Source: Streptomyces aurantiacus
Lineage (GTDB): Bacteria; Actinomycetota; Actinomycetes; Streptomycetales; Streptomycetaceae
Direction: 5' to 3'
Length of the DNA stretch: 64,000 bases
Assembly: GCF_027107535.1 (NCBI RefSeq)
Contig: NZ_CP114283.1
Coordinates: 6,882,001 to 6,946,000 of the forward strand
The translations under genes and the position numbers were made by a program. Positions 1-64,000 of the stretch are shown here, piece by piece. The notes beneath the pieces were generated by a model. It saw nothing but the letters and a program-made list of their open reading frames with translations. It was not told the origin of the DNA and ran no database searches. Within the stretch, counting starts at the first letter, position 1, and every line of letters starts with the position of its first letter.

Positions 1-407
1 GTCTGCGCGCGGTGCTGCTGGGCGGCGCGGCCGGCGGTTTCGTACGGCCCGACGAGCTGGACATCCCGCTCACCTTCGAGGGCACCCGGGAGGCGGGCAC
101 GACGCTCGGCTCCGGGGTCGTGCTGGCCTTCGACGACACCGTGCCGCTGCCCCGTCTGCTGCTGCGGATCGCCGAGTTCTTCCGGGACGAGTCGTGCGGG
201 CAGTGCGTGCCCTGCCGGGTCGGAACCGTCCGCCAGGAGGAGGCCCTGCACCGCATCGTCGGGCGGACCGGCGCGGACGCGGCAGCCGACATCACGCTGT
301 TGCGGGAGGTGGGCCGGGCCATGAAGGACGCCTCGATCTGCGGTCTCGGCCAGACCGCGTGGAACGCCGTGGAATCCGCCATCGACCGCCTGGGGGCGTA
401 CGAATGA
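1..407 (+). CDS. NuoF-like NADH-binding subunit of formate dehydrogenase, C-terminal part
   Basis: Only the last 135 or so codons are inside the window; the reading frame is open from position 3. The protein carries the C-terminal 4Fe-4S region of the NuoF/FdhB family, with the motif ESCGQCVPCR near in-window residue 65, followed by the helical domain that ends the family. The SLBB and FMN/NADH-binding parts must lie upstream. The stop overlaps the start of the next gene (ATGA), so the two are translationally coupled. With that Fe-S protein and FdhD downstream, the likely role is passing electrons from formate oxidation to NAD+ in the cytoplasm. A generic NADH-dehydrogenase-type hydrogenase subunit is less likely because of the fdhD neighbour. 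Confidence 0.85.
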   Translation, partial: LRAVLLGGAAGGFVRPDELDIPLTFEGTREAGTTLGSGVVLAFDDTVPLPRLLLRIAEFFRDESCGQCVPCRVGTVRQEEALHRIVGRTGADAAADITLLREVGRAMKDASICGLGQTAWNAVESAIDRLGAYE

Positions 408-1264
408 CCGTGACACCGCTGGGGATCCCCCGTCGTCTGCTGGAGTTCACGCTCGACGGTGAGCCCGTGCGGGCACCCGAGGGCGCGACGATTCTCGATG
501 CCTGCCGGTCGGCGGGCAAGGACATCCCGACCCTGTGCCAGGGCGACACGCTGGCGCCCAAGAACGCCTGCCGTGTGTGTGTCGTCGAGGTCGAGGGCGC
601 GCGCACACTCGTCCCGGCCTGCTCCCGCACGGCGGAGGCGGGTATGCAGGTCCGGACGGACACCGAGCGGGCCCGGCACAGCCGGAAGATCGTCCTCGAA
701 CTCCTCGCCTCGTCGGTCGACCTGTCGACCACCCCGGAGGTCGCCGGGTGGCTCAAGGAGTACGAGGCCAAGCCCGACCGGTTCGGTCCCGACGCGGCCC
801 GTCTCAACGAGGAGCCGAAGGTCGACAACGACCTGTATGTGCGTGACTACGACAAGTGCATCCTCTGCTACAAGTGCGTGGACGCCTGTGGCGACCAGTG
901 GCAGAACACCTTCGCGATCTCGGTCGTCGGCCGCGGTTTCGACGCCCGGATCGCCGTCGAGCACGACGCTCCCCTCACGGACTCGGCGTGCGTGTACTGC
1001 GGGAACTGCATCGAGGTGTGCCCGACGGGTGCCCTGTCGTTCAAGTCGGAGTTCGACATGCGTGCGGCGGGTACGTGGGACGAGTCGGCGCAGACCGAGA
1101 CGACCACGGTGTGCGCCTACTGCGGAGTGGGCTGCAATCTCACCCTGCACGTACAGGACAATGAGATCGTGAAGGTCACCTCGCCGCACGACAACCCGGT
1201 GACCCACGGCAACCTCTGCATCAAGGGCCGCTTCGGCTACCAGCACGTACAGAACCGGGACTGA
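404..1264 (+). CDS. Fe-S electron-transfer protein, N-terminal half of an FdhA/NuoG-type formate dehydrogenase alpha subunit
   Basis: This 286-residue protein has four cluster sites in the order used by NAD-linked formate dehydrogenase alpha subunits. There is a 2Fe-2S ferredoxin-like site (Cys45, 56, 59, 73), two 4Fe-4S sites (Cys152/155/158/162 and Cys196/199/202/206), and a molybdopterin-oxidoreductase-type 4Fe-4S domain (Cys237/240/244/272). It ends at FGYQHVQNRD, where the catalytic molybdopterin domain normally continues. The frame stops there with a normal TGA and fdhD starts 6 bases later. The catalytic domain must therefore be a separate gene, probably upstream, or be missing. The start is ATG 404, coupled to the previous stop; no upstream extension of the frame resembles the family. 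Its inferred role is to relay electrons between the molybdenum subunit and the NuoF-like subunit. Confidence 0.85.
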   Translation: MTVTPLGIPRRLLEFTLDGEPVRAPEGATILDACRSAGKDIPTLCQGDTLAPKNACRVCVVEVEGARTLVPACSRTAEAGMQVRTDTERARHSRKIVLELLASSVDLSTTPEVAGWLKEYEAKPDRFGPDAARLNEEPKVDNDLYVRDYDKCILCYKCVDACGDQWQNTFAISVVGRGFDARIAVEHDAPLTDSACVYCGNCIEVCPTGALSFKSEFDMRAAGTWDESAQTETTTVCAYCGVGCNLTLHVQDNEIVKVTSPHDNPVTHGNLCIKGRFGYQHVQNRD

Positions 1265-1270
1265 TCAGGC

Positions 1271-2134
1271 ATGGGACGAGTCACGGAACGACGCAAGGTG
1301 ATCCGCATCCGGGACGGGGCGGTCTCCACCCGCCCGGACACGCTCGTCGCCGAGGAACCACTGGAGATCAGGCTCAACGGAAAACCCCTCGCGATCACGA
1401 TGCGCACCCCGGGCGACGACTTCGCGCTCGCGGCGGGCTTCCTGGTCAGCGAGGGGGTCCTGGGCCGGGCCGACGAGCTGCTGAACATCGTCTACTGCGC
1501 GGGCGCGACCGTGGACGGAAGCAACACCTACAACATCGTCGACGTCCGGACGGCGCCCGGCCTCGTCATTCCCGACATCACGCTCGAACGCAACGTGTAC
1601 ACGACGTCGTCCTGCGGGCTGTGCGGCAAGGCGAGCCTGGACGCGGTCCGTACGACGGCCCGCTGGACGATCGACGACACGCACGGCGACACGACTCCCC
1701 CGGTGCGGCTCGATCCCGGCCTGCTCGCGAGCCTCCCCGACCGGCTGCGCGCGGCGCAGCGCGTGTTCGACCGGACCGGGGGCCTGCACGCGGCGGCCCT
1801 GTTCACCGAGGACGGCGAGCTGGTCGACATCCGGGAGGACGTGGGCCGGCACAACGCCGTCGACAAGCTCGTCGGCCGCGCCCTCCAGAACGGCTCCCTG
1901 CCGCTCTCCCGCACGGTACTGCTGGTCTCCGGGCGGGCCTCCTTCGAGCTGGCCCAGAAGGCGGTGATGGCCGGTATCCCGGTGCTGGCCGCGGTCTCGG
2001 CACCGTCCTCGCTCGCGGTGGATCTGGCCGCCGAGTCGAACCTGACCCTGGTCGGCTTCCTGCGCGGCGCCTCCATGAACGTGTACGCGGGCGAGCACCG
2101 CATCGCCCTGCGGGCCGAGGCCACCCAGGGCTGA
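1271..2134 (+). CDS. fdhD: Formate dehydrogenase accessory sulfurtransferase FdhD
   Basis: The 287-residue protein is full length for FdhD. This family takes sulfur from a cysteine desulfurase and places it on the molybdenum cofactor of formate dehydrogenase. The conserved cysteine loop CGLCGKAS holds Cys115 and Cys118. The segments AEEPLEIRLNG, FALAAGFLVSEG and EDVGRHNAVDKL are also typical of the family. It lies 6 bases after the Fe-S subunit gene and is clearly in the same operon, which supports assigning that operon to formate dehydrogenase rather than to another NADH-linked complex. ATG 1271 fits the family start. Confidence 0.96.
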   Translation: MGRVTERRKVIRIRDGAVSTRPDTLVAEEPLEIRLNGKPLAITMRTPGDDFALAAGFLVSEGVLGRADELLNIVYCAGATVDGSNTYNIVDVRTAPGLVIPDITLERNVYTTSSCGLCGKASLDAVRTTARWTIDDTHGDTTPPVRLDPGLLASLPDRLRAAQRVFDRTGGLHAAALFTEDGELVDIREDVGRHNAVDKLVGRALQNGSLPLSRTVLLVSGRASFELAQKAVMAGIPVLAAVSAPSSLAVDLAAESNLTLVGFLRGASMNVYAGEHRIALRAEATQG

Positions 2135-2311
2135 CCGGTCTCGCCGCGACACGGCGGCGGGGCCCCGACCCGGCGGGGAGCGCCCCCTGCGCCGGAGGGG
2201 CCCCGCCTCAGGCCCGTACGGCTGCGCCCCGTGCGGCCCCGGGAGCGGGCGGAGCGGTGCCCCGCGTCCCGGCCGTGACCGTTACCGGCCGTCGCGGGTG
2301 CGGCGCCCGGC

Positions 2312-2854
2312 TCAGCCCTTGGTGAAGTGCACCTCCGAGGCCGCGACGACGGTTCCCAGCCGGGGGAAGTCCAGCTTCACCGAGGCCTCGTGCTCGGGGC
2401 CGGTGAGGGCTGACATCGCGTCCTCGACGAAGACCAGGTCGTAGCCGAGGTCACCGGCGGCGCGGGCGGTGGACTCGACGCCGAGGTTGGTGGCGATCCC
2501 GCCGAACACCACGGTGGTGATGCCGCGTTCCCGCAGCCGCTCGTCCAGGCCGGTGCCCTGGAAGCCGCCGATGGTCCGCTTCACGATCTCGATGTCGCCG
2601 TCGGCCGCGACCCCGGCGACCAGTCCGCTGCCGGGCGGCTGCTCGGGAACACCGGGCCGCTCCACCCGGACGAGGACGACGGGCGCGCCCACCGCGCGGA
2701 AGGCGGCGGCCAACTCCGCGGCGACCGACACCACTTCGGTGCCCTTGCGGGGCTCCAGGGGCAGGCCCGCGATGCGGTCCATCAGGTCGACGAGCACGAG
2801 GGCGGTGCGCGCGGGGTCCAGGGCGAGACGGGGTTCCATGTCCGGTGCGTTCAT
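2312..2854 (-). CDS. Isochorismatase-fold hydrolase-like protein without the catalytic cysteine
   Basis: The 180-residue protein has the Rossmann-like fold of the isochorismatase/cysteine hydrolase superfamily. Asp23 (in VLVDLMDRIAG) and Lys92 (in EIVKRTIGGF) match two of the three catalytic positions. The third, normally Cys in a GIATxxCVEST loop, is Gly125 in GIATNLGVEST. Family members with Gly here include true isochorismatases, which do not use a cysteine nucleophile, and uncharacterised hydrolases. The substrate is therefore unknown. It is convergent with fdhD and divergent from the sialidase. ATG 2854 was chosen; no clear ribosome site precedes it, and a second ATG at 2839 is possible. 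Confidence 0.85.
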   Translation of the reverse strand: MNAPDMEPRLALDPARTALVLVDLMDRIAGLPLEPRKGTEVVSVAAELAAAFRAVGAPVVLVRVERPGVPEQPPGSGLVAGVAADGDIEIVKRTIGGFQGTGLDERLRERGITTVVFGGIATNLGVESTARAAGDLGYDLVFVEDAMSALTGPEHEASVKLDFPRLGTVVAASEVHFTKG

Positions 2855-3320
2855 GACGGAACGTTAGCCCGCGTCAGCCGTCCGTAGGGGAAATCCGGAT
2901 CAACAGGCCGGTGAACCGGTCGCGTTCCGGCCCCGCCGACCGACGGTCCTCCTGGCCGGGACGTCCGCCACGGACGCGGGGCCACCGGGCGCCCGGTGGC
3001 CCCAATGCCGCCGTCGCTGCTCCGACGGAGGGAACTCCCCCGGGCGGAGCACGCCGCGTCCCCCACCCGCGCCGCCTCGCGTCCCACAGTTTCGGGACGG
3101 GCTCTCGTGGTCACGGCACCGGCCACCACTCGACCGGCGAGGGAGGGGACGCCCACCACCGCACGCCTCCGGAACCACCCGGCGGCCGTGCGCGCACTTC
3201 CCCCACCACGACTCGTGCACGCTTCTTGTGAGGTGTCTGAGAGCCCAAGTAGCGTCTGTGGCGCGCACGTTGGACGTGGGATGTCCGAGATGTCCAGACG
3301 CATGAAGGGCAGGTCGCACC
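2855..3320. other. 466-bp divergent intergenic region, no gene seen
   Basis: Open frames across this stretch have arginine/proline-rich compositions typical of shadow frames in high-GC DNA, so no gene is called. The only structure noted is the palindrome-like element near its right end (see the entry at 3270). The region should contain promoters for both the isochorismatase-fold gene and the sialidase gene. Confidence 0.5.
3270..3288. promoter_or_regulatory. Imperfect palindrome upstream of the sialidase gene
   Basis: The 19-bp element TTGGACGTGGGATGTCCGA pairs GGAC with GTCC around a central G; mismatches include purine or pyrimidine transitions. Another half-site, ATGTCCA, follows at 3290-3296. 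It sits 33 bases before the sialidase start, where an operator would be expected. The symmetry resembles GntR-type operators, but no regulator gene is adjacent, so the regulator is unknown. Confidence 0.4.
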
Positions 3321-5264
3321 ATGCCGTCAAGTCTTCGCGCACTCCCCCGGGCTCCCGGGTCCACCAGACCGGGGAGAAGCCCCGTCGGAACCGCCCTCAC
3401 GGCGTTGCTCACCGTCGGCGCACTGCTGGCGCTGCCGAGCCCCGCCCAGGCCGGGCCGGCCGCCGGACCAGAAGCGGTCGCCGGGCCGGGGGCGGTCGCC
3501 GGGTTCGAACAGCAGGTGCTGTTCAAGGCCTCCCAGGATCCCGGGTACGCCTGCTTCCGCATCCCGGCCGTCGTGCGGACGACGAAGGGCACCCTGCTGG
3601 CGTTCGCCGAGGGCCGGGTCGACGACTGCGGTGACGCCGGTGACATAGACATCGTCCTCAAGCGCTCCACCGACGGCGGCCGCACCTGGGGCCCGCTCCA
3701 GGTCGTCAACGAGGGCGCGGGCGACACGCACGGGAACCCCGCCCCGATCGTGGACCGCGAGACCGGCCGCGTCGTACTGGCCGAGACGTACAACACGGGC
3801 CGTACCGACGGCCGCGGCTGCGACGTCCCGTGCGACCGCACCCCGCACCTGCAGCACAGCGACGACGACGGACTCACCTGGTCCGAGCCGCGCGACCTCA
3901 GCGACGAGATCCTGCCCGCGCACTGGAACTCCTGGTACGCGACCGGGCCGGTGCACGGTCTCCAGCTGACCCGCGGCAAGCACGCGGGACGGCTCGTCCT
4001 CGGCGTCAACACCGAGACGTGGAACGGCAGCCGTGTGAGCGCCAACCACGGCGCGCTCGTCGTCAGCGACGACGGTGGTGACCACTGGCGGATCGGGGCG
4101 ACGGACTCCCGGCCGATCGCGGACGACGGCACGTTCAGCCAGAAGCCGTCGGAGATGACGGTGACCGAGCGCGCCGACGGGACGGTCCTGGTCAGCGGAC
4201 GCGAACAGGACGGGACCGATCTCGGCCACCGCACCCAGGCGTTCAGCACCGACGGCGGCGACAGTTTCACCGCGCCCTTCCGTGCCCTCCCGGACCTCTA
4301 CACGCCGCAGGTGCAGGGCTCCACGCTGCGGCTGGGCGACAGGATGCTGCTCGCCTGTCCCGCCGACCCGGACCGCCGCCGCACGATGATGATCCGCTCC
4401 TCGTACGACGGCGGACGCACCTGGGACAGCGTCGACCGGGGCACGGTGGTCACGACGGACTGGGCCGGCTACTCCGACCTGGTGGGCATCGGCCGGAACA
4501 CGGCGGGCCTGCTGTACGAGGGCGGCGCCGTGGACGCACGCGACGAGATCCGCTTCGCGCGGTTCACCGGGGACTGGCTGCGCCCGCGCCGCGGCCCGGA
4601 CCCGACCACCGCCGACCTCGCGCCCGGCGCACCGCGTGCCACGGTGCTCGGCGGCGCGAAGGAGACGGACGGCGTGTCCGGCGGCGCCCTCGCCCTCGAC
4701 GGCGCCGACGACGCCGTACGCCTGCCCTTCCGCACCGGACTGCCGCTCGGAACAAAGGACTTCACGGCGTCGCTGTGGTTCCGCTACACGGCCACGACGG
4801 GTGAACAGCCGATGCTGTGGATGGGCGGGATCGGCACCAACCAGCCGCAGGTGTGGCTGCGCGGAGAGCCCGCGAGCGACCGGATCCAGGGTCTGATCAC
4901 CGTCCGCGACGGCGGGAACGCCCCGCGGTCCGTGTCCGTGCGCACCACCGGCGCGTACAACGACGGGCAGTGGCACCGCCTGGTCCTGCGCCGCGGCGGC
5001 GGGCGGCTCACGCTGTTCGTCGACGGGACGGCGACCGGTACGGCGGACGTACCGGGATCCGTGAGCCGCAACGGGCCGTTCGGGGTGCACGTCGGCCAAC
5101 GGCTCGACAGCCGGGCCCACTTCACGGGCGCCGTCGACGACGTCCGGGTCCACGACCGGGCGCTGAGCGACGCCGAACTGACTAGTCCGCGCGGCACGAA
5201 CGGGACTGTGACCCGGGACACCGTCCTGTGGCTCCCCATGGACCGGGTGAGCGGCAGCCACTAA
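3321..5264 (+). CDS. Secreted sialidase (GH33) with C-terminal LamG-like domain
   Basis: The 647-residue protein starts with a basic region and hydrophobic signal peptide (roughly residues 20-44, ending at PAQA). A six-bladed sialidase propeller follows, with the FRIP motif at residues 79-82. At least five Asp boxes of the S-x-D-x-G-x-T-W type are present, for example STDGGRTW, SDDDGLTW and SYDGGRTW. The last 170 residues look like a concanavalin/LamG-type sandwich with FTASLWFRYT and DGQWHRLVLRR, probably a sugar-binding module. The enzyme is expected to release terminal sialic acid outside the cell. The DUF4185-type gene begins 10 bases downstream, so the two form an operon. A trans-sialidase activity cannot be excluded. 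Confidence 0.92.
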   Translation: MPSSLRALPRAPGSTRPGRSPVGTALTALLTVGALLALPSPAQAGPAAGPEAVAGPGAVAGFEQQVLFKASQDPGYACFRIPAVVRTTKGTLLAFAEGRVDDCGDAGDIDIVLKRSTDGGRTWGPLQVVNEGAGDTHGNPAPIVDRETGRVVLAETYNTGRTDGRGCDVPCDRTPHLQHSDDDGLTWSEPRDLSDEILPAHWNSWYATGPVHGLQLTRGKHAGRLVLGVNTETWNGSRVSANHGALVVSDDGGDHWRIGATDSRPIADDGTFSQKPSEMTVTERADGTVLVSGREQDGTDLGHRTQAFSTDGGDSFTAPFRALPDLYTPQVQGSTLRLGDRMLLACPADPDRRRTMMIRSSYDGGRTWDSVDRGTVVTTDWAGYSDLVGIGRNTAGLLYEGGAVDARDEIRFARFTGDWLRPRRGPDPTTADLAPGAPRATVLGGAKETDGVSGGALALDGADDAVRLPFRTGLPLGTKDFTASLWFRYTATTGEQPMLWMGGIGTNQPQVWLRGEPASDRIQGLITVRDGGNAPRSVSVRTTGAYNDGQWHRLVLRRGGGRLTLFVDGTATGTADVPGSVSRNGPFGVHVGQRLDSRAHFTGAVDDVRVHDRALSDAELTSPRGTNGTVTRDTVLWLPMDRVSGSH

Positions 5265-5274
5265 CGTCCCGGAC

Positions 5275-6510
5275 GTGCCCGACGACACACGAGCACGACA
5301 GCGCACGGGGACCGGTCTGGGTCTGCTCCTGGCCCTGGTCCTCGGTGCCGTGCTGCTCACCGCCCTCCCGGGGGACGAGAACCGGGAGAGCGACTGCCGG
5401 GCCCGTACGGTCACCTCGTGGGCCGCGGACCGGGGCGTCACGGACGAGTTCGCGCGGTACGGGGACGACGCCTCGCGGGCCGACGACTGGACCGGCGGCG
5501 ACGGTACGCACTCGCTGCGGCTGCCGGACGGGCGGGTGCTCTGGCTGTTCTCCGACACCTTTCTCGGCCAGGTGCACCGGCCGCCCAACCCGGTGGGCGA
5601 GTCCTACGCCTGGCGGGACACGACCGCCCCGATGGTGCGCAACTCGGCCGTGGTCATGGACGACGGCCGGCTCCATCGCACGCTCCCGGCGCCGATGTTC
5701 GCGGACCCGGCGCCGGGCCAGTGGCGCTGGCCGGTGGCGGCCCGGGTCGAGCCCCGCTCCCCCGGCTCGTCCGAGCAGGTCGTACGGGTCGTGCTGTGGA
5801 CCCGTACGACCGGCGCGCACCCCTGGATCTACGGGGTCCCCACCGCCACCGAGGTCGCCACGCTGTCGCTGCCCGGCCTGCGCCTCGAGGGCATCACGCG
5901 GATCCTCGACCAGCAGCAGGTGAAGGATCCGGCACGGCGGGTGCTGTTCGGGACGACCGCCCTGACCCACGACGAGGACTGGACGTACGTCTTCGGCGGC
6001 AACGACGCGCGGGCCGCCGCCCGGCCGGCGTCGGACGCGTACGTCGCGCGCGTGCCCCGGGGGCGGCTCGCGGACCCGGCCGCGTGGCGGTACTGGGACG
6101 GCGAGCGGTGGAGCATCCCCTCACTCATGAAGCCCGTGCTGGGAGACGGCGAACGCAAGGGGGTGGGCAGCGCGTTCGCGGTCGCCCGCGACGGGGGGAC
6201 GTACGTCCTGTTCACGATGGCGGCGGGCACCGAGGGGCTGACGACGATCACCTCGTACTGGGCGTGCTCCCCCACCGGGCCCTGGCACGGGCCCGGCAAG
6301 GGGTTCAGCCCGCCGCTGCCGGAGCAGCGGGCGGGAGTGGCGGCGTACAACCCGCAGGTCCATCCGGCGATCGGCCGGGGCAGGCTCGTGCTGAGCTACG
6401 ACGTCAACTGGCTGGACGCGAGCGGCGGGGCGGCGGCCCAGGCGAACCTCAGCCGGAACGTGTCCCTGTACCGACCGCGATTCGTGACTCTGCGGCTGGG
6501 GCCGGGGTGA
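5275..6510 (+). CDS. Membrane-anchored or secreted DUF4185/DUF5005-like propeller protein
   Basis: The 411-residue protein starts at GTG 5275. It has one N-terminal hydrophobic segment (about residues 14-32), then a large extracytoplasmic region rich in Trp and Asp. The segment RVLWLFSDTFLG and the phrases AMVRNSAVVM and VAAYNPQVHP are typical of DUF4185/DUF5005 five-bladed-propeller proteins. Members of this group are found with carbohydrate-active enzymes but lack a firmly known reaction. The close spacing to the sialidase gene suggests a shared role in glycan handling (inference). Its last 62 bases overlap, tail to tail, the 3' end of the minus-strand transporter gene. Confidence 0.75.
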   Translation: MPDDTRARQRTGTGLGLLLALVLGAVLLTALPGDENRESDCRARTVTSWAADRGVTDEFARYGDDASRADDWTGGDGTHSLRLPDGRVLWLFSDTFLGQVHRPPNPVGESYAWRDTTAPMVRNSAVVMDDGRLHRTLPAPMFADPAPGQWRWPVAARVEPRSPGSSEQVVRVVLWTRTTGAHPWIYGVPTATEVATLSLPGLRLEGITRILDQQQVKDPARRVLFGTTALTHDEDWTYVFGGNDARAAARPASDAYVARVPRGRLADPAAWRYWDGERWSIPSLMKPVLGDGERKGVGSAFAVARDGGTYVLFTMAAGTEGLTTITSYWACSPTGPWHGPGKGFSPPLPEQRAGVAAYNPQVHPAIGRGRLVLSYDVNWLDASGGAAAQANLSRNVSLYRPRFVTLRLGPG

Positions 6511-7492
6511 CGGGCCGCCGTGCCTCGGGGTCCCGGGAGCGGCGTTTGGCGATGACCGCGCAGACCATGAGCTGCATCTGGTGGAAGAGCATCAGCGGCA
6601 GCACGGCCAGCGAGGCGTGGGCGCCGAACAGCACGCTCGCCATGGGCAGTCCGGACGCCAGGGACTTCTTCGACCCGGCGAACTGGATCGCGACACGGTC
6701 CTCGCGGCTGAAGCCCAGAGCCTTCGAGCCGTACCAGGTGAGCGCCAGCATGACGGCGAGCAGCACCGCCTCGACGGCGAGCAGGCCGCCCAGGCGCAGC
6801 GGGCTGACCTGGTGCCAGATGCCCTGCACCATGCCCTCGCTGAACGCGGTGTAGACGACCAGCAGGATCGAGCCGCGGTCGACGTGTCCGAGGACCTGCT
6901 TGTGGCGGGTGACGAAGCCGCCGATCCAGCGGCGCAGCAGCTGCCCGGCCAGGAACGGCACGAGCAGCTGGAGCACGATCTTGAGGAGGGAGTCCGCGGA
7001 GAAGCCGCCGCCGCTGCTGCCGAGGAGCGCCGCGGCGAGCAGCGGGGTGAGCACGATGCCCACCAGGGAGGAGAAGGAGCCCGCGCAGATCGCGGCGGGC
7101 ACGTTGCCGCGCGCCATGGAGGTGAAGGCGATCGAGGACTGGACGGTCGAGGGGACGAGGGTGAGGAAGAGCAGTCCGGTGTAGAGCGAGTGGTCCAGGA
7201 ACACCGGTTCGAGCCCGCGGGCGGCCAGGCCGAGCAGCGGGAACACCAGGAACGTGCAGGCCAGGACGGTGACGTGCAAGCGCCAGTGCCGCACCCCGTC
7301 CATCGCCTCACGCGTGGACAGCCGGGCCCCGTAGAGGAAGAAGAGGAAGGCGATCGCGGCGGTGGAGGCTCCGGAGGCGACATCGGCACCGGTGCCCCGG
7401 GCGGGCAGGAGGGCGGCGAGCCCCACCGTCCCGAGCAGCAGCAGGATGTACGGGTCGATCGGCAGCCAGGACGGCCACTTCAGGCGTTTCAC
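6449..7492 (-). CDS. SBF-like (bile acid:sodium symporter superfamily) membrane transporter
   Basis: With a GTG start at 7492 the product is 347 residues with about nine or ten hydrophobic helices. It opens with KRLKWPSWLPIDPYILLLLG and contains LVPSTVQSSIAFTSMA and GSKKSLASGLPMASVLF, both characteristic of the YfeH/SBF-like (PF13593) branch. This start was chosen because ACGGAG lies just upstream and the family normally begins here. An in-frame ATG at 7753 would add an 87-residue low-complexity leader encoded by the 15-bp repeat. The substrate is unknown; organic anions are typical for the superfamily. The LysR gene is divergent and may regulate it. The 3' end overlaps the DUF4185-type gene by 62 bp. 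Confidence 0.88.
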   Translation of the reverse strand: MKRLKWPSWLPIDPYILLLLGTVGLAALLPARGTGADVASGASTAAIAFLFFLYGARLSTREAMDGVRHWRLHVTVLACTFLVFPLLGLAARGLEPVFLDHSLYTGLLFLTLVPSTVQSSIAFTSMARGNVPAAICAGSFSSLVGIVLTPLLAAALLGSSGGGFSADSLLKIVLQLLVPFLAGQLLRRWIGGFVTRHKQVLGHVDRGSILLVVYTAFSEGMVQGIWHQVSPLRLGGLLAVEAVLLAVMLALTWYGSKALGFSREDRVAIQFAGSKKSLASGLPMASVLFGAHASLAVLPLMLFHQMQLMVCAVIAKRRSRDPEARRPVTPAPAAESRIAVGTGTRSG

Positions 7493-7562
7493 GGTGCTCC
7501 GTTGCTGAGTCTCGGTTCGCTCAGCCTCGTCGCGGACGTCTTTGTCACTGACTCGGTCTGTA

Positions 7563-7695
7563 GCTGGTGGATCTGTGTCTGACGGGTCTGAAGCCGATGG
7601 GTCCGAAGCCGTGGATCTCCGGCCGGTGGATCCGTGGCCGGTGGATCCGTGGCCGGTGGATCCGTGGCCGGTGGGTCCGCTGCCGGTCGGGTCTT
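7563..7695. repeat. 15-bp tandem repeat between divergent transporter and LysR genes
   Basis: Three perfect copies of GGCCGGTGGATCCGT run from 7621 to 7665. They are flanked by a one-sided series of decayed 15-bp units (7666-7680 and 7681-7695 on the right; about four units from 7563 on the left). The period is a multiple of three and no stop occurs in the transporter frame, where it would encode GSTGH repeats if translation began at ATG 7753. The block fills most of the 303-bp gap between the two starts. Its function is unknown; it could alter promoter spacing or encode a variable N-terminal tail. Confidence 0.85.
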
Positions 7696-7795
7696 TCGAC
7701 GGCTCGTGCCCTCTCCATCGTCCTCCTCCATGCCGTGATCGGGAATCCGTCATACCGCTCTGACTGTCATCACGTACCGCGATAGCCTGGAGGGC

Positions 7796-8662
7796 GTGTA
7801 CGAGCCCTCGCAGCTGCGCACCTTCCTGGCCGTGGCCCAGACGCTGAGCTTCACCCGGGCGGCCCGGCGGCTCGGGCTGCGTCAGTCCACGGTCAGCCAG
7901 CACGTGCGACGCCTGGAGGACGCCGCCGGCCGGCAGCTGTTCACCCGGGACACCCACTCGGTGGAACTGACGGAGGACGGCGAGGCGATGCTCGGGTTCG
8001 CGCGCCGGATCCTGGAGGCGCACGAGCAGGCGGCGGCGTTCTTCACGGGGACGCGGCTGCGCGGCCGGCTGCGGTTCGGCGCCTCGGAGGACTTCGTCCT
8101 CACCCGCCTGACCGAGATCCTGGAGGGTTTCCGTCACGACCATCCGGAGGTCGATCTGGAGCTGACGGTCGAGCTGTCGGGCACCCTGCACGAGCGGCTC
8201 GCCGACGGGAAGCTCGACCTGGTGCTGGCCAAGCGCCGCCCCGAGGACCCGCGCGGCGAACTGGTCTGGCACGACCGGCTGGTCTGGATCGGCGCGGAAC
8301 GCCTGAGGCTGGATCCCGACCGTCCCGTCCCGCTGATCGTCTACCCGCCGCCGGGCGTCACCCGGGCCCTGGCCCTGGAGGCCCTGGAGCGCCAGGACCG
8401 GTCCTGGCGCATCGCGTGCACGAGCGGCAGCCTCAACGGCCTCATCGCGGCGGCCCGCGCCGGGCTCGGCGTGATGGCCCACTCACGGGGCCTGATCCCG
8501 CCGGGGCTCTTCCGCGTTCCCGACCGCGCGGGCCTGCCGGAGCTGGGCGAGGTGGAGTTCGTCCTGGTCCACGGCAGACGCCACACGGCGGCCAAGGGGG
8601 CGGCGGACGCGCTGGCGGCCTCGATCCTGTCGGCCGGCGACAGACTGCACCGCGCTCGTTGA
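7796..8662 (+). CDS. LysR-family transcriptional regulator
   Basis: The 288-residue protein has an N-terminal winged helix-turn-helix of LysR type (residues 1-60, with FTRAARRLGLRQSTVSQHVRRLE) and a C-terminal periplasmic-binding-like effector domain with LRFGASEDFVLTRLTEIL. GTG 7796 follows GGAGG by three bases. It is divergent from the SBF-like transporter, a common arrangement in which the LysR protein activates or represses its neighbour and itself. The effector is unknown. Confidence 0.93.
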   Translation: MYEPSQLRTFLAVAQTLSFTRAARRLGLRQSTVSQHVRRLEDAAGRQLFTRDTHSVELTEDGEAMLGFARRILEAHEQAAAFFTGTRLRGRLRFGASEDFVLTRLTEILEGFRHDHPEVDLELTVELSGTLHERLADGKLDLVLAKRRPEDPRGELVWHDRLVWIGAERLRLDPDRPVPLIVYPPPGVTRALALEALERQDRSWRIACTSGSLNGLIAAARAGLGVMAHSRGLIPPGLFRVPDRAGLPELGEVEFVLVHGRRHTAAKGAADALAASILSAGDRLHRAR

Positions 8663-8763
8663 GCACGGGGTGCGTCACCCGGGCCGGGCCCGCTCCACCG
8701 GTTCCCGAGCACCTCCCCGGATCCCGGCCGCACACCCGGCGGCGCGTAAACGGGTCGTACAGA

Positions 8764-8798
8764 TTCCGTGGAGATTACGGAACCGAAACTTACGTAAG
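8764..8798. promoter_or_regulatory. Inverted repeats upstream of the acyl-CoA ligase gene
   Basis: Two symmetric elements occur in an AT-richer stretch. TTCCGT (8764-8769) and ACGGAA (8777-8782) form an inverted repeat with a 7-base spacer. A perfect 10-bp palindrome, CTTACGTAAG, lies at 8789-8798, followed by another ATTCCGT at 8806-8812. The position about 150 bases before the acyl-CoA ligase start fits an operator or activator site. The regulator is not identified. Confidence 0.4.
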
Positions 8799-8950
8799 AG
8801 TAAGGATTCCGTCCCGGCCTTCCCCCTTGTGGCCGGATTTGAAGGGTTGACCAGGGCGAACGTCCGGCCCCGGGTAATTCGCCACCCCTCCCGCCGCGGC
8901 TCCCGTTGGGGTAGCTTTCACGGCGCTGCGAAGCACCACAAGGAGCGGGA

Positions 8951-10777
8951 TTGCGCGAGTTCACCAACCCTCCCCTGGCGTCGGCACCGCCAGTGGGCGG
9001 CCTGGCCGATGCCGTCTTCGAGTATGCCCAGGAGGATCCGCTCTACATCGCACTGGGCCGCAAGGACGAACACGGCCAGTGGCGCGACGTGACGTCCGCC
9101 GAGTTCCGTGACGAGGTCCTCGCGCTCGCGAAGGGCCTGCTGGCGCAGGGCGTCCGGTTCGGCGACCGGGTCGCGATCATGTCCCGTACGCGCTACGAGT
9201 GGACCCTCTTCGACTACGCGCTGTGGTCGATCGGCGCGCAGGTCGTGCCGATCTACTCCACCTCGTCGGCCGAGCAGGTCTTCTGGATGCTGCACGACGC
9301 CCAGGTGTCGGCCGCGATGGTCGAGCACGAGGACCACGCGATGACCATCGCCACGGTCATCGACCGGCTGCCGGCGCTGCACAAGCTGTGGCAGCTCGAC
9401 GCGGGCGCCGTGCAGGAGCTGTACGAGGCGGGCGGGCACATCGACGACGAGGTGGTGCACCGGCACCGGCGCGCGGTCACCCCGGAGTCGACGGCGACGA
9501 TCATCTACACGTCCGGTACCACGGGCCGCCCCAAGGGCTGCGTCCTCTCGCACGCCAACTTCATGTTCGAGACGGACACGGCGATCGAGCGCTGGGAGCC
9601 GCTCTTCCGCTCCAAGCGCGGCGACGAGGCGGCCACCCTGCTGTTCCTGCCGCTCGCGCACGTCTTCGGGCGGATGGTGCAGGTCGCCGCGATCCGGGGG
9701 AGGGTGAAGTTCGGCCACCAGCCGCAGCTCAACGCGGCGGCCCTGCTGCCCGACCTGGCCGCGTTCCGGCCGACGTTCTTCCTGGCCGTGCCGTACATCT
9801 TCGAGAAGGTGTTCAACGCGGCCCGGCGGAAGGCCGAACGGGAGGGCAAGGGGGCCCCGTTCGAGAAGGCCGTGGAGGTCGCGGTGCGGTACGCGGACGC
9901 GGTGGAGGCGAAGGCGTGGGGCATCGGTCCCGGGCCCTCCACGGCACTGCGGATGCAGCACCAGCTCTTCGACAAGCTCGTCTACGCCAAGATCCGTACC
10001 GCGATGGGCGGACGCATCAAGCACGCGATGTCCGGCGGCTCGGCGATGGACCGGCGGCTCGGGCTGTTCTTCGCGGGCGCCGGCGTGCAGATCTACGAGG
10101 GGTACGGCCTCACCGAGTCGACGGCCGCCGCGACCGCCAACCCGCCCGAGCGCACCCGGTACGGGACCGTCGGCCAGCCCCTCCCGGGCACGACCGTGCA
10201 CATCGCGGACGACGGTGAGATCTGGCTGCGCGGCGACAACGTCTTCCAGGGCTACCTGGGCGACCCGAAGGCCACCGACGCGGCCCTGCACGACGGCTGG
10301 CTCGCCACCGGTGACATCGGCGCGCTCGACGAGGACGGCTACCTCACCATCACCGGGCGCAAGAAGGAGATCCTGGTGACCTCCGGCGGCAAGAGCGTCT
10401 CGCCGGGGGTCCTGGAGGAGCGGGTGCGCGACCACCCGCTGGTCGCGCAGTGCATCGTCGTCGGCAACGACCGGCCGTACATCGCGGCGCTCGTCACCCT
10501 CGACGGGGAGGCGGTCGAGCACTGGCTGCAGATGCGGGGCAAGTCCCGGCTCACCCCGTCGGAGCTGGTGCGGGACTCCGACCTGGAGACCGAGGTGCGG
10601 CGGGCCGTGGTCGCCGCGAACACGCTCGTCTCCCAGGCCGAGTCGATCCGCACCTTCCGCATACTGGCCCATCAGTTCACCGAGGAACACGGCCTGCTGA
10701 CCCCGTCCCTGAAGCTGAAGCGGAAGGCGATCGAGAACGCGTACGCGTCGGAGGTCGAGGCCCTCTACCGCGCGTAG
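8951..10777 (+). CDS. Long-chain acyl-CoA ligase (FadD15-like AMP-binding enzyme)
   Basis: The 608-residue protein has the ATP/AMP-binding signature IIYTSGTTGRPKG, the core motif GYGLTESTAA, and the C-terminal hinge GWLATGDIGALDEDGYLTIT-GRKKEI. It activates fatty acids as acyl-AMP and then acyl-CoA in the cytoplasm. The length and the inserted segment after the P-loop match FadD15-like long-chain ligases. The start is TTG 8951, chosen because AAGGAG lies six bases before it and the protein aligns from there. It stands alone, with its own regulatory region upstream. Confidence 0.93.
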   Translation: MREFTNPPLASAPPVGGLADAVFEYAQEDPLYIALGRKDEHGQWRDVTSAEFRDEVLALAKGLLAQGVRFGDRVAIMSRTRYEWTLFDYALWSIGAQVVPIYSTSSAEQVFWMLHDAQVSAAMVEHEDHAMTIATVIDRLPALHKLWQLDAGAVQELYEAGGHIDDEVVHRHRRAVTPESTATIIYTSGTTGRPKGCVLSHANFMFETDTAIERWEPLFRSKRGDEAATLLFLPLAHVFGRMVQVAAIRGRVKFGHQPQLNAAALLPDLAAFRPTFFLAVPYIFEKVFNAARRKAEREGKGAPFEKAVEVAVRYADAVEAKAWGIGPGPSTALRMQHQLFDKLVYAKIRTAMGGRIKHAMSGGSAMDRRLGLFFAGAGVQIYEGYGLTESTAAATANPPERTRYGTVGQPLPGTTVHIADDGEIWLRGDNVFQGYLGDPKATDAALHDGWLATGDIGALDEDGYLTITGRKKEILVTSGGKSVSPGVLEERVRDHPLVAQCIVVGNDRPYIAALVTLDGEAVEHWLQMRGKSRLTPSELVRDSDLETEVRRAVVAANTLVSQAESIRTFRILAHQFTEEHGLLTPSLKLKRKAIENAYASEVEALYRA

Positions 10778-10906
10778 CGCCCCGCGGGTGAGGGCGCCCG
10801 GGACGGGGGCGCCGCTTCCGGGCACGGGGCTGTGACACATGCGGTTCCGGCGCGTCGACGCCACGGCGGCACACGACGAGCGCCCGAGAACCGGTCCGGC
10901 ACTCCC

Positions 10907-10959
10907 ATCTGACGCACCATCACATATCGATGCGTCAGATATTGACGACCCGTCAGATG
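10907..10959. promoter_or_regulatory. Inverted repeat with third half-site upstream of ABC uptake operon
   Basis: ATCTGACGCA (10907-10916) and TGCGTCAGAT (10931-10940) form a perfect 10-bp inverted repeat with a 14-base spacer. A third copy, CGTCAGATG, lies at 10951-10959. A TTGACG hexamer at 10942-10947 falls between them and could be a -35 element, with GATCAT 17 bases downstream as a poor -10 match. This looks like an operator for the uptake operon that begins at 11001. The regulator is unknown. Confidence 0.5.
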
Positions 10960-11000
10960 CCACGGATCATTTCGGTCACCCGACAGAGGGGGAACCGACC

Positions 11001-12257
11001 GTGCCGCGAAAGATCCGGACCATCGCCGCCACAGCGGCCGCAACCGCCCTGCTGCTCACGGGCGCCTGCAACTCGGCCTCCACCGGCGGCACTCCGAAGT
11101 CGGAAGACTCCGTACGCGGAGTCACCGACACCTCCGTCAAGGTCGGCGGCATCGTGTCGATGACGACCGCCAGCGGCTACTCGAAGAAGGACACCGACCT
11201 CGGCGCCAAGGCACGCTTCGACCGCGCCAACGCCGAAGGCGGGGTGAACGGACGGGACATCGAGTACCTGGGCGCGGAGGACGACGGCCAGGATCCGGCC
11301 AGGAACCTGGCGGCGGCGCGCAAACTCGTCCAGCAGGACAGGGTGTTCGCGATCGCACCGATGAGTTCGACGACGTTCTCCGGCGCCGACTTCCTGCAGA
11401 AGCAGCGGGTCCCCACCTTCGGCTGGGGCACACTGCCGTCCTTCTGCGGACCGTCGTACATCTACGGATTCGGCGGCTGCATGGTGCCGATGCCCGGCGG
11501 CACCATCTCGCAGACGTGGCCCGAGGGCCTCGAACAGGTGCTGGGCGGCGCCAGGGGCCGCAGCGTGGCGATCCTCGCCAACGACAGCGACGCGGGGAAG
11601 TTCGCCATCCGCACCTACCGTCAGAGCTTCGCGTCGGCCGGTTTCAAGGTGACGTTCGCCAAGCCGTCGGTGCCCGCGACCTCCGTGCCGAGCGACTGGT
11701 CGGCGTACACGAAGGAGATCCTGCGCAGCGACGGCGGCAGGGCGCCGGACGCGATCGTCTCCGTGATGCAGACCCCGTACAACATCGGTCTGTTCACGGC
11801 GGTCAAGCGGACGGGATACGCCGGCGTGCTCACCGATCCGACCGACTACGACCCGGGGCTGCTGACCAAGAGCGCGACACGCAAGGCGCTCGACGGGGTG
11901 CACGTCCTGCTGTCGTTCCAGCCGTTCGAGCAGGAGAGCGCGGCCATGACGCGGTTCAGGAAGGACATCAGGAAGGCCGCGGGCGAGGACGTGCCCCTGA
12001 ACATGCACATGATGACCGGTTACATGTCGGCCGATCTGTTCCTCGCCATCGCCGAGAAGGCCGGCAGGAAGCTGACCGTGGCGTCCTTCCAGGAGGCGGC
12101 GGACGGGTTCACGGACACCGGCACGCTGGTCGGCGACCGGGCCGAACCGAAGGGCCAGAAGGAGTCGTTCGGCTGCGGGGCGCTCGTCCAGCTCAAGGAC
12201 GGCGAGTACACCGTGTCGGCGCCCTTCAGGTGCTATCCGCCGATCCCCTTCAAGTAG
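11001..12257 (+). CDS. Branched-chain amino acid-type ABC transporter substrate-binding lipoprotein
   Basis: The 418-residue protein has a signal peptide ending in a lipobox-like LLLTGAC, so it is probably a lipoprotein on the outer face of the membrane. The mature part is a type I periplasmic-binding fold of the LivK family (VGGIVSMTTASGYSKKDTDLGAKARFDRANAEGGVNGR, in two pieces; YLGAEDDGQDPARN). GTG 11001 follows AGAGGGGGA. It is the first gene of a three-gene uptake operon. The ligand could be an amino acid, urea or another small polar or aromatic compound; sequence alone does not decide. Confidence 0.9.
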   Translation: MPRKIRTIAATAAATALLLTGACNSASTGGTPKSEDSVRGVTDTSVKVGGIVSMTTASGYSKKDTDLGAKARFDRANAEGGVNGRDIEYLGAEDDGQDPARNLAAARKLVQQDRVFAIAPMSSTTFSGADFLQKQRVPTFGWGTLPSFCGPSYIYGFGGCMVPMPGGTISQTWPEGLEQVLGGARGRSVAILANDSDAGKFAIRTYRQSFASAGFKVTFAKPSVPATSVPSDWSAYTKEILRSDGGRAPDAIVSVMQTPYNIGLFTAVKRTGYAGVLTDPTDYDPGLLTKSATRKALDGVHVLLSFQPFEQESAAMTRFRKDIRKAAGEDVPLNMHMMTGYMSADLFLAIAEKAGRKLTVASFQEAADGFTDTGTLVGDRAEPKGQKESFGCGALVQLKDGEYTVSAPFRCYPPIPFK

Positions 12258-12333
12258 CCGCGGCACAAGGTGACTTCCCGAGCCCGGAGTCCGGGGCCGG
12301 GGACCTCCGGACTCGGGGATGTGGTGACACGGC

Positions 12334-15300
12334 ATGGCCGACCTTCTCGGATTCGTACTGAGCGGACTGGTGTCGGGCGCGCTGTACGCGCTGCTCGCCA
12401 CCGGTCTCGTGCTCTCCTACTCGGCATCGGGCCTGTTCAACTTCGCGCACGGCGCCACCGCCTATCTGTGCGCCCTCGCCTTCTACGAACTGCACTCGGG
12501 CTTCGGCTGGCCGGCCGTACCCACGGCGCTGCTGCTGGTGTGCGTACTGGCACCCGCACTCGGCTGGGGTCTCGACCGGCTGATGTTCCGCAAGCTGGCG
12601 CGGGTCGGTGAGACGGCCCAGATCGTCGCCACCATCGGCCTGCTGGTGGCACTGCCCGCGCTGGGGCTGTGGGTCGTCGAACTGCTGGAGGACGCGGGCA
12701 CGTCCGTGAAGCCCGCCGAGAACCAGTTCGGGCTGCCGGGTGTCGGGCCCAGCCCCGCACGATCCTGGCAGCTCACCGACGGCGTCGGCGTCGACTCCGA
12801 CCAGCTGATCATCTGGGTCGCGACGGCTGTGGTGGCCGTCGGCCTGTGGGTCCTGATGCGGCACACCCCGCTCGGGCTGAAGCTCAGGGCGGCCGTCGAC
12901 AACCGCTCGCTGGTGGAGCTGCGAGGACTGAGCGCGGACCGGCTGTCGTCCATCGCGTGGATGCTGTCGTCGGGTCTCGCGGGCCTGGCGGGCGTGCTGG
13001 CCACACCTCTTCTCGGGCTGTCCGCCCACGACTTCACGCTCTTCCTCTTCGTCTCGGCGACGGCCGCGGTGCTCGGCCGCTTCGTCTCCGTACCGCTGGC
13101 GTTCGTGGGCGGGCTCGGACTCGGGGTGCTGCAGAACCTGGTGGCCGGGTACGCGGACTTCGCCGAGCGGATCACCGGGTTCCGTACCGCCGTGCCGTTC
13201 CTGATCCTCTTCGCCGGGCTGCTGCTCATGACGCGGCGCAGTCGGACGGCGGGGACCGCGGCGGTGGACGTGCCGCCGGTCGACTATCTGGCGGGGCGGT
13301 CCCGGCTGCGGCGATGGGGCCCCTGGGCGGTGGCGGGCGTCCTGCTCGCGGTGTCCTTCTACACGGTCACCACCCCCTTCTGGAGCGGCATCCTCGCCCA
13401 GGGGCTCGCCCTGTCCCTGGTGTTCGTCTCCTTCACGGTGGTGACAGGACTCGGCGCGATGGTGTCGCTGGCGCAGGCGACCTTCGTGACGGGGGCGGCG
13501 CTGGTGGCCGGGCTGCTGATGAGCCACGGCTGGCCGTTCGTGGCGGCGGCCGCGGTGGGTACCTGCGCGGCGGCCGTGCTGGGCGCGCTGGTGGCCCTGC
13601 CCGCGCTGCGGCTCGGCGGCCGCTCGCTCGCCCTCGCCACCCTCGCGCTCGCCTTCCTCGCCGACCAGGTCCTGTTCCAGATCGGCGGGCTGAGGAACGG
13701 CGACACGGGGTGGGCGATCCCCCGCCCGGTCTTCGGACCGGTGGATCTCAACGACGACCGGGCGTTCGGGGTCGCGCTGACCGTGCTGGTCGCCGCGGCC
13801 GTCGCCGCGCTCAGCGCGCTGCGGGACTCGCCGTCCGGCCGGGCGATGCTCGCGGTGCGCTCGGCGCCCGCGGCGGCGATGGCCTCCGGGGTGTCGGTCG
13901 TACGCACCAAGCTGGTGCTGTTCACGCTGTCCGCCGGCCTCGCGGGCTTCGGCGGCGTGATGTACGCCTCCTACAACACCCGTGTCACCGCCACCGACTT
14001 CACCGCCATGACCGGGCTGATCTGGCTCGCGGTGGTCGTCGCGGCGGGTCTGCGGCGTCCGCAGTTCGCGGTCATCGCCGGGCTGGTCTACGCCCTCGTA
14101 CCGCATCTCGTCTCGGACTACGTCACCGAGTCCGTGCACCTTCCCGTGATCCTCTTCGGCCTGGCGGGCCTGGCCCTGGCGAACGACCCGGACGGATACT
14201 GCGCGGCGGTGCCGGTACGGCTGCACCGGCGCCGTATGGCCGCCGGCGGGCCGGCCGCAGCGGCCGGGTCGCCGTCGCGACCGGCCGGGACTGCCGCGGC
14301 GGCCGGTGGGGTGCCCGCGGGATCGGCACCCGTGCCGGCCGCGAGCGGAGCGCCGCCGATGGCCGGACCCCGGGCGACGACCGACGCCGAACCGACGGGG
14401 ACGGCAACGGCCGCAGGGGCATCCGCGGCCACGGCCTTGCCCGCCGACCCGGCGACATCGACCACGAGCGCTGGCGCTGGCGCAGGCACAGGCACAGGCA
14501 CCGGCACCGGCACCGGCACCGGCACCGGCACCGGCCAGTCTCCGGACCGGGTGCCGAGGAGGACTCGGGACCGGGGGCCGGGGCAGGCGGGAGGCGCTTC
14601 CTCCGGCGGGGCCAAGACCGAGGCCGCGTCCGGGACCGCTGAGGCCGGTCTCCCTACCGTTCCGGGCCCCGTCGGCCCGGCGCCCGCCCTGCGGTTGTGC
14701 GGCATACGTGCCGGATACGACGGCGCACCCGTCCTGCACGGCGTGGACCTCGCCGTGCGCCCCGGCGAGATCCTCGCGCTCCTCGGCCCGAACGGGGCCG
14801 GGAAGTCCACGACATGCCGCGTCGCCGCGGGTCTCACGGCCCCGCTCGGCGGCCAGGTGTACGTGGCAGGACGCGACGCCACGAAGGACGGAGCCGTACG
14901 CCGGTCACGGGCCGGAGTGGTCCTGGCGCCGGAGGGGCGGGGCATCTTCCCGGCCCTCACCATCGAGGAGAACCTCGCCCTGTACCTGCGCGGACGGGAC
15001 CTGCGTGAGGCCGTGTACGAACGCTTCCCCGCTCTCGCCGGACGCCGTGGTGTCCCCGCCGGCGCCCTGTCCGGCGGGGAACAGCAGATGCTGGCCCTCG
15101 CCCCGCTCCTCCAACGCCCGCCGGCCGTGCTGATCGCCGACGAACCGTCGCTCGGCCTCGCGCCCCGCGTGGTCGAGGAGGTGTTCCGCCTCCTCACCGA
15201 ACTCCGCGCCAACGGAACGGCCCTGCTCCTCGTGGAGGAGAAGGCGACCGAGGTGCTGGGGGTCGCCGACACGGTCGCGTACCTGACCCGGGGACGGGTG

Positions 15301-15440
15301 ACGTGGTGCGGCCCGCGGGAGGCGGTGGAGGCGGACCGGCTGACGGAGGCGTACCTGGGACTGGCGGCCACCGCCGGGGCGGCCCCCGGATCGACGGTAC
15401 GACAGCCGGCCCCGTCCACGACCGAGGGAGTGGCCCGGCC

Positions 15441-15444
<4 letters not shown>
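12334..15444 (+). CDS. Fused LivH-LivM-LivF: two ABC permeases and one ATPase in one protein
   Basis: This 1036-residue protein contains three normally separate subunits. A LivH-type permease covers residues 1 to about 300 (GLFNFAHGATAY loop, GRFVSVPLAFVGGLGLGVLQ). A LivM-type permease covers about 330-605 (SLAQATFVTGAA; PAAAMASGVSVVRTKL). A linker rich in Ala, Gly, Thr and Pro runs from about 610 to 780. A LivF-type ATPase then has Walker A GPNGAGKST near 818, signature LSGGEQQ near 912 and Walker B VLIADEPS near 932. Two-domain permease fusions are known; joining the ATPase as well is uncommon. The linker contains a (Gly-Thr)n run encoded by a hexanucleotide repeat. The stop overlaps the LivG start (ATGA). 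Confidence 0.93.
14485..14532 (+). repeat. Hexanucleotide (GGCACM)8 repeat inside the ABC fusion gene
   Basis: Two copies of GGCACA are followed by six perfect copies of GGCACC, preceded by decayed GGCGCT/GGCGCA units from about 14472. It encodes an alternating Gly-Thr tract in the linker between the permease and ATPase domains. Because the unit is six bases, copy-number change would lengthen or shorten the linker without a frameshift. Confidence 0.95.
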
Positions 15445-16226
<782 letters not shown>

Positions 16227-16263
16227 AGCGGGCCTGACGCACCCCCGCCACCGGCCGTCGTCC

Positions 16264-17052
16264 TCACACGAGCTGATATCCCCGCATCCTCGTGAGCAGG
16301 AGATGGCAGTCACGCAGGGACCCGGACGTGTCGCCGAGGGAGCGGTAGATGCCCCACTTGGGGCGTACCCGGTCGGCGAGGAACGTGTCGACGCCCGTTC
16401 TCGATGTGTCGACGACCGTGGTGGAGCCGTTCTTGAGGATCCAGCGGACCGAGCCCGCCGTGCCGTTGCCCACCTTGATCTGGAAGTCGACGTCGATCCA
16501 TTTGTCGTGCAGGGGTTCCAGGTCCGTGCGGCCGACGAGGATGTCGTCGTCGAAGAGCTTGAGTTCGATGCTCTGCACGCCGTTCACTCGCCGGAGCGAC
16601 TGCACGACGATGGGCGAGGTGCCGCTGCCGGGCTGCTTCATCTGCATGATGTGCGTGAAGCTGGTGGTGGCCCGCAGGGAGCTGGGGATGTACATCGCGT
16701 ACGTGACGCGCCAGGTCTGGCCCGCGGTCCACTTGAGGAAGTCGCCGCCGGGGCCGTTGCGCAGCCCGGTCACCTCGTGGCGCTGACGGTCCGTCGAGGT
16801 GTCGCGGTCGACGGTGTGCATGTCGAACCGCCAGTTGTCGCCCGTGGTGCGGATGTGCGGGGAGGCTCCGGGGTGCGAGCCGGCCCGGTCGTCCTCCAGG
16901 GTCTCGAAGGCGCCCAGTCCGTCGTCGCGCGCCGACGGGGACCACTTCAACTGCCAGGAGGCGGCGTGCGCGCCGGAGGCGGGCAGGCCCACGGCGGCCG
17001 TGGCCGCGCCGCCGAGCGCGGCTCCGAGCAGGTTCCTTCTGGTGGGGGGCAT
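16264..17052 (-). CDS. Tat-exported polysaccharide-lyase-like jelly-roll protein
   Basis: The 262-residue protein has a twin-arginine signal (RRNLLGAALGGAA, cleavage near ASGAHA at about residue 30). The mature part of about 230 residues reads like a concanavalin-A-type beta jelly roll, with TWRVTYAMYIPSSL, FTHIMQMKQPG and WIDVDFQIKV. These phrases resemble the heparin lyase I-like/PL20-type lyases found in secreted glycan-degrading enzymes. Active-site residues cannot be assigned with confidence, so the substrate is unknown. ATG 17052 was chosen because it places the signal at the N terminus and GGAG lies eight bases upstream. Confidence 0.65.
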   Translation of the reverse strand: MPPTRRNLLGAALGGAATAAVGLPASGAHAASWQLKWSPSARDDGLGAFETLEDDRAGSHPGASPHIRTTGDNWRFDMHTVDRDTSTDRQRHEVTGLRNGPGGDFLKWTAGQTWRVTYAMYIPSSLRATTSFTHIMQMKQPGSGTSPIVVQSLRRVNGVQSIELKLFDDDILVGRTDLEPLHDKWIDVDFQIKVGNGTAGSVRWILKNGSTTVVDTSRTGVDTFLADRVRPKWGIYRSLGDTSGSLRDCHLLLTRMRGYQLV

Positions 17053-17270
17053 GTCTCTCACTCCGTCACATTCACATACGTGCACCGAGTTCACCGACGT
17101 GCAACAGGGTCCCCGGCATGACAGTGCACGGTCAATGGTTCGGACCTGCGAGAGCGGGTACTTTCCGGCCAATCTCCTGTTCGACCGGCGAACGCACGGG
17201 ACAGGAATGCACAGCGGCCCGTGATCGTTGACGATGGAGTACCACCCGACGACTTAAGGATCGAGAGCTC

Positions 17271-18104
17271 GTGAGCAAGGTCCCCCCGATCATCCTGAAC
17301 AACGGCGTCGAGATGCCCCAGCTGGGCTTCGGTGTCTGGCAGGTGCCGGACGACGACGCTGAGCGAGCCGTCGCCACCGCACTGGAGGCCGGGTATCGCA
17401 GCATCGACACCGCGGCGATCTACGGCAACGAAGCAGGCACCGGCAAGGGCCTCGCCTCCTCCGGCATCGCCCGCGAGGACCTCTTCGTCACCACCAAGCT
17501 CTGGAACTCCGAACAGGGATACGACTCGACGCTGCGCGCCTTCGACGAGTCCCTGGACAAGCTCGGTCTCGACTACGTGGACCTGTACCTGATCCACTGG
17601 CCGACACCGGCCAGGGACAAGTACGTGGACACGTACAAGGCCTTCGAGAAGCTCCACGCGGACGGCCGCGCCAAGTCCATCGGCGTCTCCAACTTCCTTC
17701 CGGAGCACCTGGAGAGGCTGATCGACGCCACGTCCGTCGTTCCGGCCGTCAACCAGATCGAGTTGCACCCGCACCTTCAGCAGCAGGCGGCCCGCGACTA
17801 CCACGCGGAGCACGGTATCGCCACCGAGGCGTGGTCCCCGCTCGGCCAGGGCCGGGGCCTCCTCGAGGTTCCGGCGGTCGTGGCCATCGCCCAGAAGCAC
17901 GGGCGTACGCCCGCCCAGGTCGTCCTGCGCTGGCACCTCCAGCTGGGGAACGTGGTGATTCCCAAGTCCGTGACCCCGTCCCGGATCAAGGAGAACATCG
18001 ACGTGTTCGGCTTCACCCTCGACGCCGAGGACATCGCCGCGATCAGCGCTCTCGACGAGGGCCGCCGCCTGGGGCCCGACCCGGCGACGCTCAACGACGC
18101 CTGA
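17271..18104 (+). CDS. Aldo/keto reductase
   Basis: The 277-residue protein has the AKR TIM barrel with the catalytic tetrad Asp46, Tyr51 (DTAAIYGNE), Lys76 (TTKLW) and His109 (LIHWP). The C-terminal segment IPKSVTPSRIKENIDVFGF binds the NADPH phosphate. It is expected to reduce carbonyl compounds with NADPH in the cytoplasm, most like the 2,5-diketo-gluconate reductase/AKR5 group. GTG 17271 fits the family start. A clear terminator follows, so it is probably a single-gene unit. Confidence 0.95.
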   Translation: MSKVPPIILNNGVEMPQLGFGVWQVPDDDAERAVATALEAGYRSIDTAAIYGNEAGTGKGLASSGIAREDLFVTTKLWNSEQGYDSTLRAFDESLDKLGLDYVDLYLIHWPTPARDKYVDTYKAFEKLHADGRAKSIGVSNFLPEHLERLIDATSVVPAVNQIELHPHLQQQAARDYHAEHGIATEAWSPLGQGRGLLEVPAVVAIAQKHGRTPAQVVLRWHLQLGNVVIPKSVTPSRIKENIDVFGFTLDAEDIAAISALDEGRRLGPDPATLNDA

Positions 18105-18166
18105 CCGTACGGCCCCCGCCCAGCCCGGTCCGATACAGGACCTCACGGCCGCGAAGGACCGCATGG

Positions 18167-18197
18167 AGCCGCCGCCCGACCCGTCCGGGCGGCGGCT
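18167..18197 (+). terminator. Hairpin after the aldo/keto reductase gene
   Basis: A perfect 12-bp stem, AGCCGCCGCCCG paired with CGGGCGGCGGCT, has a 7-base loop and lies 62 bases after the stop codon. It is followed by TCGTCG, with no long T run, as is usual in Streptomyces. Confidence 0.7.
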
Positions 18198-18357
18198 TCG
18201 TCGTGTCCGGCCGACCGGGTCCGGGCCGCCCGCCTGCCGGGTCCTCGGGCGGCCCGGACGGCGCCGCGCGGATCGGTGCACCCCGGTGCGGCCATGCGGA
18301 CGGACACGCACTGTGGGTGAATTCGGTAGGAAACCGACCCGCAGAAGGGGCCCCATC

Positions 18358-19041
18358 ATGCGTACTCGAACCCTGACCCTCGCCGCGGCCGGCGGTGCCG
18401 CGCTCCTCGCCGCGGCAACACTCCCCGCGGGCGCCGCCTCGGTACGCACGCAGGACGGCACGGTCACCGCCGCGGCTCTGCTCGCCGAGCTGACGTCCTG
18501 CGCGCAGATCTCGAAGGGCAGATACCGCACCGACGCGGGAGCGCCGGCCACCGTCCCCGTCTGCGGAAAGAACGGCGCGGTCTTCTGGAAGGCCGACATG
18601 GACATCGACTGCGACGGCCAGGCCACCGCCCGGTGCAACCGCCGCACGGATCCCTGGTTCCAGGACCAGACCGCCTTCCACCAGTCCGACGGCAGGCCGC
18701 TGAACTCCGAGAAGCTCCCCTATGTGGTGGTGCCCGGCCCCAGCCCCGTCTGGAACTACGCGAGCTCCGGAATCAGGGGCGGCAGCGTGGCGGCGGTGAT
18801 CTACGGCGACAGGATCCAGTACGCGGTCGTCGGTGACACCGGCCCCTCGAAGATCATCGGGGAGGCCTCGTACGCCACCGCCCGGGGCCTGGGGATCGAC
18901 CCCGATCCGGCGACCGGCGGCGCCGCCTCGGGGGTGACGTACCTCGTCTTCACCGGCACCCGGGTCACCCCTCTCGAAAGCCGTACCGCGACGGCGTCGC
19001 TGGGCGAGGAGCTGGCGGAGCGGTTCATCCGGAGCAACTGA
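18358..19041 (+). CDS. Secreted GH75 chitosanase
   Basis: The 227-residue protein starts with a signal peptide (MRTRTLTLAAAGG..., cleavage near AGAAS). The mature domain has the GH75 hallmarks: the acidic segment AVFWKADMDIDCDG near residue 80, RTDPWFQDQTAF, and YAVVGDTGPSKIIGEAS. GH75 enzymes cleave chitosan internally outside the cell. A small inverted repeat, TCGGT-N5-ACCGA, at 18323-18337 just before the gene is a candidate control element. No chitosan uptake genes are adjacent. A bidirectional hairpin follows. Confidence 0.92.
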   Translation: MRTRTLTLAAAGGAALLAAATLPAGAASVRTQDGTVTAAALLAELTSCAQISKGRYRTDAGAPATVPVCGKNGAVFWKADMDIDCDGQATARCNRRTDPWFQDQTAFHQSDGRPLNSEKLPYVVVPGPSPVWNYASSGIRGGSVAAVIYGDRIQYAVVGDTGPSKIIGEASYATARGLGIDPDPATGGAASGVTYLVFTGTRVTPLESRTATASLGEELAERFIRSN

Positions 19042-19045
19042 GCAC

Positions 19046-19077
19046 GGATGCCGGTCCGGTGCACCGGACCGGCATCC
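19046..19077. terminator. Bidirectional terminator between chitosanase and SDR genes
   Basis: A perfect 14-bp stem, GGATGCCGGTCCGG with CCGGACCGGCATCC, and a four-base TGCA loop fills the 49-bp gap between the two convergent genes. Its symmetry suggests it serves both strands. Confidence 0.85.
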
Positions 19078-19090
19078 GGCTCGGCTCGGC

Positions 19091-19792
19091 TCAGACGGGC
19101 TGTCCGATCGGCCGTACGACCACCGTGTTCACATCGACTCCGCTCGGCTGCCGGATCGCCCACACGACCGACGCCGCGAGCTGGTCCGAGGTGAGGAGGT
19201 GTCCGGGCGGCAGGCTGCCGTAGTTGTCCCAGAACGGTGTCTCCACCCGGCCGGGCGAGATCAGGGTCACGCCCACTCCGTACTCGGTGACCTGCCGCCG
19301 GGTGTTCTCGGCGAGGCCGGTCACGGCCCACTTCGTCGCCCCGTAGATGTTGCCGGGTCCATGGATGTGCCCGGCGACACTGCCGACGAGCACGATCCTC
19401 CCCCGTGTCTCCTTCAGACGGTCGATCGACGCCCTGATGAGCAGCGCCGGCCCGAGCACGTTGGTGAGCACCATGTCCCGCCAGCCCGCCGGGTCACCCT
19501 CGGCGACGGTGTCGTGCGTGGCGTACCCGGCGTTGGCGACGACGGTGTCGAGCCGTCCGAACTCCTTCACCGTCGCCTCGACGGCCGCCTGGACGTGGTC
19601 GTAGTCGGCCGCGTCCCCGGGGATGGTCAGCAGCCCCGCGGGCTTCCCGAGTTGTTCCGCGAACGCGCGCAGCCGCGGTTCCCCGCGCCCTGTCACCGTC
19701 ACCCGGTGCCCGGCGTCGAGCAGTTGCCGGGCGACCGCCGCGCCGATACCGCTGCCGCCGCCGGTGATCAGTGCCACTGGTGAGTCGGTCAT
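19091..19792 (-). CDS. SDR-family NAD(P)-dependent oxidoreductase
   Basis: The 233-residue classical short-chain dehydrogenase has the cofactor motif TGGGSGIG (residues 10-17), NAG at 87-89 and the catalytic triad Ser138, Tyr150, Lys154. It is likely NADP-linked. The closest type is the YdfG-like/general SDR group, and the substrate is not evident. ATG 19792 was chosen because GGGGGAAG lies just upstream. It is convergent with the chitosanase gene. Confidence 0.93.
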   Translation of the reverse strand: MTDSPVALITGGGSGIGAAVARQLLDAGHRVTVTGRGEPRLRAFAEQLGKPAGLLTIPGDAADYDHVQAAVEATVKEFGRLDTVVANAGYATHDTVAEGDPAGWRDMVLTNVLGPALLIRASIDRLKETRGRIVLVGSVAGHIHGPGNIYGATKWAVTGLAENTRRQVTEYGVGVTLISPGRVETPFWDNYGSLPPGHLLTSDQLAASVVWAIRQPSGVDVNTVVVRPIGQPV

Positions 19793-20295
19793 GTCTTCCC
19801 CCATGTCGTGTTCCGCCAAGTGCCCGGAGTCCATCACTTGGAGCGCGCTCGATGTCAACACCCCTCGGTGGGCGTCGACTTCGGCGCGCGGGGCGGGCGC
19901 GGCCGGGCGGTCAGCACGTCCGCCGGTACGACACGGTGGGCAGGTGCGTGCGCCACTGTTCCGCGGCGTCCCCACCGTCCAGGTTCTGGGCCGGTCGCCC
20001 CTGTGACCGCGCGGCGCTCCAGGTCCTGGGCCGGTTACGGCGCGCTGATGCTCGCGACCTGTCTGCTGCACGAGTTCGCCGTCCTCGCGCCGGCCGCGCA
20101 CGCGATCGCCGTCCCGCGCGTGGTCCGGCGCCGCTGGGCGGTGCGATGAAACGGGACGTGCTCAGGCCCCACTTCGAGGAGTGCGCCACGCGCGCGGTGC
20201 ACGGGGCCCGGGTCACGGCATCCGCACGCCCGGGCCGCTGCTGAAAGGGCACGACCACGGCCGAGCGCCCTCGCCCCGGGCCCGGTGAGGCGAAG
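19793..20295. other. 503-bp stretch with at most one small membrane ORF
   Basis: On the plus strand a GTG at 20003 opens a 48-codon frame to 20149, containing a short hydrophobic stretch (YGALMLATCLLHEFAVLAP) and a basic tail. It resembles a remnant of a larger membrane protein. A further 32-codon frame overlaps it at 20146 but looks random. No ribosome site or conserved feature supports either, so no gene is called firmly. Confidence 0.3.
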
Positions 20296-21183
20296 CTAGG
20301 GCTTCACGCCGACATACACCGTCAGCGCCGTGAGCACGAACACGTCCGGGCGGTGGAACACGCTTGCCCGGTCGTCCGGGTCGAGGAGCCGGTCGAGGGT
20401 GGCGAGGTCGTCGGCTTCGAGGCCTTCGGCGAGGCCCTCCCGGCGGTGGGTGAGAGCCGTGGCGACGAACGCACGGGCCTCGTCGGAGACGGGGGCCGGG
20501 AGGTCGAGCAGGAAGGTACGGGTCCCGGTGTGGCGCAGCCCGACCGCGGTCAGCAGGGCCGGCCAGTCCTCGACATCCTCGACGACGGCACCGGGCAGGT
20601 CGGCCCGCATCCGCGCGAACCACTCCTGCTCGACCGCGTCCACGCGGGCCTGCAGACCGGGGCGGCCGATGCCGATGTCGCGCGGGAGGTTGCGTGAGGG
20701 CAGGCCACCCTCCACCAGTGCGAGGGTCCCGCCGGGCGTGAGCCGGTCGGCGAAACCGGCGAGGGCGCCCCGCTGGTCGCCGACGTGGTGCAGGGACCTG
20801 CTCGCCCACAGGAGGTCGGCCGGGTACTCCAGGTCGCCGAGCCCGTCGCCGAGTTCGGCCTCCAGCGTGCTGAAACGGTCGGCGATCCCGAGGCGGGCGG
20901 CCCGGGCCCGGGCCGCCTCCAGAAGGGGCGCGGCACCGTCCACGGCGACGACCCTGGCCTTCGGAAACGTGTCGGCGAGCAGACAGGAGATGACCCCGGG
21001 GCCACTGCCCGCGTCCACGATCATCTCAGGATCGGGACGCAGCTCCCGCAGCCAGGCCGTCGCCTGCGTGTAGAGCGGGGTGAAGAGTTCGGCCTCCTGC
21101 TCCAGCATCGGAAGCATCTCGGCGAAGTCGATGTGGCTGTGCTCGTGGCTGTGGTTCTCGTCGTTTCCGTGGTCGTGCGCCAT
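20296..21183 (-). CDS. Class I SAM-dependent methyltransferase with His-rich N terminus
   Basis: The 295-residue protein has the SAM-binding motif I VDAGSGPGVI, followed by VVAVDGAAPLL and the later ADLLWASRSLHHV. The overall layout matches ubiquinone/menaquinone-type or small-molecule methyltransferases. The first 18 residues include six His plus Asp and Glu, suggesting metal binding or simple low complexity. The substrate is unknown. It is downstream of the GH6 gene on the same strand but separated by a strong terminator, so it has its own promoter. Confidence 0.88.
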   Translation of the reverse strand: MAHDHGNDENHSHEHSHIDFAEMLPMLEQEAELFTPLYTQATAWLRELRPDPEMIVDAGSGPGVISCLLADTFPKARVVAVDGAAPLLEAARARAARLGIADRFSTLEAELGDGLGDLEYPADLLWASRSLHHVGDQRGALAGFADRLTPGGTLALVEGGLPSRNLPRDIGIGRPGLQARVDAVEQEWFARMRADLPGAVVEDVEDWPALLTAVGLRHTGTRTFLLDLPAPVSDEARAFVATALTHRREGLAEGLEADDLATLDRLLDPDDRASVFHRPDVFVLTALTVYVGVKP

Positions 21184-21269
21184 GGCTGCGAGCCTCTCGT
21201 TCGGGATACGGCCAGCGTGCTCCGCCTTCCCCGAAACAGCTACTCACCTTGCGGAAACAGCAAAGAGTT

Positions 21270-21298
21270 CCCCGCGCCCCTCTTGGAGGGGCGCGGGG
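21270..21298 (-). terminator. Terminator after the GH6 cellulase gene
   Basis: A perfect 13-bp stem, CCCCGCGCCCCTC with GAGGGGCGCGGGG, and a three-base loop lies about 95 bases beyond the GH6 stop. On the minus strand the hairpin is followed by AACTCTTTG, a short T-containing run. Confidence 0.85.
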
Positions 21299-21393
21299 CT
21301 CTCGCATCGTGCGGCCGCGCCGCGTGGCCGCGACCGGCCGCACTCAGCCGGCGGACGGACCCGTAGCCGAGGTGACCCGGCGCGGGCGGAGGG

Positions 21394-23109
21394 TCACAGT
21401 GCCGGGTACGCGTTCTTCATGAGCTCCTGGAACTGCGCCGAGAACCAGTGCCCGGACAGGGGCGCGTTCGCCAGCGCACCCGACATGTTGTTGTTGTTCC
21501 GCGGGTTGCCGGTGTACGTGGGGTCGCACATCCGGTCGAAGCCCTTGCCCTCGTCGTTCGGGATGGCGGTGCTCGACCCGTCCGACTCACCCGGCGGCTT
21601 CATCCACACGTACGCGTCGATACCGGCGGCCGGCGACGCCTGCGGCCGTTCGCCGAGACCGGCGCCCGACTGGTTGCACCAGTTGCCGGTGTTGAGGCGC
21701 CGGTCGAAGCGGCCTCCGTCGATGTAGGTGTCCACGTTGGTCGTCGCCCCGGGACCGGTGGGCCGGGCCGTGCCGCCCCATCCGTTGCGGGAGGTGTCGA
21801 TCAGCATGCCGAGCCCGGAGGGGAAGCCGATCGAGACCAGCTGGTTGCGCATGGCCTGCGCGTAGGACTGCTCGTCGACGTACCGGTTCCAGTCGATCCA
21901 CTTCGACGTACGGACCGAGGTACCGCCCACGGAGTCGTTGACCGTGAAGTGGTTCTCCTTGAGGGCGCTGTAGTTGGCGGTGTTGACGATGAAACCGTGC
22001 ACATCGGCGAGGGTCGCGCCCTCGGCGGTGGCGGCCTCCTTGAACAGGGCGGCGGAGGGCGCGAAGTTGTCGTCCCAGCCGAGCCAGCCGTGGTGTCCGG
22101 CATCCACGTAGTTGTAGACGTTGGGCGCGTCGCCGAGCTTGTTCAGCGCGTAGCCGACGCCCTTGATGTAGTTGCCGTTCGCCTTCATCGTGTCGCAGTT
22201 CGCGGTGGCGGTGGCACGGGGTGAGACGTTCGTGACGAGGTTCGGCAGCGAGTCGATCTCGACGGTCGTGACGATCCGCAGGCCCGCGTACTTGGTGTCC
22301 TTGAGGATCGCCGCGATCGGGTCGATGTACTGGGTCTTGTACTTGTCGATCTCCGTCGGGCCGAGCTCGCCGTTGGACGCCAGGGCCGCGCAGTCACGGC
22401 CGGGCAGGTTGTAGATGACCAGCTGGACGACCAGTTCGTCGGAGCCCTTCTGCGCCAGTGCCGCGTCCAGGTGGGCACGCAGGCCCATGCCGCCGTTCAC
22501 GCCGTTGATCGCGGCGGTCCGGTCGAGCCACACCCCGGTCGGCTGGTTGGCGATCCGGCTGCCCCCGGCTTCGGCGGTGGCCTTCGCCTTCCACTCCGGG
22601 TTCACGTACACCTTGGCGCCCGAGTACGGGTTGTCCACCTTGTTGCCCGGTCCGGGCGGCGGGTCCGTGGGTCCGGGGCCGGAGCCTCCGTCGTCGACGT
22701 TGCAGGTCACACCGTCGAGGGTGAAGGCCGTGGGCAGCGCGTTGGTGCCGCTGTAGGTGCCGTTGAACCCGAAGCTGACGGAACCCCCGGTCGCGAGGGT
22801 GCCGTTGTAGTTCTCGTTGGCCGCGGTGACGGCGGAGCCACTCTGGCTGAGCTTCGCGTTCCAGCCGCTGGTGATCTTCTGGTTTCCGGCGTACGACCAC
22901 TTCACGGCCCAACTCGACTTGGCCGCGCTGTTGTTGGTCACGGTCACCGAGGTGGTGAAGCCGGTGTCCCACTGGTTCTGCACCTTGTAGTCCACGGTGC
23001 AGGGGACGGCGGCTGCGCCGACGTCCGCGGGTATCGCCGCGACGGCGGCGCCCGCGGTCCCGGCGACCAGCGCCATCGCCGCGAGAAGTGCTGTTCTGGT
23101 ACGGCTCAT
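21394..23109 (-). CDS. Secreted GH6 cellobiohydrolase with N-terminal CBM2
   Basis: The 571-residue precursor has a signal peptide (residues 1-34), a CBM2 cellulose-binding module (about 36-136, with Cys at both ends), a Gly/Pro linker (about 138-157) and a GH6 catalytic domain (about 160-571). Typical GH6 segments are LVIYNLPGRDCAALASNGE, with the catalytic-region Asp, and YVDAGHHGWLGW. The long loops and length favour an exo-acting cellobiohydrolase releasing cellobiose from the non-reducing end. ATG 23109 overlaps the last codon of the disrupted upstream gene, hinting at past coupling. A terminator follows. Confidence 0.95.
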   Translation of the reverse strand: MSRTRTALLAAMALVAGTAGAAVAAIPADVGAAAVPCTVDYKVQNQWDTGFTTSVTVTNNSAAKSSWAVKWSYAGNQKITSGWNAKLSQSGSAVTAANENYNGTLATGGSVSFGFNGTYSGTNALPTAFTLDGVTCNVDDGGSGPGPTDPPPGPGNKVDNPYSGAKVYVNPEWKAKATAEAGGSRIANQPTGVWLDRTAAINGVNGGMGLRAHLDAALAQKGSDELVVQLVIYNLPGRDCAALASNGELGPTEIDKYKTQYIDPIAAILKDTKYAGLRIVTTVEIDSLPNLVTNVSPRATATANCDTMKANGNYIKGVGYALNKLGDAPNVYNYVDAGHHGWLGWDDNFAPSAALFKEAATAEGATLADVHGFIVNTANYSALKENHFTVNDSVGGTSVRTSKWIDWNRYVDEQSYAQAMRNQLVSIGFPSGLGMLIDTSRNGWGGTARPTGPGATTNVDTYIDGGRFDRRLNTGNWCNQSGAGLGERPQASPAAGIDAYVWMKPPGESDGSSTAIPNDEGKGFDRMCDPTYTGNPRNNNNMSGALANAPLSGHWFSAQFQELMKNAYPAL

Positions 23110-23759
23110 GTGCGGGGTGTCCTATCCGTCGTGGGCGCGCTGAGGGTCACGCGGCCCGATGCCGAACGACGTGGGAGTGCCGTCGTGGTGGTGGTTCGGG
23201 GCCGGCCCGGAGCAGCGGTCCCGTGCCTTCCGGGTCCGGCCGGGGCAGTCGGTGCGCGCGTGTCGGACCACGTCGTGCCGCGGTCGACGAAGGAATGCGC
23301 GCAGGTGTTCTCACCGGTGCCGCCCGCGAAATGCGGTCCTCGGGCGGCCACCGGGGCGGGCATGCAGTTCCAGCAGCTCTCCGTGGCGCAGCTGTTGCGG
23401 TGCTGGAGGGCTCGCCGAACAGACCGAGGACGACGGTCGTGCCCTCGGAGGTGCTCACGGCCGAGGCCCGGCGGGACGGTGCGTACCGCATGCCGGGCAT
23501 CGGCTTCTGGCAGCCGGCGCGCACGTCGGAGCAGCCCGACGAGGTGCCGGCGCACCGGCCGTGGGACCGGTGTGCTTGGAGCGTCGGTGCGTTTCGCGGC
23601 GCCCTGGAGGCCCCTGTCCCGCCGACCGGTGACGGAGTACTCCACCGTGCGGGCGGCAGCGGCTCCCGAAGCCGTGACGACCGGCGCGACCGCGGTGCCC
23701 ATGGGGGCGAGTGCGGCTGCACCGACCGCTAAAAGAGGTAAACGCGGGGGGTGTCGCAT
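23106..23759 (-). pseudogene. Frame-disrupted gene for a secreted Cys-rich protein
   Basis: ATG 23759 opens a convincing signal peptide (MRHPPRLPLLAVGAAALAPM... to about residue 40). The same frame then turns into an Arg/His-rich shadow frame. Between about 23610 and 23405 the natural composition and high third-position GC move to another frame (segments CAGTSSGCSDVRAGCQKP and STSEGTTVVLGLFGEP). They return to the first frame near 23400 (CATESCWNCMPAP, GENTCAHSFVDRGTTWSD). Two compensating frameshifts, true or from sequencing error, explain this. The last stop overlaps the GH6 start, and the signal peptide holds two TTA codons. A CebR-like box lies upstream. The original protein is not recognised. 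Confidence 0.4.
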
Positions 23760-23807
23760 GAGCGAGTCCTTGCAGTTCGGGCGCGCCGTTACGGACGCGT
23801 CGACTGA

Positions 23808-23821
23808 TGGAACCGCTCCCA
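23808..23821. promoter_or_regulatory. Degenerate CebR-like box upstream of the disrupted gene
   Basis: TGGAACCGCTCCCA matches the 14-bp CebR palindrome TGGGAGCGCTCCCA at 12 positions. It lies about 50 bases upstream of the start of the disrupted minus-strand gene. It shares the direct repeat CGCTCCCACTGGT with the perfect box at 23940. Confidence 0.55.
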
Positions 23822-23911
23822 CTGGTGCGGAAGAAGGTAGCGCCAAGTGTTGGCAAAGGACAGAGGCGCCGCACTGTTGATCTATCGAATCATTTCGACT
23901 CTTCAAGCACC

Positions 23912-23940
23912 TTGACCCCTTGCACCCCCATCTCCAATAT
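23912..23940 (+). promoter_or_regulatory. Candidate sigma-70-type promoter for the GH48 gene
   Basis: TTGACC (23912-23917) and CAATAT (23935-23940) are spaced by 17 bases. The CebR box begins at the last base of the -10 element, so a bound repressor would cover the transcription start. Confidence 0.6.
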
Positions 23941-23953
23941 GGGAGCGCTCCCA
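23940..23953. promoter_or_regulatory. Perfect CebR operator at the GH48 promoter
   Basis: TGGGAGCGCTCCCA is an exact 14-bp palindrome and matches the known binding site of the LacI-family repressor CebR, which is released by cello-oligosaccharides in Streptomyces. It sits 60 bases before the GH48 start, immediately after a candidate -10 element. Confidence 0.93.
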
Positions 23954-24013
23954 CTGGTTCAAGGCTTGTTGCTCCTCCCCCCATCTCTGAGCCGCAAGGA
24001 GAGGAACCAGAAC

Positions 24014-26926
24014 ATGGCACCCAGACGCAGACGCCGTGCGCGGCGGATGTGGACCGCCGTGATGGCGGCCCTCGCCCTCCCGTTGACCACACTGGGGACC
24101 GGCGCAACTACCGCGCAGGCAGCCGCAGTTCAGTGCAGCGTCGACTACAAGACGAACGACTGGGGCTCCGGCTTCACCGCCGAGCTCACCCTCACCAACC
24201 GCGGCACGGAGGCGATCAGCGGCTGGGACCTGACGTACGACTACGCGGGCAACCAGAAGCTCAGCAACGGCTGGAACGGCACCTGGTCGCAGTCGGGGAA
24301 GACGGTCACCGCGAAGAACACGTCCTGGAACGGGACGATCGCGGTCGGGTCCGCCGTCACCACCGGCGCCCAGTTCACGTACAGCGGCGCCAACGCGGCG
24401 CCCACCTCCTTCGCGATCAACGGCACGTCCTGCACCGGCGCCCACCAGCCGCCGATCACCGTGCTGACCAGCCCCGCGGCCGGCGCCGTCTATTCCCAGG
24501 GCGACGCGGTCCCGCTCGCGGCGACCGCCGCCGCCGCGGACAACGCGACGATCAGCAAGGTCGAGTTCTACGACGACACGACCCTGCTGGGCACCGACAC
24601 CAGCTCGCCCTACACGCTCTCGGCCACTGGGTTGACCGTGGGCAGTCATTCACTGCTCGCGAAGGCGTACGACAGCCTCGGCGCGTCGGCGGAGTCCACA
24701 CCGGTCGGCATCACGGTCGCCTCCGGTCCCGCCGTGGTCGTTTCGCCGACCCAACTCGGCGTCCAGCAGGGCAAGACGGGCACGTACGACGTGAAGCTCT
24801 CGACCCGGCCCACGGCGAACGTGACCGTGACGACCGCTCGCGCGAGCGGCAACACGGGGCTGTCCGTCACCGGCGGGGCGTCGCTCACCTTCACCCCGTC
24901 GAACTGGAGCACGGCACAGAAGGTGACCGTCACCGCCAACGCCTCGGGCACCGGTTCGGCCGTCTTCGAGTCGACGGCCACCGGGCACGCCAAGGCCGCG
25001 GTCACCGTCACCCAGCTCGCCGCCTCGAAGGAGTACGACGCCCGCTTCCTGGAGCTCTACGGGAAGATCACCAACCCGGCGAACGGCTACTTCTCCCCCG
25101 AGGGCATCCCGTACCACTCGGTGGAGACGCTGATCGTCGAGGCACCCGACCACGGCCATGAGACGACCTCGGAGGCGTACAGCTACCTGCTGTGGCTCCA
25201 GGCCATGTACGGCAAGGTGACGGGCGACTGGACCAGGTTCAACGGCGCCTGGGAGATCATGGAGAAGTACATGATCCCCACGAAGGCCGACCAGCCGACG
25301 AACTCGTTCTACAACGCCTCGAAGCCGGCGACGTACGCGCCTGAACTGGACACCCCGAACGAGTACCCGGCACAGCTCGACAGCGGGGTCTCGGTCGGTC
25401 CGGACCCGATCGCCGCCGAGCTGAAGAGCGCGTACGGCACGGACGACATCTACGGCATGCACTGGCTGCAGGACGTGGACAACGTCTACGGCTACGGCAA
25501 CTCGCCGGGCAAGTGCGAGGCGGGCCCGGCCGACACCGGACCGTCGTACATCAACACCTTCCAGCGCGGTGCGCAGGAGTCGGTGTGGGAGACCGTGCCG
25601 CAGCCGACCTGTGACGCCTTCAAGTACGGCGGCACGAACGGGTATCTGGACCTGTTCACCAAGGACGCCTCGTACGCGAAGCAGTGGAAGTTCACCAACG
25701 CCCCCGACGCCGACGCACGCGCCGTACAGGCCGCGTACTGGGCGGACATCTGGGCCGAGCAGCAGGGCAAGGGCTCCGCGGTCGCGGCGACCGTCGGCAA
25801 GGCCGCGAAGATGGGCGACTACCTCCGCTACTCCATGTACGACAAGTACTTCAAGAAGATCGGCAACTGCGTCGGCCCGTCGACCTGCCCGGCCGGCACC
25901 GGCAAGGACGCCTCGCACTACCTGCTGAACTGGTACTACGCGTGGGGCGGCGCGACCGACACCGCGGCGGGCTGGGCCTGGCGCATCGGCTCCAGCCACA
26001 CCCACGGCGGCTACCAGAACCCCCTGGCCGCCTACGCGCTCAGCTCGTACGCCGACCTGAAGCCCAAGTCGGCGACGGGGCAGGCGGACTGGGCCAAGTC
26101 CCTGGACCGGCAGCTGGAGTTCTACCGCTGGCTGCAGTCCAGTGAGGGTGCCATCGCGGGCGGCGCGACCAACAGCTGGGCCGGCCGCTACGCGACTCCG
26201 CCCGCCGGGACGCCGACCTTCTACGGCATGTTCTACGACGAGAAGCCCGTCTACCACGACCCGCCGTCCAACCAGTGGTTCGGCTTCCAGGCGTGGTCGA
26301 TGGAGCGGGTCGCCGAGTACTACCAGCAGACCGGTGACGCGGACGCCAAGGTCGTCCTCGACAAGTGGGTCGACTGGGCCCTGTCCAAGACCACGGTCAA
26401 CCCCGACGGCTCCTTCCGCATCCCCAACACGCTCCAGTGGTCGGGCAAGCCCGACACGTGGAACGCGTCAAGTCCCGGTGGGAACACCGGACTTCACGTC
26501 ACCGTCGCCGACTACACGAACGATGTCGGCGTGGCGGCCGCGTACGCCAAGACCCTGACGTACTACGCCGACCGTTCGGGTGACACCGAGGCGAGGACGA
26601 CGGCGAAGGCGCTGCTGGACGGCATGTGGGCGAACAACCAGGACGCGCTGGGCATCGCGGTCCCGGAGACCCGCGCCGACTACAACCGCTTCGACGACCG
26701 TGTGTACGTGCCGAGCGGCTGGACCGGCACGATGCCGAACGGCGACACGATCAACTCCTCGTCCACCTTCGACTCGATCCGTTCCTTCTACGAGGACGAC
26801 CCGGCCTGGTCGAAGATCGAGGCCTATCTGGCGGGCGGCGCCGTGCCCTCCTTCACGTACCACCGGTTCTGGGCCCAGGCGGACATAGCCCTCGCCATGG
26901 GCTCGTACGCGGAGCTCCTCGAATAA
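24014..26926 (+). CDS. Secreted GH48 cellobiohydrolase with CBM2 and two Ig-like modules
   Basis: The 970-residue precursor has an Arg-rich signal peptide (to about residue 37), a CBM2 (about 39-140), a bacterial Ig-like module (about 147-236), a second beta-sandwich module (about 240-334) and a GH48 catalytic domain (about 340-970). GH48 hallmarks include [21 protein letters not shown] near residue 380, in two overlapping parts, [13 protein letters not shown] and [22 protein letters not shown] at the C terminus. GH48 enzymes act processively from reducing ends of cellulose and are the key partner of GH6. ATG 24014 follows AAGGAGAGG. Expression is expected to need cellobiose through the upstream CebR box. 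Two hairpins terminate it. Confidence 0.96.
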
Positions 26927-26993
26927 GTCCCCGCTGAAAGCTCCGCGGGAAGGCCGGTACGTCGGCTGCGGCTGTTCGCAGCCGGCCGCGCAC

Positions 26994-27025
26994 CTCCCCG
27001 CGCCCCCGCACCGGGGCGCGGGGAG
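26994..27025 (+). terminator. First terminator hairpin after the GH48 gene
   Basis: The 13-bp perfect stem CTCCCCGCGCCCC with GGGGCGCGGGGAG and a six-base loop lies 68 bases after the stop. Confidence 0.8.
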
Positions 27026-27042
27026 CGGCAGACCGTGCCGTC

Positions 27043-27073
27043 GGGCGGCCCCCACCCTCACCGGGGGCCGCCC
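27043..27073 (+). terminator. Second terminator hairpin after the GH48 gene
   Basis: The 11-bp perfect stem GGGCGGCCCCC with GGGGGCCGCCC is followed by CGCCTTTCG. It stands 17 bases after the first hairpin, forming a tandem terminator before the GH74 gene. Confidence 0.7.
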
Positions 27074-27138
27074 CGCCTTTCGCATCCCCACCCCCACCTG
27101 CGCCTTCACCCCCCCCACATGCGAAAGAGGGGAGCACC

Positions 27139-29805
27139 GTGCGAAGAACCCCTGTCCTCACGGCCGTGCTCGGTCTCGCGGCCGGGCTGCTCGCGGGCAC
27201 ACCCCCCGCGCTGGCCGCGCAATCCGTCGAGAAGACCGCACCGTCGGTGTCCGTCGCCGCCGACACGTACACCTGGAAGAACGCGCGCATCGACGGCGGC
27301 GGCTTCGTCCCCGGCATCGTCTTCAACCGGTCCGAGAAGAACCTCGCGTACGCCCGGACCGACATCGGCGGCGCCTACCGGTGGCAGGAGTCGTCGAAGA
27401 CCTGGACCCCGCTGCTCGACTCGGTGGGCTGGGACCGGTGGGGGCACACCGGCGTCGTGAGCCTCGCCTCCGACCCCGTCGCACCCAGCAAGGTGTACGC
27501 GGCCGTCGGCACGTACACGAACAGCTGGGACCCCGGCAACGGCGCCGTGCTCAGGTCGGCCGACCGGGGGGCGACCTGGCAGAAGGCGGACCTGCCGTTC
27601 AAGCTGGGCGGCAACATGCCCGGGCGCGGGATGGGCGAACGGCTCGCCGTCGATCCCCACCGCAACAGCGTGCTGTACCTGGGCGCGCCGAGCGGCAAGG
27701 GTCTGTGGCGGTCCACCGACTCGGGTGCCTCCTGGTCCCAGGTGACGAGCTTCCCGAACGTCGGCAACTACGTGCAGGATCCGACCGACACCAGCGGGTA
27801 CGCCTCCGACAACCAGGGCATCGCCTGGGTCACCTTCGACGAGTCGACCGGCTCGGGCACGAACGCCACACGGACCCTCTACGTCGGCGTCGCCGACAAG
27901 GACAACGCCGTGTACCGCTCCACCGACGCGGGCGCGACCTGGTCCCGGCTGGCCGGACAGCCCACCGGGTACCTGGCCCACAAGGGCGTCCTCGACGCGG
28001 AGAACGGCTACCTGTACCTCGCGTACAGCGACAAGGGCGGCCCGTACGACGGCGGCAAGGGCAGACTGTGGCGGTACGCGACGGCGACCGGCACCTGGAC
28101 GGACATCAGCCCGGTCGCGGAGGCCGACACCTACTACGGCTTCAGCGGACTGACCGTGGACCGGCAGAAGCCGGGCACCGTGATGGCGACCGCCTACAGC
28201 TCCTGGTGGCCCGACACGCAGATCTTCCGCACCACGGACAGCGGCGGGACCTGGACGAAGGCCTGGGACTACACCTCGTACCCGACCCGGTCGAACCGCT
28301 ACACCATGGACGTCTCGTCCTCGCCCTGGCTGACGTGGGGCGCCAACCCCTCGCCGCCCGAGCAGACACCCAAACTCGGCTGGATGAGCGAGGCGTTGGA
28401 GATCGACCCGTTCGACTCCTCCCGCATGATGTACGGGACGGGCGCGACGATCTACGGCACCGAGAACCTCGGCCAGTGGGACAGCGGAGGCCAGTTCACC
28501 ATCAAACCGATGGTGCGGGGCTTGGAGGAGACGGCGGTCAACGACCTGGCCGCTCCCCCGTCCGGCGGTGCCCAACTCCTCAGCGCACTGGGCGACATCG
28601 GCGGCTTCCGGCACACGGACCTCACCAAGGTCCCGTCGATGATGTTCACCTCGCCGAACTTCACCACCACGACGAGTCTCGACTTCGCGGAGTCCGGCCC
28701 GGGCACGGTGGTGCGGGTCGGCAACCTGGACTCGGGTCCGCACGTGGCGTTCTCGACGGACAACGGCGCCAACTGGTTCGCGGGCACCGACCCTTCGGGC
28801 GTGAGCGGCGGCGGCACGGTCGCCTCGGCCTCCGACGGCAGCCGGTTCGTGTGGAGTCCGGAGGGCGCGGGCGTCCACCACACGACCGGGTTCGGTACGT
28901 CGTGGTCGGCGTCCACCGGCATCCCGGCCGGTGCGGTCGTCGAGTCGGACCGGGTCGACCCGAAGACCTTCTACGGTTTCAAGTCCGGCAAGTTCTACGT
29001 CAGTTCGGACGGCGGCGCCTCCTTCACGGCCTCGTCCGCGACCGGGCTGCCGAGCGGCGACAGCGTGCGGTTCAAGGCGCTGCCCGGCACGAAGGGCGAC
29101 GTGTGGCTGGCGGGCGGCGCGAGTGACGGCGCGTACGGGCTGTGGCACTCCACGGACTCCGGCGCGACCTTCACCAAGCTGTCGGGCGTCGAGCAGGCCG
29201 ACACGATCGGCTTCGGCAAGGCGGCGGCCGGCGCCTCCTACCAGACGCTCTACACGAGCGCGAAGATCGGCGGCGTACGCGGCATCTTCCGCTCCACGGA
29301 CAAGGGCGCGACCTGGACACGCATCAACGACGACGCCCACCAGTGGGGCTGGACGGGCGCGGCCATCACCGGCGACCCGCGGGTCTACGGGCGCGTGTAC
29401 GTCTCGACGAACGGGCGCGGTGTCATCTACGGCGACTCGTCCGACGCAGGCGGCGGCGGAGGCGGTACGGATCCCCCGCCGACGGGCGCCTGCGCGGTCA
29501 CCTACAAGATCACGAACCAGTGGTCGGGCGGGTTCCAGGCGGACGTCCAGCTCGCCAACACCGGCTCGGCCGCCTGGAACGGGTGGGCGCTCGGCTGGAC
29601 CTTCCCCGACGGGCAGACCGTGACGCAGGCGTGGAACGCCGTACCCACGCAGTCCGGTACGGCGGTCACGGCGAAGAACGTGGGCTGGAACGGGAACGTG
29701 GCTGCCGGTTCCTCCGTGGGCTTCGGATTCACGGGGAGCTGGTCGGGATCGAACGGGAAGCCGACGGCGTTCAAGCTCGGCGACCAGTCCTGCACGGTGA
29801 ACTGA
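27139..29805 (+). CDS. Secreted GH74 xyloglucanase with C-terminal CBM2
   Basis: The 888-residue precursor has a signal peptide (residues 1-27), a tandem seven-bladed-propeller GH74 domain and, after a Gly/Pro linker near residue 775, a CBM2 (about 784-888). The two catalytic Asp are in YARTDIGGAYRW (Asp75) and SALGDIGGFRHTD. Repeated Asp-box-like motifs (STDSGASW, STDAGATW, STDKGATW) mark the blades. GH74 enzymes cut the xyloglucan backbone outside the cell. The start is GTG 27139 after AGGGGAG. No CebR box was seen directly upstream, so it may depend on read-through from GH48 or on another regulator. Confidence 0.95.
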   Translation: MRRTPVLTAVLGLAAGLLAGTPPALAAQSVEKTAPSVSVAADTYTWKNARIDGGGFVPGIVFNRSEKNLAYARTDIGGAYRWQESSKTWTPLLDSVGWDRWGHTGVVSLASDPVAPSKVYAAVGTYTNSWDPGNGAVLRSADRGATWQKADLPFKLGGNMPGRGMGERLAVDPHRNSVLYLGAPSGKGLWRSTDSGASWSQVTSFPNVGNYVQDPTDTSGYASDNQGIAWVTFDESTGSGTNATRTLYVGVADKDNAVYRSTDAGATWSRLAGQPTGYLAHKGVLDAENGYLYLAYSDKGGPYDGGKGRLWRYATATGTWTDISPVAEADTYYGFSGLTVDRQKPGTVMATAYSSWWPDTQIFRTTDSGGTWTKAWDYTSYPTRSNRYTMDVSSSPWLTWGANPSPPEQTPKLGWMSEALEIDPFDSSRMMYGTGATIYGTENLGQWDSGGQFTIKPMVRGLEETAVNDLAAPPSGGAQLLSALGDIGGFRHTDLTKVPSMMFTSPNFTTTTSLDFAESGPGTVVRVGNLDSGPHVAFSTDNGANWFAGTDPSGVSGGGTVASASDGSRFVWSPEGAGVHHTTGFGTSWSASTGIPAGAVVESDRVDPKTFYGFKSGKFYVSSDGGASFTASSATGLPSGDSVRFKALPGTKGDVWLAGGASDGAYGLWHSTDSGATFTKLSGVEQADTIGFGKAAAGASYQTLYTSAKIGGVRGIFRSTDKGATWTRINDDAHQWGWTGAAITGDPRVYGRVYVSTNGRGVIYGDSSDAGGGGGGTDPPPTGACAVTYKITNQWSGGFQADVQLANTGSAAWNGWALGWTFPDGQTVTQAWNAVPTQSGTAVTAKNVGWNGNVAAGSSVGFGFTGSWSGSNGKPTAFKLGDQSCTVN

Positions 29806-29822
29806 CGCACCGGGTGGGACAA

Positions 29823-29880
29823 CTGGAAGGCGGCCGGGTCCTCCTGGCGTCATCGGACCCTGTCGGCGGCCGCCTTCCAG
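29823..29880. terminator. Long inverted repeat between GH74 and lipoprotein genes
   Basis: CTGGAAGGCGGCCG and CGGCCGCCTTCCAG pair perfectly over 14 bp around a 30-base interior that itself contains GGGTCC and GGACCC. The right arm lies inside the 3' end of the minus-strand gene. Its place between convergent genes suggests a shared terminator. Confidence 0.6.
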
Positions 29881-30752
29881 ATGGCCGTGAGCCGCCGCAG
29901 CTGGAGCTTGTCACTGGTGGGCAGTGACTGGGCGTGGGAGCGTCGCAGGGTCAGGACGGTGGCGGGGATGTGGAGTTCGGCGCCGCATTCACCGTCCGCC
30001 ACGGCGACGGCGATCTCCCGTTCACGCAGGGCGGCGTCGGCGCCCTGCGTGCGGTAGCCGGTCTTGAGCTGCTCGTAGGCCGTGTCGGGGGACGTGTAGG
30101 TGTATCCCTTGCCGCGCATGCACGTCCGCCAGTCGTTCATGACGCTGCGGTACTTCGGGGACTTCTCCACGCGGGAACCGAGCCCGCTGTTGAGATTCTG
30201 CGGGAAATAGGCGATGGACACCCAGTCGTCGAGGCTTCCGTAAAGAGATGTACGGCTTTTTGCCTCGCAGCCACGCGCCGAGAAGGTGATGTTCCGACCG
30301 CCCCCGAACCTCATCTCACGAAAGTCCGTGGCACCGCCCCGCAGAGCTTTCATGTAGGCGTCGGCCTTCTTCTTCGACAGCCCGGCCAGATGGGCGTCGT
30401 TGGCCGCGGCGCCGACCGGTTCCTTTTCGGAGGCGTACTGAGCGGCGAGGCCATAACCCCTGCTGCGTCGCTCCTGCATGTTCAGGGAGCGTTCCTCATC
30501 GGATTCGGCCGTCGGGTCCGCCGATTCGGCGCGGTAGCGGAATCCCTGCGCTGCCATGCAGGCCGATATGAGTTCCGATTCCGCGTTCGCGAGATCGACG
30601 CTGGTCCGGGTGTAGGTCCCGGAACGGGTGAGGAGGTCGAGTTCGGCGCCGGTGAGTTCAGTGCTGGTCGCATCACTGCCGGTGGTGGATGTCCCGCACG
30701 CGGTCAGCGCGAGAACGCCCGCCACCGCGCAGGCGAGCGGGGCAAGTCGCAT
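29850..30752 (-). CDS. Putative lipoprotein of unknown function
   Basis: The 300-residue product has a lipoprotein signal with the lipobox LTAC at about residues 16-19 (VLALTACGTSTTG). The mature part is mostly helical and charged, with scattered Cys (CMAAQGFRYRAE, CEAKSRTS, CMRGKGYTYTSP, CGAEL). The C-(M/x)-G-F/Y pattern recurs in actinobacterial lipoproteins of unknown role. No enzyme motif is visible. It shares strand with the upstream I36-like gene, 110 bases apart, and may be co-transcribed. Confidence 0.8.
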   Translation of the reverse strand: MRLAPLACAVAGVLALTACGTSTTGSDATSTELTGAELDLLTRSGTYTRTSVDLANAESELISACMAAQGFRYRAESADPTAESDEERSLNMQERRSRGYGLAAQYASEKEPVGAAANDAHLAGLSKKKADAYMKALRGGATDFREMRFGGGRNITFSARGCEAKSRTSLYGSLDDWVSIAYFPQNLNSGLGSRVEKSPKYRSVMNDWRTCMRGKGYTYTSPDTAYEQLKTGYRTQGADAALREREIAVAVADGECGAELHIPATVLTLRRSHAQSLPTSDKLQLRRLTAIWKAAADRVR

Positions 30753-30861
30753 GGTGCCCGGACCCTCTCGGTCGGTGGGTGGGAAGGCGGAGCAGAAGGC
30801 GCGGTGTCCGCGGGCAGTTGCCCGCGGACACCTTGGAACGGCAGGGTTCCCTGGGCGCCGG

Positions 30862-31359
30862 TTACGGCACGGGGCCGCCGCACGCCGAGCTCGTACCGCC
30901 GGAGGCGGTTGCCCAGCTGTTCGAGGAGACGGCGTTGTTGAACGTGGAGTTGAAGTTCCCGCCCGAACCGCGCAGGACCATGCCCGCGGTGCCCGTGTAG
31001 GACTTCCCGGTCCAGACGATGGCTTCGCAGCTGTTTCCGTTGTTGTAGTCCGAGGACGCGCAGTTGTCCCAGTTGTTGTTGGGGCAGTCGCCACGGCTGA
31101 AGACGGACCAGTCGGCGTTCCTACCGGAGAGTTCACCCGGATTTCCCGACGGTGAGTAATTGGCGTTCGGCCAGAAGCAGAAGTTTCCCGGACTGCATCC
31201 GGCCGGCGCCGCGGCAATCTTCACCGATGTGAGCGCCACCGCCCCGGACACCGAATCCTGACTCCCGGAACTGTTCGCCGAACTGGCCGCCGAGGTACCG
31301 GCCATGCCACCCAGCAGGAGTACCACTCCTGCGATCATGGCCAATATACGTCTCATCAT
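30862..31359 (-). CDS. Secreted peptidase inhibitor I36-like (beta/gamma-crystallin-type) protein
   Basis: The 165-residue precursor has a signal peptide (to about residue 26) and a mature domain with six Cys and aromatic-Gly patterns: CSPGNFCFWPNANYSPSG, NNNWDNCASSDYNNGNSCEAIVWTGKSYTG. This matches the peptidase inhibitor family I36 or related beta/gamma-crystallin folds in Streptomyces. Some members inhibit metalloproteases, and many are untested. It is divergent from an ArsR-type regulator. Two adjacent ATGs (31359 and 31356) follow AGGGGGA. Confidence 0.75.
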   Translation of the reverse strand: MMRRILAMIAGVVLLLGGMAGTSAASSANSSGSQDSVSGAVALTSVKIAAAPAGCSPGNFCFWPNANYSPSGNPGELSGRNADWSVFSRGDCPNNNWDNCASSDYNNGNSCEAIVWTGKSYTGTAGMVLRGSGGNFNSTFNNAVSSNSWATASGGTSSACGGPVP

Positions 31360-31466
31360 TCCCCCTGACTCTTCGAGTGGGTCGCCTTCACTATTGCCAG
31401 CACCCGCCCCACCTGGCCATGCTGTGTCGCCAGAGGGAAAAAGCCGTGGCTGCAGGGGGGAACGGC

Positions 31467-32492
31467 ATGCTCCGGATCCACTTCACGGACGCCGACCTGG
31501 CAACGACCCGGGTGGCCACGGCACCGGACGCACTCTGGGAGGTGGCCGCGAGCCTGCACCGCTTCCAGACCCGCGCGGGCCGGTGGGCGTACGCCGAGTG
31601 GTACCGGACCACCCACGCCCGATTACGTGAGCGGCAACTGAGCCGCACGGTGCGCGAGGTGCTCCTGCCGCTGTTTCCCAGAGCCCGGTACTTCCCCGAC
31701 TTCCTGACACCCGGCCGGCCGAGCGGTGCCGGCGAGGGGCTGGACGCCGGACTCGACGCCATCGTGTCCACACCGGCCGGCCGGGTGAGCCATGAACTGG
31801 CCCTGCTGGAACGGAGAGTCGGAGCGCCGGCGTGGGTGCGACGGCTGACCGGCACGCAGGAGCGCCGGGAACTCGTGGCCGCGATCCGCGCCTACCACGA
31901 CGTCGCCGTGCGCCCGTTCGCCGACCGGATCCACGCTCATCTGGAGGCCAAGCGGTCGTCGTCCTGCCGCCACCTGCTCGATGGGGGTGTCCAGGGGATG
32001 CTGGCCGGACTCGGGTCCGCCATGCGCTGGGAGCCGCCGGTCCTCCACGTCCGCTACGCGGCGGACCGGGACCTGCATCTGGGCGGCCGGGGCATACGGC
32101 TCGTACCGTCCTACTTCTGCTGGGACAACCCCGTCAGCCTGGCCGACCCCCAGCTGCCGCCCGTGCTGTTCTACCCCTTGCTGCACGAACCGGCCGCAAC
32201 GACTCTCGCCACCCCGCTGACCGCACTGCTCGGGCGCACCCGGGCGACCGTGCTGCGCGTCGCGGCGTCGGGAGCGGGCGCCACCACCGGGGAGATCGCC
32301 CGCGCGGCGGGGATCTCCCCGTCCTCCGTCAGCAAACACGCCGGGGTGCTGCGCGGCGCGGGTCTGCTGGTCAGCAGCCGACACGGCGGGAACGTACTGC
32401 ACACCCTCACCCCGGCCGGTGCGTCCATGCTCCGCGCCGACGCCCGGGCCTCGACGGCGGCCCCGGGGCCCGCTGCCGCTGCCGCACGCTGA
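31467..32492 (+). CDS. ArsR-type winged-helix regulator with DUF5937-like N-terminal domain
   Basis: The 341-residue protein has an N-terminal region of about 230 residues (MLRIHFTDADLATTRVA; WEVAASLHRF) of the DUF5937 type. Its C-terminal winged helix includes TTGEIARAAGISPSSVSKHAGVLRGAGLL. This layout is common in Streptomyces regulators of unknown effector. ATG 31467 follows GGGGGGAAC. It is divergent from the I36-like gene with a 107-bp gap and could control it. Confidence 0.85.
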   Translation: MLRIHFTDADLATTRVATAPDALWEVAASLHRFQTRAGRWAYAEWYRTTHARLRERQLSRTVREVLLPLFPRARYFPDFLTPGRPSGAGEGLDAGLDAIVSTPAGRVSHELALLERRVGAPAWVRRLTGTQERRELVAAIRAYHDVAVRPFADRIHAHLEAKRSSSCRHLLDGGVQGMLAGLGSAMRWEPPVLHVRYAADRDLHLGGRGIRLVPSYFCWDNPVSLADPQLPPVLFYPLLHEPAATTLATPLTALLGRTRATVLRVAASGAGATTGEIARAAGISPSSVSKHAGVLRGAGLLVSSRHGGNVLHTLTPAGASMLRADARASTAAPGPAAAAAR

Positions 32493-32545
32493 GGGAAGGC
32501 CGCGGCTGCGCAGGACACGCACAGCCGCTCCTGCCCTCCCCTCAG
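32489..32545. terminator. Imperfect inverted repeat between convergent genes
   Basis: CTGAGGGAAGG at the end of the ArsR-type gene and CCTCCCCTCAG about 35 bases later can pair with one mismatch around an inner GC-rich repeat. It lies between convergent genes and probably terminates both. Confidence 0.45.
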
Positions 32546-32564
32546 ACGCGGGTGTTCTCCCTGT

Positions 32565-34436
32565 TCACGGGGTGTAGACCGTCGGCCTGGGGGCCGTCGG
32601 CATGCCGTTGCCGATGAAGAAGCTCGGGTGCGGCGGCTGGTTGTAAGCCGTGTTCTGCCAGGCGATGGCCGTGCGGTACATCGTGTCGTGCAGCAGGGTC
32701 GTGATCTTCGCGCTGGTCTCGTGGGGTGTGGAGTAGATCCGCAGGGCCCTGTTGTCGCCGGTAGCCCAGACGACCTCCTCGCGCCAGTCGCCGAAGAGGT
32801 CGCCCGAGAGGGCCGGGGTCGCCTTGGTGCCGTTGTTGGAGTGCACGGAGGCGCCGGTCAGCAGGCGGGTGTCGGACGAGGTGCCGTACTTGTCGATGCG
32901 GGTGCCGTCGAGGAGTTCACGGGTGGTGTCGCCGTCCCACCAGCTCACGAAGTTGATGCTGGACGGTTCCCGGCCGAGTGAGGCGCCACCGGCCGAGCGA
33001 AGGGTGGTGTCGGAGGCGGACCAGGCCTCGGCGCCCGCGCTGCCTGCGTAGATGTCGGCGGCGACCCCTCGGCCGTTGTCCCCGCCGGAGGCCGTCTGCC
33101 ACAGGCGGGAACCGGTGCGCGCGTCGGCCATCCAGGAGCCCGGCTGGGACGAGGACTCCGAGACCTTGAAGTACTCCAGGCCCGCGCGGGACGGATTGAG
33201 GTCCCCGACATGGCCCGCGTCACCGTGGCCCAGCTTCGTGGTCCACAGCCCGTTGCCGTTGTCGTCCACGGTCATGGCGCCGTACACGATCTCGTCCCTG
33301 CCGTCGGCGTCCACGTCCGCGACGGACAGACTGTGGTTGCCCTGGCCGTCGAAGCCCTTGCCCGCGTTGGTCGACGAGCTGGAGTCGAAGGTCCAGCGCC
33401 GGGTGAACGCGCCGCCCCGCCAGTCCCAGGCCGCGATCACCGAGCGCGTGTAGTAGCCGCGCGCCATGACGAGCGAGGGCCGGGCGCCGTCCAGATAGGC
33501 GGTGCCCGCGAGGAAGCGGTCCACGCGGTTGCCGTACGAGTCGCCCCACGACGAGACCGTGCCACGTGCCGGGACGTAGTCGACGCTCTGCATCGCCCTG
33601 CCCGTCTGGCCGTTGAACATGGTCAGGTACTCGGGCCCGGACAGGACGTAGCCGCTGGAGTTGCGGTGGTCGGCCGACGCGCTGCCGATGACGGCGCCCG
33701 TCCCGTCGACCGTGGCGTCGGCGGTCTTCATGGCGACCTCGGCCTTGCCGTCGCCGTCGTAGTCGTAGACCTGGAACTGCGTGTAGTGCGCGCCCGAGCG
33801 GATGTTGCGGCCGAGGTCGATGCGCCACAGGCGGGTGCCGTCGAGCCTGATGCCGTCGACGACCGTGTTGCCGGTGTAGCCCGACTGGGAGTTGTCCTTG
33901 GCGTTCGTGGGCTGCCATTTGAGGACGAAGTCGAGTGCGCCGTCGCCGTCGAGGTCGCCGACCGAGGCGTCGTTGGCCTCGTAGGTGTACGCGACGCCGT
34001 CCGGGGTGGTGCCGCCGGCGGGCGGGGTGATGGGCACGTCCTTGTATCCGGTGCGGAACTGGACCGCGTGGACGGAGTCGCCCTGCTCGACGCCGCCCAC
34101 GACCGCGCGGACCGTGTAGTCGGCCTGCGAGGGCGCGCCGGAGTGGAAGTAGTTCGTCGAGCCGGTGACGGGGGCCGGGTTGACCTTCGTACCCGCCCGG
34201 TAGACGTTGAACGACACGTCGTTCGGGTCGGTGCCGAGCCAGCGCCAGCTGACGAGGTTGCCTGCGTCGGTGTGGACGCTGACGACACCCCGGTCCAGTT
34301 TCTCGACCTGCCGCGCGGTCGCGGCCTGCGCCGGTGCCGCGGTGAGCGCGGTGAGTCCGGCGGCGGCGAGGGCGCCGGTGAGCACGGTGGAGAGGACGAG
34401 CCGGGTCCTGCCGCGTCTGCGATGCGGGTGCTGCAC
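32565..34436 (-). CDS. Secreted PL11 rhamnogalacturonan lyase
   Basis: The 623-residue precursor has a signal peptide ending near APAQA (about residue 38). The mature enzyme begins RQVEKLDRGVVSV, a start typical of PL11 (YesW/YesX type). It has repeated calcium-binding Asp loops such as VGDLDGDGALDFVLKW, VYDYDGDGKAEVAMKT and VADVDADGRDEIVYG, which line the eight-bladed propeller. It is expected to cleave the rhamnogalacturonan-I backbone outside the cell by beta-elimination. GTG 34436 follows GGGAGGT. It adds pectin attack to the cellulose and xyloglucan enzymes nearby. There is no CBM. Confidence 0.94.
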   Translation of the reverse strand: MQHPHRRRGRTRLVLSTVLTGALAAAGLTALTAAPAQAATARQVEKLDRGVVSVHTDAGNLVSWRWLGTDPNDVSFNVYRAGTKVNPAPVTGSTNYFHSGAPSQADYTVRAVVGGVEQGDSVHAVQFRTGYKDVPITPPAGGTTPDGVAYTYEANDASVGDLDGDGALDFVLKWQPTNAKDNSQSGYTGNTVVDGIRLDGTRLWRIDLGRNIRSGAHYTQFQVYDYDGDGKAEVAMKTADATVDGTGAVIGSASADHRNSSGYVLSGPEYLTMFNGQTGRAMQSVDYVPARGTVSSWGDSYGNRVDRFLAGTAYLDGARPSLVMARGYYTRSVIAAWDWRGGAFTRRWTFDSSSSTNAGKGFDGQGNHSLSVADVDADGRDEIVYGAMTVDDNGNGLWTTKLGHGDAGHVGDLNPSRAGLEYFKVSESSSQPGSWMADARTGSRLWQTASGGDNGRGVAADIYAGSAGAEAWSASDTTLRSAGGASLGREPSSINFVSWWDGDTTRELLDGTRIDKYGTSSDTRLLTGASVHSNNGTKATPALSGDLFGDWREEVVWATGDNRALRIYSTPHETSAKITTLLHDTMYRTAIAWQNTAYNQPPHPSFFIGNGMPTAPRPTVYTP

Positions 34437-34524
34437 GGTGAGTACCTCCCTGGGGGAGCAGACGGGTTCTGCTACGTCAGTCGCCGCCGGAGGTACGGAG
34501 GTTGCCCGATTCGACAAGCGCTTT

Positions 34525-35505
34525 CTACTTGGCCTCCCCGCGCCCCGTGGACACTTCCCCGTAGGTGCGGGCCAGCTCGGCGACCGTGTCCGCGATCCGC
34601 GCGCGCAACGCGGCCGGCTCCAGCACCTCGATGTCCCTGCCGAGGCGCAGGAACTCTGCGTGGGCGTGCTCGACGGACTCGATGGGGACGGTGGCCCGGA
34701 TCCAACCGCTGTGTTCCGTGCGGCCGCCTGCGCGCACCGCGTCCCCCGCCGGCCCGGCGAGGCGGACGCCGGGGGCGAGCCGGACCACGGCCTCGGCCCG
34801 GTGCAGGCGGTCGTGGAAGTCCCGCTGGTGGCCGGTCCAGTACGCGCCGAGGTCGAACCCGTCGGGGCGGGCGAACTCCTCGTCGCTGGTTGCCAGTTCG
34901 AGGATCTGGTCGACACGGAACGTACGCGGTCCGGGGCCCGCGACGACGTACCAGCGGCCGGCCTTGAGGACGAGGCCGTACGGTTCGAGGCTGCGCCGCA
35001 CGTCGGTCGGCTCGCGCCAGCGGCGGTACAGGACATGAAGGACCCGGCTGTTCCAGACGGCGTCCGCGACCGCCGGGAGGAAGGGGACGGCACCGTCGGC
35101 GGCGTCCGCGTACCAGCCGGGCGCGTCCAGGTGGAAGCGGCCGCTGATGCGGTCGGCGTGCGCGCGCAGCTCGCGCGGCAGGGCGGCGCGCACCTTGAGC
35201 TGGGCGGCGGCCAGCAGAGGGCCGAGCCCGAGCTCGGCGGCGGGGCCCGGCACTCCGGCGAGGAAGAGCGCCTCGGCCTCGCCCGCGGTGAGGCCGGTCA
35301 GCCGCGTGCGGTAGCCGTCGAGGAGCCGGTAGCCGCCGGCGTGACCGGCGTCGCCGTACAGCGGGACACCGGCGGCGCTCAGCGCCTCGACGTCCCGGTA
35401 GACCGTGCGCACCGAGACCTCCAGCTCCTGAGCCAGATCGGCGGCGGTCATGCGGCCCCGGGTCTGGAGCAGCAGGAGGATCGAGACGAGGCGCGCCGAC
35501 TTCAT
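34525..35505 (-). CDS. YafY-type regulator with HTH and WYL domains
   Basis: The 326-residue protein has an N-terminal winged helix-turn-helix (RMTAADLAQELEVSVRTVYRDVEALSAAGVPLYG, in parts, residues 1-60) and a WYL effector domain around residues 160-240 (VLKAGRWYVVAGPG). WYL regulators sense ligands or nucleic-acid stress, but most are uncharacterised. It is divergent from the two-gene unit at 35568, and a near-perfect operator-like palindrome lies between them. ATG 35505 has CGGAG directly before it, so the transcript may be almost leaderless. Confidence 0.93.
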   Translation of the reverse strand: MKSARLVSILLLLQTRGRMTAADLAQELEVSVRTVYRDVEALSAAGVPLYGDAGHAGGYRLLDGYRTRLTGLTAGEAEALFLAGVPGPAAELGLGPLLAAAQLKVRAALPRELRAHADRISGRFHLDAPGWYADAADGAVPFLPAVADAVWNSRVLHVLYRRWREPTDVRRSLEPYGLVLKAGRWYVVAGPGPRTFRVDQILELATSDEEFARPDGFDLGAYWTGHQRDFHDRLHRAEAVVRLAPGVRLAGPAGDAVRAGGRTEHSGWIRATVPIESVEHAHAEFLRLGRDIEVLEPAALRARIADTVAELARTYGEVSTGRGEAK

Positions 35506-35522
35506 CTCCGCAGAATGCCAGG

Positions 35523-35549
35523 CTTCACTGACAGGAGATGTCAGTGAAG
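35523..35549. promoter_or_regulatory. 27-bp perfect palindrome between WYL regulator and divergent operon
   Basis: CTTCACTGACA and TGTCAGTGAAG are perfect 11-bp arms around GGAGA. The element occupies most of the 62-bp gap between the two translation starts, so it must overlap both promoters. It is the obvious candidate site for the WYL protein. Confidence 0.75.
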
Positions 35550-35567
35550 CGGACCTACCGTCCCCTC

Positions 35568-36047
35568 ATGGCCTTCAAGGAGAAACTTCTGACCGTGCCG
35601 CCGCCCATCGAGGTGGCGGGCCGGCGGATCAAGCGCTACCACGTCACCGCCAACGCGGCGGGCATCGCGCCCGACGTCGAGGAGGCGGCCTACGCGATGC
35701 TGCCGAAGCTGCTTCCCGAGGCGGACGGCACCCCGCCGGCGACGTTCGTCGTGCTGCACCGGGGCGGCGACGACGGCGCCTACCTCAACGCGTACAGCTG
35801 GACGTGGGACAACGTCCTGCACTTCAGGGGTGCTTGTGCCGGTCAGCCGGTGCTCGGCTGCCCGGACCGGGAGCCCACGCACTTCATCACCCTGGACCGG
35901 CCGTGGATCGGGTGTGTCTGGGAACTGCCGCCGATCCTGCACGAACGCGACGCCTGGGTACGGCACATGCTCGCGCCCGACGCTCCCGACCTCGACGCCT
36001 ACCTGGCCGACCGCCTTCCCGAGGGCACGACGGGAGACCGTTCATGA
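35568..36047 (+). CDS. Hypothetical cytoplasmic protein, first gene of the WYL-controlled pair
   Basis: The 159-residue protein (MAFKEKLLTVPPPIEVAGRRIKRYHV...) has no signal or membrane segment and no motif I recognise. Notable is the Trp/Tyr-rich segment AYLNAYSWTWDNVLHFRG. ATG 35568 was chosen because an upstream in-frame ATG (35538) lies inside the palindrome with no spacing to its GGAG. The next gene starts inside its stop (ATGA), so the two are co-translated. Its role is unknown. Confidence 0.75.
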   Translation: MAFKEKLLTVPPPIEVAGRRIKRYHVTANAAGIAPDVEEAAYAMLPKLLPEADGTPPATFVVLHRGGDDGAYLNAYSWTWDNVLHFRGACAGQPVLGCPDREPTHFITLDRPWIGCVWELPPILHERDAWVRHMLAPDAPDLDAYLADRLPEGTTGDRS

Positions 36048-36556
36048 ACGCGCCCCTCGACGCCGCGCCCGCCGGCCCGCAGGACTTCGGCTTCCTCGTC
36101 GGCGAGTGGGACGTCGCGCACCGCCGCCGCACCGACTTCCTGGACGCCGGGAGCGCCTGGGCCGAGTTCCCCGCCACGAGCCGCTGCTGGAGCCTGTTCG
36201 ACGGGGCCGGCAACATCGACGAGATGGACGTGCCCGGTCAGGGGTGGAAGGGGCTGACCCTGCGGCTGCGCGACCGCGAGAGCGGACTGTGGTCGCTCAA
36301 CTGGTCCAGCAGCCGCAGCGGCCGGCTGTTCCCGCCCGTCATCGGCGGGTTCACCGACGGGCGCGGTGACTTCTACGGCGACGACACCTGCGACGGCAAG
36401 GACGTGCGGGTGCGGTACGTGTGGTCGGGGATCTCGCGGGACACGGCCCGCTGGGAGCAGGCGTTCTCGGTGGACGGCGAGAAGTCGTGGGTGACCAACT
36501 GGGTCATGGAGTTCACGCGTCGGCAGGCCCCGGCTTGCGGAACGCCCGCAGGCTGA
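36044..36556 (+). CDS. Hypothetical DUF1579-like protein
   Basis: The 170-residue protein begins with FGFLVGEWDVAHRRR and contains TSRCWSLFDGAGNIDEMD and GLTLRLRDRESGLWSLNW. This pattern of an N-terminal GEWDV motif followed by a small beta barrel resembles DUF1579 and lipocalin-like proteins that may bind small hydrophobic ligands. It is coupled to the preceding gene. Its 3' end overlaps the convergent methyltransferase gene by 44 bases. Confidence 0.8.
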   Translation: MNAPLDAAPAGPQDFGFLVGEWDVAHRRRTDFLDAGSAWAEFPATSRCWSLFDGAGNIDEMDVPGQGWKGLTLRLRDRESGLWSLNWSSSRSGRLFPPVIGGFTDGRGDFYGDDTCDGKDVRVRYVWSGISRDTARWEQAFSVDGEKSWVTNWVMEFTRRQAPACGTPAG

Positions 36557-37265
36557 ACTCCGGTTCCGCGCGCGGGACATGCTGGTCCGGCAGCTGCTCC
36601 AGGCGGTACGCGAGCTTCTCGGCGAGGGGCGTGCCCGGCGGCAGCAGGGTGTACCAGCCGCGGCGCACGTCGGCCGCGGTCCGCGCGGGTGTCCGCCCCT
36701 GGCCGCAGCCGCGGAAGGAGGCCCGCCCCGCCGGAAGCAGTGCGTGCCGGCCGGCGTACGAGGCGACGAGGTCGCACCGGTCGCGGGCGGTGCGACGGGG
36801 GCGCGGGGCCATCACCGCGTCGATGTCGCTGCGCACGTCGTGCGAGGCGGCCTTGTCGACGGTCGTGACGAAGACGCCGCCGGGGCGCAGCACCCGGGCC
36901 GCCTCGGCCACGACCTGCTCCGCGTCGTCCAGGAGGTGCAGCAGCCAGATCGCCGAGACGGCGTCGAACGTCGCTGTGGGGAAGGGGAGTTGGCGGGTGT
37001 CGGCCAGCACGACACGGCCCGGTACCCGGTCGGCGGCCCGTCGCAGCATGCCGGTCGCCGCGTCGGCGCCCGTCACGTCGAGACCGGCCGCCACGAGCCG
37101 GCGGGTGACGCTGCCGGTGCCGCAGGCGGCGTCCAGGAGGGTGCCGGCGTTGCCGGGGATCAGTCCGAGCACGGCGCTCGCGGCCGCGGCGGCACGGCGT
37201 TCGCCGCCCCGTGACGCGTCGTAGCGCTCGGCCTCCTTGTCGTAGTCGAACGCCGGCGCGCTCAA
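36513..37265 (-). CDS. Class I SAM-dependent methyltransferase
   Basis: The 250-residue protein has motif I LLDAACGTGSVTRRL, the acidic VTGADAATGML, and the later AIWLLHLLDD and LRPGGVFVTTV typical of Methyltransf_11/25 proteins. The substrate is unknown. It starts with TTG at 37265, whose bases overlap the stop of the pterin dehydratase gene (TTGA), so the genes form an operon. The last 44 bases overlap the convergent DUF1579-like gene. Confidence 0.9.
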   Translation of the reverse strand: MSAPAFDYDKEAERYDASRGGERRAAAAASAVLGLIPGNAGTLLDAACGTGSVTRRLVAAGLDVTGADAATGMLRRAADRVPGRVVLADTRQLPFPTATFDAVSAIWLLHLLDDAEQVVAEAARVLRPGGVFVTTVDKAASHDVRSDIDAVMAPRPRRTARDRCDLVASYAGRHALLPAGRASFRGCGQGRTPARTAADVRRGWYTLLPPGTPLAEKLAYRLEQLPDQHVPRAEPEFSLRAFRKPGPADA

Positions 37266-37567
37266 CTCGCGCCGTGCCCGGCGGAGAGTTCCTCGACCCG
37301 GTGGGCCAGTTCGAAGTCCTTCTCGGTGACGGCGCCGCCCACGCTGTGCGTGTTCACCGTGAGGGAGACGGTGTCGTAGCCGAGCGTGAGGTCGCAGTGG
37401 TGGTCCAGCTCGTCCTGCACCTGGGCGATGTGCACGACCAGGGCGGCCGCGGCGAAGTGCGAGCCCAGCCGGTAGGACCGGGCGATCCTGTCGCCGTCCA
37501 GGGACCAGCCGGGCAGCTCCGCGAGGCGGTCCTCGATCTCCTTCTGCGAAAGCGGTTCGAGGGGCAC
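37262..37567 (-). CDS. Pterin-4a-carbinolamine dehydratase
   Basis: The 101-residue protein matches the PCD/DCoH family in length and carries the motif HHCDLTLGYDTVSLTVNTH, whose His residues form the active site that dehydrates 4a-hydroxytetrahydropterin. LPGWSLDGDRIARSY near the start is also typical. It regenerates the pterin cofactor after aromatic amino acid hydroxylation, but no hydroxylase is adjacent. It is the first gene of an operon with the methyltransferase. Confidence 0.95.
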   Translation of the reverse strand: MPLEPLSQKEIEDRLAELPGWSLDGDRIARSYRLGSHFAAAALVVHIAQVQDELDHHCDLTLGYDTVSLTVNTHSVGGAVTEKDFELAHRVEELSAGHGAS

Positions 37568-37780
37568 GGTCTCGCTCCTTCCGTGATGTCGGCTTCCTTG
37601 GGGCCGGTGAGCGAACCGAGCCGCGTCACCACGCCCTGGATCTCCTCAGCGTCCCACAGTCGGGCTCTCCCGTCCCTGGTCAGACGGGTCCCCGCAGCGC
37701 GGCGAGGTCCGCATTCGGCCGCCCGGCGGCGCGTCGGCCCATGGGTGACCCGTGAGTGACACATCGACTACGGTCGGGGT

Positions 37781-38650
37781 ATGACCACCTCCGCGTCCGC
37801 CTCCGGATCCGTCAGCACGTCCGCCGGCGCCCCGGGCGGCACCTCCGCGGCCGACCAGGGGGTCGGGCCGCTGCTGCGCGGCTGGCGGGAGCAGCGCCGG
37901 GTGAGTCAGCTGGAGCTGGCGCTGCGGGCCGGATCGTCGGCGCGGCACATCAGCTTCGTCGAGACGGGCCGCTCCCGGCCGAGCGAGGAGATGGTGCTGC
38001 GCCTCGCCGAGCACCTGGACGTACCGGTGCGGGACCGCAACGCCCTTCTGCTCGCGGCCGGTTACGCGCCCCGCTATCCGGAGACCCCGCTGGACGATCC
38101 GGCGCTGGACGCGCTGCGCGAGGGGGTGGAGCGGCTGATCCAGGGTTACGAGCCCTATCCGGCGCTGGTCGTGGACGCCACGTACCACGTGGTCGCCGCC
38201 AACCGGGGCATCGCGATGCTCCTCGACGGCCTCCCCGAGCGGCTGCTCGCCCCTCCGCTGAACGCGATGCGCCTGACGCTGCACCCCGAGGGCCTGGCGC
38301 CCAGGATCCGCAACCTGCGTGAGTGGCGCGGCCATCTGCTGGCCCAGATGGAGCGGGACATCGCCCTGCGCCGCTCGGATGCGCTGCGGGCCCTGTACGA
38401 GGAGGTGGCGGCCTATCCGCACCCCTCCTCGGAGGAGTCCTCCCTCTTTCCCGACGAGGAACCGGCGGAGCCGGTCCCCTACTTCGCGCTGCCGATGCAG
38501 ATCGAGCACGACGGACGGCTGCTGTCCTTCATCTCGTCCATCTCCACGTTCAACACGCCCATGGACGTGACGGTCGCCGAGCTGGCCATCGAGACGCTGC
38601 TCCCGGCCGACCCGGCGACGGTCAAGTACCTGCAGTCGCTGATGTCCTGA
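37781..38650 (+). CDS. XRE-family regulator with MmyB-like ligand-binding domain
   Basis: The 289-residue protein has a helix-turn-helix at about residues 30-85 (RRVSQLELALRAGSSARHISFVETGRSRPS) and a C-terminal MmyB-type PAS-like domain (about 105-285) with the family phrase YPALVVDATYHVVAANRGI. In this family the C-terminal domain can bind fatty acids. ATG 37781 has only GGTCGGGGT before it. It is divergent from the pterin dehydratase operon with a 213-bp gap. Confidence 0.92.
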   Translation: MTTSASASGSVSTSAGAPGGTSAADQGVGPLLRGWREQRRVSQLELALRAGSSARHISFVETGRSRPSEEMVLRLAEHLDVPVRDRNALLLAAGYAPRYPETPLDDPALDALREGVERLIQGYEPYPALVVDATYHVVAANRGIAMLLDGLPERLLAPPLNAMRLTLHPEGLAPRIRNLREWRGHLLAQMERDIALRRSDALRALYEEVAAYPHPSSEESSLFPDEEPAEPVPYFALPMQIEHDGRLLSFISSISTFNTPMDVTVAELAIETLLPADPATVKYLQSLMS

Positions 38651-38683
38651 CGTGCGATCAGCCATTGCTGCACCCGCGGGCCG

Positions 38684-39103
38684 TCAGCTTTTCCGCATCG
38701 CCCGCAGTGCCGCGTACTGAACCAGCGCGAACCCCGCCACGGTCAGCGCCTGCACCGGCGTCCACACCGCTCCGGCGGTGCTGGGCGACAGCCAGAGGGC
38801 GAGCGCCACGAAACTCAGGGCCGCCCAGGCGAGGTTGATCTCGATCACGGCGCGCACGGGCAGTACGGGAGGCCGCCGGCGTGAGGCCAGGAGGGCGACT
38901 GCGGCCCCGTACACGGTGAGCGGGACGCCGAGGACGAGCAGCAGCTCCGGGTCGACGCCGAGCAGCCGCCCCAGCGGGCCGGACGCGACGAGGTAGGCGA
39001 CGCCGTTCGCGCCGGTCACCACGGCGTCGAGCGCCAGGAAGCGGCGCAGCATGGTCTGCGGGTCGGTGGTGCGGGCCAGGGCGGTGAGCTGGGCTGCGGA
39101 CAT
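38684..39103 (-). CDS. Small integral membrane protein
   Basis: The 139-residue protein has four predicted hydrophobic segments with short polar loops (about residues 22-45, 52-72, 83-106, 112-132). It starts with a polar segment, MSAAQLTALARTTDPQTMLRRF. No enzyme motif is visible. Similar small four-helix proteins of unknown function are common in Streptomyces. GGAGGGTGATCC lies before ATG 39103. Confidence 0.85.
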   Translation of the reverse strand: MSAAQLTALARTTDPQTMLRRFLALDAVVTGANGVAYLVASGPLGRLLGVDPELLLVLGVPLTVYGAAVALLASRRRPPVLPVRAVIEINLAWAALSFVALALWLSPSTAGAVWTPVQALTVAGFALVQYAALRAMRKS

Positions 39104-39316
39104 GGCGGATCACCCTCCGTCGAGGTCGGTTTCGGCTGGTCGGACCTGGTTCCCGGACCGGAGTGCGCCGGCCCGGGAACCAGTACGCACACCATGCCGC
39201 GCGCCACCGGTGGCGGTCGATTACCAGCGAGGTAATGACGACCTCCCGGATCAGGTGAGGCTTTCGCCGGAACGTGGCACACTTCTCGCCATGCTCGGCG
39301 CTTGGGGAGGCGTGGC

Positions 39317-40180
39317 GTGAGTGAAAGGCGTCCTGCGCCGACCGTGGGTCAGGTGGTGCTGGGGAGACGGCTGCAGGAACTGCGCGAGGCGTCCGGTCTG
39401 AAGCGGGACGAGGCGGGGCAGATCCTGCGGGTCGCCGGTGCGACCGTGCGCCGGATGGAGATGGCCGAGGTCACTCTCAAGATTCCGTACGTCCAGGTGC
39501 TCCTGTCGACGTACGGCGTCCCCGACGACGAGATCGCGGCGTTCGTCCGGCTGGTCGAGGAGGCGAACCAGCCCGGCTGGTGGCAGCGCTACCACGACGT
39601 CCTGCCGGAGTGGTTCAGCCTCCATGTGAGCCTGGAGGGCGCGGCCTCGATCATCCGGTCGTACGAGCCGCACTTCGTACCCGGGCTGCTGCAGACCGAG
39701 GACTACGCCCGGGCCGTCCTGGAGGCCGGCACGGTCGGGCAGACGGGGCCCGAGGAGATCGACCGTCATGTGTCACTGCGGATGGCCCGGCAGAAGCTGC
39801 TCACCGGGGATCACGCGCCCCATCTGTGGGTGATCATGGAGGAAACGGTCCTGCAACGGCCGGTCAGTATCCGCTCCGAAGTGATGGCGGACCAGCTGGA
39901 CCATCTCCTGGCGGCCGTCGAGAACGACCACATCACCCTGCAGATAGCCGAGTTCGCGTCCGGCCCGCACCCGGGAACGTACGCGCCCTTCGTGCTGTTC
40001 CGGTTCGCGGAGCCCGAACTGCCGGACATGGTCTACACCGAGTACCTGACCGGGGCGCTCTACCTCGACTCCCGCAAGGAAGTGGCCGCGCACCTGGAGG
40101 TGCTGGACCACATGACGACCGGCGCGGCCGACGCCCGGCGCACCAGGGAGATGATCCTGGAGCGCCGGGCTGATTTCTGA
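39317..40180 (+). CDS. Helix-turn-helix regulator with DUF5753 domain
   Basis: The 287-residue protein has an XRE-type helix-turn-helix (about residues 14-60) and a DUF5753 C-terminal domain with the hallmark IRSYEPHFVPGLLQTEDYARAV. GTG 39317 was chosen because GGGGAGG lies six bases before it. These regulators are a large Streptomyces family and are usually followed by a small DUF397 protein gene. Here the next gene, 14 bases on, is the convergent dnaK-like gene, so the usual partner is absent. Confidence 0.93.
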   Translation: MSERRPAPTVGQVVLGRRLQELREASGLKRDEAGQILRVAGATVRRMEMAEVTLKIPYVQVLLSTYGVPDDEIAAFVRLVEEANQPGWWQRYHDVLPEWFSLHVSLEGAASIIRSYEPHFVPGLLQTEDYARAVLEAGTVGQTGPEEIDRHVSLRMARQKLLTGDHAPHLWVIMEETVLQRPVSIRSEVMADQLDHLLAAVENDHITLQIAEFASGPHPGTYAPFVLFRFAEPELPDMVYTEYLTGALYLDSRKEVAAHLEVLDHMTTGAADARRTREMILERRADF

Positions 40181-40194
40181 CCGGCACCGGTCCC

Positions 40195-42099
<1,905 letters not shown>

Positions 42100-42143
42100 G
42101 TCCGTCCCCTTCCGCCCGGGCCTTCTCGCGTTCCATCAGAAAA

Positions 42144-42164
42144 CTTGAGTGCCGCCCCGTCAAT
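42144..42164. promoter_or_regulatory. HAIR-like element (HspR site) upstream of the second dnaK
   Basis: On the minus strand the sequence reads ATTGACG-N7-ACTCAAG. The right half is a perfect half-site of the HspR inverted repeat (CTTGAGT-N7-ACTCAAG); the left half matches at four of seven positions. TTGACG could also act as the -35 element, so HspR would block polymerase. Confidence 0.55.
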
Positions 42165-42244
42165 GGGGCGGGTACCCCGGACAACCCCGGACATGACGAT
42201 GCCGCGCCCACTCGCGGGGCGCGGCACCGGGAAGCAGGCGGGTG

Positions 42245-42673
42245 TCAGGCGAGCTTCGCCGTCAGCGTGATGGTGGTACCCGTCAGTGCCTGGCTGACCG
42301 GGCAGTTCTTCTTGGCGTCCTCGGCGGCCGCGACGAAGGCGTCCTCGTCGATACCCGGCACCGTGCCCTCCACCGTGAGGTGGATGCCCGTGATTCCCTC
42401 GCCGGGCTGGAAGCTGACGTCGGCGGAGGTGGTGAGCTTGGTGGGCGGGGTGCCGGCCCCGGCCAGGGCGTGCGAGAACGCCATGGAGAAGCAGCTGGAG
42501 TGCGCGGCGGCGATCAGCTCCTCGGGGCTGGTCTTGCCGTTCGCGTCCTGGGCGCGCGACGCCCAGGTCACGGGCTGCTGCTCGATGCTGCCGGAGGAGT
42601 CGAAGCTGACGACTCCGTTGCCCTCGAGCAGGTTGCCTTCCCAGACGGTGTGTGCGGAGCGCGTTGTTGCCAC
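42245..42673 (-). CDS. OsmC-family peroxiredoxin-like protein
   Basis: The 142-residue protein has both redox cysteines of the OsmC/Ohr family: Cys61 in AAHSSCFSMAFS and Cys124 in KKNCPVSQAL. It probably reduces organic hydroperoxides in the cytoplasm. GTG 42673 was chosen because AAGGGA precedes it and the family begins here with ATTRSAHTVWEG. It lies 65 bases after the VWA gene on the same strand and may share its transcript. Confidence 0.93.
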   Translation of the reverse strand: MATTRSAHTVWEGNLLEGNGVVSFDSSGSIEQQPVTWASRAQDANGKTSPEELIAAAHSSCFSMAFSHALAGAGTPPTKLTTSADVSFQPGEGITGIHLTVEGTVPGIDEDAFVAAAEDAKKNCPVSQALTGTTITLTAKLA

Positions 42674-42738
42674 GGTGATTCCCTTTCGATGTGGTCCCGG
42701 TTCCGGGGGTCCGTGGCACCATCCGATCACACTCGCGC

Positions 42739-44547
42739 TCAGCGCACGCGGAAGACCGGTCCCCGTGCGGAGAACGGCAGGGAGGAGCCCTGCGGGATCA
42801 GGTAGGCGTGCTCGCGGCGGACGCGCAGGACATCGCAGTAGCCGTCCGTGATGACCAGAACCGGGGCACCCGGCGGGAAGTCCTTCGCGCGGTGGAGGAG
42901 GTCGATGCCGGGCTGGAGGACCGTGCCGCCGCGGCCGCGGACCCGCACCCGGCCGGCGATCTCGGTGACCGGCAGGAAGCCCGCGTCGTGCGGGGCCGCG
43001 TCACAGAAGACGACGCGCGCGGCCGGTACGTCACGGGCCTGCGCGTACGAGGCGATGGCGCCCAGTGCCTTGCCCAGCAGGGTGCGGTCCATGGAGCCGG
43101 AGGTGTCGAGGACGACGCCGAAGGTGCAGCGGGCGATCTCCTCGGGCGGGAAGTACCGTCCGGCGCGCGGGATGTCGGGAGTGGCGGCCTGCCGGCGGGA
43201 CGGGCGCGCGTACGTGCGCAGGGGCTCGGGGCGCGGTACGAACTCGTCGAACCAGCGGGCGAGTTGGGCGTCCCAGGGCAGCGGCGGATGGCTGAGGGCG
43301 CGGATCTCCTCGACGAGGCCGCCGGGCAGGAAGCCGCGCTCCTGGCGCTCGTGCAGGTCCAGGCCCTGGGCGAGGCCGCGGCGGTAGAACTCGTCGAGGT
43401 CGACGTAGTCGCGGGGCGAGCCGAGCGGGCCGCCGAGGATGTCTCCCACGCCCTTGCCCCGCAGGGTGGCGAGCCGGCGGTGGCGGCGCAGGTCGGTGGC
43501 GATCCGGTCGTAGACCTCCTCGGCGGAGAGGTCCTTCAACTCCTTCTCGTACAGCAGCCCTTCGGGCATCGTGCCGACGCGCATCTCGACCAGCCAGGCG
43601 TTGATGACGTAGTCGCAGGCGACGTTGAAGAGGTACGGGTCGCGGGTGCCGCAGCGGTCGCCGTGGCGCAGCGCGGCGTGCAGCATCTCGTGGGCGAGGA
43701 CGAACCGCCATTCCTCGTCCTCGAACTGACGCAGCGGGTTGATGTAGATCTCGGCCGCCTCGGGGTCGACCGCAGCCACGGAGATGCCGTGTGCGCGGGC
43801 GAGTTCGGCGTCCGCGACGACGGTGATGCCGGCCGCGATGCCGCCGAGGAGGGGGTAGGAGGACACGAACCAGCTCAGCGCCCGCTCCCACGGCTGCAGC
43901 GGGGTGAGGCCCCCGCGCATCGAGTCGCGGCGGCCGCCCGCCAGGTCCATCGCGGTGGCAACGGTGCGCGTCAGCGCGTGGGCGAAGGCGAGCTGCCAGT
44001 CCGGTGCGGTGCCTCCCCGCCAGCTGTCCCACGGCACGAGCAGCTGGTCCGGTTCGCTCCCCGCGGTGCCGCAGCGCTCGTACACGGCCGGGACGCCGGC
44101 GCCGTCGCGGCGCCAGCGCGCGGCGAGCTGCTCCTCGTCGCCGTCGGGGTACGACATCGGCAGGTCCGCGGGCGTCAGGCCGATGGGGAAGCCCAGGAGG
44201 AAGCGGTTGACGACGACACAGCGGGCGGCGAGGTCGAAGCGGTCGGGCTGCTCACGCCGGGTCGTGTACGCCGGGACGTGACCGAAACCGAGGTGGAGGG
44301 CGCCGTGCGCGACCGCCCAGGCCCACTCGGCGGGGTCGGCCCGGCGCCCCGGGTGCACATGCAGCACGCCGTCGGAGTCGACGCGGACGAGCCCTTCGCG
44401 GGGCGACTCCTCGCAGTCCTCCTGACGGCAGACGCTGAAGCCGATGGCGGCCAGTGCGCGGTTGGCCCGCACCAGCCGCATCCCTTCGGCGAACGCCTCG
44501 GCGGCCAGGTCCTTCTTGGGCTGCGCCTGCTTGTTCGTACGGCTCAT
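42739..44547 (-). CDS. VWA-domain protein with HExxH metallopeptidase-like domain (DUF2201 type)
   Basis: The 602-residue protein has two halves. Residues 1 to about 400 form a DUF2201 putative metallopeptidase-like region with HEMLHAALRHG (HExxH at 286-290). An earlier degenerate HGALHLGFGH occurs near residue 85. The C-terminal part is a VWA-like domain with the metal-ion site DTSGSM at 481-486 and VLVITDG further on. AGGAGG lies eight bases before ATG 44547. The MoxR AAA ATPase gene lies 181 bases upstream on the same strand. MoxR and VWA proteins work as pairs in metal insertion and chaperone systems such as RavA-ViaA; here the added HExxH domain hints at a protease or metal role (inference). 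Confidence 0.88.
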   Translation of the reverse strand: MSRTNKQAQPKKDLAAEAFAEGMRLVRANRALAAIGFSVCRQEDCEESPREGLVRVDSDGVLHVHPGRRADPAEWAWAVAHGALHLGFGHVPAYTTRREQPDRFDLAARCVVVNRFLLGFPIGLTPADLPMSYPDGDEEQLAARWRRDGAGVPAVYERCGTAGSEPDQLLVPWDSWRGGTAPDWQLAFAHALTRTVATAMDLAGGRRDSMRGGLTPLQPWERALSWFVSSYPLLGGIAAGITVVADAELARAHGISVAAVDPEAAEIYINPLRQFEDEEWRFVLAHEMLHAALRHGDRCGTRDPYLFNVACDYVINAWLVEMRVGTMPEGLLYEKELKDLSAEEVYDRIATDLRRHRRLATLRGKGVGDILGGPLGSPRDYVDLDEFYRRGLAQGLDLHERQERGFLPGGLVEEIRALSHPPLPWDAQLARWFDEFVPRPEPLRTYARPSRRQAATPDIPRAGRYFPPEEIARCTFGVVLDTSGSMDRTLLGKALGAIASYAQARDVPAARVVFCDAAPHDAGFLPVTEIAGRVRVRGRGGTVLQPGIDLLHRAKDFPPGAPVLVITDGYCDVLRVRREHAYLIPQGSSLPFSARGPVFRVR

Positions 44548-44728
44548 CGCTCGGCCTCCTGCCGCCGGGCGGACGCGGCGGACGCCGGCACGCGGCGGGC
44601 CGCCGGGCCGCTCGTGGCAGGCCTTCGCCGCGCACCGGGGACGCGCCGGGGGCCTTCCGCCCGCAGCGGCCCTGACGAACGCGCCGTTACCGTGCGGGGC
44701 CCGGTGGCCGCCTGCTCGCGCGCGGTGT

Positions 44729-45790
44729 TCACCGGCGCGCCTCGACCAGCCGCGGCATGTCGCGGGCCGCCTCCACCAGGAACCACGCGGGCAGCACCGG
44801 GTTGCCGTCCTCGTCCGAGGCGATCACGCTCTGCGCGACCTCCACCGAGATCTCGGCGAGCTGCACGAGCAGCGACTTGGCGCGGTAGGCGGTCTGCCGA
44901 CCGTTCGCCGAGGCGTGCTCCTTGCTGGCGGGCAGCTCCTTGACGAGGCGGCCGCGGAAGGACTCGGCGAGGTAGTACAGCAGGTCGCGGTCCTCGACGC
45001 GGTTCGGCCAGCGGGCCTCGCCCTTGATGATCGCCTCGATGCCGAACCGGCTGCGGACGATCTTCACATAGCCGCAGAAGGCGACCGCGTGCGCGGGTGT
45101 CAGCGTGCCGTGCGCGATCACCTTGAGCGTCGGCTCGTCGAGCGTCGGGCCGAAGGAACGCAGCGCGTCGGAGAGCATGTGCCAGGAGCGGGGGGTGGAG
45201 AACGGCTCCTCGGTCTTCGGCGGCCTGGACCACAGGTGGTCGGGCCGGTCGGTGAGGTGGTCGAGCACCCACGGGTGGATGTCGTTCAACGCCGCCCACA
45301 CCAGCCAGTCCTTCGACGAGGCCTCCAGATGCACATGCGTGAGGCGGTTGACCAGCGCCGACGCGATCGGGCGGGCCAGTGCGTTGTCCGTCGAGCGGTT
45401 GCCCGCGCCGATCACGATCGAGCCGGCCGGCAGTTCGTAGGTGCCGATGCGGCGGTCGAGGATCAGCGAGTAGAAGGCCTTCTGGACGTCCGGGGTCGCC
45501 GCGTTCAGCTCGTCCAGGAACAGGCAGTAGGGCTCGTCGCGGGCGATGGCCTCCGGCGGGCAGAAGACCGAGCGGCCGTCACGGATCTGGGGTACGCCGA
45601 TCAGGTCCTCCGGCGCCAGCTGCGTACCCAGCAGGCTCACGCACTCCAGGCCCAGGGACTCGGCGAACTCCCGCACCAGGGAGGACTTTCCGATGCCAGG
45701 GGCGCCCCAGAGGAAGACCGGCCGCACGGTCGCGAGACCGAGCAGCAGCTCCGGTATACGGGCGGGGGTGACGGTGACGGCAGCCTGCAC
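44729..45790 (-). CDS. MoxR-family AAA+ ATPase
   Basis: The 353-residue protein has Walker A GAPGIGKSS (residues 29-37), Walker B CLFLDELNAA (about 89-98) and a sensor region GAGNRSTDNALARPI. A helical C-terminal part follows. MoxR ATPases remodel or activate partner proteins, often VWA-domain proteins, and the adjacent downstream gene encodes one. GTG 45790 follows AGGAG at eight bases. It is the first gene of the likely MoxR-VWA-OsmC unit. Confidence 0.93.
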   Translation of the reverse strand: MQAAVTVTPARIPELLLGLATVRPVFLWGAPGIGKSSLVREFAESLGLECVSLLGTQLAPEDLIGVPQIRDGRSVFCPPEAIARDEPYCLFLDELNAATPDVQKAFYSLILDRRIGTYELPAGSIVIGAGNRSTDNALARPIASALVNRLTHVHLEASSKDWLVWAALNDIHPWVLDHLTDRPDHLWSRPPKTEEPFSTPRSWHMLSDALRSFGPTLDEPTLKVIAHGTLTPAHAVAFCGYVKIVRSRFGIEAIIKGEARWPNRVEDRDLLYYLAESFRGRLVKELPASKEHASANGRQTAYRAKSLLVQLAEISVEVAQSVIASDEDGNPVLPAWFLVEAARDMPRLVEARR

Positions 45791-45959
45791 GCAACGGCTC
45801 CTGGAGTGTGTTCGAGGGGAGGGCGCACCGCTGCGCGATGTCCGATACGGACAGTGTGGGCGGTTCCGGTGCCGGCCCGCAGCCCATTTTCCGGAGCCCG
45901 GCGCCTTCCCGTACCACCGGAGCCGCCCGGCGCACCGGGACCGCCCGCCGCCCGCCCGG

Positions 45960-48044
45960 TCAGGCGGCCTTCCGCCCGGGACGGACCTCGATGGGCACCT
46001 GCGGGCCGTCGCACTCACGCAGCCAGCGGCGCAGTACGCGGTGCACCTGCTCGGCACCGACCAGTTCCTCCCCGGCCTGGACGGGCGCGGAGAACGTGAG
46101 CGGCGACATCAGGAAAGGGCGGCCCTGGGCGCCCCCGAGACCGCCGTGCGAGCCGATCTGCTCCTCGAACGCGAGCACCTCGCCCTCCTCGGGGTCGTAC
46201 CAGGAGTTGACCATGATGTCCGCGGTGTGCGGGAACGTGTGCGTGCGGCGCACGGCGTCGGCGGCTCCCGGGCCGAAGTCGGCCAGCGGGCCCGGGTCGT
46301 CGTCGAGTTCGTCCAGGGGGATCGCGGCGCCGTGCGCGCCGAGCACGAGGCCTCCGTGCTCCTCGCTGCGCACGAGCACGAAGCCGACGCCCGGATGGTT
46401 GGCCAGGGTGGTGAGCAGGGCCGGATGCCGGGCGTCGATCTCCTCGCGGCTCATCCGGTGCGGCACGTCCGGGAAGGACACCAGGCCGAGGTTGCCGGAG
46501 GCCAGCACGAGGGGCTCCGAGGCGGGGCCGGTCGGGCGGTACTGTTCGCCGCCCTCCTCCACGGGCCTGCGCAGCGCGGCCCGTACGGCCGCCCTGGCCT
46601 CGGCGCCGCTGTGGGTACGCCGGGCCTTGCGGGGCACGGGCAGTCCGCAGCCGGCCCGGACCAGCTCGCCGAGCCCCAGTCCGTAGCGGGCCCGGAACGT
46701 CTCGCCGGGGCTCTGGCCGTGGTCGGACAGCAGGACCACGCGGTACGCGCGCGGGGCGTGCTCGGCGACCTGCGCGATCAGGGCCAGCGAGCGGTCCAGC
46801 CGCTGGAGGACCTTCTCCGCGTCTCGGCTGCGCGGGCCGGAGTGGTGCGCCACCTCGTCGTACGCGACGAGGTCCGCGTACACCGAGGAACGTCCGGCGA
46901 GCATGTCCCCGATCACCGCCGTGACGACGACGTCCCGTTCGACGACGGTCGCGAAGGCGCGGATGAACGGGTACAGGCCGCCGCGGCCGACCCGGGGGCG
47001 CTTCTTGCCGAGCCGGGCCCGGGTCGACTCGCCGATCTCACGGCCGACGTCGGCGACGAAGGACAGGGCGGTACGGACGGCGTTGGCGGGGTCGGAGAAA
47101 TACACGAAGTAGCCCGCCCGGGAGCGGTTCTCCCTGCCTCTCCTGGCGGCCACGGAGAGCACCAGGGCGAGTTGCTCGGCACCGCCGCTGAAGAGGTTGC
47201 CGCGGCTCGCGCCGTCCACGGTGAGCAGGCCGCCGTCGCCGGTGTGCCCGATGGCCCGGCGCTGGAGTTCCGCGGCGCTGGTGGGCCGGTTGCAGACCAC
47301 GATCTCCTGGCTGTCCTTCTCGTACCAGCGGAAGGCGGGGACGTCGTGGTTGGAACCGTGCAGGATGCCGAGCTGGCTGGCACCGGTCTGGCTCGACCAG
47401 TCGGTGCGCCAGGGAATTATCCGGTGGGTGCCGCGGGAATCCTGGTTCTCGCCGAGCCAGGCGGCCACGGTGGGCATGAGACCGCGTCCGACCGCGTCCA
47501 GGAGCACGTCGTGCCCCACCCCGTCCAGTTGCAGGAAGACGGTGCCGGGCGTCGGCGGGCCCTCGGCGGGCGGTGTCCTCCCCCGGCGTCGGCGGTCGAA
47601 CAGCCGGTACAGCCTGCGTCGGTACGCGTCGTCGTCCCGCACGGCCAGGGCTCCGCCGGTGGCCGAGGCGACCGCCGACATCACCGCGGCGACCACCACG
47701 GCGGTCTCCGGGGCGGCCTCGCTCTGTCCCGACGGGTCGAGACGCAGGGCGAGGAGCAGGAGCGAGCCGTTCAGGAAGAAGACGAGCAGCCCGAGGACGA
47801 GGGCGGGGACGAGGAGCAGGGCCCGCACGAGAAGGGGCCACACGACGGAGGAGAGGACACCGAAGGCGCCGGCGCCGAGCGCGGCGGTGGCGGCGATACG
47901 GGTGGCGCTGTCACCGTCTGCGGACTGGAGCCTGAAGTCCGGCAGGATCCCGGCGAGGGCCAGCATGGTGACCGTGGACACGGCCCATACGGCGACGCTC
48001 CGCCAGACCGCGCTGCCAAGGCTTCGCCATCGTTCCCTGCCCAC
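45960..48044 (-). CDS. Alkaline phosphatase-superfamily membrane protein with holin-type N-terminal domain
   Basis: The 694-residue protein begins with four hydrophobic helices (residues about 15-130) of the phage-holin-like superfamily IV type. A type I phosphodiesterase/alkaline phosphatase fold follows, with the metal-binding motifs FLQLDGVGHDVLLDAV, AYDEVAHHSGP and LLSDHGQSPGETF, and HTADIMVNSWYD near the end. A catalytic Thr/Ser usually follows the first Asp; TGASQLGILHGSNHD is the likely site. It may hydrolyse phosphate esters or phosphoglycerol at the membrane. Whether it faces outward is uncertain. It is on the same strand as MoxR but 169 bases away. Confidence 0.88.
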   Translation of the reverse strand: MGRERWRSLGSAVWRSVAVWAVSTVTMLALAGILPDFRLQSADGDSATRIAATAALGAGAFGVLSSVVWPLLVRALLLVPALVLGLLVFFLNGSLLLLALRLDPSGQSEAAPETAVVVAAVMSAVASATGGALAVRDDDAYRRRLYRLFDRRRRGRTPPAEGPPTPGTVFLQLDGVGHDVLLDAVGRGLMPTVAAWLGENQDSRGTHRIIPWRTDWSSQTGASQLGILHGSNHDVPAFRWYEKDSQEIVVCNRPTSAAELQRRAIGHTGDGGLLTVDGASRGNLFSGGAEQLALVLSVAARRGRENRSRAGYFVYFSDPANAVRTALSFVADVGREIGESTRARLGKKRPRVGRGGLYPFIRAFATVVERDVVVTAVIGDMLAGRSSVYADLVAYDEVAHHSGPRSRDAEKVLQRLDRSLALIAQVAEHAPRAYRVVLLSDHGQSPGETFRARYGLGLGELVRAGCGLPVPRKARRTHSGAEARAAVRAALRRPVEEGGEQYRPTGPASEPLVLASGNLGLVSFPDVPHRMSREEIDARHPALLTTLANHPGVGFVLVRSEEHGGLVLGAHGAAIPLDELDDDPGPLADFGPGAADAVRRTHTFPHTADIMVNSWYDPEEGEVLAFEEQIGSHGGLGGAQGRPFLMSPLTFSAPVQAGEELVGAEQVHRVLRRWLRECDGPQVPIEVRPGRKAA

Positions 48045-48183
48045 GTCACGCCCGCCTCACGTCCACGTCCGCCCTCCCGCCGGCGGACACGGGCCCAACC
48101 CTGTCACACGCGGCGAGGTGCTCCGGCGGCGCACGAGAGCGTGACGGTCGCCCGGGGAGGGCACCGTCGGCACGGGGTGACGC

Positions 48184-48609
48184 TCAGCGGCCGTCGTACC
48201 CGGCCGTCGGCATCGACAGCCGGCGGTGGACCCGGGCCTTCATCTGCGCGTCGTAGGCGGGTTCCGCGTGCCCGACCGTCTCGACCCGCACACCGCGCCT
48301 GGCGCACTCCGCGGTGAACTCGTCGACCGAGGCGAGGGCCCGCTCCAGAACCCGGCGGCTGGGTGCGACGAACAGGTCCACGAGGCCCGCCTCGGCGTCC
48401 TCCCAGAGCGCGCAGTGGTCGGGCCGCAGCCCCCGTAAGAGCAGTTCGCGGGTGACCACGTAACCCCGCTCGGCCGCCCAGCGCGCACACATGGCGTGCT
48501 GACTGCGCGAGTCCACCAGGAAGGGGTCCGCGTCCAGCTCCTCCAACGGCGTCAGACTGGCGATCGTCGTCACGCGAAGCATGCCGGAGGCACGGCGCGT
48601 GTCTCCCAT
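48184..48609 (-). CDS. Small resolvase-like protein lacking the catalytic serine
   Basis: The 141-residue protein has the layout of a serine recombinase N-terminal domain. RVTT at residues 12-15 stands where active enzymes have RVS(S/T). SQHAMCARWAAERGYVV matches the Q-x-x-x-C/A-AERG-W helix, and later come AEAGLVDLFVAPSRRVLERALASVDEFTAECARRGVRVETV, in parts, as in the L-S-R loop and closing helix. Threonine at the nucleophile position and the lack of a DNA-binding C terminus suggest no recombinase activity. Its role is unknown. ATG 48609 or 48582 could be the start. It is divergent from the MBL-fold gene. Confidence 0.65.
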   Translation of the reverse strand: MGDTRRASGMLRVTTIASLTPLEELDADPFLVDSRSQHAMCARWAAERGYVVTRELLLRGLRPDHCALWEDAEAGLVDLFVAPSRRVLERALASVDEFTAECARRGVRVETVGHAEPAYDAQMKARVHRRLSMPTAGYDGR

Positions 48610-48693
48610 GGCGTCCCCCTCACCTCCGGGTTTCGTCGCCGACCCTACTCCTGCCCGTAGGCTCGGGGGGAGTCGCGCGAAGGAGGCAAAGGA

Positions 48694-49533
48694 GTGCCGG
48701 TGGAGATCACTTGGTGGGGTCACGCCACCTGCACGGTCGAGGACTCGGGCACACGCGTGCTCACCGACCCGCTCTTCGCGCGCCGGCTCGCACATCTGCG
48801 CAGGCGCCGGGGGGCGCCGCCCCCGGCCGAGGCGACCGTCGCGGACGTGGCGCTCGTCTCGCATCTGCACGCCGACCATCTGCACGTCCCCTCGCTGGCC
48901 CGGCTCGCTCCGGGCACCCGGCTGCTGGTACCGCGCGGCGCCCCGCGGGCGGTGACCGGGCTGCGCAGGCTCGGCCATCTGCGGCTCACCGAGGTGGCGC
49001 CCGGCGACCGCGTCCAGGTCGGTGACCTGGACGTACGGGTCGTCTCCGCACGGCACGACGGGCGGCGACTGCCGGTCGGGCCGCATCGCGCACCCGCCCT
49101 CGGCTACGTCGTCGAGGGCGAGGCCCGGACCTACTTCGCCGGGGACACGGGTCTGTTCGAGGACATGGCGAAGGAGGTCGGGCCGGTCGACGTGGCGCTG
49201 CTGCCCGTCGGCGGCTGGGGACCGTATCTGGGCGAGGGACACCTGGACGCCGGCCGGGCCGCCGAGGCGCTCGGGCGGTTGCGGCCCGGGAGTGCGGTGC
49301 CGGTGCACTACGGCACGTACTGGCCGATCGGGATGGACGCCGTGCGCCCCCATGAATTCCATGCGCCCGGTGTCGAGTTCGTGCGCCTGGCCGCCGAGCG
49401 TGCGCCCGACGTGACGGTGCACCGGCTCGACCACGGCGAGCGTGTGCGACCGCGGGTCGCGGGGTACCGCTCTTCCCCGGGGGACGCGCCGGGCGGCCGG
49501 GGCGACGACGAGCGGGAGGGCGAAGCACGGTGA
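48694..49533 (+). CDS. MBL-fold metallo-hydrolase
   Basis: The 279-residue protein has the metal motif SHLHADHL (His57, His59, Asp61, His62), GYVVEGEARTYFAGDTGLF with the bridging Asp, and a distal PVHYGTYWPIG. The start WWGHATCTVED is typical of the UlaG/NAPE-PLD-like branch (phosphodiesterase or lactonase activity). GTG 48694 follows AAGGAGG. It shares a GTGA overlap with the DedA-family gene, so the two are co-translated. Substrate unknown. Confidence 0.9.
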   Translation: MPVEITWWGHATCTVEDSGTRVLTDPLFARRLAHLRRRRGAPPPAEATVADVALVSHLHADHLHVPSLARLAPGTRLLVPRGAPRAVTGLRRLGHLRLTEVAPGDRVQVGDLDVRVVSARHDGRRLPVGPHRAPALGYVVEGEARTYFAGDTGLFEDMAKEVGPVDVALLPVGGWGPYLGEGHLDAGRAAEALGRLRPGSAVPVHYGTYWPIGMDAVRPHEFHAPGVEFVRLAAERAPDVTVHRLDHGERVRPRVAGYRSSPGDAPGGRGDDEREGEAR

Positions 49534-50156
49534 GACAGGTGCTCGCCACCACGGTCACGAGCGTGCCGACGGAGTTCACCCAGCAGGCGCTCGGCTATCC
49601 GTCGCTGTTCCTGCTGGTGCTGATCGGCGCGCTGGTGCCGGTGGTCCCGACGGGGGCGCTGGTGAGTTCGGCGGCGGTGGTGGCCTTCCACCGGACGGCG
49701 CCCTTCTCGATGCTGATGGTCTTCGCGGTGGCGTCCCTGGCGGCGTTCCTCGGGGACATGTCCCTGTACTGGCTCGGACGTCGCGGCATGAAGTCGAAGA
49801 ACGGCTCGCGCTGGCTCGCGGCGATCCGCGACCGGGCTCCCGAGGACCGGCTCGCCCAGGCCCAGGAGAAGCTCGCCGACCACGGCGTCGCGGTGCTGGT
49901 GCTGTCCCGGCTGGTGCCCGCGGGGCGCATCCCGGTGATGCTCGCCTGTCTGATGGCGAAGTGGCCGATGCGGCGCTTCGCCCACGGGAACGCGCCGGCC
50001 TGTCTCGCGTGGGCCGCGACGTACCAGCTCATCGGAGTGCTCGGCGGCTCCCTGTTCAAGGAGCCGTGGGAGGGGGTGGCCGCGGCCGTGGTCCTGACCG
50101 TGGTGATCAGCGTGGCGCCCGGCCTCTGGCGCCGGGTGCGGAGCGCTCCGCGATAG
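49530..50156 (+). CDS. DedA/VTT-family membrane protein
   Basis: The 208-residue protein has about four to five membrane segments and the DedA-family region LSRLVPAGRIPVMLACLMAKWPMRRFAHGNAPACLAWA, given here in parts, with the conserved Arg and Gly of the family. DedA proteins help transport or flip lipid carriers such as undecaprenyl phosphate and phosphatidylethanolamine. It is coupled to the MBL-fold gene by a GTGA overlap. Confidence 0.88.
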   Translation: MRQVLATTVTSVPTEFTQQALGYPSLFLLVLIGALVPVVPTGALVSSAAVVAFHRTAPFSMLMVFAVASLAAFLGDMSLYWLGRRGMKSKNGSRWLAAIRDRAPEDRLAQAQEKLADHGVAVLVLSRLVPAGRIPVMLACLMAKWPMRRFAHGNAPACLAWAATYQLIGVLGGSLFKEPWEGVAAAVVLTVVISVAPGLWRRVRSAPR

Positions 50157-50337
50157 CGCTCCGGGTTCGGTCGTGGGGGCCTGTGTCGAATTCGGGCCGC
50201 GGGTCCGTCGTGGCCGGGCGGGCCGTTCCCCGCGCTCCTGACGGGATGTGTTCCTGATGGGCGCGGAGCTGGTGGGCGCGTTCGCGACCGGAGCGGGCTG
50301 CTGACAAGGGCTCCGGGCGCGGGACCGGAGGGGACGG

Positions 50338-51501
50338 TCAGGGGAGGGTGCGGGAGGCCCCGACCGGGAGGTCCCACAGGTCTTCGCGGGGCAGGCCTGC
50401 CTTCTCCCAGGCCGCGCGTACGCGGGTGAGCGGCTCCATGACGGGCTCGGCCGACAGGATGAAGGTGCCCCAGTGCATGGGGGCCATCCGCCGGGCGCCG
50501 AGGTCCTGGGCCGCGCGTACCGCGTCCTCCGGATCGCAGTGCACGTCGCTCAGCCACCAGCGGGGCTCGTACGCGCCGATCGGCAGGAGCGCCAGGTCGA
50601 TGCCCGGGTAGCGGGCGCCGATCCGGGAGAACCAGTGCCCGTATCCCGTGTCACCCGCGAAGTACACCCGCCGGCCGTCGGGCGCGGTCAGCATCCAGCC
50701 GCCCCACAGCGTGCGGCAGGTGTCATGCAGGCTGCGCTTGGACCAGTGGTGGGCCGGCACGAAGTCCAGGCGGACACCGCCGAGTTCGGCCGCCTCCCAC
50801 CAGTCGAGCTCGGTGACGTGCGTGAAGCGGCGGCGCCTGAACCAGCGGCCGAGCCCGGCCGGGACGAACACCGGGGTGTCGCGCGGGAGCCGGCGCAGGG
50901 TGGGGGCGTCCAGGTGGTCGTAGTGGTTGTGGCTGATGACGACCGCGTCGACGCGCGGCAGCGCGCTCCAGGGCACACCGACAGGGGTGATCCGGGCGGG
51001 GGTTCCGAGGATCTTGCGGGACCAGACCGGGTCGGTGAGCACGGTGAGTCCACCGATCCGGACCACCCAACTGGCGTGTCCCGCCCAGGAGACGGCGACC
51101 GTGTCCGCGTCCACGCGGGGCAGCGGGCCCGGCTCGTACGGCAGTCGGGACACGTCGGCGAGCCCCTCGGGCCCCGGCCGGAGCGCCCCCTCGCGGGCGA
51201 ACCGCGCGAAGCCGCTGATCCCCGGCAGCGGCGCCGTGAGCCGGCCGGCGAACGAGCGGGGCCAGACACGCCGTTCGCGGAGCGGACGTGGCTCGGAGAG
51301 CGGTGTTCCGGTGTCGGGTGCGGAGGCGGAGGCGGAGACCGGGACGGAAGCCCGGTCGTGGGCTTCCGGGGGTGTGGAGCCGGACGAGGAAGGGCCGGAT
51401 GACGAGGCCGAGGACGAGGAGGGGGAGGCGGGCCGGGACGAGGGCGCCGTGGTCGTGAGGGTGGTCGTGGTGGTCGTGGTCGACTCGGACTGCTGCGTCA
51501 T
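50338..51501 (-). CDS. MBL-fold (NAPE-PLD-like) metallo-hydrolase with Ser/Thr-rich N-terminal extension
   Basis: The 387-residue protein has an MBL core (about residues 130-370) with AVVISHNHYDHLDAPTLRRL (HxHxDH), PAHHWSKRSLHDTCRTLWGG, VYFAGDTGYGHWF and APMHWGTFILSAEP. These are typical of NAPE-PLD/YtnP-like phospholipase D-type hydrolases. Unusually, the first 70 or so residues are almost only Ser, Thr, Pro and Ala (TTTTTTTLTTTAPSSRP; SSSSASSSGPSSSG), with no signal peptide. ATG 51501 overlaps the stop of the preceding aminotransferase-fold gene, so they are coupled. Confidence 0.88.
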   Translation of the reverse strand: MTQQSESTTTTTTTLTTTAPSSRPASPSSSSASSSGPSSSGSTPPEAHDRASVPVSASASAPDTGTPLSEPRPLRERRVWPRSFAGRLTAPLPGISGFARFAREGALRPGPEGLADVSRLPYEPGPLPRVDADTVAVSWAGHASWVVRIGGLTVLTDPVWSRKILGTPARITPVGVPWSALPRVDAVVISHNHYDHLDAPTLRRLPRDTPVFVPAGLGRWFRRRRFTHVTELDWWEAAELGGVRLDFVPAHHWSKRSLHDTCRTLWGGWMLTAPDGRRVYFAGDTGYGHWFSRIGARYPGIDLALLPIGAYEPRWWLSDVHCDPEDAVRAAQDLGARRMAPMHWGTFILSAEPVMEPLTRVRAAWEKAGLPREDLWDLPVGASRTLP

Positions 51502-52739
51502 CGAGGGGACTCCCGTCGCCGAGCGTCGTCATCGTCGCGGAGATCGTCGAAGGTCGATCCCAGGAGACTCAACGCGCTTTCCACATGCGGCAATTCCAGA
51601 GGTTCGGGTGACATGAGAGACGCCATGCGCTCCTCGTCGGTTGAGCCGAGGAACGGTCCGGTGGCCAGGCGGACGCGCAGGGCGCCGAGGTCGTCGCCGA
51701 AGCGGTGGCCGCCGGGCGCCGGCATGCCGAGACGGGCGGTGAGGAAGTCCTCCAGCTCCTGCGCGTCGCCGACGTCGTGCGCGGTGAGCGCGGACCGCAG
51801 CGGTCCGAGGTCGGCGTACAGGTGGCGGCCCGCCCGCGGGGGCCGGACGTGGGCTCCCGCCGCGACGAGCGACCGGTGGGCGGCGGCGGCCACGCTCGCG
51901 TGCAGCCGTACGGACGCGGCGAGGCGGTGCGTGATCTCGTCGGGTTCGTCGAGGGCGTACACGGCGGCCGCGGCGACCGGTGCGGCGATGCGGGCACCGA
52001 GCGCGGTGAGGACGTCGAGGACACGGTCGCGCAGCAGGGTGCCGGTGTCGTTGTCGGGGAAGCGGGCGATCGCGGCGGGCCAGCCCGACGGGAGGAACGG
52101 GCCGCAGAGGTCGGTGAGGACCGTGACCCGCTCGGGCAGCATCTCGGCGGGGCTGAGCAGCACGGTGTCGTGCGGGTCGTGCAGGGTGTCGCGCCAGGTC
52201 TCGTCGCTGACCACGTGCAGGCCCTCGCCCGCGGCGGCCTCGATGGTCTCGTGCACGACTTCGGGCGGCGCCACGGTGGCGGCGGGGTCGTCGGCCACGG
52301 ACAGTACGAGCAGCCGCGGGTCGCCGCCCTCGGCACGCACCCGGCGGACGGTCTCCAGCAGGGCGTACGGGTCGGGGACCCCGCCGCACTCGACGGGCGT
52401 CCCCACCGGGAACACGGAGCTGCCCAGCAGGCGGGCCTGCGGCGCCCACCAGGCCGCGCAGGGGCGGGGCACCAGCACGTCCCCGCCGAGCGCTGCGGTC
52501 AGGGCGAGGAGCAGGGCGGGGGCGCCGGGAGCCGCGACCGCGCGGGCACGGTCGGCGGACAGTCCGCGCCGGGCCCAGTAGCCGCGGGCCGCGTCCAGGA
52601 GGGCAGGGCTGCCGCCGGTCGGTTCGGTGTGCGCGCCCGTCGCGGCGGCGGCGAGTCCGGGCGGCAGCGGCAGGCCGTGGCCCGGCGGGGACGGGCCGTA
52701 ACGGACAGGCCCGTGCCCTTCCGGATCGGTCCGCCGCAT
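51498..52739 (-). CDS. Aminotransferase-fold protein with no lysine
   Basis: The 413-residue protein follows the class I/II aminotransferase plan: a substrate-loop start, APGAPALLLALTAALGGDVLVPRP, VVSDETWRDTL at 176-186 where the cofactor-binding Asp usually sits, and a C-terminal small domain. The segment that should hold the catalytic Lys reads TDLCGPFLPSGWP (209-221), with Cys near the Lys position. The translated sequence contains no lysine at all, so a PLP Schiff base is impossible. ATG 52739 was chosen because GGAGGT lies six bases before it; in-frame ATGs at 52802 and 52862 are possible. The downstream MBL gene is coupled by a four-base overlap. It may be a cofactor-free or regulatory paralogue. 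Confidence 0.8.
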   Translation of the reverse strand: MRRTDPEGHGPVRYGPSPPGHGLPLPPGLAAAATGAHTEPTGGSPALLDAARGYWARRGLSADRARAVAAPGAPALLLALTAALGGDVLVPRPCAAWWAPQARLLGSSVFPVGTPVECGGVPDPYALLETVRRVRAEGGDPRLLVLSVADDPAATVAPPEVVHETIEAAAGEGLHVVSDETWRDTLHDPHDTVLLSPAEMLPERVTVLTDLCGPFLPSGWPAAIARFPDNDTGTLLRDRVLDVLTALGARIAAPVAAAAVYALDEPDEITHRLAASVRLHASVAAAAHRSLVAAGAHVRPPRAGRHLYADLGPLRSALTAHDVGDAQELEDFLTARLGMPAPGGHRFGDDLGALRVRLATGPFLGSTDEERMASLMSPEPLELPHVESALSLLGSTFDDLRDDDDARRRESPR

Positions 52740-52898
52740 CTGTGTACCTCCGCGCAGTCGTCCCGGGCCCGCCGGTTCCCGGGCCGGCCGGGCCTCGGAC
52801 ATGCCGGTCCCCGGACCGCCCGTCCGTGGACCGTCGTGATTCCCACGGTGCTGGTTGTGCACCTGAGGTCTGAGTACCCAGTGATCCGCGCCGCCAAC

Positions 52899-53528
52899 TC
52901 AGCTGTCGGCGGACGACTCCCGGTGGCGCAGTTTGTGCACCGCGGCGCCGAACGCGCCGGCGATCAGGACACCGCCGGTGACCAGCGCGATCGTGGAGTC
53001 GGTGAAGGCTCCGCCCTCACCGGCGTGTACCCCGTGCTGCATCCCGGTGCCGCGGGAGCTCTCGCGGGACACCGTGAAGGACGCGCTCCACTGCTTGCCC
53101 TCGCCGCCGGGCGCGGCCGGGCAGACGCCTTCCGCGCTCCACTCGGAGGTCTTCCCGGCGCTCTCGGGTCCGCCGTCCTCGAAGTTCGCGGCGGGCGCGA
53201 TCCGGGCGGTGCCGCTGTAGGCGGGGCCGCCCGCGGGACCGCCCTTGCCCTCGGGGCCGCCCTCGGGACCGCCGTCGGCGCCGCCCTGGGCCTCGTGCAG
53301 CTGGACGGTGCCGTGCTCGAAGGCCTGCGAGGTGGCGTCGATGGTCTCGGGCGGTGGCCCGCCGGTCGGTTCGCAGGACACGGAGACGGTGACGGTGCCG
53401 CCGGGAGCCACGGTGCGCGGGCTGACCTCGGCGGCCGGGTTCGCCGCCGCGGCCGCCGCGGCGGTGCCGAGTGAGAGGGCGGTGAGGGCGGTGGCGGACA
53501 GGACGCGGGCGGTACGGCGCAGGCGCAT
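52899..53528 (-). CDS. Secreted protein with C-terminal membrane anchor, unknown function
   Basis: The 209-residue precursor has a signal peptide (to about residue 29) and an Ig-like segment (TVAPGGTVTVSVSCEPTGG). A Gly/Pro-rich run follows (GGADGGPEGGPEGKGGPAGG), then a mature domain with one further Cys, and finally a C-terminal hydrophobic helix (about 175-198) with a basic tail KLRHRESSADS. This signals an outward-facing protein held in the membrane. No enzyme motif is seen. Confidence 0.82.
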   Translation of the reverse strand: MRLRRTARVLSATALTALSLGTAAAAAAANPAAEVSPRTVAPGGTVTVSVSCEPTGGPPPETIDATSQAFEHGTVQLHEAQGGADGGPEGGPEGKGGPAGGPAYSGTARIAPAANFEDGGPESAGKTSEWSAEGVCPAAPGGEGKQWSASFTVSRESSRGTGMQHGVHAGEGGAFTDSTIALVTGGVLIAGAFGAAVHKLRHRESSADS

Positions 53529-53920
53529 GGACTCGGTCTCCTCCGGCCGACTGGGGACCTCACACCCGTGTGCGGCGGCGGAGGCGGGGCACGACCGGCA
53601 TGCCCCGCAGTCCATCAGAGCCCCCACTCGGCCGGGGCGCGCGCCGCCGGACACCATTCGTGCCATGGGGGCACCCGAGCGGGTGACGCGAAGGCCGGGA
53701 ACGCCGGCCACGACCGGCGTCCGGCCCCGACCCGAAGGGTGCGCGGAAATGCGGCGCGCACGGTGCCGTCGGGTGGGCCCGGGCCGCTACGGTCCGGCGG
53801 CCGGCGCCGGACCCCGGCTGCCCCCGGGAACGCCCAGGGGCGGGGCGACGGCGGCCCGCGGGGCCCTGGCACCCCGCGCCGCCGTCGGAGCGCCGCGGGG
53901 CCGCACCGCGGGAGGCGGTG
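53529..53920. other. 392-bp GC-rich stretch without a gene
   Basis: No reading frame shows a ribosome site plus natural composition. The only structure is the hairpin at 53847-53886, listed separately. Confidence 0.55.
53847..53886 (-). terminator. Terminator after the sigma factor gene
   Basis: GACGGCGGC and GCCGCCGTC pair as an outer 9-bp stem, continued by CGCGGGG with CCCCGCG after a one-base bulge. It lies 34 bases beyond the sigma factor stop. Confidence 0.6.
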
Positions 53921-54715
53921 TCACGCGATGTCCTGCATCACCTGGTCCCGCAGTCGGTTGCAGCACCGGCTGATCAGCCGGGAGACGTGCATCTGGGAGA
54001 TACCGAGCTGTTCGGCGATGCGGCTCTGGGTCATGTCACCGAAGAACCGCATGTAGAGGATGGCCCGTTCGCGTTCGGGCAGGGCCTCCAGACGGGGCTT
54101 GACCGCCTCGCGGTCGATCACCACGTCGAGGGCAGGATCGGCCGAGCCCAGGGCGTCGCTCAGCGAGTATCCGTCCTGGCTGCCCGGCAGTTCGGCGTCG
54201 AGCGAGAGCGCCGTGAAGCTCTCCAGAGCCTCCAGACCGGTGCGTACGTCGTCCTCGCTCATCTGCGCGTGCTGGGCGATCTCGGCGATGGTGGGCTGGC
54301 GGCCGGGGATCGTCTGGGACAGGTCCTGACGCGCGAAGCGGACACGGTTGCGCAGGTCCTGGACCCGGCGCGGTACGTGCAGGGTCCACATGTGGTCACG
54401 GAAGTGACGCTTGATCTCACCGGTGACGGTCGGAACGGCATAGCTCTCGAAGGCGTTGCCGCGCTCGGGGTCGTAGCGGTCGACGGCCTTGACCAGGCCG
54501 AGCGCCGCGACCTGCCGCAGGTCGTCGAAGCTCTCGCCCCGGCTCCGGAATCGGCCGGCCAGCCGCTCGGCCATGGGGAGCCAGGCCTCGATGATCTGGT
54601 CGCGGAGGGCGTCGCGCGGGCCGCCCGGAGGAAGCGAAGCGAGCTTGCGGAAGTCCTCCGCGGTGTCGGGGGCGTCGTCGTGCGGGTGGTGCCGGGCGCT
54701 CGCGTGAGTTCGCAT
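53921..54715 (-). CDS. SigB/SigF-family alternative RNA polymerase sigma factor
   Basis: The 264-residue protein has sigma region 2 (LRQVAALGLVKAVDRYDPERGNAFESYAVPTVTGEIKRHFRD, in parts), region 3 (QPTIAEIAQHAQMSEDDVRTGLEAL) and region 4 (ERERAILYMRFFGDMTQSRIAEQLGISQMHVSRLISR, in parts). The lack of region 1 and these phrases place it in the SigB/F/G group 3 family, which directs stress and development genes. ATG 54715 follows AAGGGAG. No anti-sigma gene is adjacent. Its position suggests it may correspond to the SigK-type factor of other streptomycetes, but this is not shown by sequence alone. Confidence 0.95.
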   Translation of the reverse strand: MRTHASARHHPHDDAPDTAEDFRKLASLPPGGPRDALRDQIIEAWLPMAERLAGRFRSRGESFDDLRQVAALGLVKAVDRYDPERGNAFESYAVPTVTGEIKRHFRDHMWTLHVPRRVQDLRNRVRFARQDLSQTIPGRQPTIAEIAQHAQMSEDDVRTGLEALESFTALSLDAELPGSQDGYSLSDALGSADPALDVVIDREAVKPRLEALPERERAILYMRFFGDMTQSRIAEQLGISQMHVSRLISRCCNRLRDQVMQDIA

Positions 54716-54856
54716 GATGCGTGCAACTCCCTTGAGGGGTGCTCTGGTTGGACGGTCAACCGTGAGAGCGCACCCTGAGCCGGACGGGCACACCCGTGGG
54801 CGGGCATTCACTACTCCCACGGACGTGCCTCCTGTCCGAAGCACTGCTTACGCGCC

Positions 54857-54877
54857 TGCCCCGCGTCATGCGGGGCA
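54857..54877 (-). terminator. Short hairpin after the small membrane protein gene
   Basis: TGCCCCGC and GCGGGGCA form a perfect 8-bp stem with a five-base loop, about 70 bases after the stop of the 52-residue gene. Confidence 0.4.
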
Positions 54878-54944
54878 AACACGGGTGGGTTCGCCGGAGT
54901 TCGGAAGGTTTGGGCACATGCCGTACGGGAGGCGTTCCGTCCGG

Positions 54945-55103
54945 TCAGTGGCTCAGCGCGGTGCCCTCCGCCTCCATGGGCTGGTGGACGGGTGGACCCG
55001 GGAGCAGCCAGTCCTCGTCCGGGAGCAGCCATTCCTCGTAGCGGCCGAGTGCCAGGACCACGCCCAGCATCACTATCGGGATGAGCACGGCGAGAACCGC
55101 CAT
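54945..55103 (-). CDS. Small single-pass membrane protein
   Basis: The 52-residue protein has one hydrophobic helix (residues 2-20, MAVLAVLIPIVMLGVVLALG) followed by an acidic, Trp/Leu-rich tail (RYEEWLLPDEDWLLPG). Small proteins of this kind recur in Streptomyces genomes without a known role. It is divergent from the DUF2795 gene. Confidence 0.65.
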   Translation of the reverse strand: MAVLAVLIPIVMLGVVLALGRYEEWLLPDEDWLLPGPPVHQPMEAEGTALSH

Positions 55104-55251
55104 GATCCTGTCCTTCCCCAGGGGGATCGCGGTGAGGAGCGCAGGCCGGGTCTCCCTGTCCCTGACGGACAAACCCCTCGTGCGGACCCTTCGCGAAGCC
55201 TCCTCGAGCCACCCGCGAACCTCCTCGGACCCAGTCGGTCCGAACCCCTCC

Positions 55252-55276
55252 GTGTCGACGTCCGGGGCTCGGGTAC
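55252..55276 (+). promoter_or_regulatory. Candidate SigB/SigF-type promoter for the DUF2795 gene
   Basis: GTGT (55252-55255) and GGGTAC (55271-55276) are spaced by 15 bases. This fits the GTTT-N14/16-GGGTA(C/T) pattern of SigB/F-group promoters in Streptomyces with one -35 mismatch. It lies 34 bases before the start, near a sigma gene of the same family. Confidence 0.45.
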
Positions 55277-55310
55277 ACGGGCGGCCGACCCCGAACATCT
55301 GGAGGGACAC

Positions 55311-55730
55311 ATGGAGCGAGGCAGCAACCGCCTCAGCGCCCACCGTGACGAGGAGATGAAGCACGAATTGCAGGGTCTGCTGCGGTCGGGCCATCCGACC
55401 CGGGTGGAGGAGTGGAACGACCCGGAACCGGTCGCCGACGACGATCCGCCGATCGCCGGAGGACCGGTGCGGCCGGGCACGGACCACGCGCCCGTGGCGG
55501 CCGTCCGTCTCGAACTGGCCCGGCATCTGGGCCGTACGTCGTTCCCCGCGGGCCCCCGCGAACTGGCCGACGTCCTGCGGAGTCAGTACGTGCCGGACGC
55601 TCTCGTGGAACCACTGGAGCACCTGCCGGAGGAGGCGCGCTACGCCAACGCGCGGGAGCTGGCCGAGGCCGTCGTCCGCACCGGGTCCGGCGGTGCCGTC
55701 GCGCCCGGCGAACCGGCGCCGGAGGCATAG
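55311..55730 (+). CDS. DUF2795 domain protein
   Basis: The 139-residue protein has a charged N terminus (SAHRDEEMKHELQGLLRSGHPTRVEEW). Its C-terminal DUF2795-like helical domain includes LARHLGRTSFPAGPRELADVLRSQYVPDALVEPLEHLP, in parts. No enzymatic role is known for this family. ATG 55311 follows GGAGGG. A SigB/F-type promoter candidate lies upstream, suggesting stress control. Confidence 0.82.
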   Translation: MERGSNRLSAHRDEEMKHELQGLLRSGHPTRVEEWNDPEPVADDDPPIAGGPVRPGTDHAPVAAVRLELARHLGRTSFPAGPRELADVLRSQYVPDALVEPLEHLPEEARYANARELAEAVVRTGSGGAVAPGEPAPEA

Positions 55731-55985
55731 CCCGCCGCCTCAGGGGTACTGCGGCGACGTGACGGCGGGGCATCGGCGATGTCCTGGTGGCCGGGGACGA
55801 CGGCGGGATCGCCGGCGTTCCGACAGGCCGGGACGACACCCGCGCGCCGTCGAGGGCGTCCGCGCGGTCGGCGTCGCCGACCCGGGCGCTCCTCACCGTC
55901 TCCGAGAACCCGGGCTCGACCCGGTCGTCCGGAAAGACACCGGGTGACGCCGCACGAATCCGCGGAGAAAGGACTGGAAACCCAC

Positions 55986-56543
55986 ATGCGTATCGCGTTT
56001 CTGATGGCGCCGGAGGGCGTCGAGCAGATCGAACTCACCGACCCCTGGCACGCCGTCGTCGACGCGGGTGGCGAGCCCGTGCTGCTGTCGACGGAGCCGG
56101 GGCAGATCCAGGCGTTCAACCATCTCGACAAGGCGGACGTGTTCCCCGTGCAGCAGGTCGTGGGTGAGGCCACGGCCGACTCCTTCGACGGCCTGGTGCT
56201 GCCGGGCGGCGTGGCCAACCCGGACGCGCTGCGCACCGACGGGCAGGCCGTGGCGTTCGTCCGTGACTTCTTCGAGCAGGGGCGCCCGGTCGCCGCGATC
56301 TGTCACGCCCCGTGGACGCTCATCGAGGCCGACGTGGTCCGCGGCCGCACCCTGACCTCGTGGCCGAGCCTGTGCACGGACATCCGCAACGCGGGCGGCA
56401 CCTGGGTCGACGAGCAGGTGTCGGTCTGCGAGGCGGGGCCCGCGACGCTCGTCACCAGCCGCAAGCCGGACGACCTCAAGGCGTTCTGCGAGGCGTTCGT
56501 ACCGGAGTTCCAGAAGCACAGCAGGTCGACGAAGCAGGGCTGA
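55986..56543 (+). CDS. DJ-1/PfpI-family protein (glyoxalase III or deglycase-like)
   Basis: The 185-residue protein has the nucleophile elbow AICHAPWTLIEADVV with the reactive Cys, plus the upstream DGLVLPGGVANPDALR. These are typical of PfpI-type proteins (YhbO, general stress protein 18), which act on glyoxals or as holdases. ATG 55986 is preceded by AAAGGACTGGAA. It is monocistronic, with a hairpin downstream, and lies among stress-type genes. Confidence 0.94.
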   Translation: MRIAFLMAPEGVEQIELTDPWHAVVDAGGEPVLLSTEPGQIQAFNHLDKADVFPVQQVVGEATADSFDGLVLPGGVANPDALRTDGQAVAFVRDFFEQGRPVAAICHAPWTLIEADVVRGRTLTSWPSLCTDIRNAGGTWVDEQVSVCEAGPATLVTSRKPDDLKAFCEAFVPEFQKHSRSTKQG

Positions 56544-56612
56544 CGCCCGGTCTCGTACGCCGGGATTCTGGCCGTCCGGCCACTCCGGCTCCGGACGTAC
56601 GGCTCGGCCCCG

Positions 56613-56641
56613 ACGGCTCCCGCTCACCGAGCGGGGGCCGT
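56613..56641 (+). terminator. Terminator after the PfpI gene
   Basis: ACGGCTCCCGCTC and GAGCGGGGGCCGT pair over 13 bp with one mismatch around an ACC loop, 70 bases after the stop and between convergent genes. Confidence 0.65.
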
Positions 56642-56734
56642 TGCGTGTCCGGAGCAGCGCCGCCTCCGGAACGGGTGAGGCTCTGCGGCGGGCGTCGCCG
56701 GGGCCGGCCGTGCCGGCGTGGGGCCGGGCAGGGG

Positions 56735-56971
56735 TCACACACCGGCGTCCGGCCGGCGCTCCCGTGCTCCCGTGCGGGTTCTGCCCGGGGTGACCGGTCG
56801 GCGCGGGTTGCGACGCAGGTACTCGCCCTCCAGCTCGGCCATCCGGACGTTGTGCGTGCGCAGGGCGTCGTTCGAGCCGTGCAGCAGCGTGTCGTGACGG
56901 GTGCGGTGGATCGTCTCCAGCTCTCTCATCAGCTGCTGGTCGTCCAGAAGGCCCGGGTCGACTCCGGTCAT
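56735..56971 (-). CDS. Small DUF6158-type protein
   Basis: The 78-residue protein (MTGVDPGLLDDQQLMRELETIHRTRHDTLLHGSNDALR..., then EGEYLRRNP) is all-helical and charged. It matches the small Streptomyces DUF6158 type, which has no known role. ATG 56971 is the family start; a GTG at 57004 would add 11 residues. A weak SigB/F-type promoter match (GTTG-N14-GGGTGC, minus strand 57067 to 57044) lies upstream. Confidence 0.8.
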   Translation of the reverse strand: MTGVDPGLLDDQQLMRELETIHRTRHDTLLHGSNDALRTHNVRMAELEGEYLRRNPRRPVTPGRTRTGARERRPDAGV

Positions 56972-57148
56972 GGTGGTAACCCCGATCGTCTTGTCCGTCG
57001 GCACGGTCCGGGTACCCCCACCGGGTCGGCCATGTCCCGGGCGGCACCCGGGAGGGGGAGGAGCAACGGATCCCGCCTGCCACTCCCCACTTTACGAACA
57101 CCTCGGGCCCGCACGCTCCCGCAGGGGCGCGGGGAACGGGGCGAGCGG

Positions 57149-58768
57149 CTAGCGGGCCCGCTCCACCCGGCGCTCGTCCCATACCGGCTCCGGCGTCTCC
57201 CGCACCCGTCCGTCGCTGCCGAACACCAGATATCGGTCGAACGAACGAGCGAACCACCGGTCGTGGGTGACGGCCAGCACCGTTCCCTGATAGGCCTCCA
57301 GCCCTTCCTGAAGGGCTTCGGCCGACTCCAGGTCGAGGTTGTCGGTGGGCTCGTCGAGGAGCAGGGCCGTGGAGCCCTCCAGTTCGAGCAGGAGGATCTG
57401 GAAACGGGCCTGCTGACCGCCCGAGAGCCGGTCGAACCGCTGCTCCGCCTGAGCCGTCAGCTCGTACCGCCGCAGCCGGGACATCGCGGCGCCGCGGTCC
57501 TGGGCGTGCTCGGTCCACAGGATGTCGAGCAGCGGGCGCCCTACCAGTTCGGGATGCGCGTGGGTCTGCGCGAAGTGACCGGGCACGACCCGCGCGCCGA
57601 GCTTCCACTCCCCCGTGTGCTTCACGTCGCCGCCCGCGAGCAGGCGCAGGAAGTGCGACTTGCCCGAGCCGTTCGAGCCGAGCACCGCGACCCGCTCGCC
57701 GTAGAAGACCTCCAGGTCGAAGGGTTTCATCAGCCCGGTGAGTTCGAGCCCCTCGCACGTCACGGCCCGTACGCCGGTGCGTCCGCCGTGCAGGCGCATC
57801 GTGATGTCCTGCTCGCGGGGCGGCTCCGGCGGCGGACCGGCCTCCTCGAACTTCCGCAGCCGGGTCTGGGCGGCCTGATAGCGCGAGGCCAGTTCATGGC
57901 TGATGGAGGCCGCCTGGCGCAGGCTCAGCACCAGCTTCTTCAGCTGGGCGTGCTTCTCGTCCCAGCGCCGCCGCAGCTCCTCGAAGCGCGCGAAGCGCTC
58001 GCGGCGGGCCTCGTGGTACGTGGCGAAGCCACCGCCGTGCACCCAGGCGTCGGCGCCCGCGGGCCCCGGCTCCACGCTGACGATCTTCTCGGCTGACCGC
58101 GCGAGCAGCTCCCGGTCGTGGGAGACGAACAGGACCGTCTTGCGGGTCTCCCGCAGCCGCTCCTCGAGCCAGCGCTTGCCGGGGACGTCGAGGTAGTTGT
58201 CCGGTTCGTCGAGCAGGAGCACCTCGTCGGTGCCGCGCAGCAGCGCCTCCAGCACGAGCCGCTTCTGCTCACCGCCCGACAGGGTCCGCACCTCGCGGAA
58301 CTGCGCCTTGTCGTACGGCACGCCGAGGGCGGCCGTGGTGCAGATGTCCCAGAGCGTCTCCGCCTCGTACCCCTGGACCTCCGCCCAGTCCGAGAGCGCC
58401 TGCGCGTAACTCATCTGCGCGGCCTCGTCGTCGACCGTCATGATGGCGTGCTCGGCGCGGTCGACGGCCCGGGCGGCCTCCCGGATCCGGGGCTGGGCGA
58501 CCGACACGAGCAGATCGCGCACGGTCGTCTCGTCCCGGACCGATCCCACGAACTGGCGCATCACGCCGAGCCCGCCGCTCACCGTGACGGTGCCGCCGTG
58601 CGGTTTCAGCTCCCCCGAGATCAGCCGGAGCAGCGTCGTCTTCCCTGCGCCGTTGGGCCCCACGAGCGCGACCACCGCCCCTTCGCCCACCCGGAAGGAC
58701 ACATCGCCGAGCAGCGCCCTCCCGTCGGGGAGGTAGTACTCAAGGTGCGCGGCTTCGAGATGTCCCAT
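57149..58768 (-). CDS. ABC-F family ATPase
   Basis: The 539-residue protein has two ABC domains joined by a linker and no membrane segment. Domain 1 has Walker A GPNGAGKTT, signature LSGGEQKR and VLLLDEPDNYLD. Domain 2 has GSNGSGKSH, LSGGQQAR and ALLLDEPTDNLD. The linker of about 80 residues (HEARRERFARFEELRRRWDEKHAQLKKL, in parts) is the ribosome-interacting arm of ABC-F proteins, which act on stalled ribosomes or give resistance to ribosome-targeting drugs. ATG 58768 starts with MGHLEAAHLEYYLPDGR. Minus-strand open frame continues upstream but is a shadow of the divergent gene. Confidence 0.94.
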   Translation of the reverse strand: MGHLEAAHLEYYLPDGRALLGDVSFRVGEGAVVALVGPNGAGKTTLLRLISGELKPHGGTVTVSGGLGVMRQFVGSVRDETTVRDLLVSVAQPRIREAARAVDRAEHAIMTVDDEAAQMSYAQALSDWAEVQGYEAETLWDICTTAALGVPYDKAQFREVRTLSGGEQKRLVLEALLRGTDEVLLLDEPDNYLDVPGKRWLEERLRETRKTVLFVSHDRELLARSAEKIVSVEPGPAGADAWVHGGGFATYHEARRERFARFEELRRRWDEKHAQLKKLVLSLRQAASISHELASRYQAAQTRLRKFEEAGPPPEPPREQDITMRLHGGRTGVRAVTCEGLELTGLMKPFDLEVFYGERVAVLGSNGSGKSHFLRLLAGGDVKHTGEWKLGARVVPGHFAQTHAHPELVGRPLLDILWTEHAQDRGAAMSRLRRYELTAQAEQRFDRLSGGQQARFQILLLELEGSTALLLDEPTDNLDLESAEALQEGLEAYQGTVLAVTHDRWFARSFDRYLVFGSDGRVRETPEPVWDERRVERAR

Positions 58769-58849
58769 GGTCGCGCATTGTCCGGGGCGGACGGGGGACG
58801 GAGCAAACGGATATGCGAGGTACGGGGCCGCCGGGGTAGACGATGGAGC

Positions 58850-60340
58850 ATGACCGCAGACGTAGACCTCACCGCCACCCGAGCCGGCCATGCCGTGCGC
58901 GACCGGCTGCTGGCCCTGGACTGTCGCCTCTTCCAGGCCGTCGCGGCCCGGCACTGGCCGGGTGCCGACCCGCTGCTGCCGAGGCTGAGCCGCAGCGCCA
59001 ACCACGGGGTGCTGTGGTTCGGCGCGGCGGCGGCTCTGGCGGCGACACGCTCCCCGCGGGCGCGCCGTGCGGCCGCCCGCGGTGTCGCCTCGCTGGCCCT
59101 GGCCTCGGCCACGATCAACACGCTGGGCAAGCGCTCGGTACGCCGTCCGCGCCCCCTGCTGGACGGCGTGCCGGTGATGCGGCAGCTGAAGCGGCAGCCG
59201 ATCACCACCTCCTTCCCCTCGGGGCACTCGGCGTCGGCGGCGGCCTTCGCGACGGGCGTCGCCCTGGAGTCCCGCCCGCTCGGCGCCGTCGTCGCCCCGG
59301 TGGCCGCGGCGGTGTGCCTGTCCCGCATCTACACGGGCGCTCACTACCCGAGCGACGTGCTCGCCGGGGCCGCCTTCGGCGCGGCCGCCGCGTTCGCCGT
59401 ACGCCGTCTCGTGCCGACCCGTGACCAGCTGCCGCCCCCGGGGCGCCCGCGCGCGGACGCGCCCGCGCTGCCGGACGGAGAGGGGCTGGTGCTCGTGGCC
59501 AACAAGGCGGCGGGCACCTGGGAACGCATGCGCGCCATCGGTGACGCCCTGCCGCTCGCGGAGATCGTGGAGTGCGAACCGGCCGATCTGCAGGCCGAGC
59601 TGGAGAAGGCGGCGAGTCGCGCCACGGTGCTGGGGGTGTGCGGCGGCGACGGCACGGTGAACACGGCGGCGACCGTGGCGCTGCGCCGCGGGCTCCCGCT
59701 CGCGGTGCTGCCGGGCGGCACCCTCAACCACTTCGCGCAGGACCTGGGCGTGGAGGACGTTCGCGGCCTGAGCAGTGCGCTGACGGCGGGGGACGCCGTA
59801 CGGGTGGACGTGGGCCGGTTCTCCGCCGGTGACCAGGAGGGCTTCTTCCTCAACACGTGCAGCCTGGGCGTCTATCCCGAGCTGGTCCGCGAGCGGGACC
59901 GCTGGTCCGGGCGGATCGGCGGCTGGCCGGCCGGAGTCGTCGCGGCCCTGCGCGTCCTGCGCCACGAACGTCACCCCCTGCGGGCCGAGTTCGACGGCAG
60001 GGAAAGGCCGCTGTGGCTCCTGTTCGCCGGGAACGGCACCTATCACCGGATGGGGCCGCTGCCCGCCCGCCGGTACGACCTCGCGGACGGCCGGCTCGAC
60101 GTGCGTGTGGTGCACGGGGGCCGCTTCCCGGCCGTGCGCCTCTTCGCCGCGGCCGTCGCCGGACCGCTGACCCGCTCCCCCGCGCACGCGGCGGTACGGG
60201 TCGGCGGCCTGCGCGTGCAGGGCGTCGAGCCGGGCACCCTGCTGGCCTTCGACGGCGAAGTCACCACGGTGGAGGGCGATGTGACGCTCCAGAAGCTCCC
60301 GGAGGCGCTGACGGTCTACCGTCCGGCCCGAAACCGCTGA
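58850..60340 (+). CDS. Fused PAP2 phosphatase-diacylglycerol kinase-type lipid enzyme
   Basis: The 496-residue protein joins two enzymes. Residues 1 to about 195 form a PAP2 acid phosphatase with KRSVRRPRPLL, PSGHSASAAA and SRIYTGAHYPSDVLAG. Residues from about 215 form a DAGK/LCB5 kinase domain with GVCGGDGTVNTAA, LPGGTLNHFAQDLG and GVYPELVR. The fusion could phosphorylate and dephosphorylate lipids, for example diacylglycerol and phosphatidate, at the membrane. Such fusions are found in actinobacteria. ATG 58850 follows GGAG. It is divergent from the ABC-F gene, 81 bases apart. Confidence 0.93.
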   Translation: MTADVDLTATRAGHAVRDRLLALDCRLFQAVAARHWPGADPLLPRLSRSANHGVLWFGAAAALAATRSPRARRAAARGVASLALASATINTLGKRSVRRPRPLLDGVPVMRQLKRQPITTSFPSGHSASAAAFATGVALESRPLGAVVAPVAAAVCLSRIYTGAHYPSDVLAGAAFGAAAAFAVRRLVPTRDQLPPPGRPRADAPALPDGEGLVLVANKAAGTWERMRAIGDALPLAEIVECEPADLQAELEKAASRATVLGVCGGDGTVNTAATVALRRGLPLAVLPGGTLNHFAQDLGVEDVRGLSSALTAGDAVRVDVGRFSAGDQEGFFLNTCSLGVYPELVRERDRWSGRIGGWPAGVVAALRVLRHERHPLRAEFDGRERPLWLLFAGNGTYHRMGPLPARRYDLADGRLDVRVVHGGRFPAVRLFAAAVAGPLTRSPAHAAVRVGGLRVQGVEPGTLLAFDGEVTTVEGDVTLQKLPEALTVYRPARNR

Positions 60341-60450
60341 CCTCCGCCTCGTCACCCGTCGTCACCGTCCACCGGCTCCGCCGCCGACACCCCGCTCGTC
60401 CACATGATAAGACGCGGGTCTCACAATCCGAAATGGCGGCGTAACGTGAC

Positions 60451-60481
60451 ACGAGCCCGCGGAGTCGCTCCGCGGGCTCGT
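60451..60481. terminator. 14-bp perfect hairpin between PAP2-DAGK and methyltransferase genes
   Basis: ACGAGCCCGCGGAG and CTCCGCGGGCTCGT pair perfectly with a TCG loop. It lies 111 bases after the PAP2-DAGK stop and only 23 bases before the methyltransferase start. It may end the first transcript or sit in the leader of the second. Confidence 0.65.
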
Positions 60482-60503
60482 ACGAGGGAATGGGGACGCC
60501 GCC

Positions 60504-61319
60504 ATGCCGAAGGAGACCGCCGTCTACACGCACGGCCACCACGAGTCCGTACTGCGCTCCCACACCTGGCGCACGGCCGAGAACTCGGCGGCCTACCTCC
60601 TCGGCTCGCTGAAGCCCCACATGCGGATCCTGGACATCGGCTGCGGGCCGGGCACCATCACCGCCGACCTGGCCGAGCTGGTCCCGGACGGTCACGTCAC
60701 CGGCGTCGACCACGCGCCGGGCATCCTGGACCTGGCCCGCGCCACCGCGGCCGAACGCGGCCTGCGGAACGTCGAGTTCGCGGTGGCGGACGTCCACGCG
60801 CTGGACCGGCCGGACAACACCTTCTGCGTGGTCCACGCCCACCAGGTGCTGCAGCACGTCGGCGACCCGGTTCAGGCGCTGCGGGAGATGTACCGGGTCA
60901 CGAAGCCGGGTGGGTTCGTCGCCGTCCGCGACTCGGACTACGCGGCGATGACCTGGTACCCCCCGTCCCGCGGCATGGACGACTGGCTGGACCTGTACCG
61001 CCGGGTGGCCCGCGCCAACGGCGGTGAGCCGGATGCCGGGCGACGCCTGAAGTCCTGGGCCCTGGAGGCCGGCTTCGAGGACGTCACCGCCTCCTCGAGC
61101 ACCTGGTGCTACTCCACGGCCGAGGAGCGCGCCTGGTGGAGCGGCCTGTGGGCGGACCGCACGGTCGCCTCCGCCTACGCGGACCGCGCCACGGAGGGCG
61201 GCCACGCCACCGCGGAGCAACTGCACGCGGTGGCGGAGGCCTGGCGGGAGTGGGGCCGGCAGGAGGACGCGTGGTTCTCCGTCCTGCACGGGGAGATTCT
61301 GTGCCGGAAACCGGCCTGA
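60504..61319 (+). CDS. Class I SAM-dependent methyltransferase (Methyltransf_25 type)
   Basis: The 271-residue protein has motif I ILDIGCGPGTIT, the acidic VTGVDHAPGIL, VVHAHQVLQHVGDP and LREMYRVTKPGGFVAVRDSD. The length and the C-terminal helical region resemble UbiE/COQ5-like small-molecule methyltransferases. The substrate is unknown. ATG 60504 follows GAATGGGGACGCC. It is convergent with the gas vesicle genes. Confidence 0.92.
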   Translation: MPKETAVYTHGHHESVLRSHTWRTAENSAAYLLGSLKPHMRILDIGCGPGTITADLAELVPDGHVTGVDHAPGILDLARATAAERGLRNVEFAVADVHALDRPDNTFCVVHAHQVLQHVGDPVQALREMYRVTKPGGFVAVRDSDYAAMTWYPPSRGMDDWLDLYRRVARANGGEPDAGRRLKSWALEAGFEDVTASSSTWCYSTAEERAWWSGLWADRTVASAYADRATEGGHATAEQLHAVAEAWREWGRQEDAWFSVLHGEILCRKPA

Positions 61320-61379
61320 TCTCCCGTTTCGGGAAACCCGGGGGCCGCTGGTGCCGGTGGTAGGTGCCTGTCGGCAGCC

Positions 61380-61820
61380 CTACTCCCTGGGGAGCAGCGG
61401 TCCGAGCGGCCCCAGGTCCAGATTCAGGTCCTCGGGCCGCAGTCCGTAGCGATCACGCAGCTCGGCCATCCGGTCGTCCAGAAGCATCAGGGTGAGACCG
61501 ATCCGCTCCTCCTGCTCCTCCGTCAGCTCGCCCGTGTCGAACCGGCGTATGGCCTGCCGCTCCATCAACTGCCGCAGCAGTTCGACCACGGTCAGCACGA
61601 GCTTGACCAGATCCCGCTCCACGGTGTCCGGTTCGAGGTCGAGGCGGTTCCGCCCGGTCTTCCCGGCAGGTCCCGCGCCGGCCCCCCGGGACGACCCCTC
61701 ACCGGCCTTCCCCGCGGCCTCGGCGCCGGCCCTGCCGACGAGGGCCGGCTCGCCGCCTGCCCTCCCGGGAACCTCCCCGCCGCTCTGCGCGTAGGTCCTG
61801 CCGGCCGTTTCCCCGCTCAC
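61380..61820 (-). CDS. gvpK: Gas vesicle protein GvpK
   Basis: The 146-residue protein has a GvpK C-terminal domain (LDLEPDTVERDLVKLVLTVVELLRQLMERQAIRRFD, in parts) after a low-complexity N-terminal segment rich in Gly and Ala. GvpK helps assemble the vesicle shell. GTG 61820 overlaps the stop of gvpS by four bases. It is the last gene of the operon; no strong hairpin was seen after it. Confidence 0.93.
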   Translation of the reverse strand: MSGETAGRTYAQSGGEVPGRAGGEPALVGRAGAEAAGKAGEGSSRGAGAGPAGKTGRNRLDLEPDTVERDLVKLVLTVVELLRQLMERQAIRRFDTGELTEEQEERIGLTLMLLDDRMAELRDRYGLRPEDLNLDLGPLGPLLPRE

Positions 61821-62005
61821 GACAGGTCCCCCCAGGGTGCGGGGACCTTTTCGTTCACCGAGCTGATGAGCGCGTTCAGGTCGATGCGCACGAGATCGAC
61901 GTCGGCGATCCGCAGCGTGAGATCACCGGTGATGACGACACCGCCCGCGAGCAGCCGGTCGAGCAGATCGACGAGGGCGATCTCCCGGCGTTCCACGACA
62001 GTCAC
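61817..62005 (-). CDS. gvpS: Gas vesicle protein GvpS, short GvpA-like
   Basis: The 62-residue protein has the GvpA-type helix-sheet-sheet core (REIALVDLLDRLLAGGVVITGDLTLRIADVDLVRIDL, in parts). This core forms the ribs of the shell or, in minor paralogues, initiation points. GTG 62005 overlaps the gvpL stop and the stop overlaps the gvpK start, giving tight coupling. Its place between gvpL and gvpK fits GvpS of the Streptomyces cluster. Confidence 0.85.
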   Translation of the reverse strand: MTVVERREIALVDLLDRLLAGGVVITGDLTLRIADVDLVRIDLNALISSVNEKVPAPWGDLS

Positions 62006-62811
62006 GCGTCCTCCCCGCTGAACGAGTAGGCCGCCCAGGGACCGGTGAGCTCGACACGCAGGCCGGGAGCGTCGTCCTTGGTGCGGTCCACCATCTCCAC
62101 GAACGCCTCGGACTCCGAACGCGGCACCAGATAGGCGGCGTTCAGGATGTTCTGGCCGGATGCGCGGGAGAGCGCCGCGTTCTGCGGGGCGTGGATCCGG
62201 GTGTCCTCCGCGTACCCGGAAAGGGAGCCGTGCAGCCGCCGCGCGAACTCCTCGGCGTGCTCCCACTTCTCCTCGCTGGCCTTGCGCTGACTGCGCCGTT
62301 GCCTCAGATAGTCGCGCCCCGACACGGATTTCCCGGCGGAGGAAGCCGCCCGGGCACCGGTGTCCGCGGAGGCAGCCGGGGTCCCGGCGGATTCCGCGTC
62401 CCCGGAGCCCTCCGCGGATTCCGCGTACACCTTCACTCCCCATTCGACCCGCCCGTCGAGCCGGTCGAGGGTCCGCAGGAAGGTCTCCTCCCGCTGCTCC
62501 ATCATCGTCCGGACGCCGCTGTCGTCCCGGAACACGGTGGCGAGCCGGAGCGGCAGCGGCGAGGTGACGACGGTGAGCGCGTCGATCACGTTCTGGTGGG
62601 CCCGCGCGGTCGTGCCGAGCCAGTCCAGGTCCTCCAGATGGGCCCGCAGCGGCTGCTCGGCGAAATCCTCCTCCGGCACCTGGCCGACGACGGCGACCAG
62701 CCCGTGGTGGACCAGTTGCTTGGGCGGCACACCACCGACCCCCGTCAGCTGACGCGGCAGGGACGTACCGAACGGGCGGCACACGGCGTAGACGTAGCGC
62801 AGACCACTCAT
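62002..62811 (-). CDS. gvpL: Gas vesicle protein GvpL/GvpF family
   Basis: The 269-residue protein begins with the GvpL/F hallmark LRYVYAVCRPFG and has the core around PLRLATVFRDDSGVRTMMEQ and EWGVKVYAES. An Ala/Ser/Gly-rich insertion at about residues 130-155 separates it from a Lys/Arg-rich coiled part and the conserved end LRVELTGPWAAYSFSG. The family coats or nucleates the vesicle. It overlaps gvpJ and gvpS by four bases on each side. Confidence 0.93.
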   Translation of the reverse strand: MSGLRYVYAVCRPFGTSLPRQLTGVGGVPPKQLVHHGLVAVVGQVPEEDFAEQPLRAHLEDLDWLGTTARAHQNVIDALTVVTSPLPLRLATVFRDDSGVRTMMEQREETFLRTLDRLDGRVEWGVKVYAESAEGSGDAESAGTPAASADTGARAASSAGKSVSGRDYLRQRRSQRKASEEKWEHAEEFARRLHGSLSGYAEDTRIHAPQNAALSRASGQNILNAAYLVPRSESEAFVEMVDRTKDDAPGLRVELTGPWAAYSFSGEDA

Positions 62812-63167
62812 CCTTGGGCCTCCTCCTCCGAGGGTTCACGCTCGCGCGCGGGCACCGCGGCGCGCGTGTTCTCCAGCTCCGCGACCTGGGCGCGCAACTC
62901 GGCGTTCTCACGGGCGAGTTCGTCGCGCCCTGCACGGGAGGAGAGCTGTGGATCGGTCTCCCACCAGTCGATGCCCATCTCCTTGGCCTTGTCGACGGAG
63001 GCGACGATGAGGCGCAGCTTAATGGTGAGCAGTTCGATGTCGAGCAGATTGATGCGGATGTCGCCCGCGATCACGATGCCCTTGTCCAGCACCCGTTCGA
63101 GGATGTCCGCGAGGTTGGCACCGCCACCGCTCCCGTAGGGGTCGGGCAGGCGCTGAGCCGTGGTCAT
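62808..63167 (-). CDS. gvpJ: Gas vesicle protein GvpJ, GvpA-like
   Basis: The 119-residue protein has the GvpA/GvpJ core NLADILERVLDKGIVIAGDIRINLLDIELLTIKLRLI, in parts (about residues 18-55). A C-terminal charged, coiled-coil-like tail (ELARENAELRAQVAELENTRAAV) follows, which the main structural GvpA lacks. It is a minor shell or nucleation component. Four-base overlaps join it to neighbours on both sides. Confidence 0.88.
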   Translation of the reverse strand: MTTAQRLPDPYGSGGGANLADILERVLDKGIVIAGDIRINLLDIELLTIKLRLIVASVDKAKEMGIDWWETDPQLSSRAGRDELARENAELRAQVAELENTRAAVPAREREPSEEEAQG

Positions 63168-64000
63168 CGACGGCTCCGGGTACCGGCGGGCTCACGATCG
63201 CGCTCGTCCGTCTCTTCCTCGACGGCTTCCTCTTCCTCCGGTTCGTCCTCGTACTCGGACTCCGGGGCGTCCTCGTCCTCGTACGCCTCCTCGTCCTCCT
63301 CCTCGTACTCGGACTCGGGCTGGTCCTCGTCCTCAAGGACCTCCTCGTCCTCGGGGACCTCTTCGTACTCGGCGGACTCCTCGTCCTCCAGGGCCTCCTC
63401 GTCGGCCGAGGCTTCCGCGTCCTCCGCGTCCTCCGAAGTCTGCTCGGACTCCTCCTCGGCGACAGCGTCCTCGTGGCTCGTGACCACCTCGCCGTCGCGG
63501 ATCTCACCGCGCCAGCCGTCGTCGGCCTCACCCTTGATCGTGATGAACCGGGCGAAGTTCTTGAGGTCGAGGCGGGCCCTGCGGCCCTGGGCGCGCCAGA
63601 TGTTGCCGGTCTTCTCGAACAGCCCCTTGGGGTAGTACTCGATGACCAGCAGGACGCGGGTGAGGTTCTCGGCGAGCGAGTGGAAGGTGACGACGCCCTT
63701 CGTGGTGCCCTTGGCGCCCTCCGACGTCCAGCTGATCCGCTGGTCCGCCACCTGCTCGGTGGTGTGCGCCTTCCAGCTGCGGCTGGACCAGAAGATCTTC
63801 ATCTGCCAGTCGGACGTCGTGTCGTCGGCACCGCTCGCGCTCTTGACGCCCTTGGCGAAGGTGCTGAAGTCCTGGTACTGGGTCCACTGGTCGTACGCCG
63901 TGCGCAGCGGCACGCCGACATCGATGAACTCGATGATGACGGTCGGCTTCTGACCCGAGCCGCCCTTGCGCTTGCCCTTGCCGCCGGTCAGGTTCTTGAA
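63164..64000 (-). CDS. gvpZ: SRPBCC-family gas vesicle cluster protein with acidic tail, 3' part
   Basis: The frame is open to the window end (at least 278 residues). The folded part (VIIEFIDVGVPLRTAYDQWTQYQDFSTFAKGV; ISWTSEGAKGTTKGVVTFHSL, in parts) is an SRPBCC/START-like ligand-binding domain of the polyketide cyclase type. It is followed by a tail of about 85 residues that is almost only Glu, Asp, Ala and Ser. The upstream part, GGKGKRKGGSGQKP, is basic. In Streptomyces gvp clusters a protein in this position is called GvpZ; its role is not known. It overlaps gvpJ by four bases. Further gvp genes are expected beyond the window. Confidence 0.75.
   Translation of the reverse strand, partial: FKNLTGGKGKRKGGSGQKPTVIIEFIDVGVPLRTAYDQWTQYQDFSTFAKGVKSASGADDTTSDWQMKIFWSSRSWKAHTTEQVADQRISWTSEGAKGTTKGVVTFHSLAENLTRVLLVIEYYPKGLFEKTGNIWRAQGRRARLDLKNFARFITIKGEADDGWRGEIRDGEVVTSHEDAVAEEESEQTSEDAEDAEASADEEALEDEESAEYEEVPEDEEVLEDEDQPESEYEEEDEEAYEDEDAPESEYEDEPEEEEAVEEETDERDREPAGTRSRR

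Follow-up and report, generated by a model that had tools for sequence, protein, structure and literature searches.

The window, a 64,000-nucleotide stretch of Streptomyces aurantiacus DNA (contig NZ_CP114283.1, positions 6,882,001 to 6,946,000), carries a gene for an aminotransferase-fold protein devoid of Lys, followed immediately by a gene for a hydrolase of the metallo-beta-lactamase (MBL) fold. These two genes and their surroundings are laid out as follows, in window coordinates:

45960–48044, minus strand: protein with a phosphodiesterase domain (PF01663) and a holin-like membrane domain (PF04020)
48694–49533, plus strand: second MBL-fold hydrolase (PF12706)
49530–50156, plus strand: DedA/VTT-domain membrane protein, a convergent neighbor
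50338–51501, minus strand: MBL-fold hydrolase similar to human NAPE-PLD
51498–51501, minus strand: ATGA overlap between the pseudo-aminotransferase stop and the predicted MBL start
51498–52739, minus strand: Lys-less aminotransferase-fold protein (pseudo-aminotransferase), 413 residues
52077–52115, minus strand: former Schiff-base segment TDLCGPFLPSGWP, residues 209–221, with G213 at the Lys position and P221 at the phosphate-Arg position
52740–52751, minus strand: ribosome-binding site, GGAGG 7 nt before the ATG, read directly
52874–52879, minus strand: GGGTAC, resembling the -10 element of SigB-type promoters
52899–53711, minus strand: small protein without a family, between the sigma gene and the pseudo-aminotransferase
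53921–54844, minus strand: upstream SigB/SigF/SigG-family sigma factor (290.8 bits against a cut-off of 234.35)

The frame at 51498–52739 is open, starts with ATG behind its ribosome-binding site and translates into 413 residues without a single Lys, just as a sequence-only reading of this DNA had described it. This composition is unusual because none of the 140 genes of at least 300 residues, called crudely in 20 stretches totaling 400 kb of the same genome, is free of Lys; the mean Lys content in that sample is 2.56%, from which ~10.6 Lys would be expected in 413 residues. The proposed class I/II aminotransferase layout is supported by a weak match to the Pfam model PF00155 (Aminotran_1_2) at 30.4 bits, above the cut-off of 19.7; for comparison, 145.4 bits are reached by a Lys-containing relative, and 90 and 73 by L162 and L161, two Lys-less proteins that branch early. 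By sequence, the window protein comes closest among solved structures to Thermus aspartate aminotransferase (PDB 1bkg and related entries; E ~6e-10 over residues 37–227). In the HMMER alignment, DLCGPF...GWPAA of the window protein lies opposite GAAKAF...GWRIG of the Thermus enzyme, placing Gly213 at the position of the catalytic Lys; the segment expected to hold that residue indeed lacks it. G213, P221, D151, W182, D179 and R355 occur in the window protein and in all of the best 120 of 1863 database relatives, which, being those closest to the window protein, add no independent sample, and a sequencing or frame error behind the missing Lys is therefore very unlikely. The window genome holds no close Lys-containing paralog, its sole match at E≤1e-20 being the window protein itself; some other genomes contain both the Lys-less and the Lys-containing kind.

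Homologs of either kind were found at E≤1e-3 in 149 of the 199 relatives searched and at E≤1e-20 in 217 of 297 family genomes, covering 14 of 17 genera. From 207 gathered loci, 10 partial ones were dropped to leave 197 full-length sequences, and removal of 11 duplicates left 186 unique homologs, among which column 213 lacks Lys in 157 and keeps it in 29 (hereafter Lys-plus). Lys-less members occur in Streptomyces and in eight further genera of its family (g60, g61, g62, g63, g66, g67, g70 and g71). In place of Lys they have Gly (128), Ala (20), Glu (5) or, once each, Pro, Ser, Gln and Val, and no Lys occurs anywhere in loop 206–232 of any of the 157. The survey of orthologs that the sequence-only reading called for thus upheld one half of its expectation: the catalytic Lys is absent from all 157 clade members, contrary to the refuting condition of orthologs that retain it, but a total of zero Lys, counted over residues 21–400, is seen in 105, with one Lys in 43, two in 6 and three in 3. 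What the family conserves is a missing catalytic Lys; the total count varies, and the window protein lies at the low end of a family with 0 to 3 Lys in the aligned part. The suggestion that a Cys near position 212 is conserved or special has to be given up, and with it the idea of this Cys as a substitute residue: column 212 is Cys in only 7 of 157, the others including Ala (97), Gly (22) and Ser (15). TGA codons inside some matches proved to be normal stops at the loci looked at, where the match overruns a shorter C terminus. The former Lys loop of four small-genome Streptomyces proteins (L196, L197, L199 and L201) is variable, often with Pro/Gly-rich insertions or replacements, and all four genes still adjoin the MBL gene. 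Separately, the gene is split over two frames in L056 (genome G005) and in L189 and L202 (genome G327), through a frameshift or an assembly error; these copies belong to the 10 partial loci excluded from the counts.

The loss reaches well beyond the Lys. Class I PLP contacts, in the numbering of AspC, include N183, Y214, R254, Y65 and W127/W130 (as given in PMC9309667). We mapped such contacts onto the family by spacing and alignment; the Lys-less and Lys-plus groups were set by column 213 and the remaining columns compared afterwards. The contact columns that have been lost are all or nearly all fixed in the 29 Lys-plus proteins. The phosphate-binding Arg (R254, column 221) is Pro in 145 and Arg in 2 of the 157 Lys-less proteins, against Arg in 29/29 Lys-plus; the pyridine-ring Asn (N183, column 151) is Asp in 153/157 and never Asn, against Asn in 29/29; and the stacking Trp (column 95) is Ala in 122, Pro in 21 and Trp in none, against Trp in 29/29. 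The pyridine-ring Tyr (Y214, column 182) has become Trp in 135/157 and stays Tyr in 7. Y65 (column 38) is Tyr in 0/157 compared with 29/29, and the S-K pair of the phosphate loop has given way to Ala in 128 and Pro in 120 of 157, Lys74 being present in 0/157 compared with 29/29. We take K246, D211 and R374 to be the AspC numbers of further PLP-site residues. Two anchors persist in the Lys-less proteins, namely the pyridine-N Asp (Asp179, 157/157) and the carboxylate-binding Arg (Arg355, 153/157). Column entropy follows the same division, with variability percentiles of 98 for column 38, 84 for 212, 69 for 74, 62 for 95, 52 for 213, 49 for 182 and 35 for 221, compared with 0 for 179, 13 for 355 and 14 for 151; columns 38, 74, 95, 212 and 213 have been freed from constraint, and 179, 151 and 355 are still constrained. 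The cofactor site appears to have been dismantled with part of the pocket retained. Without the Schiff-base Lys no internal aldimine can form, so the earlier statement that a PLP Schiff base is impossible stands, and PLP chemistry is unlikely because the phosphate anchor is lost. Pinning the loss on Lys alone was only half right: Lys is gone, but so are most other PLP-site residues.

The Lys-containing actinobacterial homologs (29 loci, e.g. L057–L067, L163 and L164) are 37–45% identical to the window protein and similar in length, retain K213 together with a complete PLP site, and have GntC as their best NCBIfam model, far below its cut-off. We built a tree of 70 representatives (49 Lys-less and 21 Lys-plus) with the active-site columns removed. 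Unrooted, a single branch with an SH-aLRT of 99 parts the two groups, implying one change. Rooted with seven ordinary Lys-containing aminotransferases (an eighth candidate, L282, was dropped as too short), the 49 Lys-less proteins group as one clade (support 100) and the 21 Lys-plus proteins are paraphyletic, and a single loss of Lys is better supported on account of this outgroup root. L161 and L162 are the first branches inside the Lys-less clade, although the long outgroup branches leave room for a false join; both lack the Lys, still have Arg221 and already adjoin an MBL gene. A midpoint-rooted drawing, which puts L161 and L162 on the Lys-plus side, was rejected as history since the outgroup root places them basal in the Lys-less clade. 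The catalytic Lys thus appears, on a rooted tree with long outgroup branches, to have been lost once within a Lys-containing lineage, and if inheritance was vertical the loss would predate the split of the nine genera with Lys-less members.

The Lys-less gene is under purifying selection. Paired with near relatives, the window gene gives a dN/dS of 0.10–0.28 (six pairs read out), and the median is 0.38, with a maximum of 1.10, over 13,925 Lys-less pairs with dS of 0.15–1, compared with a median of 0.59 among Lys-plus pairs; these Nei-Gojobori values are inflated at strong GC3 bias, and the pairs are non-independent and include duplicates. Among the Lys-less proteins 92 columns are at least 95% conserved, duplicates included.

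The neighboring hydrolase aligns with human NAPE-PLD (PDB 4qn9) at E 4e-59 over 252 residues and shares with it the metal-binding stretch SHNHYDHLD and the motif GDTGY; unlike the human enzyme it is bacterial and has a different N-terminal part, and its phospholipase character is putative, by resemblance. The MBL-fold gene, which the sequence-only reading had called translationally coupled, overlaps the Lys-less gene at 51498–51501, and the adjacency recurs across the family: this MBL gene follows within 900 nt on the same strand in 147 of the 157 Lys-less loci, and within 150 nt in 141. The stop of the Lys-less gene lies in ATGA in 108 of the 157 and in GTGA in 20, the overlapping codon being the putative MBL start. 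No NAPE-PLD-like gene was found beside the Lys-plus homologs (0/29 loci, two of which lack the DNA needed). The earlier view that the gene is maintained rather than decayed agrees with this adjacency, with the single loss on the rooted tree and with the purifying selection.

Of the ten remaining Lys-less loci, four lack the downstream DNA and six, in genomes G032, G045, G058, G218, G482 and G483, lack the MBL gene. No ortholog was found elsewhere in those six assemblies, the best match reaching at most 43% identity, and their Lys-less proteins show 0, 0, 0, 0, 3 and 8 deviations in the 92 conserved columns. We also searched 26 of 54 genomes for the MBL ortholog, defined by 69% identity or more. 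It was present in 4/4 genomes with the Lys-less protein and in 0/6 with only a Lys-containing homolog; in the 16 genomes without an aminotransferase-like match it was absent from 12, lay at a contig end in 3 and stood alone in one, the one-contig genome G427, where no Lys-less protein adjoins it. The three contig-end cases (G099, G442 and G410) were discounted as MBL-only genomes, as the neighbor would fall off the contig. In G427 (locus L254) the NAPE-PLD-like gene lies, by eye, between methyltransferase-like and helix-turn-helix-like reading frames. Strict dependence on the MBL gene was rejected, and protein and hydrolase are linked rather than obligate partners, because six genomes have the protein alone and one has the hydrolase alone.

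The wider neighborhood was counted within 5 kb of 80 Streptomyces loci, contig ends lowering the counts. The DedA-domain gene is near 73 of the 80, the second MBL gene has a match in 77, the phosphodiesterase gene is found in 67 and the small protein in 58; the SigB/F/G-family sigma gene lies upstream in 58, on the same strand in all of them. The best NCBIfam model for the second MBL gene, 'metal-dependent hydrolase', stays below its cut-off, and the gene is convergent in 73 of its 77 loci, the other four being possible cross-hits to the first MBL gene. It overlaps the DedA-domain gene, and this arrangement is kept convergent to the Lys-less/MBL pair; the two genes possibly have a common lipid function. 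The small protein shows, by eye only, an apparent signal peptide and a C-terminal membrane stretch. In the 11 Lys-less loci of other genera (L255–L265), the DedA gene is near 8, the phosphodiesterase gene near 7 and the sigma gene near 2. One of these two sigma genes (L265:8433–10610, minus strand, genome G218) appears frame-broken, as a pseudogene or by assembly error, and G218 is also among the genomes without the NAPE-PLD-like gene. None of the DedA, phosphodiesterase and sigma genes was found near the Lys-less Streptomyces locus L266 or near eight Lys-plus wide loci; neighbors in three sampled Lys-plus loci include AMP-binding, GCS2, MFS and DUF1015 genes.

GGGTAY, the -10 type of SigB-like promoters according to PMC8346170, occurs within 300 bp upstream of 93 of 155 Lys-less loci (two of the 157 have no upstream DNA, and the sequences are related to each other) versus 12 of 155 in a control stretch; the Lys-plus figures are 5/29 versus 3/29. 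A fuller SigB promoter with a GNNT -35 was not upheld, only 13/155 matching at the tested spacing (3.1 in shuffles, 0 in the control stretch).

Taken together, the loss of the Lys and the status of the protein as a conserved pseudo-aminotransferase are, in our judgment, very likely. The sequences show a fold-type-I aminotransferase lineage that lost its Schiff-base Lys once on the rooted tree, along with most PLP anchors, the gene then being retained under purifying selection. It usually stands directly before the NAPE-PLD-like gene, and in Streptomyces a SigB-type sigma gene often precedes it. The product would do no PLP chemistry; it would keep the aminotransferase fold around a remodeled pocket, with Asp179 and the carboxylate-binding Arg355 retained and Asp151 newly fixed. 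Produced along with the hydrolase, it may bind a ligand or serve as a scaffold without catalysis and in that way tune an envelope-lipid stress function. The lipid assignment of the locus would follow from the resemblance of the neighbors (NAPE-PLD-like, DedA). To this whole reading, a conserved pseudo-aminotransferase working non-catalytically with the hydrolase in an envelope-lipid stress function, we give a probability of roughly 0.45. Against it stand the six hydrolase-free genomes that still have the protein, unaltered at the conserved columns in four of them, the hydrolase-only genome G427, the broken-looking two-frame copies in G005 and G327, and the sigma gene near only 2 of 11 loci outside Streptomyces, one of which looks broken. 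Our best guess, a tentative one at somewhat less than even odds, is that within an envelope-lipid stress locus the protein may bind a ligand or act as a regulator. A more specific version is speculative and on balance improbable: the former aminotransferase would be a ligand sensor whose emptied PLP pocket uses Arg355 and Asp179 to bind a carboxylate signal, and it would thereby regulate the NAPE-PLD-like phospholipase of a bacterial SigB-type stress locus and control lipid hydrolysis.

The protein could alternatively still be an enzyme, with a chemistry independent of the PLP aldimine in a remodeled pocket, perhaps acting on the product or substrate of the neighboring hydrolase. Candidate residues, placed in the pocket by alignment, would be Asp151, Asp179, Arg355, a new Trp97, His306 and Cys94, and the replacement is consistent rather than eroded (W97 in 152/157, D151 in 153, H306 in 142, C94 in 136 and R133 in 157); an independent function would also fit the six genomes where the protein persists with no MBL gene. 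However, the old Lys position holds no fixed nucleophile or acid-base group, being Gly in 128, Ala in 20 and Glu in 5, among others, and catalysis at that spot is made less likely by the variable insertions in the former Lys loop of a Streptomyces subgroup (L197 and L199; the insertions are shorter in L196 and L201). We regard this enzyme as unlikely.

We hold it to be quite unlikely that the protein is a ligand-free structural chaperone for the NAPE-PLD-like hydrolase, or one of its obligate subunits, joining it during translation by way of the overlapping genes. The adjacency in 147/157 loci versus 0/29 Lys-plus loci and the ATGA (108) and GTGA (20) stops are what such a subunit would lead one to expect; the six genomes with the protein and no hydrolase, and G427 with the hydrolase and no protein, speak against it.

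A Lys-less PLP/PMP enzyme of the ColD/E1 kind, with another residue in place of Lys, has a printed precedent in the His of ColD, E1 and SpnQ (PMC8987622) and would accord with the retained Asp179 and Arg355, but His stands at the Lys position in 0/157, and the phosphate Arg, phosphate loop, Asn and stacking Trp are likewise lost, which leaves it very improbable. Equally hard to credit is a decaying relic carried along by a conserved neighborhood, to which the loop insertions in some small-genome Streptomyces, the two-frame copies in G005 and G327 and a dN/dS near 1 for some pairs (maximum 1.10) would lend themselves, but against which stand the 92 columns at least 95% conserved (duplicates included), the low dN/dS near the window gene and a Lys loss that would be older than the nine-genus split if inheritance was vertical.

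Set beside known systems, the pseudo-aminotransferase shares PF00155, the pyridine-N Asp and the carboxylate Arg with fold-type-I class I aminotransferases, and differs from them in lacking the Schiff-base Lys, phosphate Arg, Asn, Tyr, stacking Trp and phosphate loop. With the 3-dehydratases ColD, E1 and SpnQ it has in common an aminotransferase fold without Lys; these have His and bind PMP, whereas in the Lys-less family that position is mostly Gly or Ala and the phosphate anchor is missing. SPT1/LCB1 of serine palmitoyltransferase is a fold-type-I relative that lost its Lys and was nevertheless kept (PMC6148460). SPT1 pairs with a Lys-containing homolog, whereas the window genome, searched for close homologs only (E≤1e-20), has none, and the genetic partner is the MBL hydrolase. 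Lys-less fold-type-I proteins are thus already known (SPT1, ColD/E1), and the Streptomycetaceae family adds a variant.

Within a limited body of open-access literature, we found no publication, by title or abstract, on a Lys-less Streptomyces aminotransferase or this family, and none on a Streptomyces NAPE-PLD homolog. The family is a clear example of a catalytic residue lost once in a gene then retained across a bacterial family much used in genetics. Early-branching Lys-less members and Lys-containing sisters allow comparison, and the linkage to a NAPE-PLD homolog lets both genes be tested jointly. Among the best 120 of 1863 relatives, NCBI almost always uses the name 'aminotransferase class I/II-fold pyridoxal phosphate-dependent enzyme'; this name is probably wrong for the Lys-less protein, whose sequence has lost the Lys and most of the other residues needed to hold vitamin B6. 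One S. avermitilis member (P0067) is named 'aminopeptidase' in the database, another sign of unsafe annotation.
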